A DNA stretch of 64,000 nucleotides from Chrysophaeum taylorii (Eukaryota; Sar; Pelagophyceae; Pelagomonadales; Pelagomonadaceae), in NCBI GenBank assembly GCA_029834535.1, contig JAQMWT010000546.1:1-64000 (forward strand), read 5' to 3'. The notes under the pieces are model-generated. The model was not told where the DNA came from, did no database searches, and worked only from the letters and a program-made list of their open reading frames with translations. The first letter of the stretch is position 1; every line of letters begins with the position of its first letter. Made by a program: the position numbers and the translations under genes. This document shows, piece after piece, positions 1 to 64,000 of the stretch.

Positions 1-659
1 AACCTCTCCAAGCGGTATGGGCGGCGACCCCACCCTCCGCTCCCTTCATCTTGCTCATGCATGGACAGCGTATACCTCCAGAGGAAATTACGTCATAGCC
101 ACACCGTACACCAAGCGCACCACAGTCCTCTTCAGTTGCTGTGTCATGGGCGGCCACCATCGCGATGCTCCTCATGTTCACTTCTTTAGCGACGACGTCA
201 ACCCTGCAGACTTGCCTTCCTCTGGCTCTCGTTCATTTAATTCTGAACATGCTGCGCGGCTCAAGTTCCTCCGCTCAATATGTTTTGTAACGTTCACACC
301 CACTCCATTTGGATCATAATGACGCACATGGTGCCTCCGAGCCTCACCTCACCTGCCGCCATCGAAGACGTAACCGTGCAATCGCATTACATTGAGACCC
401 ACCTTGGTGATGCTCCTCTACTGTTCAACTCGTGAAGATCCCGATCACGCTCACACTCACGATAATGTAGCTTCTTACGCAATTCATCTGACGACGACTG
501 TGACCCCCAGCGTTGGTTCGGACAGATATAAGATTCAAGCCAAAGATAAAAATTGATGAATATGAGTTGAACTGCGCAAAGGTGCTCAGACGCTGATCGC
601 AAAGCGTGTCGCCGCCATCTCCAAAGAGATGATATTGTTAAGTTTGGCTGCTTTAAACT
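1..659. other. Left-edge stretch with no recognisable gene
   Basis: Only short ORFs (up to about 100 codons) without recognisable motifs lie here. The base composition is more AT-rich than the gene-dense part of the window and matches the retroelement debris that follows. It may be further decayed retroelement sequence, but nothing in it shows that directly. Confidence 0.4.
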
Positions 660-662
660 CGC

Positions 663-2243
663 GTGCCAATGGTCAACTCAAAGCCCAGTGACACCCGCCT
701 CGTCCTACGTATGAAAACCAACGCTGGTCAGTACATTAAGCATAAAGCACGCCTGGTCCTACAGGAAGCTTGCTTAGCATATGGGCACCGATTTTTCAAC
801 ACATTCAGCCCTATGGCACGAGCGCTGGCATCAGTTGTGTTCTGGCGCTAGCAACCATGCACGACTTCCCGTCTACCGTAGGCGTACCTACTAAGAAGCG
901 TTCAAGCTCCCATCGACTCTCATGTGTATGTCAAACTGCCACAAGGCATTTACCTTCTCGATCGAAGATGCTAATATCAGGCCGTCGTCTCCCAAAGCTA
1001 CTTAAATCTATATGGATGCGCCAGAGCCCCCTTTGGAATCAAACCAAAACGGCTCTTTGATTCATTAGGCTTATACGATTTCGAACAGACACGCATTTAC
1101 GCTAAAGTCAAGCTGATGCTACGTTTAATGCAAGCAAGTAGATGACGTCATCGTTTGCACTTCGGAAACTCGCGTCGTGAATTCAACAAGCCCGAAAAAG
1201 GAATACTCAGTCGACACGGCGAAGAGTACACTCTCTTAGGCATGCGCATAACGCGTACTACTGATGGTTCTATATCACGGACTGTCAGGCTAAACTTGAT
1301 GCATTGTTCGAAGAGTACCCTATTTTAATGATTACGTCCCACTTCTACACCGATGTCACCATCAACCGCGTAAAACTGGAGAGCCATCTTCTGATATGGA
1401 CAAGTTTATTCTTCATACCTTCTCCCTCACTCGGCAAGCTCTTTTTGTCCCATTGGCCTGTCGCCCTGATCTATCCCAAAGCCGTCGTTGCTCTCGAGGT
1501 GGCATAATCCAGCATTTCTACGTGTTCAAGTACTGACAGGAACGCCGCTACGCAAGCCCGAAAATCGTAATCTTCGACTCTGGTACTACTCTGGCTCTTC
1601 CGCTCTAATGGACCATCTTCGACTTCTTATCGGCAATCGCACTGACATGCCCAACCGTTGGATTACACTAAAGAACAAGTCAATTCAGGTAACTTTGATC
1701 CGTCGCGTTCGTTGATGTCGATAACGCACCTTTATGAACAAGACCGCAAGTCTACAACCGGCTACGCCAAATGGCGTGTGGTTCTCATCACTTGGAGGTC
1801 TAGCTTCAGCCTATGCAACTACTTCTACGCAGTGAACTTATCGCCCTTAATGTGTGCCGATGATGTGGTTGGTTACGCAAATTGGAAATGACATTCGCTA
1901 TAAATCCTCACTTCTATCTTCGCCAACCTTCAGGGAAGACTGGTTGCGGATGCTCACGACAATCATCCCATCGGACGGCAATTAATACGTAACAGTCCAT
2001 GTTGAGGAGACTCTGCTTCTGCTATTCATCTATCAAATAATCCCGACAGTGCGACTAAGGCCAAGCTATCAGCACACGCGGTTCCGTATTCGCGACTACG
2101 CGCAGTTAAAACGTGTACGTCTACATCGCGTTTCCGGTACTCAAAACATTGCGGATGGTTTACTAAACGGCGGAGCTCCGCTCTTCAGGCGATTTCGCAC
2201 GTTACTTGGCTTACAACAACCCATAGCTCAACAAGATGGTTAA
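663..2243 (+). mobile_element. Fossil Ty1/copia-type LTR retrotransposon, pol region (reverse transcriptase and RNase H)
   Basis: A conceptual reading of the plus strand gives copia-type reverse transcriptase landmarks in the expected order. First comes a KARLV...TFSPMAR block (about 740-830), then a VDDV active-site box (about 1140), then RNase H-like remains ending in a copia-style ADGL motif (about 2150). The element is broken in many places and no intact pol frame remains, so it is an old fossil. No long terminal repeat pair could be matched by eye. Family assignment rests on reverse transcriptase motifs only. Confidence 0.7.
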
Positions 2244-2304
2244 CCCTTACCCTTCACTATGTCCGAAATGACTTTAAACTAACCCTGCTATGCAGAGGAA
2301 TACT

Positions 2305-3010
2305 GGCTCGCTAAAATGTGAAATGCAATGAAAGATGTGATGTGGATATTCTTTGTACGATGAATCCCACTAAAAACAAAGATGCTGCGAGTCGGCGCCA
2401 TTCTACCCTGAACCGTGGTCGTGGTGGTGCACTGTCACTATCCCCACCTTTTAATATCTAACTCAAGCGGCACCGACTAATCGGAATAAAACCAACATCG
2501 GTGGCACAAGGACATCAATCTACGCCCGTTGCGCCTAAGGCACCCAAGGCAACTGTCCAACAACCGTCTAAATCGCAACCATCGAAGTCTGAGTATTTCC
2601 TGATTAAACATTGCAAATTTGACGCACTTGCGATGATGTCAGGGAACACATCCACCACGGAACAGTGGATCGCTAAGATGTGAAATGCAATGAAATACGC
2701 AATACGGGGATCTTTTTAATATGAACCCCTCAAAGAACAAGGACGCTGCGAGCCGGCGCTATTCTATACTGAACCGTGGCCGCGGTGGCGTGTCATCACT
2801 ATCATCACCTTTCAGTGCCTTAAATCCAAGCGTTGCTCCAACTAGTTCTCCTAATCGGAAGCATCAAACCATCTGTCGGTTGCTCAAGGACATCAGTCTA
2901 CGCCCGTGACGCCCAAGGCAACTGTAACAACAGTAAACCGCAAGCAGCGAAGTCCGTAGCACGCTCAAGCACTGCAAGTTTGATGTCACGGCGATGATGT
3001 CAGGGAATGT
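2305..3010 (+). repeat. Diverged tandem duplication of an approximately 355-bp unit
   Basis: Two head-to-tail units, about 2305-2663 and 2664-3010, share long similar blocks. Each starts with CGCTAARATGTGAAATGCAA, then has the segment coding for NKDAASRR, then a segment coding for a Ser/Thr-rich tract, then a GATGATGTCAGGGAA block. The copies differ at many positions, so the duplication is old. It lies inside the retroelement fossil. Confidence 0.7.
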
Positions 3011-4669
3011 TACAGCTCGGTTCCCAGCCACCAAACTTTCTTCTGCCGCAACCTAAGGATCCTCAATGTTGGCATAAGTTTGACGCAGCAGCTGCTGGAA
3101 GCACAACAAACACAGTTTGTGGATAATGTCCAATATCTCAGTTCGTTGCTGTGTGTAAAAGCAAAGCGCATCCGGATGTCCGCTATATCACTGATGAAGG
3201 TATTCGCTTTCACCGGCCCACCATTAAAGGTTGTCAAAGTACGTGGCGTGTACTAAATGTTATAACAAAACCGATATGCCGGGTACACCCCTTGTACTCA
3301 TCATATGCACTGAAGATGAGCTTAAAACGGACAGGATACGACAAATTATTGAAGATCATCTCGCGTCTGAGCAACATGCATCGCACTGCTTCGATGTACC
3401 GCGCCCTTTCTTTCTGTTAATTTGCGTGATGTGTAACTTATCCCACCACGGGATAGCGTTAATTCGCAATAATCAGCACCCCTTCCAACTCTCTTGCTAT
3501 AATGATCCAGCTGCCCACATAAGAGCTATAATCCTCCGCCTTGGAAAGTCCATTGCTATTAACAAGCTGCTCAAAGAGGCGCTCATGCAGATTGCGACAT
3601 CCCTTAACGTCGATGCTTCTAAAATTCTCGTCAACCCTGACGCTAGCGCCCCGCTCTTACTTCAGCTGCCCTTCATTTCGAGTGTAAATCTTGAGATCCT
3701 TGTAGCAGCTTGGTCTTTGTTACAGTCCGCTGAAGATAAAACCTGTGTAGTCACCAATCCTGATGAGTTACTTAATGTGCTCATCGAACGGCGTTAACGA
3801 TGTTTCTCATCAACTTGACGCTACTTTGGCGAGACGGTACCGCCAATGCTTAACTACTTTCGCCAACTTCCACCTGATCACCAATTAGCATTTAAAAACG
3901 TTTTGTCATTGGCTACCCATCCCATATAATTGATACCTTCTGATAATACCTGGAAGATGGCGTCACCAGCGCCGATCGATAATCCACCCGCTGAGCCCAC
4001 GCCAGATAAAGCTAACGACAATATGGCTGGAATCTTTACATCAATTGAAGAAGTTCGGTCTTTATCCTTACGTCTCACTAACACCGAACAACAATGGATG
4101 GCACGAGAACATCAACTATCGGCACACTAACTTCACACAGATGCAAGAGACCTACGAAACACTAAATACTCAAGTGACCGAGAACATCAAGCATGTCTCT
4201 TTGTTAGATAACATCTTGTCAAGTCTTCGAATGCATCAGGACATCACAATCCCGACCTCTGCTGTATTTGTCCATATCATTTCTCGGTCGCTTATCTCGT
4301 CTATTGCACAGTTCCCTCCAGATACGTATAATGAGTCACAGCGAGTTCTAATCGACGCAGCAGCTCACAGCGCCACACAGCTTTGTCTGATGCACATGAT
4401 GGTGCATTCCTGCATTGGATCCATCTACACCAGATGCTGCTATGTCCTTCCTCTCGTCTGTTATGTCACCCTTGGTCACCTTGAGTGATGCAATGACTAC
4501 GCACAATACCAATACTGCTAACGACCTATCCTCCGATGATCATAATTCGTCTTCTCCAGAGTTAAAGGAACTGGACGATAATAGCGAGGATGAATTGGAC
4601 CACGCATCTGATGTTGTGGATACCGATACCGCTTCTTTACGCAATATCACAACACGCTCGGCATCATAA
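2305..4669 (+). mobile_element. Fossil gag-like region of a probable copia-type element
   Basis: Directly downstream of the pol fossil lies a second broken stretch on the same strand. It has a Lys/Asp/Arg-rich N-terminus read twice (2360 and 2721), a helical segment (3231-3797) and an acidic C-terminal stretch (4415-4669). No zinc knuckle or protease motif was recognised. A gag origin is inferred from its place in the retroelement debris and from its charged composition. It has several breaks and looks old. Confidence 0.4.
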
Positions 4670-6031
4670 TTAATTTGTCCTGTTTTGTTGTTTTTTGTTC
4701 CATTGTTCACTGTTCTCATGTATATTGCACAAGTTCCGCCTCAAGAACGTCTGAAATGCATAAACCGTTTTCACACGTTGAGGGGGTCCAGAGAGCTACA
4801 CTATTATGTGTACGACACTGGAACATTTCACGCCTTTCACACCTATCTCTGCAAGAGGGTTTTCTCTCCGTAATACGGCTTTCCCTCTTTCCTTCCTTAC
4901 CCCTTCCGCCCCCTTTCTCTCAGATTACGAAGAATTAGATCTGCAGCTTACTTCCAACAAGGAGTAGACCTCCAGGTGCGTACCGTCAGGTACGGGGTTT
5001 TCTGTTGAAGTAATGGAGGCTTCGTTCCTCGTTGTCAGTGTAAACGCTTCTATGGGACCTAATGTCCTTAAGGAGTTAGGGCTTAAATCCCTACTTTTTG
5101 TAGTAGCATGTGACAAGCGGAATGGTCTGTACACGCCTAAGACTGCACGCAGTCTCTACCATGTACCCGGAGAGGGTCAAATCTTTCCATTCCTTTCCCT
5201 TCTCCTTCCTTTTTACACAGTCAATTAGTCCTCTGATCTGTGCTCACGCTCATCATCATGGTCTAGCGCGTCCCGCAGGTACATAGTAATTACATGTTAC
5301 AGTGATGTGTTGCGATGTATCGTCTGTCGTGTGAAGAGGCTAGGGGGACCACTGCCTGGGTTCCCTGAAACTACCAGATTGCCAGACTCACGCGGTGAGA
5401 CGGGATGGTCTATCAGTGATCTAACCGCTGCCTAGCGGAATACTCTGCAGATTATGGGCCCAGCGGGGTCCTGAGAGATCATGTGTTGCATGCGCGTTTG
5501 CCATTGGGTTTTGGATCGTCACCGCGCCGATCTAGCCTCGCCATGCAACACAATTGTTTGTATACGCTATAATGGGTTTGTACATAGACTGGCACCTATT
5601 CGCCTCCCGGGCGGGCCGGTTGGCAGCCGGAACGTTCGCAGTGGGACGGGGTATGGCCGGGGGGCGAAGGCGGAAGGTTATCGACGAGTTGGTTGTCAGT
5701 CGCATCGCGGTCTCCTCGTCGCATGGCGACAAGCTTGATGGTCACCCTCCGCCGACCGACCTTTCGGCGCTCCTCGTCTACAGGCCCGTGATTCCGGACT
5801 GGCTCCTATCGGTCCGGCCTGGCTCCCATGCTCGGGAGAGGTCCGAAGTTAGTTAGTTAGTTAGTACATAGCTACATCGCGCACGTTAAGACTGCGCACC
5901 CCCTGTGTGCTTGTTTATAGTATCGTGTTCTGTGTGCTTGTTTATAGTATCGTATTGTCGTGAAAGTGTCAGTGTGTGTGTAGTCTGTACAAGTCCTGTA
6001 TTGGTTGCACGCGCGCTTGGAATATTTTGGG
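4670..6031. other. Non-coding stretch between retroelement debris and DNA transposon
   Basis: No ORF here has recognisable motifs. The 4680-5480 part is pyrimidine-rich and could be a decayed LTR, but no partner copy was found. At 5850-5865 there is a short GTTA repeat. At about 5913-5960 a 24-bp phrase (CTGTGTGCTTGTTTATAGTA plus TCGT) is repeated in tandem. Confidence 0.5.
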
Positions 6032-6912
6032 TACCACCAGAAAACCTAATGCGGGACTTTCGTTTTACTGACCCTCAAGATGCGGCAAAATCGCACCGCC
6101 AACGACGGCAAGTCCGCCCCGGGGGTCGGCCGGACCTACCATAAGCGCGGTTTATGGAGAGATGGCGCTCTACAGCACTAGGCGAATTTAGTTAAAGTCA
6201 CCCCGGATTTTTACCGGCCTATTGCGGGAGCCTGGTGACGAAACCGACCGAAACAATCCCTATAATATCCACTGTGTGCGCCGTTAGGACGTCAGAGGGG
6301 CAGGAGGGTCTTGAGCGACTCGGGATGCCTCGAGTTGGGCCATGAGTTCGGCGATTCTGGCCTCAGCTTCGGTGGCGCAGGCCTTTCACGCGGTACGACC
6401 ACGGCCGCGCCCGCGGCCGGTTTCAGCGGGGCCACGAGCGCGACCACGACCAGGAGGGCCCTGGCTTGAAGCCTCGGAGCGACCCTGACCTCGGCCTCGG
6501 GTGGGCGCGGTAGGATGAGCCGACGCGGCGGCGGATTCGGGGGCCGTGGCGACATCCGCAGGAAGCGGACACGGCGAGTTGGGCGATGTGATCGGCTTCG
6601 ACACGATTGAAGACGGCATCGTCGGTCATGCAGTTGTGGCCCTGTCCAAAGAAGCCGCCGGCAGTTCGACCGCAGTCGTGACTGGTCTGGAGCTCGTCCG
6701 AAGTGAACGGCCGGTCGTGCTCGCCTTCGTTGTAATCGATGCCGATCACGTCCATGCCTCGATTTCTGCGGGGAGTACGACGAGCCCGAGCCAAATCGTT
6801 TGCCGCGCGAGCGTACTCGACACGGGCGAGGCCCTCAGACGAGACGAGGCCGCGCGACAAGGCCGCTTGGAATGCGATGTCTGTAGCGTCTCGGCGGCCC
6901 TGGCGCTGGACG

Positions 6913-8581
6913 TCAGCCGAGCCGCGGACGAGTGGATGCTCCAGGAGCTTGCGCGTGAAGGGGACGAGGCCAGATTCGGCGATGGCCTTGCAGTCCTTTT
7001 CGACTTTGCAAAAGGCCTCGGGGAGACCTTATTAAAGAGGATGACGAACTCCGACTTGGCCTGTCGCGGGACTGCTCTAAAATGCGGCCGCGGATGTCGA
7101 GGCGCTTCAACTCCAGCCAACGGCGCTTGACTTCGACCCAGAGCAGCTTGAACACACCGTTGTTATAGGCATCGGGGACCTGCCAGACATGGTTGGCGTT
7201 GGGGACGCCGATGAGGATGTGGACATGCAGCTGACGGCAGGTGTGAAGGACGTTGAGGGCGAAGCGCGTCTTGTGGCCGTCGACGAGGAGCACAACGGGC
7301 TTCGCAGCGCTGATGTCCGGAACCCGCGGGAGGATCACGTCCTTGATCACCATCTCGAGGATCTTGTCCGTGATGCCGCCCTTGGGCGAGCAGTAGGCCA
7401 TGCCTCTGTACTGAATGCCGTCGATGATGACGTTGGTGAGCCCCGGGTACCGTTTGTCCGGATGGCGCTCGAACAAGTTCTCGCCGGAGACCCAGCGACG
7501 CACCGAAACCGAGTTGAAATCCGAAGCCCGACAGCCCGCCTTGGCGGAAGGAGCGTGGGACATGAAGATGATGACAGGCGAAAGTGGGTTTCCCAAGCCG
7601 CCCATGCCGACGACGAGCGTGACGTGTTCGCTGCTGGCGGGTGCCGTGAACTCACGCGACTCGCCCTTGGCATAGACGCGCAGGCCGATCTGGTGCCTCG
7701 CGTGCTCGTCGGTCATGTCCAAGACGGCGGCCATTTCATCGAAGAGAAACAGCCGACCGAGCTCGCCCGGGATGGGAAGCAGTCGCGGGTTGTCCGCTGG
7801 GTACACCTTCGTCAGCACGTCTTCCACGTCCGCGTAGACCGGGTTGAGCTTGAAGAGGCCGAACTCGAGCAAATATTTCTCCATTCTGCCGTACCAGAAG
7901 GCGAAGTTCTCGGTGGTCGTCCAGGTCTCGCGGGTCACGTCACGCGGATGGCCGAAGGCGACCTTTAGCGTGCGCTCATACCGATCGATGAAGCCAGTCG
8001 CCGAGTGGATTCCAGGTATTGCGTCCTCCTTGTACACCGTGTAGCCTCCCATGCCGTCCGGCTCACCGCGACAGCGAGCAGCGTAAAGCTTGTACCTCTC
8101 GCCGAGCTCGGTGCGCTTGATGAGGTCGTACGCGATGTCACAGAGTTCCAGCTTCGTCGGCGACGCGCCGAAGGAACCGAGCTCGATGACAGTGTTCAGG
8201 ATGACAGGCTCGATCTCGGAAAGAGGCGACTTCAAGCCGACCTGACCCGAGGGGTTATAGAGAGAAGCGCCCGTGCGCTCGTGGGCGTTGACGCGGTTCT
8301 GCACGGTCTTGGCCTTGGGCTCTCGTACGTGGCGTCAAAGCACGCTCGGCAATCAGGTTGGCGACGACGGCAGAGGCTGTCACCTTCTGCTGCTTCTTCT
8401 TGGCGTCGAAGAGTGGCTTGACCGCCTCGTCCGTAGCAGCGGCCTTCTCTGCGGCGCGGTCAGAGGCCGCATACTTCGTGGCGCCGCGGGGACGGCCGCC
8501 GAGGTGCGCGTCCGTATATGAGGTGTTTGCCGTGTTGGTCACCGTCGGCGCGGACGCGTCCCCTCGATCCTGCTCGACCAC
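6913..8581 (-). pseudogene. DDE_1-type (pogo/CENP-B-like) transposase, frame-disrupted
   Basis: The main open segment (8304-6913, 463 codons) carries a DDE catalytic core in the expected order. It has LFLFDE (first Asp, about 7740), VVLLVDGHKTR (second Asp, about 7285), and a PNANHVWQVPDAYNNGVFK block (third acidic position, about 7190). This matches the DDE_1 superfamily endonuclease pattern of pogo/Tigger/CENP-B relatives. The upstream part (8581-8255) is in another frame, and a C-terminal, RG-rich tail appears to continue in a third frame to about 6390. The family call is solid; inactivity is inferred from the frame changes. Confidence 0.75.
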
Positions 8582-8659
8582 GCGGCGAAGGTCTGTGCCG
8601 GTTCTCTGCGTCGGCCGTTTCTTCGGTGTACCTCCACTGGGCCGGGCTCGTTCAATGTA

Positions 8660-9034
8660 TTACTGCAGGCGCTGCTTGGAGAAGGCCCCGAAGCCGAAAC
8701 GGGTCAGCGCCTCGAGCATGTCAGCGCGATCACGATATGCGCCCTCCTTACTGACGTGCTTCTTTGCCGCGAGCGTGGCCGCCATCGACACGTCCTTGTC
8801 GTTGGCAGCGCGGGCCTCGACCGACCGCTTCGACCGCTCCTCTCTCGCAACGACGCGCCCGAAATCGAGAAGGATCGCGGTCACCCTGGCCTCGTCGAAA
8901 TCGTCCTCCGGGCGGCCACGCTTCAGCCGCGGCGGCTCGGATTTGACCCGCGAGGCAGTCCTCGCCTCGGGAGCCGACCTCCGCTTCGCAGGACGACCTC
9001 TGGACGCGGGTATGACCGGCGACGGAGCCGGCAC
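8660..9034 (-). pseudogene. Transposon ORF 1, basic N-terminal (probably DNA-binding) part
   Basis: This 124-codon ORF starts at the right-hand end of the element. It is rich in Lys/Arg/Ser/Pro at residues 1-45 (SRGRPAKRR and LKRGRPED patches, AT-hook-like GRP) and then becomes helical. After its TAA stop the same frame stays open and continues into a basic KKRPTQRTG segment. It could therefore be a separate ORF or the start of the transposase cut by one stop. A DNA-binding role is inferred from composition and position. Confidence 0.45.
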
Positions 9035-9110
9035 GAGTGAAAATCCGTGCGTATGAATTTAATAAAAGTCCCGCAATAGCGTGGTTTCCGCATTAGGTTT
9101 TCAGGTGGTA

Positions 9111-10977
9111 GGGTAAAAAATCTATTTTTACTTTACTCTACTTTGCCTTTTACTTTACCCCTCTCGCTCGCTGCGCCTGGAGTCAAGGGTTTTCCTTTAC
9201 CCTTGTGGTGAGGTGGCGAAATGGGCAGGCCCTGCAAGAAGATCGAGAAAGACTCCAAGTACGGCTTCCTACCCAAGCTCCCCAGCTCTTCGCGCCGCCC
9301 CATCGGCACGCTTCCTGCCGAGAAGTTCTGCGAACGAATCATCTCGGCCAGCAAAATCGTTCTGACCGAGGGTAAAACTCGCTGCATGGCGACGAAGAAT
9401 GCGACATGCTTGTCCTCTTGCGCAGGAACCGCGAGTTTATAGAGTGGGCCTTAAGCAAATACGGCAAGATCGCCAACGTCGCCGACGGGGCCACGATCCC
9501 CGCAGAAGAAAACTAAAAGGACGACACGGACTCGCCGGAAAATTAGACGATCTGCGACGGCTTGCGAATGTGCCATGTGTATCATGATATTCGGCGGATA
9601 CGAAAAACATTCCAGGCCTATTTTACTTTACTTTACCTTCGACTCGATAACCTAGTTGCCACGTGACTTTACTTTGAACGTTGTCCCTTGCCACCTCAGA
9701 GTAACGGCTTTTTACTTTAACCCAAAATAAGAGTAAAAGTGGATGCTGACGTGGAACATTCACAACCCCACAGAGTCGATCATTAAAAAAATAAACGGAC
9801 AATAACCGGTTATTCCCGGTTATTCACTTTTCCGTTAAAAACCGTGAGATCCGGTATTATTCACTGTCGGAGGGCAAGAAAGTGCAAAGGGCTCAATAGT
9901 AGTATCTGCACTAAAAGTAGTAGCAAAAGCTCCAATACTCTCGTTGTTTAGCGGAAGTCGCCATCGAGGCAAGTATAGGAAAAGTCGGGCTACCGGTTGC
10001 GAGTCGAAGATAAGCAGGGAGCATCGCGGAAGACGACTGGAAGTAAAAAATGCGATTATGTGGGTCGAACGTTGTGCGGCCGTGGATGCTCAAAGTTGAT
10101 GTGTCGCCGCGATCGCCAGATAGCGCGGAGATGCGCGTTGGCGACTCCGAGAGTGAGTGGCGATTGTAGAAAATGGGTGCCGCGAATCCGAGTCGAAAGT
10201 GCCGTGACTGCTGATGTCGATGAGGCCACTCCGGGTGCTGTTTGCCACGCCATGCCACTGATGCGTCACGAGTTCAAGTTTCCGATGACTCCCGGTGATG
10301 GCAGTGGACTACGGGGCTACATGGTCTTCTTGTACAGGAGGGACCCCAATGGTTACCAAAAGAAGGTTGCACCGCTAACCCCGAGCTCGGGAATTTCTGA
10401 TAAGATTCTTAACGGATCGATTATTATGGACATGAATGTATTGAAGCTGCGCTGGTCAAATTGTCCCAGGTTTCAGTGTTAACGCACGTAATTATGATGC
10501 ATTTCCACGTTTATTGTATACTTTTATGTACAAAGTGCCAGGTCATTACAAGTGTACATACCCGTTTCGGAAATCACTGCGACACACGTGGTCGCATAAA
10601 TTATGGAGGTTGAGGCTGACATCATTAAACGGACGTGATCAATCGAAGCGTACATTACGTCATAAACACTTTTCGGTTATGTTTTTTTTCTCTAGTCACG
10701 GCGCTGTCGTGACCAATCACACTACCAATAGTATCCCCAGCGGCAAACTTGCGTGTCTCCTGGTTCGCGTGAGTCGCGTCGCCGGTTTCTTGCTTGCCTG
10801 TGGCCGCCCTCGCGCAGGGTGGCAGCAGAGATATCGGTGGAGAGCACAAGAGAGCCGCGCGCGCTCCGAGGTGTGTTTGTGTGTGTGCGTTCCAGGCGCG
10901 CGACGCGTCGCGCGCGCTCCCCGACAAGAGTGATTCGGTCGACGCGTTGATTGAGTGTTGAAGACGACTCCAGCAGC
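9111..10977. other. Intergenic DNA upstream of the polyketide synthase, with TTTAC-rich repeats
   Basis: TTTACTTTAC-type tracts recur at about 9120-9160, 9620-9640 and 9705-9740 and may mark the ends of a small decayed repeat. A short ORF at 9221 (start of a Lys-rich 73-codon reading that seems to continue in another frame to 9515) has no recognised family. A 12-bp palindrome, ATAACCGGTTAT, lies near 9802. The last 450 bp before the synthase ATG contain TACGTCA at about 10653 and presumably include the promoter. No other gene is supported. Confidence 0.5.
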
Positions 10978-12840
10978 ATGGAAGGTAAGAACGACGATAA
11001 TTCAGGAGTGAGTGTCGACTTCTCGAAGCCTGACACGGTGGTGAACGCGACGTGGGGCGAGGTCCTCGCGGCGGCGGCTTCCGAGGCTCCCGACGCTCCG
11101 TTTTTGTCGTCGTGGTCGTCCGTCGAGGGCCGGTGTGTCGAAACGCTCAGTTTTCTCGAGTTTTATGACCGCGCGCGTGCTGTGGCGCGACGGCTGCGAG
11201 TCGATTGGGGCGCGAACGCGGGCGACGGCGTCGCGCTTCTGAGTCATCCGTCGGTCGACCTGTACGCGTGCGCGGCGGGCGTCCTGGTGCTGGGCGGCCA
11301 GTGCGTCAGCCTCAACTGGCGTCAGCCGGCCGTCGTCCTCGCTCGTGCCGCGGGCGAGACGGCACGCGCGCAGTTTTTGATCGTCTCGGCCGCTTTTGAG
11401 CGCCTCGCCGACGACATGGATTCGTCGGCCGAGAACGGCGGTCCTCAGTACGCGCGCCTCGCGCTCGCGCGCTCGCGACACAACGGCGCAACCAACACGC
11501 TCTCGACCTCGCCGCTCTTGGAATCGGAAGGAGGGCACGAAGACGTCAAAACCAACAACGGGGTGCGCGCCTGTGACCCGAGCGCGCCGGCGCTCGTCAT
11601 GTTCACGAGCGGCTCGACGGGCAAACCCAAGGGTGTGCCCATCACGCACGCGGGCTCGCTGTGGGCGTGCCGCACCAAGCTCGACGCCCACGGCGGCCTC
11701 GAGAACGTCCGTCCGAACGGGACCTTGAGCTTTCTCCCCAACTTCCACGTCATCGGCTTTATCAACAACTTTCTTTTCAACATGCTCTGCCGAGCGCCGT
11801 GCTACGTCCACCACGAGGCGGCGACCGGGCTGCTCACGGCGGATATCTTCGCCGCCGCGGCCAGCGACCTCGCCCCCGACGCGATCGACACGGTCCCAGC
11901 GATCCTCGAAGCCCTCGGCCGCGAAGCAATCGATCGCGGCCCCGACGAGGGCCGCGAGCTCCTCGCGCCCTTCGCGCGAGCAAAGATGGTCTCGTGCGGC
12001 GGCGCGCCCCTCTCGAGCGCGACGTACGATAAGCTCTCTGACTTTGGCGTCGCCGTCGTCCCTCAGTGCGTGCGTGTCTCCGCGTCGTGACGTGATTGTT
12101 TTTCGCAGTTATGGCCAGACCGAGCTCGGCGGCGGGTTCTGCCTGATGGGCCGGCCGCGCGCGGGCCGGGACCTCATGCGGCCGGTGCGCGGGGTGCGTA
12201 TCCTCGTGCTCGGCGACGACGAGGACCGGCTCGAGACGACCGCGGCCGTCGAGAGCCGACTCGCTGCTAATGGGGACGGCGAGGTGATTTTCGGGACCGC
12301 CGACCGCGGCGAGATCGTAGTCCTCGGCTGCGGCTCGGCGACGCCGGGGTACGCCAACGCGGAGCCGCCCGCCGTCCCGTTTTCGACGTCCCGGTCGACG
12401 GGCGACGTCTTCGAGGTTGTCGTCGGCGCTGACGGCGAGAAGTGGCTGCGGCACGTGTGCCGCCGCGACGACGTCATCATCCACGCGACCGGCGAGCTCA
12501 CGAACCCACTCCCTATCGAAGACGCCGCTTTGCGGGCCCTCGGCACGACGGAGGTCAAGCGCGTCGCAGTCGTCGGGCAGCGGCGGCCGTCTCCGGTCAT
12601 GTTCGTCGAGGAGGCGTACGCGGGCGCGCGCGAGGCAATGGACCTCTCGAAGGCCCTCGCTGTCGCCAACGCGACGGCCCCGGCGTATTCGCGCATCTCC
12701 AACGCGCGCGTCATCATCGTCGAGCCGGGCGCCGTCCCCGTGTCGGCCAAGGGCAACGTCGTTCGCCTCGATCTCGAAACAAAGTACGCGGCGGAGATGG
12801 ACGCGCTCGACGCCGAGCTCGCGGCGCTCGAAGAGGCGCT
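10978..12840 (+). other. PKS adenylation (AMP-binding) loading domain
   Basis: The P-loop TSGSTGKPKG is at about 11602-11632 and YGQTE at the exon 1/2 junction. RRDDVIIHATGELTNPLP lies at about 12460-12515, and the catalytic lysine is in VSAKGNVVR at about 12740-12765. The RxDDxI..GExxNP form and the AKGxVxR end resemble NRPS-like and carboxylic-acid-reductase adenylation domains more than amino-acid A domains. The domain probably activates a carboxylic-acid starter and loads it on the adjacent ACP. Substrate cannot be read from the sequence. Confidence 0.85.
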
Positions 12841-15800
12841 GAACTCCCGCGGGTCGGCAGGTCCGAAAAAACGTCGCCACCGCCACGCCCTCACCGCCAA
12901 GCCGGCCGAGGAGGTGCGGGAGGTGGTCCTCGCGGCGGCGACCGAACTCGTGGGCGGCAACGTGCCGACCGACGCGCCTCTCCTCGCGAACGGCCTCAAC
13001 TCGACGGGCCTCGTACAGCTCGTGAGAGTGCTCTCGGAGAAGCTCAAGATCGAGGGCCTCAAGCCGACCCTCGTCTTCGACCACCCTTCGGTCGACGCAA
13101 TCGTCGACTTTCTCGTCAGGCCTACCGACTACGACCTCGACGAATTTATACCTCCCGGGGCGGCGACGACGACGGCGGCCCCGGCGATCGCGTCCCGCGT
13201 GCTCCGGTCGCCGCCCGACGTCCAGGACTCGACCGCGTTCCTACAACGAGCCGTTGGGCGCTTCGACGCCGTGAGCGAGATCCCGATCCGCAAATGGGAT
13301 GTCGAGGCGGTCGAGACGACGTCGGATAAACTTCCCAAGCACGCGGCGCAAAGCACGCGGTACGGCGCGTTCCTCGACCCCGAATTCGAGTCGAGGTTCG
13401 ACGGCGACTTCTTCCGATGCAAGCGCGTCGAGGTCAACGCGATGGACCCCCAGCAGCGCCTGTTGTTGGACGTTGGCTTCGAGGCGCTCCACGCGACGGG
13501 CCATACTCGTCAATCCCTCAATGGCGCCAACGTCGGGACCTTCACCGGCGTCATGAACATGGACGCCCCCGCGCTCGCGCCCAAGCACTACGACCTCAAC
13601 GCGTACGTCATGATGGGATCGGGCTACTCGGCCCTCGGGGCCCGCGTCTCCTACGCCTTCGCGATGAGCGGCCCGTGCATGGTCTTCGACACGGCCTGCT
13701 CGTCGTCGCTCATCGCGGCGCACGTCGCGCGACGGAGCCTCGGCAGCCGTGAGTGCGAGTCGGCGCTCGTCGCCGCTCCCAACCTCATCTTGCTCGCCGG
13801 CTTCTTACATCTTGGGACCGCTATCATGGGCATGAACTCGCCGACTGGCCGATGCCATACCTTCGACGACCGCGCCGACGGCTTTGTCCGCGGGGAGGGC
13901 GCGGGAGCCATGGTTCTCGTACCGGGCGCCGACCACCCCGTCGTCTGCAGGGGCTCGGCGGCTAGGCACAACGGCCGCTCGGCCTCCTTCACCGCGCTCA
14001 ACGGCGCATCGCAGACCACGCTCATCCGCGCGGCGCTCGGCGACGCCGGCGCCAAAGGCGTGGAGATCGCGTACCTGGAAGCCCACGGTACGGGGACGGG
14101 CCTCGGCGACCCCATCGAGGTCTCGGGCGCCTCGACGCTCCTGTGTGGTGACGAGAGAGCGACGCCTTTTGCCATCGGTGGCGTCAAGGCCAACGCCGGC
14201 CACGCCGAATCGGCCGCCGGCATCACGGGCCTCATCGCGGCCTGCTGCGCGATCGACGCCGGCGTGCCGCCGCCGTGCGCTCAGCTGCGCCGCCTTAACC
14301 CGCAAGTCAGAGACGTGGCCGACCTCTCGTTCTTCGCGCCAGCCCTCGAGCAGTGCGAGCTGAGCGCCATCCCGCACCTCTCCAAGAGCAAGGCCGGGTC
14401 GAGCTCCTTCGGCTGGTCAGGCATCATCGCGCACGCCATATGCGAAGCCCCGGCGCGACGACCTGCTGCTGCGTCTTCTACCGTGCCGGATCAGGAAGAA
14501 AAAATTGAGACGTCCTTCGTCGTGACGACGCGACCTCCGCCGCCCGCGCTGTACCGCGCGCGCTACAGCGTCCCGAGACTCGGCGGACGCGGCCCGCCGC
14601 GTCCGCTGTTGCACGCGCCGATCGTGCCGACCCCGTCGGATGCGTCGTTGGTCGCGGAGACGCGCGTCGTCGGCAAGCTGTTTGCCGCGTTACGCGACCA
14701 CGTCATCGGGGGCAAGATCCTCCTGCCGGGCGTCGCATCGATGGAACTGGCGCTCTCGGGAGCGCTCGCAGCGCGCGGCCTGGGCGTCGCGTCGAGTCCC
14801 GTTACGCTCGCGCTCGCAGACGTGACTTTCGCGAGACCCTGCGTGCTCTCCTCGGAGACCGAGTGCGTCTTGACTGTCCGCGTGGGCTCGGACGGCGACT
14901 TCGAGGTGTCATCGGTGTCGGCAGGCTCGACGGCCCCTCCCACAACCAACGTCTTCGGCCGTGTCGACGAGTCTGCCGCGACCGACGACCGCGTCGACGC
15001 GCCAACCACCGCCCGCCGCCCGCTGCAAACGCACCCGGCCGACGCGGTTGGTTTGGTTACCCTCAAGCCGTCGCCTTCAGAGCTCACCGATAAGGTGTTC
15101 GTCCCTTCGAACGTCTCGAGCGTCACTCTCCACCTCTCCACGGGCGACGCGATGACGCGCAAGCTCTGCTTGGCTCGCGACAGGGCGCTCCTATCGACGT
15201 CGACCGACAACCTCGCCGACGCGGCACTCGTATCTGGGAGCGAGGTCTCGCTCAAGTACGCCTCGATTCGCACGCGCGCAATCGCTGCCCTCGCTAAGCC
15301 TCATTCGGACGAGGTTGTGTACTTGGTGCCAACGCTCAAGGCCGCCGTTGTTGCCAAAAAGGAGCCCCCGGTTGTTCTCGTCACGTTCGAACCCGACTCG
15401 TCGCCGCTGTTGGCGCGCGAGTCACCGCTCCCGTCCGCTCGCCCGGCCTTCGATGTCCGTGTGCACGTGTATTGGGACGCCTACGACGAGAAAAGAATCA
15501 CGTCGCGCGGCCCGCTCGAGGGGCCCCACAACGACAAGCTAGTCCTCGTCGATGCCAAGGGCGGCCGAGACGCGGCCGGGGCGCGCCGGCGCGTTTTGGG
15601 CGAGGAGGTTGTTGAGATGATCCGCGCAAGGGCAGCACCGAAGAAGGAGGATCCAGCGCCTTTACTACTACTTCGAGGGGCGGTCGTCGTAGCGTCGGGC
15701 TCGAGCGCGCTCACTCTGGCGGCGGCGTGTCAAATAGCGTCAACAACTTCAGATTGCGTCGTCGTCGTCGTCGTCGAGCGCGGCGGACCGGTCGCGAGGA

Positions 15801-18800
15801 ACTTGGCTGGCTACTTCGAGACCCTCTCGTGCGCCTCGAAAGTGTACTGCGTTGTGGGGGGAAATGGATACCCGCTGCCGTTCCCGTCTGAGAGCGTTGT
15901 CCTCCTTGAAACGGCGAGCCAGCCAACGCGCGCCGGCGACGGCCGCCGCGACGCGGCTCGCATCACCTTCGCGCCGATTGCTGCCGGTTCTGTGCTCCAA
16001 AGCGAGGCCAGGCTTCGAGGATCACCCCAGCTCATCGTGAGCACCAGTGCATCGAATACCGCTAAGCTCGACTCCCTGGCGCTGTTGTCGCGGCAATCGT
16101 TCGAGGCGGTCCTGTTGGCGCTTTCCTCGCGCACGATCGCCCCCGTTCTCAAGGAACCCGCCGCCAAGCCTTCTGGCCAAGCGGTCTCGGCTGCTGCGAG
16201 AAAAAAGCAGCCGCGTAGTGCGCGCAGACGCCCCGACAAAAAATCAAGTGGCGACGGCGGCAAGGCTGCAATCCTGACGACGGTGCGTAGCATCGCGACG
16301 TCGCTCGCCGGAGTCGACGTCGACTCGGACGCGCCCCTCATGGAAAAGGGCATCGACTCGCTCGCGGCGACGGAGCTCTCGCAAACGCTCTCGAAGAACT
16401 TCGGCGGAATCGACCTTCCGGCGACGCTTCTCTTTGACTACCCAACGCCCGCCGAGATCGCAGGTCTCTTGGCCTCCAAGCTCGAGACGGCGCCCTCGAG
16501 TCCAGACGCGGTGGACGACGACGACGACGACGACTTGGAGATTATGGCGAGTCCCGGCGACTTGGACGTCGCCGACGTGGCGCCATCGGGCTGGGAGGTG
16601 CAGGTCGCGGCCGTCGGCTGCCGGCTGCCGGCAGTCGACTCCCTCGACGATCTGCGGCAACTGACGAAGCTCGCGCTCGACGCCGGCGGGGGCGTGCCGT
16701 TGTCTCGGTGGGACGCTTCTGCGCTCGGCGAGAAACTGGCGCCCGACGTTGCCAGCCGCGCCTCGTACGGCGTCTTCCTGCGGGGCGTCGGCGACCTCGA
16801 CGCGGACTTCTTCCGCGTCAAGCCGCTCGAAGCCAACACGCTCGACCCGCAGCAAAAGCTCGTCCTCGAGGTCGGCTACGCGATGCTGCGCGACGCGGGC
16901 AAGGACCGCGACGCGCTCGCCGGCTCGCAGACGGGCGTCTTCCTGGGCATGATGAACGCCGACGCGGGCGAGATGGTGCCAGCGGTCCAGGACCTCAGCC
17001 CCTTCGACCTCACGGGCAACGGTTATTCGGCCGCCGCCGCGCGCCTTTCTTACGTCTTTGCGATGCGCGGGCCCTGCCAGACGGTCGACACCGCGTGCTC
17101 GTCGACGCTCGTGGCAACGCATGCCGCGCGCGACGCGCTCCGCTCGGGCGAGGCGGACGGGGCCGTCATCTGCGGCCCCAACCTCCACCTTCATGCGGGC
17201 GTCTCGATGGTCGGCGGCGCGATCGCCGCGATGAACTCGGTCACGGGTCGCTGCCATACGCTCGATTCGCGCGCGAACGGCTACCTTCGCGCCGAGGGCT
17301 GCGGAGGAATCGTCCTCGTGTGCGGCGAGGACATCGTCCCCGGAGGCGCCAAGGTGACTGGGCTCGCCGTCAAACACAACGGCCGCGCGGCCTCGTTCAC
17401 CGCCCTCAACGGGAGCGCACAGACCCGGTTGATCGAGGCGGCCGTCGACAACGCGCGCGTCCGGGCGAACGACGCGTCGCTTCTCGAGATGCACGGCACG
17501 GGCACGGCCCTCGGAGACCCCGTCGAGGTCGGAAGCGCCTCGCAGCTCTATGCCAAAGACCGCACGGGTCAGGGAATCGCCCTCGCCGGGATCAAGGCGA
17601 ACTTTGGTCACACCGAGTCCTCGGCTGGCGTTGCCGGCATCCTCAAGGCGCTCGTCCTCATGATAGACGACGACGTCGGGTGCAACGCGCAGTTGCGCGT
17701 GCTCAATCCCCAAGTCGCGTCCGTGCTGGCCGTCGGAACCGTGTGCTCGGTCGGTGCCGCACCGCGAGCGATAAAAATAAGCGGAGTCAGCAGCTTTGGG
17801 TTCTCGGGGATCATCTCCCACGCCGTCCTCGACGTCGACGCCCCGGCGCCCGCGTTCTCCAAAGTCGCGACTCGGCCGCTGCCGTCCCTGTATCGCGCCA
17901 AGCGCGCGTTCCGGTACGACGTGGCGCCGGACTCGCGGCTCGTTGCCTCGGGCAAGGCCAAACGCGCCTCGGCCGCTGGGACCTACGACGTTGACATTCT
18001 CTCGACCCGGCCCTCGAGTCCCCACGGATGCGCGTGGACGGTGACGACGACGCTCACAAAGGAACTCGTCCAGCTCATGACGGACCACAAGGTTAACGAC
18101 GTCGCGCTGTTTGCTGGCGTTGGCCTCGTCGAGCTTGGCTTTGCCGCCGTTTTGGCCAAGGCGCGTGACCGCGACGCGGCGCCTCCGTTCGCGCGCCTCG
18201 ACAACGTGCGCTTCATGAGGCCGTGCGTTATCGAGGACAAGCTCGTCATCGCGTGCTCGGTGACGGCGAGCGGCGGCTTTGAGATATATGCGAACGGTGG
18301 TCTTGTGTGCTCGGCCGACTCGTCGCTTCTCTCTTCGAACCGCGACGAGGTTTTTGCTGCTGCTGCTGCATTGTCGTCGGCTGGTAAAACTTGTTCGGCG
18401 TCGCTGGCGCTGCCGGCTTGGACGTCGTCAGTCTTGGACTCGGCGCGCGCGATCGAGAAGACGACGAAGCGCGCGCCGATCGAGGACGACGTTGGCGGCG
18501 GCGGCGAGAAGTACACACTCATCCCCACCAACATTGAATCCGTCTCGCTCGACGTCGAGGCGCTCGCCTACACAGGGGCTCGTACGACCGACAAGATTGA
18601 AGACCATCGGTCGAAGCTGGTCGCGAGGTTTGTGGCGACGCTCGCGACGCCGAAAGAGGAGAAAGCCGACACGTTCGCGCGCTTACCAGACTCGCCGACG
18701 CCGTCATACGTGATTAGATCGCTTACCGTCAAGGCCACGGGCCCGCCGAAGAAGATCGAACCTGCGACCTCCGAGGCAGTCGCCTACGAGATTGCGTGGA

Positions 18801-21800
18801 TCCCCGCGCGAGAATCCCCGCACCTGGTGCGGAAACGTCGCCTTGTTGGCGACCGCTCGTTCGAGTACAACGCGTTCGGTCCCGCGGCAGTCACGGTCGT
18901 CCAGCTCGCCGGGCAGCAACTCCCGGCGGCGGCCTCGCTCGATGTCCGAGCTGTGGGTGGCGCCTTCTTGGGCATCACGTCGCCGACCAGATGCATCCAC
19001 GCCCCAGACTTGCCGACGCTCCTCGCGGCCGCGCGCGCCCTCGAGCCTCAGAGCGTTTCACGACATCTAGCTGACCCGTCGCAGCTTGAGAGGGTGTCCG
19101 TGTTCTCGACCGAGATCCTTCGCGACGGCGACGGTTCCGTTCTCTCGTTCGTGCCGCTCGAGCGAAAGCTCACAATCGTCAAAAGGCAACAGCAGACGGC
19201 ACCAATGCCCGTCGCTGGCGCAGTCGTCGTGCTTGGAATGTCCGCGCTCGCGGCTGCCGCGGCTGCCGCGCTTGCAATCGACGCGCCTATCCTCGCGGAA
19301 CCAGACTTCGTCCTCAAGAACGCTAAAGTCTTGGGCGGCAAGCGTGTCTTCGCGTGCGATTCGGCAAGAACCATGCTGTCTCGCGCGCCCTCCATATCAG
19401 CGCGTGGCGACGTGTGGGTCGTGGGTGACGAAGCCGACGCTTCGGCGACCAAAGCGATTGTTGCGGCGCAAGGCTACGCTGCGTCGACGCTACTCTTCCG
19501 CCGCGCTGAGTTTGCCCCTTTCGCGGCGATGATTGGCTCGACGCACGACGGCTTGCGGGCGACGACAGTGTTCGCGTCCGACTCGATGTCGGCTGCGAAA
19601 AAATTCGTTGCGCTCTCCCCGAAGAACGTCGCCCTCGCGGAAACGATGCTGTCGTGCCTGGCCTCGACGCTGTTCGTTCGCTTGCCTCTGCAATTGGAGG
19701 TGACGAGGGGACGCTCCACTCCTGCGAGATCGCCGAGGTCGCGAGCCATCGCTGCCCCAGCAGCGAAGACGGGGACTACGACGCCGGCAGCGTCCTCTTC
19801 TTCATTGTCGTCATCTTCTTCTCGTGCGAAGAGTGGACCGAGCAAGGACGAGCTTGTTGCTTCAATCACCCAGATCGCGCAAAAGCTGATCGGCACGTCT
19901 CCCGAGGCGACAGCACCCCTGATGTCATCTGGATTCGACTCGCTATCGAGCACCGAATTCACCAAGAAGCTGGGAATAGAGTACGACCTGGAGTTACCAT
20001 CGACGGTGTTGTTCGAACATCCGAGCATCTCGGCTATCGCAGGCTACCTCGAAGACAAGCTCGCGCCTGCGGCTACCAACGCCGCTGTTGTTCGTCAGAT
20101 CGAGGCGACACAAGAGACATTGACGCCGCCGCCGCCGCCGCAGCGAACCGCACCGAAGCAGCGAAAAACACGAGCAGCTGCTGTTCCAGTCGGTGTTCAA
20201 AAGAAAGCAACTCCGGCGCTACCCAAAGCGAGCGTGCCTGTCAACAAGCGCGACAAGTCGGAGCTCGTCGCGTCGATCACACAGATCGCGCAAAAGCTCA
20301 TCGGCACGGCCCCTGAGGCGACGGCGCCGCTCATGTCTTCCGGCTTCGACTCGCTATCCAGCACCGAATTCACAAAAAAGATTGGCATCGAATTCGATAT
20401 CGAGCTGCCTTCGACTGTCTTATTCGAGCATCCGAGCATCTCGGCAATCGCCACGTTCTTGGACTCCAAGCTGGCACCCACGACCGTTGACCACGCGCCT
20501 GCGACCGACCAAACGGTCGCGAGCCCGGCGGAGGTTGTCGACGATTATGACGACTACGACGACGCGCCGGAGGTGGACGCTGACGTCGACGTCGCAGCGT
20601 GGTCGCGAGACGAGCTCCTCGACGTGAGCGACATGCGCGGGCAGGTGGCGATCGTGGCTGGCGCGAGCCGCGGTATTGGACGCGCGATCGCGCTCGCGCT
20701 CGCGAAGCGCGGGTGTGCGTGTGCCATATTCGGCCAGAGTACCGTGCAGAAGGTCGCCGACGAGTGCGAGGCGTTGGCAGGACCTGGCCGCGGACTCGGC
20801 CTTCGCGTGGACTTGCGCGACAAAGAGAAGGTCGAGGAGGCGATCGCCAAGGTTCTCGCCACCTTTGGCGGCCGACTGGACGTCCTCGTCCAGTCGGCCT
20901 CCGTGCACAGGGGGGGCGATATCCTAAATATCACCGAGAAGGGATTCGACTTCGTGTTGCACACCAACGTCATCGGCACAAGCATGATCATGCACACGTG
21001 TGCGCCAATCCTCCTCAAGTCGCCGCAGCCTCGCGTGCTCCTCGTCGCGCCCGGCGCCGTCTCGGCCAAGTCGTGGCTTAATTTTGCACGTGGAAGCACC
21101 ATCTACTGCTCAGCTAAGCTCATGATGGGCTTCTACCTCGAGCTCTGGGGCAAGGCGTATCCCGAAATTTCCATGTCGACGCTCTGGCCCAAATATGTCG
21201 TCGAATCCGCCGCGACGGATTCGCGTCAGGGCTCGAACAAACACCTCCAGGCTGATCAGAGGAAGATGGTCAAGCCGATTTTCATGGGCGAGGCGGCGGC
21301 GCTGGTGTTGACACGCCCGCAGACGACGCCCCGCATTGGCTGGGTCGACTACCACCTCGATGCCGACATCCACATGGCGATGGGTGTTGGGCGCGCACAC
21401 CGGGACTTCCTCAACGTTGACGGCAAGCCGTGGAACGAACTCGAGGTGTGCTTCCAGGTTGACGTAGAGGGCCGCAAAGATCTCGTCGAGGTCTACGAGG
21501 TGAATCCGCCGCCGCGTCCGGCGGCTACGCACGCGAAGAAGAAGAAGATACTTGTGATCGGAGACGTCTTGCTCGGCGACCTCGACAGCATCGATGTCGC
21601 CGTCGTCGTGTGCGGCGGCAGCGGCGCGGCGCCACAGCTCAAGAATAAGGAAGCCATCGTGTCCCCTGGACCTGCGGACGTCGAGGCCACGCTCGACCAA
21701 GCCATCGAGTCGCTCGGGACATATGCCCTCGATGCCGTGATCGTAGCGAGCGACGCGACGGCGTCTGCCGCCCCTGTCGAGGACCTCGGCGCGGCATACG

Positions 21801-24800
21801 ATCGTTTCGTCAAGTTCCCTTTCTTCGTGATGCGCGACCTTAAGCGCCGCCGCGATATGCTACGTGTCGACAGCGTCGTCGTTGCGTCGGCGCCGCCGGA
21901 CGTATTTCCGCTTGCCAATGCGCACGTGACGCTGAACGAGGTGCTTCTCGACAGGGCGCTCGTCTCGCTCGCCATCGCGATAGAGCTCGACAAGGAAAAG
22001 GACGCCCGCAACTACGAGATCAGACTCTGCTGGCCCGCATCGACGACCTTCCGCCTTCCTGCGTCTACGGCCGACAAGACCGAACTCGCTCGAACGGCGC
22101 TCGCGTTCGCGCTCGACACAGCCTCGCGGGACGTTCCTCCCGCGAGCTGCGCGGTCATTCGCGACGAACCCAACGGCTCCCCTCGGTCGAAGGAGCTCGT
22201 CACGCGGCTAATGTCGCCAGCATACGACGAAGTCGCTGGCTACTCGCCATTCCAGCCTGCGAGCGATCGCAAGTTCTGGCTTTCGCCTTTTGCGGCGGCC
22301 GAAGGCGGTTCGCGACGGCACTCGCTGACGACCACGCCGGACGTAGTCGCGACGAGGTTCGCGCTCCCCGGATACGTCGCGACGCGCGACGCGACCGAGC
22401 TCCGCGAGTTCCTGCTACGAGGCGGCGACGCTCTCGGGGTGGTGCCGCAAGGCCGCTGGGAGACGCCCGTCGCCGGGGCCGAGCACTCGGCTATCTATGG
22501 CGGGTTCCTGGGCGATCGGTTTGCTGCCGACTACGAGTGCACCGGAATGGTCGCCGTCGAGGCGCGCTGGGCAGACCCGCAGCAGCTGCTCGTACTCGAG
22601 GCGTGCTGCGGCTCAGCTCACGAGGCCCTGCGCGACGAAGCGTCGACCACCTTTGAGCGCCACGCGCTCGCGGGCAAGAACGTCGGCATGTACCTGGGTT
22701 GCGGTGGCGTCACGTACGGCAGCGGCGGTTTGGCCGACGCGTCGTCGCTCCGCAAGGCCGCCAAGTTCAACCTGTACACGGGGACTTCGTCGACGCTTTC
22801 GGTCGCCGCGGGTCGCGTACCGTACGTGCTCGGCCTTGTCGGTCCGTGCCTGTCGATCGATACGGCATGCTGCTCGAGCCTGGTCGCGACCCACGTTGCG
22901 GTCAAGGCGCTCGCCGCCCTCGAGTGCGAAGCGGCCATCTCGGCCTCGGTCGGAATCCTGTCGGAGCCGGCGAGCACCGCCTTCTCGATCGCCGGCATGT
23001 TCTCGCCCACTGGACGGTGCTTCACGTTCGACGCGTCGGCGAATGGCTACGCGCGCGGCGAGGGTTGTATTAGTTACGTCCTCGACCCTTCGCGACGACG
23101 ATCGACGCTCTCGCCCGCCGGCGTTCTGGGGACGTCGGTCCAACAAGACGGGCTCTCGGCGAGCCTGACTGCACCGAACGGCACGGCGCAGCGGAGGCTG
23201 ATCGCGGCGGTCGCGAACCGCGACGACGACTCCTCCTCCTCCCGCGCGTGGGAGTCGCTCGAGGCTCACGGCACGGGCACGGCGCTCGGAGATCCGATCG
23301 AGGTCGGCGCGGCCGCGGCGACGCTCTGCGACGCCCAAGGCCGCTCGACGCGGGCCACCTCGTTCAAGGCCAACGTCGGCCACCTCGAGTCGGCCGCCGC
23401 GGGCGCGGGGCTCGTCGCGCTTCTCGCGACGACCCTCGACGCCGGCGCGATAGCGCCCAACGCGCGCCTGCGACGTCTCAACGGCCACCTCTCGGGTTTT
23501 GTCCGCAATAGTCCGTTCTTCGCGCCGGTCGAGCCGACGCTCGCGTCGGGTGCGACGGCTGCCGACGGGGGGCGGCTGCTGCTCAACGCGGGTCGCTTGA
23601 GCTCCTTTGGCTTTAGCGGGACGATCGCTCACGCGCGTTTCGAGGCTCCCGATCGTCGCGAGACCGTCCGAGCCGTCGTCGCCGCCGAGACGGGGCCGGA
23701 GCTCTTCCGGTCTCGCGCGTTATTGCCGATCTCGCCGTACCCAGCCGGGCTCGCGCGGATTCAGGTGGCTGGGGCCGCCGCGCTGCTCCCGCCAGTCGGT
23801 GGTGGCTTTGATCTCACCTCGATGGACGAAACGGAGGAGCTCGACGAAGACGACGACGACGACATCGAGGACGCGCCGGCCGTCGTCGTCGACGTCGCGG
23901 GCATCGTCGCCGAGGTGATGGGGTTTGAAGTCGACGTGCAAAAACCGCTGATGGACGTGGGGCTCGACTCGTTCGTAGCTGGCGAGCTGATGAATCAGCT
24001 CAGCAGCGCGGCGCGCGCCGAGCTCCCGGCGACTCTTCTCTTCGACTATCCGAGCGTAGCGAGCCTCGACAAGTTCCTCCAGTCTGACGAGCTCATGCTC
24101 GTCGCCACCGGTAACGACGAGGCCCGCGAGGAGCGCCGGCGCCGTCGCACCGAACACCGCCGCAGGCAGCAGCAGCAGCAGCAGCTCTCGGTCATCTCCG
24201 GCGAGTCGTCGTCGTCGAACATCCAGGGAACGCGCGCCGTCGTGGGCTCGGAGGCGCGGACGCCATACGGCTCGCCGCTCTCGGCGATCCGCGACGCGCA
24301 CGCCGCCTCGATCATCGCCGTCGCCGAGATGCCGAACTCGCGATTCGACGAGGACCTTTTCGCCCGTGACTCGTACCCGATCGCCGCGACTTACGGCGGC
24401 TTCGTCGCGGTCGACGACTTGGAGCGCTTCGCGATGGAGTCGTTCGGCCTGAGTCGCGCCGAATCGGCCGCCATGGACCCCCAGCAGCGCCTCGCGCTCG
24501 AGGTTGGCCACTCGACGCTAATTCGCGACGGCGGTTACGCGCCCGACGATCTCCTCGACGCCAACGTCGGGTGCTACGTGGGCGTGCAGACGAGCGACTT
24601 TTACGATCTCGCGCGCCGCAAGACGTCGGGCGTCTCTGCGACGTACCTCGCCACGGGTGCCAACCACGCCGTCGCGTCGGGCCGCCTCCCCTACGCGCTC
24701 GGCCTCCGCGGCGCATCGATGGCCATCACCACGGCGTGCTCGACGGCCCTCGTCTGCTGCCACGAGGCGCGCGCGGGCTTGGAGCTCTCGGCGGACTCGC

Positions 24801-27800
24801 GGGCCGCGCTCGTCGTCGCCGTCAACCTCAACCTCTTGGCCGCGATGACGGTCGGCGTCGCGAAAGCCGGCATGCTTTCGCCCAAGGGTCGCTGCCACAC
24901 GCTCGACGAAGCCGCCGACGGCTACGTGCGATCCGAGGGCTGCGTCGGCATTCTCGTGCGTCTCGCGAGCGCCGCGCCCGCCGCGAAGGACGCGGTCGTG
25001 ATATCCGCGACGGCCGTCCGCTCGGACGGCCGCAGCGCGAGTCTCACGGCACCGAGCGGCCTCGCGCAGCAACAGCTCCTGCGCGAGGCCCTCGCCGAGG
25101 CATCGACCCACGATTCGTCGTCGTCGTCGTCGCCAGACGAGGCCCGTCGAACTCTCGACCACGTCGAGCTCCACGGCACGGGCACCGCGCTCGGGGATCC
25201 TATCGAGATCGGGGCGCTGTCGGCCGTTTCGACGCGGCACGTCGTGCCGACCGTTGCCGCCGTCAAGGCCAACGTCGGCCACAGCGAGACCTGCAGCGGC
25301 GCCTTTGGCATCGGCGTCCTCGTCGAGCTCGCGCTCGCGGCCCAGCAGGCCGCGCCCCAGGCCTGTCTGCGCACGCTCAACTCGCGCCTAACGCACTTTT
25401 CCGAGCGCTTTGTGGGTCCGGTCGACCTCGCCCCCCGAGCGAAGACGGAAGGCGGCGTCAGTTCCTTCGGCTTCTCGGGAGCCATCGCCCACGTTCAGCT
25501 CGGCCTCGAGTCGTTTCCCGCCAGGTTTGTCGACTTTTTGTCAAACCCCCCGCCGCCGCCTGGTAAGTTTTTGTCGACTCGCAGGACGCCCGAGAAGATC
25601 TCGGAGGTCCTGCAGAAAAATCAACGCGAACAAGATCCGCCGGCGGAGCCGCGGCCTTTGCGGCGCGTTCACGTCCGGATACCGTTGGTGGAGTCGCGCG
25701 CTCCGACGCCCGCGGTGCAGCGAGCGAGCGCCGTCGCTATGGCCGAGGAGATGGAGCGCGAGAAGCGCGCCGCGTCGGTCGAGGACGACCTCCGACCCGT
25801 CGTGGCGTACGAGGTGCGTTGGGCACCTCGCAGCGCGGCCCCTCGACCAAAGAACGCCACCGAACTCGCCGACGACGTCGAAGGCCGCTACGCGCCGATC
25901 GAGGGGCTCGCGCTCATCGTCGGCGCCGGTCTCGACGGCGTCCTGTGCGCGGCGGCTTTCGCGCGCGCCGGCGTGCCGTACGTGGTCTTCGAGCGCGATA
26001 ACCACGTCGCGGGCGTCTGGGTCACGCAGGCGAACGCGACCTCCAAGGTGCAAACGGGCAAGTTGACGTACACGCTCGACCTCTCGGATCCGGCGCCCGA
26101 CGTCGCGAAGGAGTCCAACTACCAGCCCGCCGACGAGGTGTGCACTCGGATCTCGGAGTTTGCCGTCCGTTTCGGCGTCGATACCCGCACCTACCTCGGC
26201 CGAGAGGTGTTGTCCGTCCGGTACGGCCGGCGGCACGACGAGGTCTTCGTGACGTGGCGCGACGTGCGGACGAACGAAGAAACGGAAACCAAATTTGGCG
26301 CCATCGTCTTCGCGTGCGGCGCCCTGCGCGCGCCGACGATCGCGCCCTCGCTCCAAGGCGCGGCGTCGTTCCGCGGGTTCGACTCGTACGGCGTCGCGGC
26401 CGACATGGCACCGTGCGAGATGGCCGGTCGCGACGTGGTCGTCGCGGGCCACGGGGCCTACGGCGTCGAGAACGTCCGCACGGGACTCGAACACGGAGCC
26501 AAGACGATCACCGTCGTCTGTCGGCATAGGCATTCGGTTCTCCCCCGCTGCGCCGTGTGGGTCCTCGACGCCGGCCGAGAGTTCGACGCGTGGAAGGAGA
26601 TCTCTGCGATGCTGGGGCTGTCGAAACTTCGACCCGAGTACACGACCGACCGCCGCAAGCGACCGGCCGTCTCGGACCAGTACTACGTCGCGATGCGCTA
26701 CGGTCGCGCCGCGATCGTCCACGGCGCGATCACGGGTTTCGACGTGGGCGTCGACGGTCGCGCGGTCGTCGTCGTCGACGATACGCTTCGAATCCCCGCC
26801 GAGATCGCCCTCCTGTGCTACGGATTTTCCAAGGAGACGACCCGCATCAACGAGATCATGGGGGTCGAGGAGCTGACGGGGATCTGGGTCAACGGACGCC
26901 GCACCTCGGCCATCCTCAAGGCCGACCTCGACGTGCGCCGCGAGGCGACCCCTCTCTCGGCGTCCAACATTCCCTTCGCCACCTTCCTCGGCAACCTTAT
27001 CGCCCAGTTCCTCAAGCGGCCGATGGACTTCGAAAAGGTCAAACCTCGACTCCCCAAGGCGGGAGTGACCCAGGACACGACCTCCTTCGACTTCTTCGCC
27101 TCCATGTTTCTCGCGCTCGTCGGATACGCCGAGGTCAAGCCCCAGCTCGACAAAATCGTCCGCCGCGTCCAGCACGCGAGCGTTCGCGACGTCATGCCGT
27201 GGGACGCCTTCGTCAAAGACTGCGAGGCCGATTGGCGCCGCTACGTGGCCGTGTGCAAGCGCGATTCTACGGGATTGGGGGGTATTCCGTACGCGGACTG
27301 GCCCGACCGCGCGGTGCCACCTCACAAGGACGGCATGGGCCTCGCGAAAATTCAGCAGCAGTCGTCGTCGGCGGCCTCGCACTGGGTTACGGTCGTATCG
27401 TGCGCCTCGGACCTCGGCCGGCTCGAGGCGAGCAGCAAGAGTCTGACGTCGCGATCGCTCGCCCTCGGCGCGCATCTCGGCCGGCCCGCCGCGACGCTGG
27501 CTATCGTCCATCCGCGCTCCTTGGACGACCTCGCCGTCTTGACGCGGTACGCGGCGACGAGCGACGCGATCGCGTACGCCGTGGTCGTCCTCTCGGACCG
27601 CCTTCCGACGACGCCGTTCCTCGCCCAGGTTCGCGTGGCGCGGGTCGAGATGCCGAAGATGAAGCTCGCGACGTTCTCGTACGAGCGCGGACCCCGGCCC
27701 GGACAGCTCGAGTCGCTCTTGGCGCGGCCGCAGAGCGCCGACGTTCGGCTCGGCCAAGGCGATAAAGAGCTCGTGCCTACGCTCTGCTCGTGGCGCGAGC

Positions 27801-30800
27801 GGAAGACGACGACAGCAGCAGCAGCAGCGAAAGTTGCCGGACCGCCGCTCGGCGGACGCGCGCTCGTGACCGGCGGCACGGGCGCGCTCGGCCTCGTCGC
27901 GTCCGCCCTGCTCCTCGAAACGGGCGAGGCGAGCCTCGTCATGATCGGCACGCGCCAGCCGCGCGTCAGACTGCTGGCCGACCCGCTGGTGCCGCGGCTC
28001 TACAAGCTCGCCGCGTCGGGTCGCGCCGTGGTGGTCAGCGGCGCCGACACGAGCGATCCGGAGGCGATGGCGCTCTTCGGGCGCGTCAATCCAGTGCCCG
28101 ACGAGGCGAGCGGACAAGTCGGCGCCGTCGTCCACGCCGCCGGCGTCTTGCACGACGTCATGCTCGGCGGCCTCGAGAAATGGATGGCCGACAAGGTGCT
28201 CGTACCCAAGACGGCCGGGCTCCCGGCGCTCAGGTCGATGGTCGAAGCCTCGAATCGCGGCAGGTTCGTGGGTTTCTCGTCGGCGACGGTCGTGCTCGGA
28301 GGGCCGGGTCAGACCGCGTACGCCCACGCCTCGGGCGCGATCGACGCCTTCGCCGAGGAGGCGAGGTCGCGCGGTACCTTTGCCACGACCGTCCAGTGGC
28401 TCGCCGTCCGCGGCGTCGGTATGCACCAGGAGGCCGTCGGCTCGGCGCCGCAGTGGACGCCGTTGTCGCGCGTCGAACAAGTCCTCGCGCATCTCGTGCA
28501 CGGCGTCTACGGCGACCGCACGGCCCTCTCTTCGCCTCCGTGCTCGGTTTCGGTGCTCCCGGAGGCATTCTTAAAGTTCTTGCCCCCGACGGTCGACCTC
28601 GCGGTCGAGGACGACCCTTCGCTGCGACCCGGCGAATCGGCCGAACAACCCAAGAAGAAGATGAAGAAAAAGAAGAAGGAATCCAAGTCCAAGTCCGAAA
28701 AGAAGAAGAACAAGAAGAAGAGCGGTGGGGAGGATGTGTCGGCCGTCGTGGACGCGGCTCTCAACAAAACGCTCTCGACGGTGGTCGGGGACTACGACCC
28801 GGCGACGGGCGCGGACGTGCCTTTCATGGAGATGGGTGAGTTTTTGCGGTGCAATATGATGGTTGAGAACAAAATGCGTAGGCGTCGACTCGATGGGGCT
28901 CACCGACTTTGTCAACTCGCTGAATACGTCGCTCGACGTCGAGCTTCCAGAGGTCGCGCTCTTCGAGCACCCGACCGTCAGGGATTTGCGAGCGGCTCTT
29001 CTCGAGATGGTTGCCGCAAAAGGAGGCGGCGGCGGCGGCGGCGACGACGACTTTGACGACGACGACGACGACGACGTGGACAATGATGATTTGGAGTACG
29101 CCGCCGAAGAGTTGGACGACGTCGCGGTTCCGGGATCGATCGATATCCGCCGAGAGGCCCCGAAGCTCGCTCTGGCGTCGATGTACGGCTCGCTCGCGCT
29201 CGGAGACCTGGTCGACCGCGGGTTCTGGGCGCAGCTTCGGAGCGGAGCGTGCGCTGTTGGGCGGCTGCCTCTGGACCGCGTCCATTCGAGCCTCCTCGGA
29301 TCGGCGAACCCGTTCGTCGCCGATCCCGAACTCCGCGTTCGCCGCGGCCCGGGGGCTTCGGACGACGACGCGCTTCGAGCCCTGGATTTGCCGGCGACGG
29401 CGCGGTACGGCGGCTTTGTCGAGACGGCGCAGTGGGTGGCCTTCGACAACGAGGCCTTTGGGATCGCCAAGCAGGAGGCGCGCGTCATGGACCCGCAGCA
29501 GCGGCAGCTCCTCGAGTCGGGGCTCGGGGCCCTCGAGGCGGCCGGAATCAGTCGGACGTCGATCCGCGACGGCTTGAGCGCCGACGAGCCCTGGACCGTC
29601 GGGAACTTCGTCGCGCTCCAGACGAACGACTTCGCGCGGGCGATCGTGCGCACGCCCAAGCTCGTCGCGAGCACCTACGCCGTGTCCGGGGCAAACCCGG
29701 CGATCGCGGCGGGCCGGTTGGGGTACGCGCTCGGGCTCCGCGGCGCCGCGATGTGCGTCGACACGGCGTGCTCGACGGCCCTCGTGTGTCTGCACGAGGC
29801 GCGACTCTCCTTCTACGATACGCCCAACGAGCCGGCGCTGGTGTCGGCGGTCAACGCCATGATCGACGCCTCTGTGACCGAGGTCGTCGAGCGCGCCGGC
29901 ATGTTGTCGCCGCGCGGTCGGTGTCACACCTTCGACGAGCGCGCCGACGGCTACTGCCGCGGCGAGGGCGTCGTCAGCGTCGTGCTCCGACCCCTGGACG
30001 CGACGCACGAGGGCGTGGCGCCGCTCGGCGCATCGGGGTTGGCCGACCGCGGCGTCGAGATCGCGTCGACGTCGCTGCGGTCGGACGGTCGCACGGCATC
30101 GATCACCGCGCCCAGCCTTCCCGCGCAGCGCGAGCTCCTCCTCAAGGCGCGCTCGACGTCACGATCCCCCGACGAGGTCCTGTGCGCCGTCGAGTGCCAC
30201 GGCACTGGTACGGCGCTCGGCGACCCGATCGAGATCGGCGCGCTCTCGTCGCACGTCGAAAAACACGAGGCGACCACGATCCGAGGCCTCGACGTGGCGC
30301 TCGGGGGTGTCAAGGCCAACCTCGGCCACCTCGAGCCGGCGGCGGGCTTCGCCGGCCTCGCAGCCCTCGTGCAACTCTGCGATGCCCAGACCGTGCCGAA
30401 CGTCCAGCTTCGTCGCCTCAACCACCAGCTCGATTCGGCGCTCTCGGCGCCCAAGTCGACGCGCAGGGTCCGCGCGGGCGTCGACTCGGCGATGCCGCTC
30501 CCGATGCATCGCCGCCGGGATGTTGCCGGCACCGAGAACCGCAGCGCGTCGTGCGTCTCGTCCTTTGGCTTTTCGGGCATCATCGCGCACGCCCGAGTCT
30601 CCTTTGCCGCGCCGTTTAGCAGCAGTTCCGGCGACGGCGGCGGCGGCGGCGAGACGAACGGTCGCGCGACCGACGTCGTGCCGCCGCAACTCGTCGCCGA
30701 GCCCCGCCCGTCGCTCTACCGCAAGCGCGTCAACTACGAGTGGCTCGAGGTCGTCGAGCCCCTCGTCTACGGGCTGGACGCGCACGCGCGCAACGCGCCC

Positions 30801-32045
30801 GATGTCGTCGGTCTCCAAGCTGTAGGGTCCGCCCCCAAGACGGCGACGACGAAGACGACGAGGAAGGCCTGGGACGCGACGGAGGTTCACAAGGCGGTCC
30901 GTGCGATCGTCGAATCCCTCGGCGGCGACGTCGCCTCGAACGGAGACGACGCCGAATTCGTCGACATGGGCATCGACTCGATCGCAGCGACAGAGCTTTC
31001 GCGCGAGATCGCCTCGAAGTTCGATCTCGGAAAGCTGCCGCCGAGCTTCGTGTTCGACAACCCGACGGTGACCACGACCGTTACGGCCGTTTCCGAGCTC
31101 CTCCGCGACCAGCAGGCTACCGAGGCCGCCGCCACCACCACCACCACCACCACCACCACCAGAGCGGCAGCGTCGAACGAGCATCTCACCATGTTCGGCC
31201 CGAGCCGCCGCGCGCACCGCGGCGCGCTCTTCCTCTGGAGCGGTGGCCAGGGCGACGCTTCGGCGTTTGCACGCCTCGGGAGCAGGCTCGGCTCGGAGCT
31301 TCGCGTCTATGGCGTCGACCGTGTGCCGAACCACAACGTCGGCCAGATGGCCGACGTGATGGCCCCCGCCATCGCCGCGTGCGTGCCCGAGGGCGATGCC
31401 GCGTGCTATCTCGGCGGTCTTTCGGTCGGAGGCTGGCTAAGCGTCGAAACGGCTATGCGCCTCGAGCGCGACTACAACTGTCGCGTGGCCGCGATCTTCT
31501 CGCTCGACGGCGTGCCCCCCGTGCAACTCGACACGGGTCCCTACGAACCCGACGTCGGTGCCTCGGAACTTATCCGCGGCCGCGGTTTCGCGCTTCCTGA
31601 GGGCTGGGGCGCCATGTCGGCCGAGAAAAAGGTCGAAAAATTTGCGCAACTTCTACCGAGCCTCGGCATCGACTTCATTGGGGGGGACGTCAAGGCCGGT
31701 AAGGCGGTCGACCCCATCGAGTCCATCTCGTCGGATCTCGTCAACGGCGCCAAGATGTTCATGAAGGCACTCTGCGGCGGTGAGTACGATGAAAAGACCA
31801 CCAGGCTCCCCAACACCGAACTCATCGCCTTCCGCGCCTCTGAACGCAACGAGGTCAAGATGCTCAAGGACTCGGACGTTGGAGCCTATCCGCATATCTA
31901 CTCCTGGGCCACGCCAGGAGTACCCAACGTTCGCGTCATCGACATGCCTGTCTCGCACATGCACATCTTGATGCACAATCACCTACTAGACGCCATCGCG
32001 GGTCACATACTCGCCAACACAGATAGGCGGAATCGCCCGGGCTGA
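10978..32045 (+). CDS. Giant modular polyketide synthase without acyltransferase domains (predicted 6,992 aa)
   Basis: Three exons (10978-12065, 12109-28835, 28882-32045) join in frame after removal of 43- and 46-bp GT-AG introns. The chosen start is the first in-frame ATG; the frame is open upstream only to non-ATG codons. Domain order by residue is: adenylation 1-607, ACP 627-700, KS1 737-1143, DH 1207-1494, ACP 1745-1823, KS2 1860-2273, DH-like 2340-2566, twin ACPs 2940-3153, SDR 3204-3470, KS3 3774-4209, ACP 4287-4357, KS4 4410-4832, FAD monooxygenase 4962-5423, KR up to about 5820, ACP 5905-5980, KS5 6032-6514, ACP 6602-6678, TE 6712-6992. All five KS keep Cys-His-His. No GHSxG acyltransferase was found anywhere, so malonyl units must be loaded by a separate enzyme. 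Asp-runs and a Lys-rich linker join the modules. The product is unknown. Its chain probably starts from an activated carboxylic acid and is released by the TE. Confidence 0.88.
12066..12108 (+). other. Intron 1 of the polyketide synthase (43 bp)
   Basis: The donor is GTGCGTGCG and the acceptor is TTTTTCGCAG. Removal joins VVP-H to YGQTELGG, restoring the adenylation-domain A5 motif and the reading frame (43 bp shifts frame by one, as required). The unspliced frame stops at 12090. Confidence 0.88.
12899..13120 (+). other. PKS ACP1 (loading carrier domain)
   Basis: The helical carrier-domain pattern has the phosphopantetheine site written as G-L-N-S-T-G (Ser codon 13001, residue 661). Asn replaces the usual Asp before the Ser. 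It is followed by LVFDHPSVDAIVDFL, the typical helix 3 end of a PP-binding domain. Confidence 0.8.
13231..14450 (+). other. PKS ketosynthase KS1
   Basis: The complete KS has DPQQR (about 13443), DTACSSS with the active Cys codon at 13697 (residue 893), EAHGTGT with His codon 14084, KANAGH with His codon 14201 and the GSSSFGWSG end motif. All catalytic residues are present. Confidence 0.93.
14640..15500 (+). other. PKS dehydratase-like domain DH1
   Basis: The hot-dog motif HxxxGxxxxP is intact (His codon 14699, residue 1227, reading HVIGGKILLPG). It is followed by a LADVTFARPC strand as in PKS dehydratases. The second catalytic Asp is not obvious. No acyltransferase lies between KS1 and this domain. 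Confidence 0.65.
15640..16160 (+). other. PKS segment after DH1, unassigned (possible degenerate Rossmann fold)
   Basis: The segment has a beta-strand-rich start (RGAVVVASGSSALTLAAA) and ends with ALSSRTIAPVLKEP just before the ACP linker. It lacks a clear GxGxxG motif. Its place, and a similar segment after the second DH-like domain, suggest a decayed reductase, but this is inference. Confidence 0.35.
16255..16490 (+). other. PKS ACP2
   Basis: Canonical carrier motif G-I-D-S-L-A-A-T-E with Ser codon 16358 (residue 1780) and the LLFDYPT helix 3 signature. An Asp-run linker follows at 16514-16536. Confidence 0.92.
16600..17840 (+). other. PKS ketosynthase KS2
   Basis: The complete KS has DPQQK, DTACSST with Cys codon 17096 (residue 2026), EMHGTGT with His codon 17492 (Met replaces the usual Ala before His), KANFGH with His codon 17609, and the SSFGFSG end motif. 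Confidence 0.93.
18040..18720 (+). other. PKS degenerate dehydratase-like domain DH2
   Basis: The layout parallels DH1 but the hot-dog motif reads H-K-V-N-D-V-A-L-F-A (His codon 18086, residue 2356). The conserved Gly and Pro of HxxxGxxxxP are replaced by Asp and Ala. The strand VRFMRPCVI corresponds to VTFARPCVL of DH1. It is probably inactive or altered. Confidence 0.55.
19840..20480 (+). other. PKS twin ACPs (ACP3-ACP4)
   Basis: Two carrier domains of about 75 residues are nearly identical, with runs such as ELVASITQIAQKLIG and APLMSSGFDSLSSTEF in both. Serine codons lie at 19940 (residue 2974) and 20351 (residue 3111). A Pro/Gln/Lys-rich linker separates them. The identity indicates a recent internal duplication or homogenisation by gene conversion. 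Confidence 0.93.
20630..21430 (+). other. PKS-embedded HSDL2-type short-chain dehydrogenase
   Basis: The Rossmann motif GASRGIG is at about 20660. The catalytic Y-C-S-A-K has Tyr codon 21104 (residue 3362) and Lys codon 21116 (residue 3366). The S-T-L-W-P-K segment just after matches the ALWPK phrase of hydroxysteroid-dehydrogenase-like protein 2. This is a classical free-standing SDR type, not the usual two-part PKS ketoreductase. It could reduce beta-keto groups for the modules that have DH but no KR. Confidence 0.85.
22340..23645 (+). other. PKS ketosynthase KS3
   Basis: The complete KS has DPQQL, DTACCSSL with active Cys codon 22868 (residue 3950) followed by a second Cys, EAHGTGT, KANVGHLES and LSSFGFSG. 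The module has only an ACP after it, with no reducing domain. Confidence 0.93.
23880..24090 (+). other. PKS ACP5
   Basis: Carrier motif G-L-D-S-F, Ser codon 23969 (residue 4317), followed by LLFDYPSVASL. A Gln-rich tract (CAG repeat near 24167-24183) follows. Confidence 0.9.
24250..25515 (+). other. PKS ketosynthase KS4
   Basis: The KS has DPQQR, I-T-T-A-C-S-T-A-L with Cys codon 24737 (residue 4573; Thr replaces the usual Asp two before Ala), ELHGTGT, KANVGHSET and SSFGFSG. The N-terminal part is shorter than in KS1-KS3. Confidence 0.92.
25905..27290 (+). other. PKS-embedded flavin monooxygenase (FMO/Baeyer-Villiger-like)
   Basis: Two dinucleotide-binding motifs are in the order and spacing of class B flavoprotein monooxygenases: G-A-G-L-D-G (FAD, about 25921) and G-H-G-A-Y-G (NADPH, about 26449). 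Between them is FRGFDSYG, where the family fingerprint FxGxxxH has Tyr in place of His. C-terminal FMO-like text continues to about residue 5423. The domain would put oxygen into the chain while it is carrier-bound. Whether it hydroxylates or inserts oxygen cannot be told. Confidence 0.8.
27370..28480 (+). other. PKS ketoreductase (structural plus catalytic halves)
   Basis: The catalytic half has TGGTGALG (about 27870) and HAAGVLHD (about 28133). FSSATVVLGGPGQTAYAHA follows, with the catalytic Tyr codon at 28319 (residue 5767). The preceding 27370-27800 looks like the truncated structural sub-domain of PKS KRs. It is the only canonical KR in the protein. A Lys-rich linker (about 28647-28730) follows. 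Confidence 0.88.
28735..29008 (+). other. PKS ACP6, split by intron 2
   Basis: The carrier domain is built from both sides of the 46-bp intron. After splicing it reads G-V-D-S-M-G with Ser codon 28890 (residue 5942), followed by ALFEHPTVRDL. Confidence 0.88.
28836..28881 (+). other. Intron 2 of the polyketide synthase (46 bp)
   Basis: The donor is GTGAGTTTT and the acceptor is ATGCGTAG. Removal joins FMEMG to VDSMG and so rebuilds the G-x-D-S phosphopantetheine motif of the sixth carrier domain. The frame shift of one matches the frame of the 3' exon. Confidence 0.9.
29160..30610 (+). other. PKS ketosynthase KS5
   Basis: The complete KS has DPQQR, VDTACSTAL with Cys codon 29769 (residue 6235), ECHGTGT, KANLGHLEP and SSFGFSG. 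Like KS4 it has the S-T-A-L form after the Cys, which groups the last two KS together. Confidence 0.93.
30870..31100 (+). other. PKS ACP7
   Basis: Carrier motif G-I-D-S-I-A-A-T-E, Ser codon 30978 (residue 6638), followed by FVFDNPTVTT and a poly-Thr linker coded by an ACC repeat (31133-31162). Confidence 0.92.
31200..32045 (+). other. PKS C-terminal thioesterase
   Basis: An alpha/beta-hydrolase TE end domain. The nucleophile elbow is G-L-S-V-G-G with Ser codon 31422 (residue 6786). FSLDG has Asp codon 31506, and a His-rich SHMHILMHNH near the C-terminus can provide the catalytic His. It would release the finished chain as an acid or a lactone. Confidence 0.85.
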
Positions 32046-32393
32046 CCACCTCCGCTTTACTCGAAGCACCCTCGTGGTCGCTCCCCTTCCTCGTCTTCTT
32101 CTTATTCTCCTCCTTCTCCAGTTCGTCCGACAAGCGCCCCTTCCTACCGCTCGCCTCTATTTGCCTGCCTGCCCTGTCCCCTCTCTTGTGCGTGCGTGGC
32201 TCCTCCCGCGTCTCTCGCCCCTATCCGAGACAGCGCCGCGGAAGAGCCTCTCACCATCTACCCAGGAGAATGCCTGCCCGCCCCAGGTGTCTCTCTCGGA
32301 CCATCGCTGAGGTAGTAAGTGTTGCCACACCATTCATCTTCTGGACGAGCCCGCACACCTTTTCTTATAATCAATCAATCGTGTACTGTCCCA

Positions 32394-32427
<34 letters not shown>

Positions 32428-32650
32428 GTGCTTGATGTAGGCGTCCTGCTGCAGCTACCTGAAGCCAATCACCGTCCCGGAATGATGTGCAGTCTCCCTC
32501 TGCTTCCTACAAAACATACTAAAAATAGCCACCCGCGTGGTCCGCCAAAGTGTGGGGCTTTTTTGAGGTCGACGACGACTGCGAAGAGGGAGGGGTGGGG
32601 GCGAACGGGCCTAATACGTAGGGGCCGTAGGGGGGAGGGCAAAGTAATTA
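32046..32650. other. Intergenic between PKS and GT8 gene
   Basis: No gene was seen. A CAT trinucleotide run occupies about 32393-32427. The region holds the 3' end of the PKS transcript and the promoter side of the GT8 gene. Confidence 0.6.
32393..32427. repeat. CAT trinucleotide microsatellite
   Basis: About twelve CAT units in the spacer downstream of the PKS gene. Confidence 0.95.
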
Positions 32651-34081
32651 ATGCGCGTGCGAAACGATGCAGCGCGATGGTTGCGTCGGGCCCAGTGGTC
32701 CGCGCGGCGTAGCGCTGCCAATCGGCGTCGTGGGACGTGCTTCGGGGTTGGGATCGTTTTGGGGCTCGGCATGCTCGCCGTGGCGCCTTTGATGCTGCGC
32801 GATGGCAACAACAACAACAACAACAACCGCAGCAACAACTCTCGCGAGCACGGGCTTGCCACTCAAGACGACGCCCCAGGGAGTAGGAGTGGGAGTGGGG
32901 ACCTGAGAGGAGCTTACGTGGAGACTCCTGAGACAAAGGAGCCGGCGAGGAGGAGGCCAGTCACAACAATACCATCGACGACGAGTCCCGAGAGGACGCG
33001 GCGCGTGGCATACGTTGTGACGGTGACCGACGACGGGCCGTTTATCGACGGTGCGGCGGTGCTCGCGCACTCGATTCGCAAGAGCCACGAGAGGAGTCGG
33101 TACGAGGCGGTGCTCTGTGCGTTGGTGTCGCCGCGCGTTGGGTCGGCGTCGCGAAACGCGCTTTTGTTTCTCGGTTTTGGCGAGGTTTTGGAGAAGGAGC
33201 TCCCGATAAACGTGAGCCAGATCGAGGGGCAAACGCTGCGCTCTCTGTGGAGCACCGACCCGAAGAAAGGGGGCTGCTGCGGCGCCTGGGAACTCCTCAA
33301 GCTGTACGCGTGGACGCTGACGGGGTACGACCGAGTCGTTCACGTCGATATGGACTGCATGCTTCTGCAGCCGATCGACGAGTTGTTCGAGATCGACGCC
33401 CCGCTCGTCTATACCTCGGACTACAACATGATGAACCAAAAGCAGCGCGCCCGGAAGATCGAACCCGCTGTCCAGGGGGGATTTTTGGTCGTCAAGCCGT
33501 CGCTCGACACGTTCCGGAGTCTCGTCGCGGTCTCCCAGGCGGGGCATTGGGGCGGAAATTACGGCTCGGGCTGGGAGCGCTCGGGGATCGGTGGGTGGTG
33601 GGGCGGGTCGACGATCCAGGGTCTGCTGCCGTACTATTTTAGTCGCGTTTCGACCGCGCCCGCCGTCGAGGTCGATCGCTGCGTCTACGACAACATGGTC
33701 GACAAGGCCGTCGTCGATCCCGGGCCGAGGGTCGGGGCGTCGGCCTGTCGCAAGACTGATCTCAACGACGTCAAGTTCGTCCACTTTACGGTGTGTCAAA
33801 AGCCCTGGACGTGCAACCCCAACCGGGATCCTGACGACGCGGACCGCCTCTGCCTCCGGCTCCACCAAGTTTGGTATCAGCTCCGCCGCGAGCTCGAGGC
33901 GTCCTTCGGCCTCGAACCGACGCAACGGCCGTGCCAGCGTGGCTACAAGCCGATTGCGCTGTCGACCCTAGTGGAGCAGCATCGAGGCGAGTCCCCTTTC
34001 CTCGGCGGCGGCGGCGGCGGCGGCGGCGGCCACCGCACCCAACACCTACACCTACACCTCGGGGGAGTACAAGAAAGATAG
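32651..34081 (+). CDS. GT8-like (glycogenin-type) glycosyltransferase, type II membrane protein
   Basis: A single-exon ORF of 476 codons. Residues about 27-49 form one hydrophobic segment after an Arg-rich N-terminus, which suggests a Golgi type II anchor. An Asn-repeat stem follows. The luminal domain starts at VAYVVTVTDD (about residue 118) and has the donor-binding D-x-D in HVDMDCMLLQPIDELFE (about residues 232-248). Later GGFLVVKPS and FVHFT are typical of the glycogenin/GT8 fold, which transfers a sugar from a nucleotide sugar. The C-terminus has a Gly-run (GGC repeats, 34009-34030) and a His-rich tail. It lies downstream of the PKS on the same strand but is probably unrelated to it. Confidence 0.75.
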   Translation: MRVRNDAARWLRRAQWSARRSAANRRRGTCFGVGIVLGLGMLAVAPLMLRDGNNNNNNNRSNNSREHGLATQDDAPGSRSGSGDLRGAYVETPETKEPARRRPVTTIPSTTSPERTRRVAYVVTVTDDGPFIDGAAVLAHSIRKSHERSRYEAVLCALVSPRVGSASRNALLFLGFGEVLEKELPINVSQIEGQTLRSLWSTDPKKGGCCGAWELLKLYAWTLTGYDRVVHVDMDCMLLQPIDELFEIDAPLVYTSDYNMMNQKQRARKIEPAVQGGFLVVKPSLDTFRSLVAVSQAGHWGGNYGSGWERSGIGGWWGGSTIQGLLPYYFSRVSTAPAVEVDRCVYDNMVDKAVVDPGPRVGASACRKTDLNDVKFVHFTVCQKPWTCNPNRDPDDADRLCLRLHQVWYQLRRELEASFGLEPTQRPCQRGYKPIALSTLVEQHRGESPFLGGGGGGGGGHRTQHLHLHLGGVQER

Positions 34082-34429
34082 CAAAGTTTTTGGATACGAA
34101 AGAATCTCTGATAGATATTACAAGTGCAGGCCAGTAAGTTCACCTAGTCCCAATCTCTAACCCCAGTAAGTTCACCTAATCCCAGTAAGTTTCATATAAG
34201 TTCACCTGGTCAGTAAGTTCACCTAGCTCACACCAACTCCTTTGAGCTCGTCGCTCTCGCCTCCGCCAATCTAAGCTGCTTCGATCCGCACGCGCCGCCA
34301 ACCTTTGAGTGAACCCCAGTAAGTTCACTTGGTCCCAGTAAGTTCACCTGGTCACTAAGTTCACCTAGTCCCAATCTCAAACCCCAGTAAGTTCACCTGG
34401 TCCCAGTAAGTTCACCTACAGTGCGCGTG

Positions 34430-35007
34430 TAGACGCCGGGAGGGGGCTTATCGGTATTGCGCAGCACGTGTGGGGTAGGGTGGAGTCGTCGACCCAGATG
34501 AGTATATCCTCGGGGATGCCGATCGACAGAGAGCCACGTAGAGCTGGACGTGGCAGAAGACGGGCTTGGGAAAGAGGACGCCGACCTCGCGGGGCGTCTG
34601 GCCCTGGCTCTTGGTGATCGCTTGGCGTCGGCGGGCCTTAAGCGATACAGGTTGGAGGAGCCTCGGTGACAACGACACGATCGATCATGTATCTGGTACC
34701 GTTGCAGTGGCCGTGCGACGGGTCGAGGTTGCGAAGACTTTAAGCTCGCGATCAAAGTCAGCATGCCGTTGGTTGTCAGGGAGTCGAAAACTCTACTGTA
34801 AAGAGCGAGGCGTCGTCTTCCGACCCAACCTAGTCGGCCGAAAAGAACTCCGACGCCTCGTCTCCGGGAAAAAAAGGCCGCGGTCATGCGCGCGTTGTCA
34901 GCATCGACAACATCGTTTCGACGGGGCGTGAGAATGGCGCGCTGAAAGAGCCGCCGCGGGTCGTGGAAATAGTCTGCGAGGTCGCCGTAGACGGCTTGGA
35001 GGATCAC
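34430..35007 (-). pseudogene. Helitron (Pif1-type) helicase C-terminal fragment, copy 1
   Basis: Minus-strand readings show Helitron-helicase phrases in order but in different frames: FQRAILTPRRNDVVDADN, then FPGDEASEFFSAD and VGSEDDASLFTVEFSTP, then LRNLDPSHGHCNGTRYMID, then ITKSQGQTPREVGVLF-PKPVFCHVQLYVAL. The last is the conserved motif VI region of Pif1/RepHel helicases. Stops and frame changes make it non-functional. Helitrons are rolling-circle DNA transposons. Confidence 0.85.
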
Positions 35008-35512
35008 TGTCTGGCTCTCGCGCCTACCTGATCCTTACTCTCGCGCCTACCTGATCCTTACCCTAAATCGAGGGACAAACAAACAAACAAACAGACAGAC
35101 AGACAGACAAACATCTGTCGATTAGTAGTTAGGACAAGTGCAGGCCAGTAAGTTCGCCAGTAAGTTCACCTAGTCCCAATCTCTAACCCCAGTAAGTTCA
35201 CCTGGTCCCAGTAAGTTCACCTAGTCCCAATCTCTAACCTCAGTAAGTTCGGCGTAAGCCCACTCGTGCTCGCTCACATCCACTCACCCCTCTCCTTTGA
35301 ACTCGTCCCTCTCACCCTCGCCAATCTAAGCTGCTTTGATCCGCACACGCCGCTAACCTTTGAGTTTACTCTAAAAAAAATAGTAAGTTCACTTGGTCCC
35401 AGTAAGTTCGCCTGGTCACTAATTTCACCTAGTCCCAATCTCTAACCTCCGTAAGTTCACCTGGTTCCAGTAAGTTCACCTGGCCCCAGTAAGTTCACTT
35501 ACAGTGCGCGTG

Positions 35513-36090
35513 TAGACGCCGGGAGGGGGCTTATCGGTATTGCGCAGCACGTGTGGGGTAGGGTGGAGTCGTCGACTCAGAAGAGGATATCCTCGGGGTT
35601 GCCGATCGACAGAGAGCCACGTAGAGCTGGACGTGGCAGAAGACGGGCTTGGGCAAGAGGACGCCGACCTCGCGGGGCGTCTGGCCCTGGCTCTTGGTGA
35701 TCGTTTGGCGTCGGCGGGCCTTACGGGATACAGGTTGGAGGAGCCTCGGTGACAACGACACGATCGATCATGTATCTGGTACCGATGCAGTGGCCGTGCG
35801 ACGGGTCGAGGTTGCGAAGACTTTAAGCTCGCGATCAAAGTCAGCATGCCGTTGGTTGTCAGGGAGTCGAAAACTCTACTGTAAAGAGCGAGGCGTCGTC
35901 TTCCGACCCAACCTAGTCGGCCGAAAAGAACTCCGACGCCTCGTCTCCGGGAAAAAAAGGCCGCGGTCATGCGCGCGTTGTCAGCATCGACAACATCGTT
36001 TCGACGGGGCGTGAGAATGGCGCGCTGAAAGAGCCGCCGCGGGTCGTGGAAATAGTCTGCGAGGTCGCCGTAGACGGCTTGGAGGATCAC
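35513..36090 (-). pseudogene. Helitron helicase fragment, copy 2
   Basis: Same degenerate helicase text as copy 1, with the same stop and frame changes and only scattered substitutions (for example LPKPVF where copy 1 has FPKPVF). It is therefore a duplicate made after the gene was already dead. Confidence 0.85.
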
Positions 36091-36595
36091 TGTCTGGCTC
36101 TCGCGCCTACCTGATCCTTACTCTCGCGCCTACCTGATCCTTACCCTAAATCGAGGGACAAACAAACAAACAAACAGACAGACAGACAGACAAACATCTG
36201 TCGATTAGTAGTTAGGACAAGTGCAGGCCAGTAAGTTCGCCAGTAAGTTCACCTAGTCCCAATCTCTAACCCCAGTAAGTTCACCTGGTCCCAGTAAGTT
36301 CACCTAGTCCCAATCTCTAACCTCAGTAAGTTCGGCGTAAGCCCACTCGTGCTCGCTCACATCCACTCACCCCTCTCCTTTGAACTCGTCCCTCTCACCC
36401 TCGCCAATCTAAGCTGCTTTGATCCGCACACGCCGCTAACCTTTGAGTTTACTCTAAAAAAAATAGTAAGTTCACTTGGTCCCAGTAAGTTCGCCTGGTC
36501 ACTAATTTCACCTAGTCCCAATCTCTAACCTCCGTAAGTTCACCTGGTTCCAGTAAGTTCACCTGGCCCCAGTAAGTTCACTTACAGTGCGCGTG

Positions 36596-37167
36596 TAGAC
36601 GCCGGGAGGGGGCTTATCGGTATTGCGCAGCACGTGTGGGGTAGGGTGGAGTCGTCGACCCAGATGAGTATATCCTCGGGGATGCCGATCGACAGAGAGC
36701 CACGTAGAGCTGGACGTGGCAGAAGACGGGCTTGGGCAAGAGGACGCCGACCTCGCGGGGCGTCTGGCCCTGGCTCTTGGTGATCGTTTGGCGTCGGCGG
36801 GCCTTACGGGATACAGGTTGGAGGAGCCTCGGTGACAACGACACGATCGATCATGTATCTGGTACCGATGCAGTGGCCGTGCGACGGGTCGAGGTTGCGA
36901 AGACTTAAAGCTCGCGATCAAAGTCAGCATGCCGTTGGTTGTCAGGGAGTTGAAAACTCTACTCTTGAGAGCGAGGCGTCGTCTTCCGACCCAACCTAGT
37001 CGGCCGAAAAGAACTCCGACGCCTCGTCTCCGGGAAAAAAAGGCCGCGGTCATGCGCGCGTTGTCAGCATCGACAACATCGTTTCGACGGGGCGTGAGAA
37101 TGGCGCGCTGAAAGCGCCGCCGCGGGTCGTGGAAATAGTCTGCGAGGTAGACGGCTTGGAGGATCAC
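36596..37167 (-). pseudogene. Helitron helicase fragment, copy 3
   Basis: Nearly identical to copy 2 and sharing the same disabling changes. It differs by a 6-bp deletion near 37147 (GDLADYF reads LADYF) and a few substitutions near 36950-36970. Confidence 0.85.
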
Positions 37168-37388
37168 TGTCTGGCTCTCGCTTCTACCTGATCCTTACTC
37201 TCGCGCCAACCTGATCCTTACCCTAAATCGAGGGACAAACAGACAAACAAACAAACAGACAGACAGACAAACATCTGTCGATTAGTAGTTAGGATTACTG
37301 ACCGTTGGGCACCATGAATAACCGCGCAACGTCTGTCATGAAAAAAAATAGAGGTATTAGTCAAAGGGGGTCGAGTGTCGTGTGAGCG

Positions 37389-39578
37389 ATGGAGGACTTT
37401 GCGAGTGCGGAGGAACGGGATGGGGTGCGGCTGTCGTGGAACGTGTGGCCCGCGAGTCGGCTGGAGGCGACGCGGATCGTGGTGCCGATCGGGCTGCTGT
37501 ACACGCCCCTGAAGCCGATCGCGCACCCGCCGCCCCTCGCCTACGAGCCCGTACGATGCAACGGGTGTCCAGCGTTGCTGAATCCGTACTCGCAAGTGGA
37601 TTATCGGACCAAGCTGTGGACGTGTCCGTTTTGCCTGACTCGGAACCACTTTCCGCCACACTACGCCGACAACATCTCAGAGAGTAACCTTCCCGCGGAA
37701 CTGATTCCGCAGTTTTCGTCGGTGGAATACGAACTCAACACGACGCGGGGGGCGCCCGTGTTCTTGTTCGTGATCGACACGTGCATTCCCGACGCCGAGC
37801 TCGACGAACTGAAGGATTCGGTGCAGCAGACGTTGAATTTGCTGCCCGAGCACGCGTTGGTCGGGCTGATATCGTTCGGCGCGCACGTCCAGGTCCACGA
37901 GCTTGGATTTTCCGAGTGCTCCAAGGCCATCGCGTTTCGGGGGACCAAGGACTACTCGGTCCAACGGGTCCAGGAGCTCCTGGGGATCGCGCCGGGCCAG
38001 CCTTCTTCGGCGATCGGCCGGTTCCTCCTTCCCGTGTCCGACTGCTGGCTCGAGCTCGACGACTTATCGCGCGACCCGTGGCCGACGCCCGCCGACCAGC
38101 GACCCCTCCGGTGCACGGGCGCCGCGCTGAGCGTCGCCGTCGGGCTGCTGGAAACCGCCGTGCCCCGCCAGGGCGCCCGCATCCTGCTGATGGTGGGCGG
38201 TCCCGCGACGTGCGGTCCGGGTCTCGTCGTCGACAAGCTCAGATCGGAGGACATGCGGAGCCACACGGACATCCAGAAGGGCGCCGCGCAGCACCTCAAG
38301 GCCTCGACGAAATTCTACCAGCAGCTCGCCGAGCGCGCCGCGGCGGCCTCCCACGTCGTCGACGTTTTCGCCTGCTCCCTCGATCAGGTCGGCCTCTTCG
38401 AGATGCGAAGTTGCGTCGACCTGACGGGCGGCGCGGTCGTCGTCGCCGAGTCCTTCACGCAGTCCGTCTTCAAGGAATCCCTCCGACGACTCTTCAAGCG
38501 CCGCGACGGCGCGATGGAGATGGGATTTTCGGCGACCCTCGAGTGCATCACCTCGCGCGACTTCAAAATCGCCGGCGCGATCGGCCCGTGCTCGTCTCTC
38601 CGGAAAAAGAGCCAGTACGTCGCCGACACGGAGATCGGCGCCGGCGGGACCAACGCCTGGAGCCTCGGCGGCGTCGACCCCCAGACCTCGGTCGCGATCT
38701 ACTTTGAAATATCGAAGAGTACCAACAAACGCCGCTACTGCCAGCTCATCACGTCGTACCTCCACTCGAACGGACGCGCGAGGCTCCGCTGTACGACTCT
38801 CTGCGGCTCGTGGGCCGACGACGCGAGCGCCCTCGCGCGCAGCTTCGACCAGGAGGCAGCCGCCGTCTTGATGGCACGCATCGCCGTCCACCGCACCGAC
38901 ACCGAGGAAGTCTCCGACGTCCTCCGCTGGGTCGACCGATCTCTGATCCGCCTCTGCGCCAAGTTTGCCGACTACCGAAAAGACGAGCCCCAGTCCTTCC
39001 GCCTCCCCCACGAATTCTCCCTCTATCCCCAGTTCATGTTCCACCTCCGCAGATCCCAATTCCTCCAGCTCTTCAACTCGAGCCCCGACGAGTCCGCCTA
39101 TTACAGAATGATCCTCGTCCGCGAGACCACCCTCAACTCGGTCGTCATGATACAACCTACCCTCCTCTCCTACAGCTTCCAGGCACCCCCCTCGGCCGTC
39201 CTCCTCGACGCCTCCTCCGTGAGACCCGACTGCATCCTTCTCCTCGATACATTCTTCTACGTCATCGTCTTCCACGGCGAAACCATCGCCGCCTGGAGAG
39301 ACGCCGGCTACCAAGACCAAGAAGAACACGCCGCCTTCCGCAACCTCCTCATGCAACCCCTCGCCGATGCAAACGCCATCTGCGACACCCGCTTCCCTCT
39401 CCCCCGCTACATCGTCGCTGACCAACACAAGTCCGAGGCCCGCTTCCTCATCTGCAAACTCAACCCCTCCGTCACGCACAACTCCACCGACATCGCCGCC
39501 GGCCAGGCTATTCCCACGGACGACGTCTCCCTCAAAGTCTTCATGGAACACCTCATCAAGCTGGCTGTCGAATCCTGA
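37389..39578 (+). CDS. SEC23: COPII coat GTPase-activating subunit SEC23
   Basis: A single exon of 729 codons, close to the usual 760 or so. The order of parts is that of SEC23. A zinc finger has CNGC and CPFC pairs (residues about 59-80). The trunk domain starts at [15 protein letters not shown] (about residue 122). Beta-sandwich and helical domains follow. The gelsolin-like end reads [20 protein letters not shown], then [12 protein letters not shown] and [13 protein letters not shown]23 activates SAR1 GTPase and with SEC24 forms the inner COPII coat at ER exit sites. The ATG at 37389 is the first in frame and gives the expected N-terminus. The tandem repeat array directly upstream must overlap its promoter. 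Confidence 0.96.
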
Positions 39579-41103
39579 TTTTTTCTGCGCAACTGCCTAC
39601 TCCGACGCCCCTCCTTTCCTGCTCCGCCTTGTGTCTTCTTTGTGGGGTGGACTACTAACCCAAGTCAAGTGAACTCAAGTCCGAAACCAAGTGAATGGCG
39701 GAAGCGAAAGAAACCGCGGAGGGAGGGCCTAGGGAGGGGGGAGGGAGGGAGGGAGGGAGGGAGTAAAACCGAGCCCACCCTCGAATCGCCACGCCAGACC
39801 CGAGGCCGCTCCGATCTGGTCCCCGAGGGGCGACGACGGGCAGAATCGTCACTGTCTTGGTCCTCGCGACCGGTGTGTTGGCACCAGAGCCCGCCCCCCT
39901 ATAGCTACGTATCACCTAGCTGGCTCGTTTCTAAGTGGTGGCCGACCGAGTACTAATCATTCCAGTTTCATGGTAGACAGACTTACTTGTAAAGAGAGCC
40001 ATGTTTCTGGGTGGTGTTTCGCCGATGGACGGGGGTTTTGGTGATCCCGGGGGTCCGCGATGGAGGGGTTACACCAGGAGCGCTCGATCCTCAAAGTCAC
40101 CACTCGGTCTGCGACGTCGCCCGTCACTCGCGTCGCCACTCGTTTTCGGGCGCCGCCAATTCCGTATCGCCACACCAGTTGGGCCTTTGCGTTCCACACT
40201 GGACCCGCTCATATTTTTGATGCCATATCATCCCGCACTCCTCGTGTTTCCCTCTTGCGATTCTCCGATCCGGTTCTCGATTTTGGTCTAGGAGTCATTT
40301 ATGTTTCCACGACAGAAACCTAGTAGCCTCCTCTATTTTTCTGATGACTCAAGTTTTATTAGTCTCCCTGAGCGCTGTGGCGGTTACTACTAGTTTATGT
40401 AGGGAAAAGTGTATGGTCAAATCGCCTAATCCGGAGAAGCTGCCCACACACTTTTATACCGCTACGTGCGCGATGATAGGAGTAGTTTGCTTTGATGTCG
40501 AGAAAGATTCCCACATTGTGCCGCGCCCCGATTCAAATAAATAGGTGCCGTGGCATGTGTTATTAGCCTGCTCGGTTTCCTCAAGCGGGCATATGCCGGA
40601 GCATGTCGAGTGTGATTGATCATCTCCGGAGCTCACGGGGCGGTCACCGAGTACCTCCTCAAGCGGGCGTGTGCACCGACAAGTGCCCCTGGAACACAAC
40701 ATCAAAATCGTAAGCTGATGAGGCGTCGTATAAGAAAAGGAGTGCGGTAATAGTCTCGGAAGCAGACGCGGCCGAAGTCGGCAGCGCCTCTGCGAAAAAA
40801 GACGGAGCGTCATCGCGCCTGGAAAAAGGCGACGACCGACCCCTTGCGATACATATCGGCGATAGCCTGCGAGACCCTTGAGCCTCTACCTCTATGTCGT
40901 CGTCGTCGTCGTCGTCGTCGTCTAAACGCGCACTTTAAAATATGAGAGTGCCGCTTTCGGGGAGGCGGGCGAGAGAAGGAACGAGCATGAATGTGCAGCT
41001 GGTGGTAGTGAGCGAGGTGTACTTCTTACCAGAGGGCAGTCGGTGGTGCGAACAAAGGGAGGGAGGCAAAGCGAGGGCGAGGGAAGCAGGCAGGGAGTAG
41101 CGG
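39579..41103. other. Intergenic between SEC23 and the P5A ATPase 3' end
   Basis: No gene is supported. A G-rich run lies at about 39735-39766 and a GTC trinucleotide run at about 40895-40922. Short ORFs show no motifs. The spacer is long for this gene-dense side of the window. Confidence 0.6.
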
Positions 41104-43865
41104 TCAGCCGGAGGCACCTTGAGCAACAAGGCGGGCCTTGCGCTCCTTTTCGGCCGCGGCCTGCTGCTTGGAATAGGAGCGGTAAAAATAGGCGGCGCCA
41201 GCGAGGACGACAAGATTTCCCTGCGCGAGCAAAAGCGCACCAACGACGACCTTGGCGGCAGTGAGGAAGACGGGGACGAGGTCCGCGACGGTGGTCGCTT
41301 TGGCCTCGTCGAGCATGGCGCGGAATATCTTTGGAGCGAAGAGGGCCGTCGAGAGGCGATCCCAGACGAAAGTGCCGGCGAGGGAGGCGGCGACGAGGCC
41401 GGCGATCTTGAAGCGGAAGAGGTCGTCCGGAAAAGGCGCGAGATGGATCGATTGATTGACCATTGGGACAAAGTTCCACGCGCAGAGGACGAGGCCGGCG
41501 ATCGAGATGAAGAGCGACAGGAAGAGCGCGTGGTTTTCGAGGAGGCCCTTCATCCACGGCCGACCCTTGTAGTTTACGAGGAGGACGGCGATCATCTGCG
41601 AGGTCTCGACCTGCGAAGACGACGCGATAATAATTTCATAAGACAAGATGAACCTACCAAGAAAACGGCCGTGTTGAGCAGATTCGGGAGAAAGGGCGTC
41701 GACCAGATCGAGGTGAACCACGCGAAGACGTCGTCCTCGGCCTCCTCTGCCGCGATCTCTCCGCTGCGAGCGCGGCGCTGAAACTTGACGACGGCGTCGA
41801 GCGCGGCTGGACCCATGCGCTCTGTGGCCATCTTGACGGCCTGGCGCATGCAAAAAATGTGGATTGCCCCTTGACCCGCGACGCTGACGACAATAGACGG
41901 ATCGAAGAGCGAGCCGATAGGTCTGCTCGGCGACATTTTTTCTAGGGGCGTCGCGTACGAGAAGGCCATCGAAGCGACGATGAGGAGCCAGCCCGATGCC
42001 ATCATCTGGCGCTCGGACGAGCGCGCGCCTTCGAGCGAGAGCGCTGCGAGCGTGTAGGCCGAGATAACCGACTCGAGGACCATGATCTGCTGCTGCTGGA
42101 GCGACGAGAGGAGCGTGCAGCGGCCCTGGCGGATGAGGTCGACGACGGCGCGGATCGACGGCGCGCGAGAGGTGAAGGGCGCGGCGACCGAAGCGTCGCC
42201 CGGCCGGATCATGGGGAGGCCGCCGCCTTCGTCCCCCGTACTCCCCAGAAGCTCGGCGGCGAGGTCCTGCGGCGACTTGTCGGCGGTTTTCTCCTCGTTG
42301 ATTTCGCCGCTGTTGTCGTAGACGTTTCCGAGCTTGGCGTCGATCTTGTCCACCTCCTGCGCCATCTCCTTGCGGAGGCGCATCGCAACCGACTTGACGG
42401 CGCCAAACTGCGCGCCAATACCCGTGTCCCCCTTCTCGGCACGTCGCGCGAGTTCCTCCTCGATCCATTCGCGCTGCTTGGCCATGAGCTCCTTTTGTCG
42501 GTTTGCGAGATGCTTCTTCCGCGTCTCGGCGCCGCGCTCGCGCGCGTCGGCGAGTGCCTCGGCCTGAGCGTTGAGCACATCTTCCGCGGCCGCGTCCTTC
42601 TTCCGCCCTTTGGCTAGCTTCTCGCCAACGTCCGCGTAGTGGCCGGTCGTGTTGGCGTCGCCGTAGCCGGCGAGCAGCGCGACGCCGACGTCCGCTTGCT
42701 TGAGAGCGCCGACGTCGTTGCCTCCGTCGCCACACATGAGCACGCACGCGCCCCCTTCGAGCCGCTGGAGCGACCGGCATATTCGAGCTTTGCCCTGCGG
42801 TGACATGCGGGCGAAGACGGCCGCGCGCGCCGCGCACGCGCTCCAGACCGACTCCTCGGCCTCCTCCTTGGCTGCCTTGATCGCATCCGTAATCTTGGCA
42901 TCTTCGCCGTCGTTAGTGCTATCCTCGGCCGGATGCGTTACCGGCAGCGCCGCGGCCGCGGCCTCGGCCGCCTTGTGAGCAGCCGCGACCATCGCCGCCT
43001 CGGTAATGACGAGCGCGACGCCGCGCTCCCGGATGATCTTGTCCACGCCGGAAACGTCGAAGGGCATCGACTCGCACCGTGGCGGCGCGTGCGGCGAGAC
43101 CCACTCGGCACCAAGCGTCGCCTCGTCGTTGACCGCCAAGAGGAGCGCCGGCGCGTCGTCGCTGACGATGTGCGTCGTGCGTGCCACATGGAGCGCCGTC
43201 AGCGGCGCGTCACCCGTCACCATCGCGACGCGGTGTGCCGAGTCTGCGAGGGCTTTGCACACGATGCCGCTGTCGGCGCGCGTCCGGCACTCGAAGGCGA
43301 TGAAGCCACAGAACAGTAGACCGGCCTCGACGTCAGTTCGCGGGAGCTCGGACACGTCTCTGAGAGCTGTCGCGTTCTCATCATCGAGCCACTTGTACGA
43401 GAGCGCGAGGACGCGCATTCCGCGCTCTGCGAGGGACGCGTACGTCGCGTCGTACCACGCGGGGGCCGTGCCTTCTGCGAGAAGGGACTTGATGGCCTCG
43501 GGCGAGCCCTTGACAAGGGCGGCGTACTTTGATGACCGGGACTCGACGGTCGTTACCTCCGCGACGACCGACATGCGCTGGAGCGCCGACGAGAAGTGAT
43601 ACCGCGAGACGATGCGGACGCGACGGTATGCCGACGGTTTGGCCTTGTTGTTGTTGGGCGTCGGCTGTTGCTGGCCTCTGGAAGCACCACCAGATTTGGC
43701 GGCGGCGGCGGCGACGACGACGAGCGCGCTGGGCGGCGCGGCCGTGGCGGTCTTGGCGTCATAGGACCAACCCAAGGCGCGGAGCGCAGTGAGCTCGATA
43801 GGGTCCCCGACGAGGCGCGAGTTGGCAGCGGCGGCGGCGGCGTCTCCCTCTTTATTCTTGGCGGC

Positions 43866-43898
<33 letters not shown>

Positions 43899-46211
43899 CG
43901 TGTCGGCGGAGACGAGCGAGTGGCAGGCCGCGATGACGAGAGCGGCGGCATCGGAGGCCGCGCTGACGGGCTTGGTATTCTGGCGCGCGCTCGCCGAGGT
44001 CTTCGCCGCGCCGTCGAAACAGATTACTCCGACGGGCGAGAGGCGATCGGTCGTGAGCGTGCCCGTCTTGTCGAAGAGGCAGTGGCGCACGCGGCCGGCG
44101 TAGGGGACGCGAAAGGGTTCGGTGGCCATGATTCCCGCCTTCATGAGGGCCATGAGCGCCGTGTTGACGGCAAGCGCCATCTGCATGGGGAGCTGGCGCG
44201 GGACGACCGACGTTACGATGATGACGCAGCGCAGCAGGAGCTCGTGCGTCGTGCGGTCGCCCTTCTCGAGGCCACGTTTGAGGACGTACGCGGCCGACAC
44301 GAGCGCGAAGATAAGGAGGACGAGAAGCGCGAGTAGCGTCTCGCGCGTGTCGGACGACACCGACTGCTGCGAGAACTCGATCATCTGCATGAGCTCGCCT
44401 TGCGCCGACGCGAAGCCCGTCCGGAGCACGAACGCGATCGCGCCCGCGTCCGGCGGCTCGGGCACGCCGGCCGGTCCGCTCCCTTCGCCGGCACTCGCGT
44501 TGACCAGTTCGGTCCCCGAGAACAGGACGCTCACGCGGTCGCGGCCGAACACCTCGAGCGCGCGATCGTCGTCTGCCTTGTCGTCGATCGTCAGCGAGTC
44601 CTTCATCTGGGGCGTCGACTCGCCCGTGAGGGTTGCCTCGTTCGCGACCGCCGAGCCCCGAAGCAACAAGCAGTCGCAGGGCACGGTGTATAGGGCGCGT
44701 CGCTTGCGCTTGGGTTTTTTTTTCGCGCCGGCGTCGTCGTCCTCCTCCTCCTTGGTAGCTTTGGGTTTCTTTTTCGTCGTATTCTTTTTGCCGTCGTAGT
44801 CGTCGTCGTCGTCATCCCGGCGTGGCTCGTCGCCTTTTTTACGCTGGCGGCGCTTGGAGACGGAAATGAGGTCGCCGGGCAAGAGGTCGTCGGACTGGAG
44901 CTCCTGCCACTTGGCGTCGCGCCAGACGAAGACGGGCGCGGCCTTGGCCGACATGCCCGAGAGGGACTTGAGCGTGCGCTGACGCTGGACGACGGTGCCG
45001 GCTTCCATAAAGACGATCGAGAAGAGCGTGAAGCCCACGTACTGCCAGTAGCTGTCGAGAAGCCAGAGCAGCGACGTGAAGACTTGGAACATTGCAATCG
45101 GCGACAGGAGCTGTTCCTTGTAGAGCGAAACGAACGACGGCACCTTGACTTCGACGACGTTTTGGCCGTAGCGCTCCGCGGCGACCAAGACCGATCGCGA
45201 GTCGAGGCCAACCGACGCAGCGTAGTGCGCGAGCGCGAGCCGGAGCGGCGGCGTGACGCGCCGTAGCGAGCCGTTTTCGCGCCCGTATCCGACGACGTCG
45301 TCCTCTTCGACGACGACCACCTCTTCTTCCTCGTCACCCTCGTCGTCGTCGTCCTCGACCTCGTCGTCTTCCTTGGCGGCGGCGGCGGCCGCTGCCCAGA
45401 CGTCATCCTCTTCGGCGTCGTCGTCCTCGGGTCCCCAGTACTCGTAGAGTTGGCGCTGGTACTCGACCACGAGACCGCCGCCGAGCTTGGAGGACTTGAC
45501 GGGGACGAGGGCCGCGCGGCCCTTGTGCTTCTGAGGGACGATAAGAAGGTGGCACTTGTTGTTGATATCGTTCGAGTCGACGTAGAGGGAGCGCGCCTTG
45601 AAGGAGACGATCCAGTGGCACATGAGAAAAAAGAGGGCGTGCGCCGTCATCGTCGCGAACAAAAAAAGGCACGCCCAGGCATCGGGGAGGTATTTCGAGG
45701 GCAACGGACGCGACTCTTCCTCCTCGTCGAGCGAGAGCTCGTCGTCGCCAAACAACTCCAACTTGAGCTCCTCTTCCGTCTTGTTCTCGCCGCGGTTGGC
45801 AGAGTCAATCATCGCCTGCGCGAGCTGCGCAGCCTGCTCGAGCACCTTCTCGGCTTTTTGGCGGGTCGTCGAGGCCTTGGGCGCGCCGTCGTCGTCCGTC
45901 GACGGCGCGGCGGCGTCGTCCTCCTCCTCGTTCCGCTCGACGACCGAGTTGGCCAGCTTCTGCGCCTTGAGGCGCTGCTGCGCGGCCGCGTGCGCCGCAG
46001 CCTTGTCCTTGAGCTTCTGGTCCCCGGCGAGACTCTCGAGAGCCTTGCCCTGAGCGAGCGCGCGCGCGTAGGGCTTGCCCGCCGTGGCGACGCACGAGTA
46101 CACCGACGCCGCGTACAGGACGCACAGCCCCACCAGGAGCGCGAGCCGCCGCCCGCGGCTCTCGCGGTGCACCGTCACGGACGCGATGTCCTTGTCGTGC
46201 TGAAGATGCAT
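41104..46211 (-). CDS. P5A-type P-type ATPase (ER transmembrane-helix dislocase family, ATP13A1/Spf1)
   Basis: Two exons, 46211-41658 and 41610-41104, join in phase 0 over a 47-bp intron and give 1,686 residues. That is longer than the roughly 1,200 usual for P5A because of acidic and Lys-rich inserts and a long N-terminus. Core motifs are TLTGES (actuator domain), FDKTGTLTTD with phosphorylated Asp714 (codon at 44072), VTGDAPLTALHVA, and GDGGNDVGALKQADVGVALL. The text TEPFRVPYAG just before DKTG is specific to P5A. The family pulls mistargeted tail-anchored and signal-anchor helices out of the ER membrane. The M4 core, normally PPELPMELS, reads P-R-Q-L-P-M-Q-M-A here (residues 671-679). The gene starts 96 bp from the divergent SRP54-M gene. 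Confidence 0.93.
41611..41657 (-). other. Intron of the P5A ATPase gene (47 bp)
   Basis: On the minus strand the donor is GTAGGTTC and the acceptor CGTCTTCGCAG. Splicing joins NTAVFL to VETSQM, continuing the transmembrane domain. Without it the first ORF ends in a short Arg-rich tail. Confidence 0.88.
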
Positions 46212-46307
46212 CTACACGTGTCTGTCTTTCTCCGCGTCGGCCTTGGACGGATTCCGCGACCACCACCACGACGAGGGTAATTATTATTAAGATTCGATAT
46301 TAGTAGA

Positions 46308-47061
46308 TTGATGACGCCACTCCTCTTCGTCAGCGTCGTCGCGGCGTTCATCCCCCCCACGCCGCCACGACCACACGTGGCCCGACGGACGGTAGCCAAG
46401 GAGAGCCTCGGCGGGGCACTGTTGAAGCAGGTCGTGGGCGGTATCCAGGATGCCGTGACGGCGGTGACGGGCCAGACGGCGGCGCCGTCGTCGTTCGCAT
46501 CGAGCGACGTGGCCGCCGGTCGCGAGGCCGCGCAGAAAAAAGCGACGGACATCGGCGCCATCGACTCGCGCGCCCGGAGCGGCGATGTGTCGTTCGAAGA
46601 CTTCTTGAAAGTCGGGCGGACCTTCCGGGAAATGGGCGGCCGCGTGCCTAACATGCCCGGCCAGCTCACGCCGAAACAAATCGAAGAGACGATGGCCAAG
46701 TTCGCCAAGCACGAGAAAATTGTGCTCGCCATGACCGACGAGGAGCGTGGTAACCCGCAGCTCGTCCTCGACGACCTCGACAACACCGACGATAAGTGTC
46801 CGCGCGTGCAGCGCCTCTCGCGCGTCTCGGGCGTCCCCGAGCGCGACGTTGCCATTTTCTGCGCCGAGTTCGAGGCCATGCGCCAGTCTACGAGGTGCGT
46901 GCGTGTCGTGTGTGTGTGGCTGGCGCGTTTTATTTGCCTACTTACATATCAGGCGCATCGCCGCGGGCGAGGACCCGGACGAGGTCAACGCCGACATCGG
47001 GGCCTCCAATCGTGCGCAGAGACGCGCTGCCAAAAAATCCCAGAAGAAAAAACGACGCTAG
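46308..47061 (+). CDS. Plastid-targeted protein consisting of an SRP54 M domain only
   Basis: Exons 46308-46894 and 46953-47061 join across a 58-bp intron (GTGCGTGCG...ATATCAG) to give 231 residues. The N-terminus is a hydrophobic signal peptide ending in V-V-A-A-F-I-P-P, the Phe-containing cleavage motif of bipartite plastid presequences in algae with red secondary plastids. A basic transit-like segment follows. The rest is the methionine-rich M domain of SRP54/Ffh: MPGQLTPKQIEETMAKFAKH, then MTDEERGNPQLV, then RVQRLSRVSGVPERDVAIFC. It ends in a Lys/Arg-rich tail. No G domain (GTPase) is present. The M domain binds signal sequences and SRP RNA, so this may be a GTPase-free accessory in thylakoid targeting. 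Confidence 0.85.
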
Positions 47062-47111
47062 GTAGGAGAAGAGTCGCAACACCGGGGAGGAGGAGGCGGC
47101 CTCAAATATTA

Positions 47112-47930
47112 TTATTGCGATAATAATGCGAGGCGCGTGGAGATGGACATGGCGTCGTCGACGACCTTCCAATTGGTCTCCCAGCCGACTGCCTCGTAGG
47201 GTGCGTCGACGAGTTGCGTGTCGTAGCGGGGCGGCACGACGTAGTCGAGGAAGCCGGGAGCGCCCGGGTAGCGGACGTTGTCGGCGAGGACGACAGTTCC
47301 GTTGCGAACGAGGTTGGCGGCTTCGAGACGCTGCAAGTCGGCGAGGTAGGCCTCCTTGGCGTGATCGAGAAAGAGAAAGTCGATCGGGTCGTCGCCGGCG
47401 AGTTCCGCGAGGCGCGGAACGCAGTCGCTGGCTTTGGCGACGACGAACGTTGCGTCGAGGCCAGCGTACGCGACGACCGACCTCGCCACCTCGGCGAAAT
47501 CGGGGGACGCCTCGACGCACACGAGTCTCGCCGTGCGCGGCAGCGCTCTTGCCATCCGCACGGCCGAGTATCCGATGAAGCTGCCTATTTCGACGGCGAT
47601 ATTCGGCGACGCGCGGCGGAGCGCGCCGTCGAGGATGGCCCCCTTGGTCGCGCTGATTTGGTACATCGGATATCTCGCAGCCCAGAGATCGAGCGCGGCG
47701 ACGACCGAGTCGGGGTCGCCTTCTCGGGCGCATTCCCGCAGGAACGGCAGCACGTCCGCGACGGTACGATACGGAAACTGGGCGTAGAAGTCGGCGTCGC
47801 TCAGCAAGATGGCATCGGCGAGGGGCCTGCTAACACCCGCGCTCCCGGCGGTGGCAGCAAAGGAAGTCGACACGCATAACCCACCGATCGCCGCTCGCCG
47901 ACCCGTTGCTAAGACCGAGAGCCAAAGCAT
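47112..47930 (-). CDS. COMT-like SAM-dependent O-methyltransferase
   Basis: A single exon of 272 codons. After a hydrophobic N-terminus (residues about 1-27, with a T-S-F-A-A step that could be a signal or plastid presequence) comes a class I methyltransferase fold. SATKGAILD is followed by VEIGSFIGYSAVRMA (SAM-binding motif I), VCVEASPDFAEVA, DFLFLDHAKEAYL (metal/catalytic Asp, and Lys) and VVLADNVRYPGAPGFLDYV. This order and wording match animal/fungal catechol O-methyltransferase, a Mg-dependent enzyme that methylates catechols. The actual substrate is unknown. The ATG lies only 29 bp after the stop of the glycanase gene on the same strand. Confidence 0.85.
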   Translation of the reverse strand: MLWLSVLATGRRAAIGGLCVSTSFAATAGSAGVSRPLADAILLSDADFYAQFPYRTVADVLPFLRECAREGDPDSVVAALDLWAARYPMYQISATKGAILDGALRRASPNIAVEIGSFIGYSAVRMARALPRTARLVCVEASPDFAEVARSVVAYAGLDATFVVAKASDCVPRLAELAGDDPIDFLFLDHAKEAYLADLQRLEAANLVRNGTVVLADNVRYPGAPGFLDYVVPPRYDTQLVDAPYEAVGWETNWKVVDDAMSISTRLALLSQ

Positions 47931-47959
47931 CAGATTCTTCCTTTTCTTCTTTAGGACCG

Positions 47960-49738
47960 TTAGGGCGGGAGTGGCCAGGCTCGTTCGAGCGCCGCGCGCG
48001 CTTGGTCGAGCAACGGCGGGTGAGGGGGTGCCACGAGGAAGGCGTCCGAATCGGGCGCGAAGCCGACGGCAAGGCGGAGCCAGGCCTGCGCCGAGGGAGG
48101 CGCAAGGATGACGTTCTTGACGATGTCGTTGTCGGTGCGGAGGCGTCGGAACTTGTCTTTGGTGGGATCGGTAGCGATGTTTTTGAGGAGTTTGAGGTGA
48201 AGGCGGCGCACTTCGAGGTTCCCCTGCGCTTCGTCTCGGAGCTTTGCCGCAAGACCATCGAGTCCGGCAAGCGTCGCGGTCTCCGCGCGGCGAAACCGGC
48301 CGTCGATGTTGTCAAATTCGTCCGCGTCGTGGAGAATATGGACGGCGTCGCGACGCCAGTCGCCGTCGCAGGTGCGGAGATCGGCCTCGAGAATCGCTCC
48401 GTCAACAACTTTAGCGTTCCGTGCCGAGTTGAGCCAGCTTCCCTTGGGAAGGTTGCCGGCCTCGCCGCGCGCGGCGATCCACTCGGCGTCGCCAGCCGTC
48501 CGGCCTCGGAAGACCTCGCCGTCGTCCGCGTCGTTATCCGCGAAGATGTTCGTCGCAAACTCGTTTCGTTCGGCGGGATCCTCTTCAGCCCGCGGCGAGA
48601 GGCGCTTGATCTCGGCGGCGATGGTCGCCTCGGTACATGCCCACCGCTCGAAGCGCCTCCGCAGTACGGCGCCGTAATCGTCGCGCGCGTACCTTCGCGT
48701 AACGTCGACGACATCGGCGTCGGGGCCGAAGGCGAAGACCGCGATCAGCTTCTTACCCCAGCCCTTCTCGTACATGCGCGGCTTGTCCACCTTCTTTTCG
48801 CACGGGTCGGCGTGGAGCCACCGGCGCTTTTCCGCCGACCATACCTCGGTCCAGACGTGGTCGGTCACGTCCAACACGTAGCGCGCTCGAAAGCCCAGAG
48901 CGACGCAGCAGAGCGTGAAGCAGTTCGCGAACTCGCCGCATCGCCCGCGCCGCGACGACAGCAAGGTGACGGCGTCGTTGAAGCGCGGGAAGCGCGTCTC
49001 TTTCGAGCCGCACAACGCGCACGCGTACACCTCGACCCGACTCGCCTTGCCCGCGACCTCCGCCTCGCTCGCGGGTCCTGTCGTGCTGTGATACTTGAGG
49101 TTCGCCTTGTTCGTCGTCCCGCACGACGCGCACGCGTCGGGCTTGTTGAACCACTTGAAAAGACCGCCCTTGAACCACTTGATGAGCGCGGAGAGCGCCG
49201 CGTCGGGCGGATACGACGAACCCTCGTATCTATAGCTTCGCACCTCCTCGGGCATCGCCGCGAGCGCGGCAGCCTGTGCCGCTGGGTCCTCGTGCGCGCG
49301 CCGCGTTGCGAGGCCGCTGCTGAGCGTCGCGCGCAACGCCTCGCACGACCCGGACGCTTGCGCCGCGACGGCAGCGCGAAGCGCACCCTCGAGTAGGCGA
49401 AAGTCGTCGACCTTTTCGATCCGAGGGGCCTCGCCGAACACGTCTTGGCCCAGCCCCCGCGCCGCGACCTCAGCCATCTCGCACCGAAACGCCGTTAAGA
49501 CACCCGTCTCGACGACCTCGGCGACCCCTGGCGGCAGGCATATCTTGGCGCAGGTCCCGCAGACACTCGCCGCCCCCCCGACGCTCCATTGCGGCTGGAA
49601 CGACCGTCCGATCAAAAACCTAGAGCAGGTCGTGTCCGCGACCGAGGCCCATATCGCCTCGCACGCGCCGCTTTTGTTCTCACCGTTGTCGTCGTCGTCC
49701 TCGGGTGTCTCCTCGCGTCGTCGCCCGGTGGCGGCCAT
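47960..49738 (-). CDS. Cytosolic peptide:N-glycanase with C-terminal PUB domain
   Basis: A single exon of 592 codons starting at the ATG at 49738. A Cys-rich N-terminal part (CSRFLIG...CGTCAKIC) is followed by the transglutaminase-like core. Two CxxC zinc pairs (CASC and CALC) come before the catalytic Cys in G-R-C-G-E-F (Cys267, codon at 48940), His in VTDHVWTEVWS and Asp in WLHADPCE. This is the complete Cys-His-Asp triad of PNGase/NGLY1, which removes N-glycans from misfolded glycoproteins during ER-associated degradation. The last 90 or so residues (KLLKNIATDPTKDKFRRLR ... WLRLAVGF) match a PUB domain, which binds the p97/Cdc48 tail. In animal NGLY1 the PUB domain is N-terminal. Confidence 0.92.
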   Translation of the reverse strand: MAATGRRREETPEDDDDNGENKSGACEAIWASVADTTCSRFLIGRSFQPQWSVGGAASVCGTCAKICLPPGVAEVVETGVLTAFRCEMAEVAARGLGQDVFGEAPRIEKVDDFRLLEGALRAAVAAQASGSCEALRATLSSGLATRRAHEDPAAQAAALAAMPEEVRSYRYEGSSYPPDAALSALIKWFKGGLFKWFNKPDACASCGTTNKANLKYHSTTGPASEAEVAGKASRVEVYACALCGSKETRFPRFNDAVTLLSSRRGRCGEFANCFTLCCVALGFRARYVLDVTDHVWTEVWSAEKRRWLHADPCEKKVDKPRMYEKGWGKKLIAVFAFGPDADVVDVTRRYARDDYGAVLRRRFERWACTEATIAAEIKRLSPRAEEDPAERNEFATNIFADNDADDGEVFRGRTAGDAEWIAARGEAGNLPKGSWLNSARNAKVVDGAILEADLRTCDGDWRRDAVHILHDADEFDNIDGRFRRAETATLAGLDGLAAKLRDEAQGNLEVRRLHLKLLKNIATDPTKDKFRRLRTDNDIVKNVILAPPSAQAWLRLAVGFAPDSDAFLVAPPHPPLLDQARAALERAWPLPP

Positions 49739-49779
49739 CGTCGTCGTCGGCGGAAGCCGTCGCGAGGACCGTTCGACCC

Positions 49780-49805
49780 CTGTGGACAGAATATTTTGTC
49801 CACAG
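49780..49805. promoter_or_regulatory. 26-bp near-perfect palindrome in the divergent promoter
   Basis: Arms CTGTGGACA and TGTCCACAG surround an 8-bp AT-rich centre. It lies 42 bp upstream of the glycanase ATG and about 100 bp upstream of the hydrolase ATG, which are divergent. It could be a dimeric-factor binding site shared by the two genes; function is inferred from position only. Confidence 0.4.
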
Positions 49806-49903
49806 GTACGGGGTAAGGATTCCGCAGGGATTGTTGTTATGATGATCATCATCGTCGGACGCTGAGGACGGACGATGCGCGGTGATGGCGGCGGCGCGTG
49901 ACG

Positions 49904-52881
49904 ATGGCCGAGGCGTCGGTCGTCAAGGCGTGTGACCTCGAGGTAGCCGCCGCCATAAGCGCCGCTGGGGAAGCGGTTACGGCAACGTCGTCGACGACAA
50001 CGTCGATCGGGCCCGAGCACCACGCCTGGTGCTGCGGCAAGCTTCGCGACTGCGACCAGAGCTTGGTTGTGTCGGGCCTCGGGTGTAAGCAAACGACGAT
50101 GTGCGTGAGGCGTTCTTCTTCTTCTTCTTCTTCTTCTTCTTCTTCTCGGTCGTGAGGTTGGTCTTTTCGCGCAGGTCGCTGTTGGTGTGGCTGCTGGAAC
50201 GCGAGTCGGTCGCCGACCGGGCTTGGGGCCCCGTGCGGGCCTTGGCGCACAATCCCCAGGTCGCGGCGGTCGGGTTGACGGCGTTGTACATGGTGTTCTG
50301 CCTGCTGTGGCTCGTGTGGCGGCCCTTCGCCTTGGTGCTCGGCGAAGGCGGTGCATGGCTCGCGTGCGCGTACGGCCTGCGACGCGCGTCGGCGTGCGTC
50401 GCGAGGTTCGCGACCTTCCCGGGAAGCTTTCGGAACGTACGACTCGACGTGGAACGCGAGTACGGGCGGCGGCTGTCGCAGCGGCTCGAGGTCGCCGCGC
50501 GCGCCCTCGAGTGCTGGTGGATCGACCTCCACCCGCGCGCGAGAATGGAGATCGACCGCGAGACGTTCGCGCGACACGTCGAGGAGGCGAGGGTCGCCAG
50601 ATCCCAGCTCCTCGAGCCGCTGCGCGACGCGATGGCCATGCTCGCACCGCCTGCGAGCTTGTTTTCCTCCTCCTCCTCCTCCTCCTCCTCCTCCGGGGCC
50701 GCCGACGAGAAGAAGAATAAGAAGGGCGCGGCCGAAGCGACGGCGGTTGACGCGGACGTCGTCGTCTCTTTGGAGGAGGGCGACGCGGGCTCGCCCGACT
50801 GGCGCGAGCTGTCGGCCGAGGCGATCGACGCGTTCGCGGCCGTCAAGGCTGCCATCGACAACGTGATCGTGGCCTCCTCGGGAGTCGAGTCCGTGACGGC
50901 GTTGCTGCTGTCGTGCCCGGCGGCGCACTTCGCGCGGACGAGATGCGAGGCGCTCGACGCGAACGTCGCGCGCGCCGCGTACGACCTCGCGACGGCGTGC
51001 CGCGAGCTCGCGCGGTGCTCGGCGCTGGTGCTGCCGCAGCACCGCGCGGCCGCCGCTGCGGCCCAGGCGGCGGCGGCGGCGTCGTCGTCGTCTCCCGAGG
51101 CGTCGCCGCGCGGTAGCCCTCTCGCCGACGCGGCGGCAGCTATCGTCGGGGTCGCGCGCGCGCCGTGCCCCAAGCCGCTCGACAGCGCGTTCGGGCTCGC
51201 GCTCCTGCGCGCCGAGCTCGCGCGGTCGTACGGCGCGACGCAGTTCTGGGTGACCAGCGGACGCACGCGGGTCGACTGCTGCGTGATCCCTCCCCATTTT
51301 TCGCGCGCGGCGACCCCGGGCGCGCAGCCCGTGCCGACGGTCCTGCTGTGCGCGCCCAACGCCGTCCTCTACGAGAGCTTTGGGATGGCGCCGCGCGACG
51401 GCGCGGGCTGGGTCGCGACTTACGCGCGCCTCGGCCTCCAGGTCGTCGTCTGGAACCTCCGCGGCTACGGTCGCACGCCGGGCCTTCCGTCCCCAGCCGA
51501 GAACGGCGCCGACGGCGTCGCCGTCGTCCGCTACCTCCGGCAGAAGCGCGGCGTCCCGAAACTCCTCGTACACGGCGAGTCGATCGGCGGTATGGTCGCC
51601 ACTCACGTCGCGCACCACTTCACGCGGCGGCGACCCCAGACGGCCATCGACGCCCTCGTCGCCGACCGTACCTTCTCCAACCTCCACGTCGAGGCCCAGT
51701 ATCTGACGGGCGTGCGCGCGGCCGCGACCGCGCTTCCGCTCGCGACCTGCTGGCGCGCCGAGGACGCCAACTCCCTCGGCAAGTTCGTGCAGTCTTCGTG
51801 CCCCAAGCTCATCGCTTCGGACGCCTGCGACCACATGATCCCCGACCAGGCGAGCCTCAAGGCCGGCGTCGCGATCTTCTCCGAGCTCGGCGACGCCGCG
51901 CCCCGGCGCCGCGACCTCTCGGGCGACCTCGCCGTCTCGGACGCCCTCGGCGTCGCGCCGACCCCCGCCTTCCGAGCCGACCTCCTCCCCTCCTCCGACG
52001 CCTGGCGCCTCACCGACGCCGCGATCGCCCACTTCGCCGCGTGCGCGCGCCACGTCGCCGCTCGCGCCCGCGCTTACCGGCGCGACGACGACCCGCCCGC
52101 GGGGCCGAAAAGTGACCCCGACGTCTCCTCCGACGTGCGCCTCCCGTTCTTCCCGGGGACGCCTCGCACGCCGCGCCGCCGCCAGCGCCGCCGCGCCGCC
52201 CAGCAACACCGCCGCCCCCCCGACTCGGACGACTCGGACGACGACCGCGCGAGCGCGATCGCGCCCGCGCGCTCCCTCTCGATCGACTCGATCGATTCCT
52301 CCTGGTGCCTCGAGACCCTCGCCTGGCAAATCCTCGAAAATGTCGACGGCGGCTGCGGCCAGGCCCTCGGACGCGCCCTCGCGGCAGACCTCGGCGCCGT
52401 TCGCGCGTGGGTCTGCTCCTACGTCACGTGGCCCAACGGCGCCCCCAACAAACTTGTCGACGGCGTCCCGGACTCCCTCGACAACAACAACACCGACGAC
52501 GACGGAGACCGCTCCTGGGAGAGCGCCGACGCCAGCGACGACGACCCCGAAAACCCACCCTTTGTCGACCGACCCCCCCCGCTCTCCGTGCACGACGCTT
52601 CCGTCGCCCTCGACAAACTGCTCGCGCACGACGACCAACGCAAGAATCTCCCCACGCCCCAGCCTCTCGTCGAATCCCTCACCTTTGTCGTCCATTTTTT
52701 GCGCGCGATAGCCGCCCGCGCTCACGCCCGCGAAGAAAAAAACAACCGACTCGACGTCGGCAGCCTCCTTGTTCTCACCTGCGGGCACAATGCGCCCTAC
52801 TCGCCGCGCGAACGCGACGCCTATCTCGGCTGGCTCCAGGTCAACTTTCTCGACCGAGCCGCGACCCCGCCCACCTCCTGA
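49904..52881 (+). CDS. Membrane-associated alpha/beta-hydrolase (possibly ABHD16-like)
   Basis: Exon 1 (49904-50100) and exon 2 (50175-52881) join over a 74-bp intron containing a TTC repeat, giving 967 residues. The donor GTGCGTGAG at 50101 is preferred; a donor at 50083 also keeps the frame. A hydrophobic segment (AVGLTALYMVFCLLWLVW) near residue 100 suggests a membrane anchor. The hydrolase core starts at VPTVLLCAPNAVLYESFG. It continues through VVVWNLRGYGRTPGLPSP to the nucleophile elbow LVHGESIGGMVA and a downstream ASDACDHMIPD that can hold the acidic residue and His. The wording resembles ABHD16/BAT5 lipases. An acidic, disordered Arg/Pro stretch and a C-terminal helical part follow. 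Substrate is unknown. Confidence 0.78.
50101..50174 (+). other. Intron of the alpha/beta-hydrolase gene (74 bp) with TTC repeat
   Basis: Donor GTGCGTGAG, acceptor TTTTCGCGCAG. A TTC run (about 50112-50146) makes up half of the intron. The length (2 mod 3) fits the frame change between the two ORFs. Confidence 0.7.
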
Positions 52882-53212
52882 TCATCCTCCTACTACTACG
52901 GCCTGGTGCTATTCCCGCGATCAATCTATGGACGACACGATGTCATGATGCCCCTCTTTATCTCCCCGTTCATTCTCTCTCCTTTTTTTATTCCCTTCAT
53001 TCATTCCTTCCTTCCTTCCTTCATTCATTCATTCATTCGTTCGTTCACGAGGAGATCCCCCCGACACACTAAAGTTATTGTGAGCGCAGTGCGAACGAAC
53101 GAACGAACGAACGAACGAAGGAAGGTGCCGCGTCGTCGGCGGTCGAAGAAGAAGATAGATAGATATATAGATAGATAGATAGATATTCCCATTCATTCGA
53201 AGAGTCTTCTTC
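52882..53212. repeat. Microsatellite cluster
   Basis: The spacer between hydrolase and zinc-finger genes holds TTCC/ATTC runs (about 53004-53045), GAAC runs (about 53092-53120) that are partly the inverted complement of the preceding GTTC units, and GATA runs (about 53153-53188). The inverted pair could form a hairpin. No gene was seen. Confidence 0.8.
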
Positions 53213-53242
53213 ATGTGGGATCCCGCCCCCGCCGCCGTAAGC

Positions 53243-53282
<40 letters not shown>

Positions 53283-55031
53283 ATCGAGTCCCCCCCCTTG
53301 CGATGCGAACGAACCTCTCCAGAAGTTGGCAGAAAGAGAAGCACACGACAGAAGTTGATGTTGTCCAACGGACACGGAACGCGATGGGAAGTGGTGATGA
53401 TGATGATGATTCGCGCGTCGATGCACGCGCCGAGGAGCAGCAGACTGCAGGGGGGGCGAGGAGGACGGCGACCGAAAAGGACAGCGACATCCAGCCGCCA
53501 TGGGAAGAGGAGTCGGAGGACGAGGAGGAGTCGGCAGCATTGGGTTTCGTGCTAGTCCCCGAGGACGAGGGCGCCGACGAGGCGCATCGAACGGTGACGG
53601 TATACGAAAACGAGCGGTACAACGCGCTGTCGCGGCAGTGGAGCAGCGGGGCACTGCTCCCGACGGATCGGCGGACGTTCTCGAACGAGTCGGGAAAACG
53701 GTCGTGGCGCGAGCTGGCGGACGTAGAGGCCGAGCTCGCGGGCGTTCACTGGACGTGGGTCGAGCCGAGCTGGAAGCGGGAGGCCTACGAGTACGCCGGG
53801 GACTTTGGGAAGCGCGCCTTTTCCGGCAGGGAGACGGCGGGGCGATTCGACTTTGTGCGTCGCCGGCGGATCACTCGCCGCGCCAAGCTCTGCTTGATTC
53901 CTGGTCTCTCGCGCTGCCCGCGCGTCGATCCGGCGGCCGAAGATGCCGTGCTCGCCAAGGTGCGCGAGACGCTCACGACGGCGTCGCTTCTGACGGGCGA
54001 CGACGTTGAGGACGACGCCTTTGTCGCGAACGCCGTCGAGGCCCTCGACGACCTGCTCGAGTTCTTGCACCTGAGCGGCGGCGGGTTTGGCTTTGGTCCG
54101 ACGGACGCCGACGCCGGCACCGCTTTTACGGCCGACCTCTCGCGTTTCCTGGCGGCCTACACGAAAAAGTATGGGCGGCGAGGCCTCTTCGGCGGCGCGG
54201 ATGCTTCCGCGACGACGAGCTCGACGGCGCGAAGAACGGAGCGACGCGACAGGCTCGAACGCCTCGGCGCGTTTCGCGGCGCGCGGTGCGCGGCTCGCGC
54301 GGCCGTCAGAAGGTACGACGGCTCGCAGGGTCGCGGCGCCTGCGACGGTCGCCATTTCCTGGATCGCGACGCGAACTGTCGCTTGAGGAGCGTCGCGTGT
54401 CCCAACTGCGGCGCGCGCGTCTCGAGGCGCGGCGCGAGAGAGCACGACGATTCGTGCGACCGCAAGAAGGTCCCTTGCAAGGCGTGCGGGAGCCCCTGCG
54501 AGCGCCGCCTCACGACGATCCACCGCGCGCGCGATTGCCCCAAGCGCACCGTCATCTCCGGCGCCTTTTGGTCTCCTTTTGTCGCGACGACGCCCCCTTC
54601 CGCAGGTCCGGTGTCCCTTTGGCTGCGCGCAAAACATCACCGCCGACCAGCTCGCCGCACACCACGACGCGGCGACGCCCGGGCATAGCCTCCTGCTTCT
54701 CCAGCGCGCGAACGACGCGAACGAGCGACTCAAGGAGCACGATGACCGCCTCGTCGACCTCGAAAAGCGGATCGTCCAGGCGATCGACTTCTCGCGGAAC
54801 GCCGAGGCCCGCCTAGCCGAGGCCGCGACGTCCATCGCCGCCGTCAAGGCCGACCTGCAGGCCGAGATCAGAGCGGCGGCTGACAGCACTGCCAAAGCGA
54901 CGACCAAGCAGCACAAGGCCGACCTCGCCAAGCACACGACGGCGATTACGGCGTTGCAAAAAGCCGTCCGCGCGCTCGAGCGCACCGTCGGCAGCCTCAA
55001 TAGGGGGCACGACTCCCAAGAATCTCGATAG
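53213..55031 (+). CDS. TRAF-type zinc-finger protein with C-terminal coiled coil
   Basis: Exons 53213-54550 and 54606-55031 join over a 55-bp GT-AG intron, giving up to 587 residues. The start is uncertain: the ATG at 53213 precedes a poly-Ala run coded by a GCA repeat, and ATGs at 53302 and 53384 are also possible. Residues about 385-470 carry TRAF-type Cys/His repeats: CPNCGARVSRRGAREHDDSC, then CKACGSPCERRLTTIHRARDC, then, after the intron, CPFGCAQNITADQLAAHH. The last 110 residues are a heptad-rich Ala/Lys/Glu coiled coil. TRAF-type fingers with a coiled coil usually serve as oligomeric scaffolds or ubiquitin-pathway adaptors. The N-terminal 380 residues are not recognised. Confidence 0.75.
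54551..54605 (+). other. Intron of the TRAF-type zinc-finger gene (55 bp)
   Basis: GT (GTCATCTCC, a weak donor) to AG (CTTCCGCAG). Splicing joins CPKRT to VRCPFGC and restores the regular spacing of zinc-finger repeats seen in TRAF domains. The frame change of one fits. Confidence 0.75.
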
Positions 55032-55105
55032 TCGTCCTGAGGCGGCGGAAAGTTGATACAAAATTGATATAGAAAAAAAATGGGAAATTAACTCATGCCC
55101 ATGTC

Positions 55106-55178
55106 TTTCTTTCTTTCTTTCTTTCTTTCTTTTCTTTCTTTGTTTTTCTTTCTTTCTTTCAATTCTTTCCTTTCTTTC

Positions 55179-55209
<31 letters not shown>

Positions 55210-55368
55210 TCCTTCTTTCATTCTTTCTTTCTTTCTTTCTTCCTTTCTTTCTTTCCTTCTTTCTTTCTTTCTTTCTTCCTTCCTTTCTTTCTTCCTTCCT
55301 TCCTTTATTTCTTTCTTCCTTCCTTCCTTCCTTTCTTCCTTCCTTCCTTTCTTTCTTTCTTTCTTTCC
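55106..55368. repeat. CTTT/CCTT polypyrimidine microsatellite (about 260 bp)
   Basis: A long imperfect CTTT array with CCTT variants fills the space between the convergent zinc-finger and SRP68 genes. It is the longest simple repeat in the window and lies in the 3' regions of both genes. Confidence 0.95.
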
Positions 55369-55392
55369 ATTAGATTGCGGCAGGACGTGTAA

Positions 55393-56964
55393 TTAGTTAC
55401 GACGGAACCAGCCGAAGAGACCGCGGCGGCCGGATTTCGCAGACGAGGTGATTCCCGCGCGCTGTTCGAGGTCGGCAAAAGGGAACTCGAGGTGATCGTG
55501 GGCGATGTCGAAGAAAAAGGGCTTGCAGGGGAGGGGCCGGGGTTTCGGGGGGACGTGGGCGAGGGCGAAGGGAGGGTCGAGGGTCGCGTCGACGACGAGG
55601 TGGTCCGCGCGGCGGTCGCGGAGCTGGCAGACAATTCCAGCAGCAGGAGGGGCTGGCTGGTCACTGGCCTCGGCGGCGGCGGCGGCGTGAAGCTTGCAGC
55701 GGACGAGACCGCCGCGGGCGGTGTCGCCGATTTCGGTCGCGTCCTTGGCGGAGGCGTCGTCGCCGATCGCGTCGGCCTCGAGTGCGGCGCGCTCGGAAAG
55801 ATAGGACGCGTGCTTGAAGAGGGCCGTCGCCTTATCGATCGCCGAGCGGTCGAAGAAGGTCTCGGCGAGATAGTAGCATTTTGCGGCCTTGAGGCGCGCG
55901 AGCCTCGCGTCGAGGCGCTCGCTCAGAGAGTCGTCCTCCGAGTCTTGCACTCCCGGGAGCTGCTTCATGTCGCGCGCGAGCTGCATGAGAGATTCGTAGA
56001 GGTGGACGAGGTTCTCGGCCGCCGAGGCGCTAGCGTCCTGGTTCCCTAAAAGGTGGGCTGCCGTGCGCTGGAGAGCCGCGCGCTGCCAGGCTCGCGTCCG
56101 CGCGTCGAGGACACCCTCGAGTCTCCGCGACATCAACTCGAGCTTGGTGTACTGGACCTTTGCGGCGAGGAGGCCGTCGACAGTTCGGAGGAGATCATCG
56201 AGCTCGGCGAGACGCTTCGCGATGCCCTCATCGGTCTCCGGCAGGTCGTTGAACACCGCCGGGTCAAAACTCGCCTGCCGCGGGAGTTTGAGCTGATTGC
56301 CGCACCACTCGACCGTCTCGGCCTCGGCCTCCTCCTCCACCTCGTCCTCGTAGGTAACGGTGCCCGTGAGACGATACTGGACGCGCTTCAAGGCCCCCAG
56401 AGCCTCGGCCGCGCGGCCCGTCAGCCCGAGCTTGGCGTAGTTCGCGTGCGCGACCTCCAGCGCCAAGAGAGACTCCTCGAGCCGATTCGACGTCTCGAGC
56501 GTCAAACCGCGCAGCCACGCGTCGTATGTCCGCGCCTCGACCTGCGTCGTCTCGTCGGCAACCGCCTCGCACAAACTAACGAGCTGCGCGCTCCAAATGA
56601 TCGCCTTCCTTAGCCGCTTGGCAGCCCGACGATCCTCCCGCTCCCCGACCATCTTCGAGTACTTGAGCTCGAGCGACGCTGCCCAGGCCCGCTCGGCGAG
56701 GAGCGTCGGGATCAGCAGGTGCTCCCCAGAGGTAGCCATCTCGGCGCTCACGTCCTTTCGCTGGAACGTCTTTTTTCCGTTGGTCACCTTCAACTTGTGC
56801 CGCAGCCGCGCGAGCCGCTTCGAGACGAAACGCCGGTACTCGGCGTAATTCGCCGCCTCGGCCTCCTGCCGACTACTCGCGTGACGCAGCCCGTGCTCCA
56901 TTTGCAACACCTCAATCGTCGCGTGCAGCTCGAATCGCACGGGATTCTCGCTCCTCTCACCCAT
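55393..56964 (-). CDS. SRP68: Signal recognition particle subunit SRP68
   Basis: A single exon of 523 codons from the ATG at 56964; the frame is open upstream only from a GTG. The N-terminal RNA-binding part has LQMEHGLRHASS and YRRFVSKRLARLRHKLKV followed by LLAERAWAASLELKYSKM. These are the hallmark phrases of SRP68 (glycine-less RG-type helices that bind the three-way junction of SRP RNA). The middle is a tetratricopeptide-like helical array. The end, PLPCKPFFFDIAHDHLEFPF, matches the SRP68 C-terminus that meets SRP72. SRP68 supports SRP-dependent cotranslational targeting to the ER. It is somewhat shorter than the approximately 620 residues of animal proteins. Confidence 0.93.
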   Translation of the reverse strand: MGERSENPVRFELHATIEVLQMEHGLRHASSRQEAEAANYAEYRRFVSKRLARLRHKLKVTNGKKTFQRKDVSAEMATSGEHLLIPTLLAERAWAASLELKYSKMVGEREDRRAAKRLRKAIIWSAQLVSLCEAVADETTQVEARTYDAWLRGLTLETSNRLEESLLALEVAHANYAKLGLTGRAAEALGALKRVQYRLTGTVTYEDEVEEEAEAETVEWCGNQLKLPRQASFDPAVFNDLPETDEGIAKRLAELDDLLRTVDGLLAAKVQYTKLELMSRRLEGVLDARTRAWQRAALQRTAAHLLGNQDASASAAENLVHLYESLMQLARDMKQLPGVQDSEDDSLSERLDARLARLKAAKCYYLAETFFDRSAIDKATALFKHASYLSERAALEADAIGDDASAKDATEIGDTARGGLVRCKLHAAAAAEASDQPAPPAAGIVCQLRDRRADHLVVDATLDPPFALAHVPPKPRPLPCKPFFFDIAHDHLEFPFADLEQRAGITSSAKSGRRGLFGWFRRN

Positions 56965-57366
56965 CGCCGAGGAGATCGATCCACACTCGAACCGAACCCT
57001 CGACACGAATGAATAGAGTCTAGTCCAACGGAATTACTATTATTATGGTGGGAATCCATCCAGAACTACGAATGGTGAACAATGGTAAACGGAAGTTCGA
57101 AGGAAGAGAGAGGTCATCAATCAATCATCACGGCGGTACATCAAAAAGCCACGAGCATAGAACCGAGCAGCGCCGCGATGCTTGGTGTTTTCTATCGCGA
57201 AATGAAATGAACACACGCCTCTTTCCGAATCCCCCGGATCCTAGGCCCAGTATATAACCCAAACACGCCCGAGAGCCGGCTGGTGGCATTGTTCACACGC
57301 GTGCGTGCGCTGGGACTTCCAAGCCGGTTGAGGTAGTGCCGACACTTAGAACAGGAGACATGCTTT
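56965..57366. other. Spacer between SRP68 start and the hypothetical gene
   Basis: No gene was seen. It contains the SRP68 promoter side. The hypothetical gene ends at its right edge. Confidence 0.5.
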
Positions 57367-57975
57367 TCAGGCGGCGGCGGCGGGGTTGCAGAACAAGGAA
57401 CAGATGCCGCAGGGTCGGGTCTGTTGTTCTTGCGGTGGGGGCAGTGGCCGGGGGGTGTCGGCTGAGGGCACGCGGCGCACGTCGGCTTCCTTCGCGGGGA
57501 CTGGCGCCGTGTCCCCATCGACAAGAGAGGTGATGTGCGACTCAGCACCGACATCCGCGACAGGACGCACCCCACGCGAGCAGACATTCTCGCTCCGTCG
57601 TCGAAATGTGACGTGCTCGGCCGGGTCAACGGGAATTGGCCGGTGATCGGTCGATAACGGCGGCGACCGGGTTGCCGACTCGGGATAGTCGTCCTGCTCA
57701 TCCCATGCCGTTTTCTTGAGCTTCGAGGGGGTCACAAAATCCTGCCGCTCCTGGAACCCCTCCTCCTTGTCTGCCGCGGGCTCGCTCATCGTCGTCTCGG
57801 TCCCGTAGTCCTCGTCTTCCTGGAAGAAGTCGGACGTAGCTGGCACCATGCGCAACGGCGCTTGGCTTCCAGTGCGCACGCGTTGGACCACGTGTGGAGC
57901 GTGAATCGCGCCGTCTTGTCGCGCAATTACACTTCCGGTACTTGCTACGCTCTCGCGCTCCTCAACCTTGGCCAT
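57367..57975 (-). CDS. Hypothetical disordered acidic protein with C-terminal Cys cluster
   Basis: An ATG-started ORF of 202 codons with no recognised family. The text is low-complexity and charged (Glu/Asp/Ser/Pro/Arg rich), which predicts disorder. It ends in P-C-G-I-C-S-L-F-C-N-P, a cysteine cluster that could be lipid-modified or bind metal. A cluster of TGACG motifs lies 130-280 bp upstream of its ATG, which favours a real promoter here. It could also be a chance ORF in GC-rich DNA. Confidence 0.4.
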   Translation of the reverse strand: MAKVEERESVASTGSVIARQDGAIHAPHVVQRVRTGSQAPLRMVPATSDFFQEDEDYGTETTMSEPAADKEEGFQERQDFVTPSKLKKTAWDEQDDYPESATRSPPLSTDHRPIPVDPAEHVTFRRRSENVCSRGVRPVADVGAESHITSLVDGDTAPVPAKEADVRRVPSADTPRPLPPPQEQQTRPCGICSLFCNPAAAA

Positions 57976-58102
57976 TGGCGCGAGACACAGACAGATTGCA
58001 CGAAAAAGTAGGCACCAAGGTCACAAAGGTCGGGGCTTCTGCGTGATATCAAACGGCTCATTTTTGAATCACCGCACGAACCTTCCTGTTTCAGGGCTGC
58101 AC

Positions 58103-58245
58103 CTTGACGTCAAGTTCGTCAAAATGTTGACGTAAAAAACGGCCGTTAAGTGTTGACGTTGACTTTTATGTGACTTGACGGAACCACCACCACTTTTGGC
58201 GAGCTGGTCACGGTCACGGGATTTTACGTGACGTCGTCGGCGATG
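58103..58245. promoter_or_regulatory. Cluster of TGACG (bZIP/CRE-type) motifs
   Basis: Six TGACG cores occur within about 145 bp. One is in the perfect palindrome CTTGACGTCAAG (58103-58114), the consensus CRE/bZIP site; another is TACGTGACGTCG near 58222. TGACGTCA is a well-known bZIP target. Which gene it serves is inferred: the hypothetical gene at 57975 on the minus strand is nearest. Confidence 0.5.
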
Positions 58246-58974
58246 ACGGAATCGGCTCCAGTGCAAGCAATCGACCTTTTCAATAATACCTTCTACCCTC
58301 ACCTTTCAAATCTACGAGCCGCGCGCATACACATCCGGGCGCCCCAATTCAGCAGTCGGCTTTTAAAAACCTTATTCTCTCTCCGACTTTTTTTGCGCGT
58401 ACCACCGCACTCTCCATTTTATCATTCGAATCAACAAAAAGCATTCTCGATTCCTTGATGGCAGCGATCCAAAATGTCGTTAATGTCGCCTATGCTGAAC
58501 TCACTGTGGCTGCAGACACCGCAACAGACCAAAGACAGCGCAAAAAAAAGGGTCTAGCGGGATAGCAGCGAACAGGAGAACGGCGGCGGCAAACAGCTCA
58601 CTTAGCAACTTCGGCGTTCCCCACCTTACCGAAACCGCGTTGTGTGTGTGGGCCTTGTTTCTACAGATAGTCAACTACTCAGATGCCTATTCATTCGCTT
58701 GTTTTTCCTAACGATATGCTCAGATCGCTCGCATCGACGTCACGCTGGGGATTCATTCATAAGCAGGCGACTCGCGCCGCCGCCTTAGGGTGGGGGCGGT
58801 GCGCCGAAGCGACCGACGCCCGGTAATGGAAGGCGTGCCCGGTCGAGTACACAACGTCGAAAGCATAATAATGTTAGGTTCGGCACCCCGCTTTCAAGAT
58901 CAAAGGTGCCAAAGAAAACCGGGATTTTCCCCAAGGTCGGGAAAAAAATCTCGGGGGTTCCTCGGTGGTGCTCG
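58246..58974. other. Intergenic left of the RsmE gene
   Basis: No ORF with recognisable motifs. The right part (about 58790-58974) is the 3' flank of the minus-strand methyltransferase gene. Confidence 0.5.
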
Positions 58975-59899
58975 TCACGAGCGCCTATCTCGAAGGGCAG
59001 CGAGGATGGCGACGGCCGCGATGGCGGCAGTCTCCGCGCGAAGGACGTTAGGGCCAAGAGACACCTTCTTCGCAGTTGGCACGGAAAGTTCGAGATCGGC
59101 GAGGTCGCGGTCCGAGAAGCCACCCTCCGGTCCAACGAGGACGGCGATGCCGCCAGGGCGCGCGCGACTAGCCGCATCGAGAAGATGGGGTCGACCAGGC
59201 TCTCGCTCGAGGCAGACGTACAAGGGGACGTCGAGGCGCAGGTCCCGGAGCGGCACGGGTGCGTAGAGGAGCGGGACTCTGAGACGTTCGCTCTGCTCTG
59301 CGGCCTCGACCTGGCGGCGGCGAGTGATGGCGACACAAAGAAACGCACGGCCGCCGGGGAGATCGGCTCGTCGCCAAGCGCGGCGACCGCGGCCTTTTCG
59401 GTGAACTCGGTGCGGACCGCGCGAAGCGCCGTCGCACCGAGCTCGACAGCCTTCTCCACGAGGAGCGAGGTCCTCTTCTTTCCTGGCGCGAGCTACCGAC
59501 GCAAAGAACGGGGCTCACGCAGAGGGGCGAAGACGAGTTCGAGCGGGGCTTGCGGGCAGGGCGGCGCGCCTGTGAGTCGTGTCACCACCGTCGCGCTGTC
59601 TTCACCGCACGCGTCGATTTGAGGGGCGAGAGCCAGGCCGACGCACGTCGCCCCGTGCCGCGGAACTCGAGCGATGCAGCATACTCGCCCATCATCTCGC
59701 CAAAGACTCTCACCACGTCGCCGTCGCGCAGGCGCATGACCCGCGACACGTAGTGGAACTGTTCCGCGTTCAACTCGATCCATTCGCCTCCGAATTCCGT
59801 CGGCCCAGGGACGCCGTCGCCAACCCACAGCCGCGGCGCGCGGTCATATACCGAGACCGCTCCGACGGCGCTCGCAACCATAACTAACCAATCAATCAT
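58975..59899 (-). CDS. rsmE: RsmE-family 16S rRNA m3U1498 methyltransferase
   Basis: Four exons (59899-59647, 59569-59519, 59482-59349, 59310-58975) joined across introns of 77, 36 and 38 bp give 257 residues, close to the usual 240-250. The N-terminal PUA-like part reads RAPRLWV ... HYVSRVMRLRDGDVVRVF. The SPOUT/trefoil-knot part has VEKAVELGATAL (start of the knot domain), VEAAEQSERLRVP, VGPEGGFSDRDL (SAM-binding loop) and LGPNVLRAETAAIAA, all standard RsmE phrases. The bacterial enzyme methylates N3 of U1498 of small-subunit rRNA. In an alga the likely target is the plastid or mitochondrial ribosome. The hydrophobic 16-residue N-terminal extension could be a targeting signal. Confidence 0.93.
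59311..59646 (-). other. Three micro-introns of the RsmE gene (77, 36 and 38 bp)
   Basis: The introns are 59570-59646 (donor GTGCGTCGG), 59483-59518 (GTGAGCCCC) and 59311-59348 (GTGCGTTTC), each ending in CAG. All frame changes add up, and each splice restores contiguous RsmE family text (GTGRR-APP, APLR-KKRTS and SPAA-VEAAEQ). At 36 and 38 bp, two of them are near the lower limit known for spliceosomal introns. Confidence 0.88.
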
Positions 59900-60894
59900 G
59901 CTGCTATAGGGTAACTGATAGCAACACAAAAGTATCTTAGGGTATCGCACACACGCTGAGTCCGCGCTTTGCCATTTTGGTGGTGTTCTAGGCTAGTAGT
60001 GTTCGGCGTATAATGACACTATTAATGTGCGAGAGTACTGAGCAAATGAGATCCAACCGGAAAATAATTCGGAGAGCGGCCATGAGCTTGCGGAGGTGGG
60101 AACCGGGGGATCCGAAGCACCACCGAGTGCCACGGACGCGATCTTCGAAACCAGAAGCGCACCCCGATCGCCGGAGCGAGCATCGGCCAGGCCAACTCGG
60201 GCAACAGATGGGTGTAACAACTGTTTCTTGAAGCTCAATTTGACCCAGGCCCGGCTGAGCCGGCTCGCCGGCGCCGGGTAAAATTCTTGGATTGGAGGGC
60301 GAGGACATAATTTCGAGTCACACTAGTTAAATAGTAGTTTGAGTAAAGAGGACATAATTTCGAGTCACACTAGTTAAATAGTAGTTTGAGTAAAGCTGTG
60401 GGGGAGGGAAGTCGTGTCGTGTCGTGTCGTGTCGTGTCGTGTCGTGTCGTGTGCTGCTGCCTTCGTGGGGGCTTGGGTACTAGCGGCCCTTTCAGGCGCT
60501 CCTTGATATCCCATTAGTTTTGTCTTGTATTTTTTTCGATAGCCGCCTGCGTAGAATGGTGGACCGAATTTGTTTGGGTAATGTGGCGTCATGCCGGCCC
60601 ACCTCCCTCCCGCATGGTGGTAGGGGAGTATAGAATAAGTTAATAAATTAGTTACTAGGCGGGTATCCAGAATTTTCTGGGATATCCAGAATATTTTTTT
60701 CGTCGAGGGGTGTTCGAGTGTGCTACGCTGGGTTGGACCCCGCCGCAGGCACAGAACGGGCTCCTTGAGCCGAAGACTGGTGCTGCGAGCGCACTCGACG
60801 TCTACGGCGGAGGTGGAGCAGGACGAGGAGAAGGGCGAGGCAGACGAAGAGCGCATACCTGCGCGATCATCATCAAATCACCATCTTCTTCTTC
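59900..60894. other. Intergenic between RsmE and GT47 genes, with small tandem repeats
   Basis: A 47-bp unit is exactly duplicated in tandem (60301-60347 and 60348-60394). It is followed by a GTCGT pentanucleotide run (about 60411-60450). Two overlapping ORFs (plus at 60710, minus ending 60374) have no recognised motifs; the minus one owes part of its length to the pentanucleotide run. No gene is called. Confidence 0.6.
60301..60394. repeat. Exact tandem duplication of a 47-bp unit
   Basis: Two identical copies, each starting GAGGACATAATTTCGAGTCA, lie head to tail, so the duplication is recent. Confidence 0.95.
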
Positions 60895-62446
60895 TCAACA
60901 CAATGGGGGGGGATGCACGCACCAGACGACGACGCTCTCAATGAGCCAAAGCCAGGGATCGAGCTCAGGTAGAACCGTTTGGGCAGCAGCCACGGCGGTA
61001 GACTTGGCGGCCACGGCGGCGGCGTCGTCCGCGGCTGGTGGCGGCCTAGGTTGTGGGGGAATTGCGCCGCGGGATACGGCCTGCGGCGGCGGGTCGTAGG
61101 TGTCGTAGTCGATAAAGACGTGGTCCGCGCGCTGGTTGGTATCGATGTACTTGTAGAGCGAAGTGCGGAAGGTAGTTTTAATCATATCGCCGTCCTTTAG
61201 GAATTCGTCGTTGACTTTGACGAGGAGGTCGTGGCGGCGCGCGACGCTCTCGTGGTCCGTCGGGAGGAGAGCGAGGAAGTCGCTGAAAGTGTCCATTTCG
61301 ACGACGGCTCGCTCGGGGATGCGCACCACAATTTGCTCCCAGTCGATCAAGTTCTCAAACGGGAGCGTGAGGCCGTCGGCGACGACGACGGGGATGGCAC
61401 CCGCGCCTACCGCCTCCAAGAAGCGAAAGCTCCAGCGCTCGTCGCCACGAGGCACGAGAGCGAACTGCGTGTCGAGGAGGTCGTCGTATTTGGCGACGAT
61501 CTCGTCGGACGAGAAGCGACCGCGCTGCTTCTGGATGCAGTTGAACTCGACGCCGTCCGGCAAGCCGGGTCGCGGTTCGTTGCCGTAGTTTTGCTTGTTG
61601 ACGAGGTTGAAGAGGCGATTGAGCTCGCCGCGGACCGAGTAATTCAAATACCACTCGTGGGCGTGGTGCTTGGACGGGCACTTGCCCTGGAACGTCAGAA
61701 GGTGTTTGTGAGGCCAAGAGCGCGAGCCTCGGTAGCGCCACGCGTGATAGATCGTGCTCGCGAGTTCGCCGGGGATCGTGACGCCGGGGAGGCGGTGGTC
61801 CGGGTACGCGAGGATCATGCCCGTCAAATCTGACGGCGTTGTGATCAAACGACGAGGAGAAATTGGATTCGCGCGCACCGTGGCCGATCCAGACGACGTC
61901 CGTGCGGTTGCGAATCAGCGCGTCGACGAGCGGCGGGCAACGATACTCCCAGCCGCAGAAGGTCGGCTTGAAGAACACGAGCTGCGGAAACATCATCACG
62001 ACACGGGGCTGACGCACGTATGGCGAGTTGGCGCGTCGCCGCGGGAGCAGCGCGAATCTTTCGAAGACGCGGAGCGCCACGCCGCGTAGGTCCCATTTCT
62101 CGCGGCCCACGAGATGGTCCCTCAGGTAGAACGCCGGAAACCCCCAATACGTGTCGGTGATGATCGATCCCGGGACGTTCGACCGGACTGACCCGCCCTT
62201 TCTCTGGTGCCCGCCCTCGCCGTCATTCAACGCCCAACACTCGGGCTCGTCCCAGCACGTGCTGCGCGCGCCCCGAGGAGGACATTCACACTGGCGACAA
62301 GCGACACGACACTCACGGTGGCCCCCAGTCGCTCGCGGCGCCGAGCACCCCGCAAGCGAACACCAATCCACGAAGAAGAAACCAACATTCCATTGCCACA
62401 GGAGCTCGCAAATTAAACGGTCAGTAAAAGTTGTGTATGCCGTCAT
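60895..62446 (-). CDS. Exostosin-like glycosyltransferase (GT47), copy A
   Basis: Exons 62446-61879 and 61829-60895 join over a 49-bp intron, giving 500 residues. The core reads RGRFSSDEIVAKYDDLLDTQ, then FALVPRGDERWSFRFLEAVG, then GAIPVVVADGLTLPFENLID, the exostosin/GT47 signature. Members transfer glucuronate, galactose or similar sugars to cell-surface polysaccharides in the Golgi. The N-terminal part is Cys-rich with a short hydrophobic stretch (NVGFFFVDW) that could be a weak anchor. Its ATG overlaps the stop codon of the LRR ORF upstream (ATGA), so the true start or gene boundary is uncertain. A close paralog starts at 63471 on the other strand. Confidence 0.82.
61830..61878 (-). other. 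Intron of GT47 copy A (49 bp)
   Basis: Donor GTGCGCGCG, acceptor AACGCCGTCAG. Splicing joins VVWIGH to DLTGMILAYP, which aligns with IIWVGH-DLGGMKLHHP of the uninterrupted paralog at the right edge. Confidence 0.9.
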
Positions 62447-63426
62447 CGGTCGTCGACCGAAACGCAGCAGGCAACGAGGCGACTCTGCAAGATGGCACCC
62501 TGGGTTCTCGGTTCTCGGAACGCGTTCTTGTTGAGGAAGAGGGCTTTTAGGGGTAGTTGAGCGAGTGCCTCGGTTGGGATTGTCCCAGAGAGGTTGTTTT
62601 GGCAGAGGTCGAGATGTGTGAGCCCCTTGAGACGGGCGACGGTGGCTACCGCGAGGTCGCCAGCAAGCTGGTTGGTATGAAGCACGAGACGCTTGAGAGT
62701 GGGGCAGTCGGCGCGGAGGTGGAGTAAATCAAAGAAGTTTGCGCCGAGACGAACGTCGCGGAGTCGGCCGCAGCCGACGACGAGGTCGTGGGGCAAAGCA
62801 GGCCCGATTAAGCGGTTAGTGTGGAGATCAAGAACCTCGAGCTTTGTCAGATCGCCAAGTAGAGTTGGAAGGGGTCCGACCAGGCGGTTCTTACCCAAAC
62901 GCAGCTCGACGAGCCGGCGGTAGGCGCCAAGCTGGGGCGGGACAGGACCGGTGAACCGATTGCCGGACAAGTCGAGGGTCTGGAGCGCAGCGCAGGACGC
63001 CGGCATTACGTCGACGAGCGCTTCGCGGAATGCGTTGTTCGGGAGCTCGAGACGCATTAGGGACCCGAGTAAAGACACGGCGACGCGGGGAAACGGCCCG
63101 GCGCGCCCGAGCGAGTTTCCGGGGAGTCTCAGTTCGACGACGGTCTGCGTGATTCTTTCCGAATCGTCCGATTGCATCGACGACAGGAGGGCGCTCTTGA
63201 TGAGCGACTTTTTTTCTTTTTTTTTCTCCTGGGCTACCACCACGTGCGTACGCGTCTTGACGCCAACGCACGCGCACATCGGCTCGCCTTTTGGAAGACT
63301 GTCCCACCCCGTCGATTGCTTCCAGAGCCGCCAGTCGCTTGTGGTCGAAAACGCGCACAATGCGCGGACGTCCTCTTCCAAATCAACAAGTCGTCGTGAC
63401 GAAGAAGAAGAAGAAGAAGAAGCCAT
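62443..63426 (-). CDS. Plant-type leucine-rich-repeat protein
   Basis: An ORF of 327 codons from the ATG at 63426 (in-frame GTG upstream). After a Ser-run and a LVDLEEDVRALCAFSTTSDW cap-like segment comes a run of plant-type LRRs. Examples are LQTLDLSGNRFTGPVPPQL, LVELRLGKNRLVGPLPTLLG, LEVLDLHTNRLIGP and LTHLDLCQNNLSGTIPTE. Between the cap and the first repeat is a Lys-rich insert (residues about 65-95) that could be an unrecognised intron. No kinase or transmembrane domain follows. It sits between two divergent GT47 genes; its start is only 44 bp from the plus-strand copy. Confidence 0.8.
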   Translation of the reverse strand: MASSSSSSSSRRLVDLEEDVRALCAFSTTSDWRLWKQSTGWDSLPKGEPMCACVGVKTRTHVVVAQEKKKEKKSLIKSALLSSMQSDDSERITQTVVELRLPGNSLGRAGPFPRVAVSLLGSLMRLELPNNAFREALVDVMPASCAALQTLDLSGNRFTGPVPPQLGAYRRLVELRLGKNRLVGPLPTLLGDLTKLEVLDLHTNRLIGPALPHDLVVGCGRLRDVRLGANFFDLLHLRADCPTLKRLVLHTNQLAGDLAVATVARLKGLTHLDLCQNNLSGTIPTEALAQLPLKALFLNKNAFREPRTQGAILQSRLVACCVSVDDR

Positions 63427-63470
63427 CGACGACACGGGCGTTACTGAGAAACAGGTCCGTTGAATTGCCC

Positions 63471-64000
63471 ATGCGAATTGCCGCGGCCCTTATTAAGGCC
63501 GTGTCGTCGTGGCAGGTCGTCATCGCTGCCTGGGACAAGCCAGATTGCTGGTTCGAACCTTCTTGCTTCGCGCTCAAGTCGGGAGAGTTCGGCCCGCAGA
63601 GGCGGGGCGGGAAGCGGCCACCCTTCAACAGCCTCTCCGGCCTCATCGGCGACACTTTCTATGGATACCCAATGTTTTACGTTCGAAATCACCTCGAGGG
63701 TCGCGCGAAATGGGATGCCCGCGGCATAAATCTGACCGTCTACGAAAAGTTTGTGACGCTGCCCCCGCGCAGCGCGGCGAGCCCGTACCTGCTCGTCTTC
63801 AAGCCGACGTTCTGCGGGTGGGCAAAGCTGTGCCCGCCGCTCGTCGAGGACCTCATCGCCAATCGCACCGACATCATTTGGGTCGGCCACGACCTCGGCG
63901 GTATGAAACTCCACCACCCGGGGTTGGTACTGCCAGGCGTCACCATCCCCGGGGAGCTCGCGACTACCATCTTCCACGCCTGGCGCTTTAGGGGCAAGCC
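63471..64000 (+). CDS. Exostosin-like glycosyltransferase (GT47), copy B, cut by the right edge
   Basis: An open frame from the ATG at 63471 runs off the window after about 176 codons. It aligns with copy A throughout: CWFEPSC region, GDTFYGYPMFYVRNHLEG, VFKPTFCGWAKLCPPLVEDL, then NRTDIIWVGHDLGG and LPGVTIPGELATTIFHAWRF. It has no intron where copy A has one. The catalytic core lies beyond the window. Only the N-terminal half of the GT47 protein can be judged. Confidence 0.8.
   Translation, partial: MRIAAALIKAVSSWQVVIAAWDKPDCWFEPSCFALKSGEFGPQRRGGKRPPFNSLSGLIGDTFYGYPMFYVRNHLEGRAKWDARGINLTVYEKFVTLPPRSAASPYLLVFKPTFCGWAKLCPPLVEDLIANRTDIIWVGHDLGGMKLHHPGLVLPGVTIPGELATTIFHAWRFRGK

Follow-up and report, generated by a model that had tools for sequence, protein, structure and literature searches.

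A modular polyketide synthase of Chrysophaeum taylorii that lacks an acyltransferase, and a candidate loader acting in trans

How is a modular polyketide synthase (PKS) loaded when none of its modules carries an acyltransferase (AT)? This question is raised by a gene of the pelagophyte Chrysophaeum taylorii, which was studied within a window of 64,000 nucleotides (the whole stretch of DNA analyzed, positions 1 to 64,000 of contig JAQMWT010000546.1, hereafter C546, other contigs being designated likewise) and through scans of the 70.8-Mb, 697-contig assembly; PMC10366177 gives 71 Mbp and 702 contigs for the published genome. AT-less PKSs occur in other algae (Shelest 2015, PMC4661987), and the largest PKS category of C. 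taylorii is modular, without integral AT and always with an N-terminal adenylation-like domain, FAD-dependent oxidoreductase domains also being found among the synthases of this alga (Davison et al. 2023, PMC10366177). The novelty implied by the earlier note on this DNA is thus smaller than suggested, since AT-less, adenylation-loaded PKSs of C. taylorii were described in 2023 and the gene is public at NCBI. It is probably among the 12 type I PKSs drawn in PMC10366177, where the text accessible to us mentions neither this gene by name nor its homologues, a KS tree or the AT supplier. In the accessible parts of PMC4661987, PMC7073580 and PMC10366177 a separate AT is assumed and not named, and the same holds for the separate AT gene presumed for the chlorophyte AT-less PKS (PMC7073580). 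What is new here is a concrete candidate for the trans-acting loader, together with the conservation of the synthase beyond C. taylorii.

Gene model and domain order

Splicing out two GT-AG introns turns positions 10978 to 32045 of the forward strand into a single predicted protein of 6,992 residues, the sole stop lying at its end; the coordinates and length given in the earlier note are right. Over 12044-29056 the frame of the main exon runs for 5,670 codons without a stop, and each of the five other frames contains 43 to 166 stops there, which excludes a chance open frame of this size. A protein search identified the NCBI counterpart as the hypothetical protein CTAYLR_003388 (6,972 aa), which is also one gene model, and the domains are fused in homologues too. 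The NCBI protein is shorter because an additional in-frame 60-nt GT-AG stretch (25525-25584) has been spliced out. No targeting peptide was seen by eye, and the protein is probably cytosolic. The features of the gene, all on the + strand, are as follows.

10978..32045, +, whole PKS gene CTAYLR_003388; exons 10978-12065, 12109-28835 and 28882-32045
11038..12940, +, adenylation (AMP-binding) loading domain split by intron 1; PF00501 2.4e-38, PF23562 6.2e-16, local HMM
12066..12108, +, intron 1; 43 nt, GT-AG
12923..13114, +, ACP1; PF00550 8.6e-6, GLNS at the presumed attachment Ser
13259..14446, +, KS1; DTACSS/HGTGT/KANAGH, Pfam and local HMM
14549..15223, +, DH1; PF21089 9.5e-12, HxxxGxxxxP present
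15224..16279, +, DH1 tail and degenerate region, fold not assigned; no Pfam match, hhalign to KR 5.4%, model pLDDT 40.7
16280..16474, +, ACP2; Pfam and local HMM
16673..17830, +, KS2; DTACSS/HGTGT/KANFGH, Pfam and local HMM
17960..18607, +, DH2, degenerate; PF21089 3.9e-7, motif His present, Gly and Pro gone
18608..19864, +, degenerate region after DH2; nothing over the Pfam cut-off, hhalign supports neither KR nor AT
19865..20050, +, ACP3; Pfam and local HMM
20276..20461, +, ACP4, in tandem with ACP3; Pfam and local HMM
20609..21373, +, SDR of stand-alone type (HSDL2/FabG-like); PF00106 1.4e-23, GASRGIG and YxxxK present
21374..22414, +, SDR-to-KS3 region, conserved in P0005 and P0006; nothing over the Pfam cut-off
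22415..23644, +, KS3; DTACCS/HGTGT/KANVGH, Pfam and local HMM
23894..24079, +, ACP5; PF00550 9.8e-9
24305..25501, +, KS4; TTACST/HGTGT/KANVGH, Pfam and local HMM
25525..25584, +, possible third intron; 60 nt, in frame, GT-AG, spliced out in the NCBI model
25895..27139, +, FMO-like flavoprotein domain; PF07992 1.3e-7, two GxGxxG, fingerprint His replaced by Tyr
27140..27853, +, region before KR, conserved in P0005, P0006 and P0162; by position perhaps the KR structural half
27854..28399, +, KR catalytic half; PF08659 1.4e-30
28778..29000, +, ACP6, split by intron 2; splicing and local HMM
28836..28881, +, intron 2; 46 nt, GT-AG, where the P0006 reading also ends
29238..30599, +, KS5; DTACST/HGTGT/KANLGH, Pfam and local HMM
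30894..31088, +, ACP7; PF00550 7.5e-10
31218..32042, +, terminal thioesterase (TE); PF00975 2.5e-8, GLSVGG nucleophile motif

Using Pfam and local HMMs, the order A-ACP-KS-DH-ACP-KS-DH-ACP-ACP-SDR-(unknown)-KS-ACP-KS-FMO-KR-ACP-KS-ACP-TE was obtained. The five KS, seven ACP, A, SDR, FMO, KR and TE domains listed in the earlier note are all present on the one predicted polypeptide; the list was incomplete, two PKS_DH_N domains (9.5e-12 and 3.9e-7) having been overlooked. The A-ACP loading unit at the N-terminus resembles that of the AT-less, A-loaded modular PKSs of algae.

No AT was detected, either with Pfam on whole frames (E 0.01) or with a local AT profile. Ten pieces covering most linkers were likewise negative at E values up to 2, a range in which most matches above 0.1 are already discarded at the filter stage of HMMER, and Pfam and hhalign revealed no AT remnant hidden in the linkers. 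The absence of an AT after any KS, which the earlier note had proposed to check by HMM search and would have given up upon finding such a domain, thus holds, and the reading as a modular PKS without AT, encoded in the nuclear genome of an alga, is supported. A cis-AT modular PKS would carry one AT per module, which CTAYLR_003388 does not; it has five KS modules and no integrated AT, as in the A-loaded algal type.

The chlorophyte megasynthase of the Chlamydomonas type is alike in its N-terminal A domain, numerous KS modules, lack of AT and TE, as far as the accessible parts of PMC7073580 and PMC4661987 describe it; it differs by 10-11 highly reducing modules, whereas CTAYLR_003388 has five KSs, an in-line SDR and an FMO-like domain.

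The window around the PKS contains no tRNA or Rfam match. Ten other ORFs of the window were scanned with Pfam, of which three gave no match; the others, located at window positions 32651-63435, correspond to GT8-like, Sec23, P-type ATPase, Rad4/PUB, Pex24-like, SRP68 and LRR proteins. These matches, over or near the Pfam cut-offs, are of housekeeping type, so that a biosynthetic gene cluster in the window was rejected and the PKS lies outside any visible one. The accessible text of PMC10366177 likewise describes biosynthetic genes of C. taylorii as not clustered.

A candidate trans-acting loader

Searching the assembly for the AT family (PF00698) gave 14 matches on 11 contigs. Eight of these contigs also bear a KS match and three, C191, C595 and C362, do not; a discrete AT, as expected for a trans-AT system, is thus encoded on each of the latter. 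Four phosphopantetheinyl transferase matches over cut-off completed the genome search proposed in the earlier note, whose suggestion that the synthase depends on a trans-acting AT remains the best reading, now backed by the discrete AT candidates and these matches.

On C595, a thioesterase-like part is followed by an AT in one open frame of 826 codons, annotated as CTAYLR_009457 (793 aa). In Pfam the AT alone exceeded the cut-off. The thioesterase half matched RifR-type PDB entries at about 1e-6, and PF00975 is on record for relatives of the protein. In the PDB the AT half matched malonyl transferases of mitochondria and bacteria, the mitochondrial MCAT best of all, as well as the trans-ATs DisD and PksC. 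This is the only full-length copy of the fusion in the genome. A protein search returned 14 matches, namely the protein itself, 11 relatives and two weak AT matches, one of them from Streptomyces. A taxon is given for three of the 11 relatives, all pelagophytes (Pelagophyceae sp. CCMP2097 and two Aureococcus anophagefferens entries), and the other eight are without taxon. RifR, DisD and PksC correspond to separate halves of CTAYLR_009457, and the fusion was found among the 14 matches only in named pelagophytes and taxon-less entries.

Ten of the 12 known fusion sequences were aligned, two irregular Aureococcus models being omitted. Residues S110, D214 and H242 of the thioesterase half and S582 and H692 of the AT half, which we take to be active-site residues, are invariant in all ten. 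Seven of the aligned fusions have no N-terminal extension and three have extra N-terminal residues. The seven fusion ATs included in a 35-row AT tree formed a single clade (100/100), which lies towards FabD and apart from the ATs of type I synthases. A scan with the AT of CTAYLR_009457 and the stretch preceding it as seed gave at least 563 bacterial loci; the best 80 of these matched from residue 442 on, and in none of the 80 did the best segment include the thioesterase half. No paper naming this fusion of pelagophytes was found among the top matches in titles and abstract starts of the open-licence literature. Aureococcus also possesses an AT-less protein with three KSs and an AMP-binding domain (P0156), so that fusion and AT-less PKS co-occur in two named genera, the only ones compared.

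Taken together, these results make CTAYLR_009457 a good candidate for a trans-acting loader that would both load and edit CTAYLR_003388. We consider that the latter is probably a modular, non-iterative PKS loaded in trans, most likely by CTAYLR_009457, and that its TE releases the product. From the domain families, the A domain would adenylate a carboxylic acid and load it onto ACP1. Because CTAYLR_003388 has no AT of its own, the module ACPs would be malonylated by a discrete transferase, CTAYLR_009457 being the likeliest, and its thioesterase half may clear wrongly acylated ACPs. The five KSs, whose motifs are complete, would then extend the chain, each being used at most once, with tailoring by the predicted DH1, the in-line SDR, the FMO-like domain and one KR before release by the terminal TE. 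With one gene copy and both presumed active sites intact, the loader question becomes directly testable in vitro.

Several observations speak against this assignment. The gene of this putative partner lies on a contig other than that of the PKS. Since the AT falls on the FabD side and matches the mitochondrial MCAT best, a role in fatty acid synthesis, for instance mitochondrial, is possible. Three of the ten aligned sequences do carry extra N-terminal residues, and C191 or C362 could load the synthase instead. The single-domain enzyme of C191, a plain FabD-type malonyl transferase, could act in trans on the AT-less synthase while the fusion serves something else, all the more as FabD can replace trans-ATs in some bacterial systems. 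This reading seems rather unlikely to us: C191 outscores C595 against ordinary FabD structures and hence may be a fatty-acid enzyme, and the stretch before its AT may, by eye, be a targeting peptide, which neither the PKS nor the fusion carries; moreover, a type II thioesterase joined to an AT would make little sense in plastid fatty acid synthesis. In the C362 candidate (L037:4601-6679) several short exons together encode the AT; the sequence after it looks PB1-like by eye, and there is no KS match on this contig.

The genome also encodes single-KS PKSs with an AT (C10, C5, C24 and C320), and these could lend their domains across proteins. We give this only a slim chance, given that AT lending between PKSs is not known as an established mode and that discrete ATs are present.

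Returning to loading by CTAYLR_009457, a broader proposal can be put forward tentatively: pelagophytes may have evolved a fusion of a proofreading type II thioesterase with a malonyl transferase that is dedicated to all their AT-less megasynthases; it would have arisen in eukaryotes, separately from the trans-AT systems of bacteria, in which AT and acyl hydrolase are distinct proteins.

At C464:70342-70863 (-), on a contig with a KS match, lies a second stretch similar to the thioesterase half of the fusion (27%, 6.2e-5).

Relatives of the synthase and KS phylogeny

There is evidence, from sequence comparison, that the synthase is conserved beyond C. taylorii. P0005 (6,913 aa) shares 55% identity across the query, and its domains follow the same order. 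A second relative, P0006 (5,122 aa), is incomplete, its reading ending at the place of intron 2. P0162 from Aureoumbra lagunensis (3,086 aa), which we take from its accession series to be of transcriptome origin, has the order KS-ACP-KS-FMO-KR-ACP-KS-ACP-TE, corresponding to the back half of CTAYLR_003388, with 58% identity over the exon-3 part. This conserved family, with its back half also in Aureoumbra lagunensis, provides a well-delimited starting point for assigning a metabolite to a pelagophyte megasynthase.

Within C. taylorii, the KS family (PF00109) gave at least 45 matches on at least 22 contigs, and three more AT-less multi-KS frames were found on C557 (5 KS), C407 (5) and C28 (4). 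On C564:92279-111269 (-), tandem KS matches are spaced about 4.86 kb apart, three in open frames of 677-678 aa followed by broken copies, one with 8 stops; the arrangement looks like a birth-and-death array. KS and AT matches at C10:113118-115616 and C297:113143-115641 are identical in score and spacing and would represent haplotypes or a recent duplication. At C320:129581-133999 lies an AT-KS-ACP-ACP frame, whose AT and KS form long branches in the respective trees.

A KS tree of 136 rows was built by a quick method, 69 rows coming from bacterial proteins, 12 AT-less and 12 AT-bearing (up to three rows each), and 67 from others; the own KSs of C466, C356, C109, C564 and more, as well as the named chlorophyte and haptophyte AT-less PKSs, are outside this sample. 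All five KSs of CTAYLR_003388 fell into a 41-row clade (SH-aLRT 99), made up of C. taylorii KSs and of proteins taken as eukaryotic from their domain make-up, which includes none of the 36 bacterial trans-AT KSs (12 proteins). Nesting among these 36 was not found in this tree. C320 and C334 are long KS branches, and C334 was placed among the bacterial trans-AT rows. AU tests on 84 of the 136 rows did not reject joining the algal AT-less clade either to the bacterial trans-AT KSs (p 0.115) or to the AT-bearing KSs of C. taylorii itself (p 0.589); a first topology, with the CTAYLR_003388 KSs alone beside the bacterial ones, was uninformative since it breaks up the algal clade as well. The phylogeny proposed in the earlier note thus separates the KSs from the sampled bacterial trans-AT ones and rejects neither alternative grouping.

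KS1 and KS2 fall together with the corresponding first and second KSs of C557 and C407 (SH-aLRT 99 and 100), these paralogues of the same genome being nearest after P0005 and P0006. KS4 and KS5 group with P0005 and P0006 only (98). The front half is therefore shared with C557 and C407 and the back half is different, which perhaps arose by exchange.

Bacterial trans-AT PKSs are alike in AT-less modules, tandem ACPs, a stand-alone AT and unusual in-line tailoring domains; CTAYLR_003388 differs from them in its separate KS clade, its lack of a gene cluster and a candidate AT joined to a thioesterase. That the gene is a horizontally acquired, fused bacterial trans-AT cluster, for which the joint clade at p 0.115 leaves some room, appears very improbable in view of the 41-row clade, the introns and the same-genome neighbours of KS1 and KS2. 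The KS data are compatible with a possible origin through AT loss within algae, the model outlined in the accessible part of PMC4661987. A decayed, non-functional megasynthase, as DH2 and several degenerate regions might suggest, is scarcely credible: the 21 kb contain no frame breaks, the motifs of all five KSs are intact, P0005 has the same domain order at 55% identity, and the Aureoumbra protein is 58% identical over the exon-3 part.

Tailoring domains and degenerate regions

The Cys-His-His residues of all five KSs are retained (Cys, HGTGT and KANxGH motifs). Taking HxxxGxxxxP as the DH motif, DH1 has it entire and DH2 has the His alone, so DH2 is probably inactive. PDB matches of the SDR include 3e03 (2.5e-23) and HSDL2, 3kvo (2.6e-21). 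PDB matches of the A domain were too weak and mixed to predict a substrate.

The regions without Pfam match were compared with known folds. The region after DH1 might be a dead KR, hhalign giving 14.6% and falling to 5.4% without own-family rows (model pLDDT 40.7, too low to interpret). The same reading of the region after DH2 was rejected, since a strong KR signal came from the paralogues C557 and C407 within the alignment and hhalign otherwise gave no support. The region before KR scored 94.3% as a KR structural half, a circular value since the profile held the P0006 row; without own-family rows it was 4.2%. For the SDR-to-KS3 region, a low-confidence model (mean pLDDT 44.6) had Foldseek SDR matches at E about 1e-4, and hhalign to SDR, at 1.3%, gave no support; the region is perhaps, on weak evidence, a second, degenerate SDR fold.

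The structures nearest to the FMO-like domain are flavin monooxygenases (PDB 8z17, 6.6e-9), and it also matches the PKS-borne 8odw. It likely performs an oxidation step. The Baeyer-Villiger oxygen-insertion modules of trans-AT PKSs are similar in having a flavin monooxygenase in an AT-less PKS, here located after a KS; CTAYLR_003388 differs from them in missing the FxGxxxH fingerprint. With FxGxxxHxxx(W/Y) taken as the Baeyer-Villiger fingerprint, the His is present in none of the eight aligned KS-following FMO copies, namely those of CTAYLR_003388 (PKS546 in the alignment), P0005, P0006 and P0162, which have Tyr at this place, and those of P0007 (two), P0019 and P0146, which have Arg. Baeyer-Villiger chemistry is thus not supported by the motif. 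P0007, P0019 and P0146 likewise lack an AT, and these PKSs contain modules of the order KS-FMO-ACP; their FMOs share 22-29% identity with that of CTAYLR_003388, which suggests that these KS-linked FMOs belong to a wider class.
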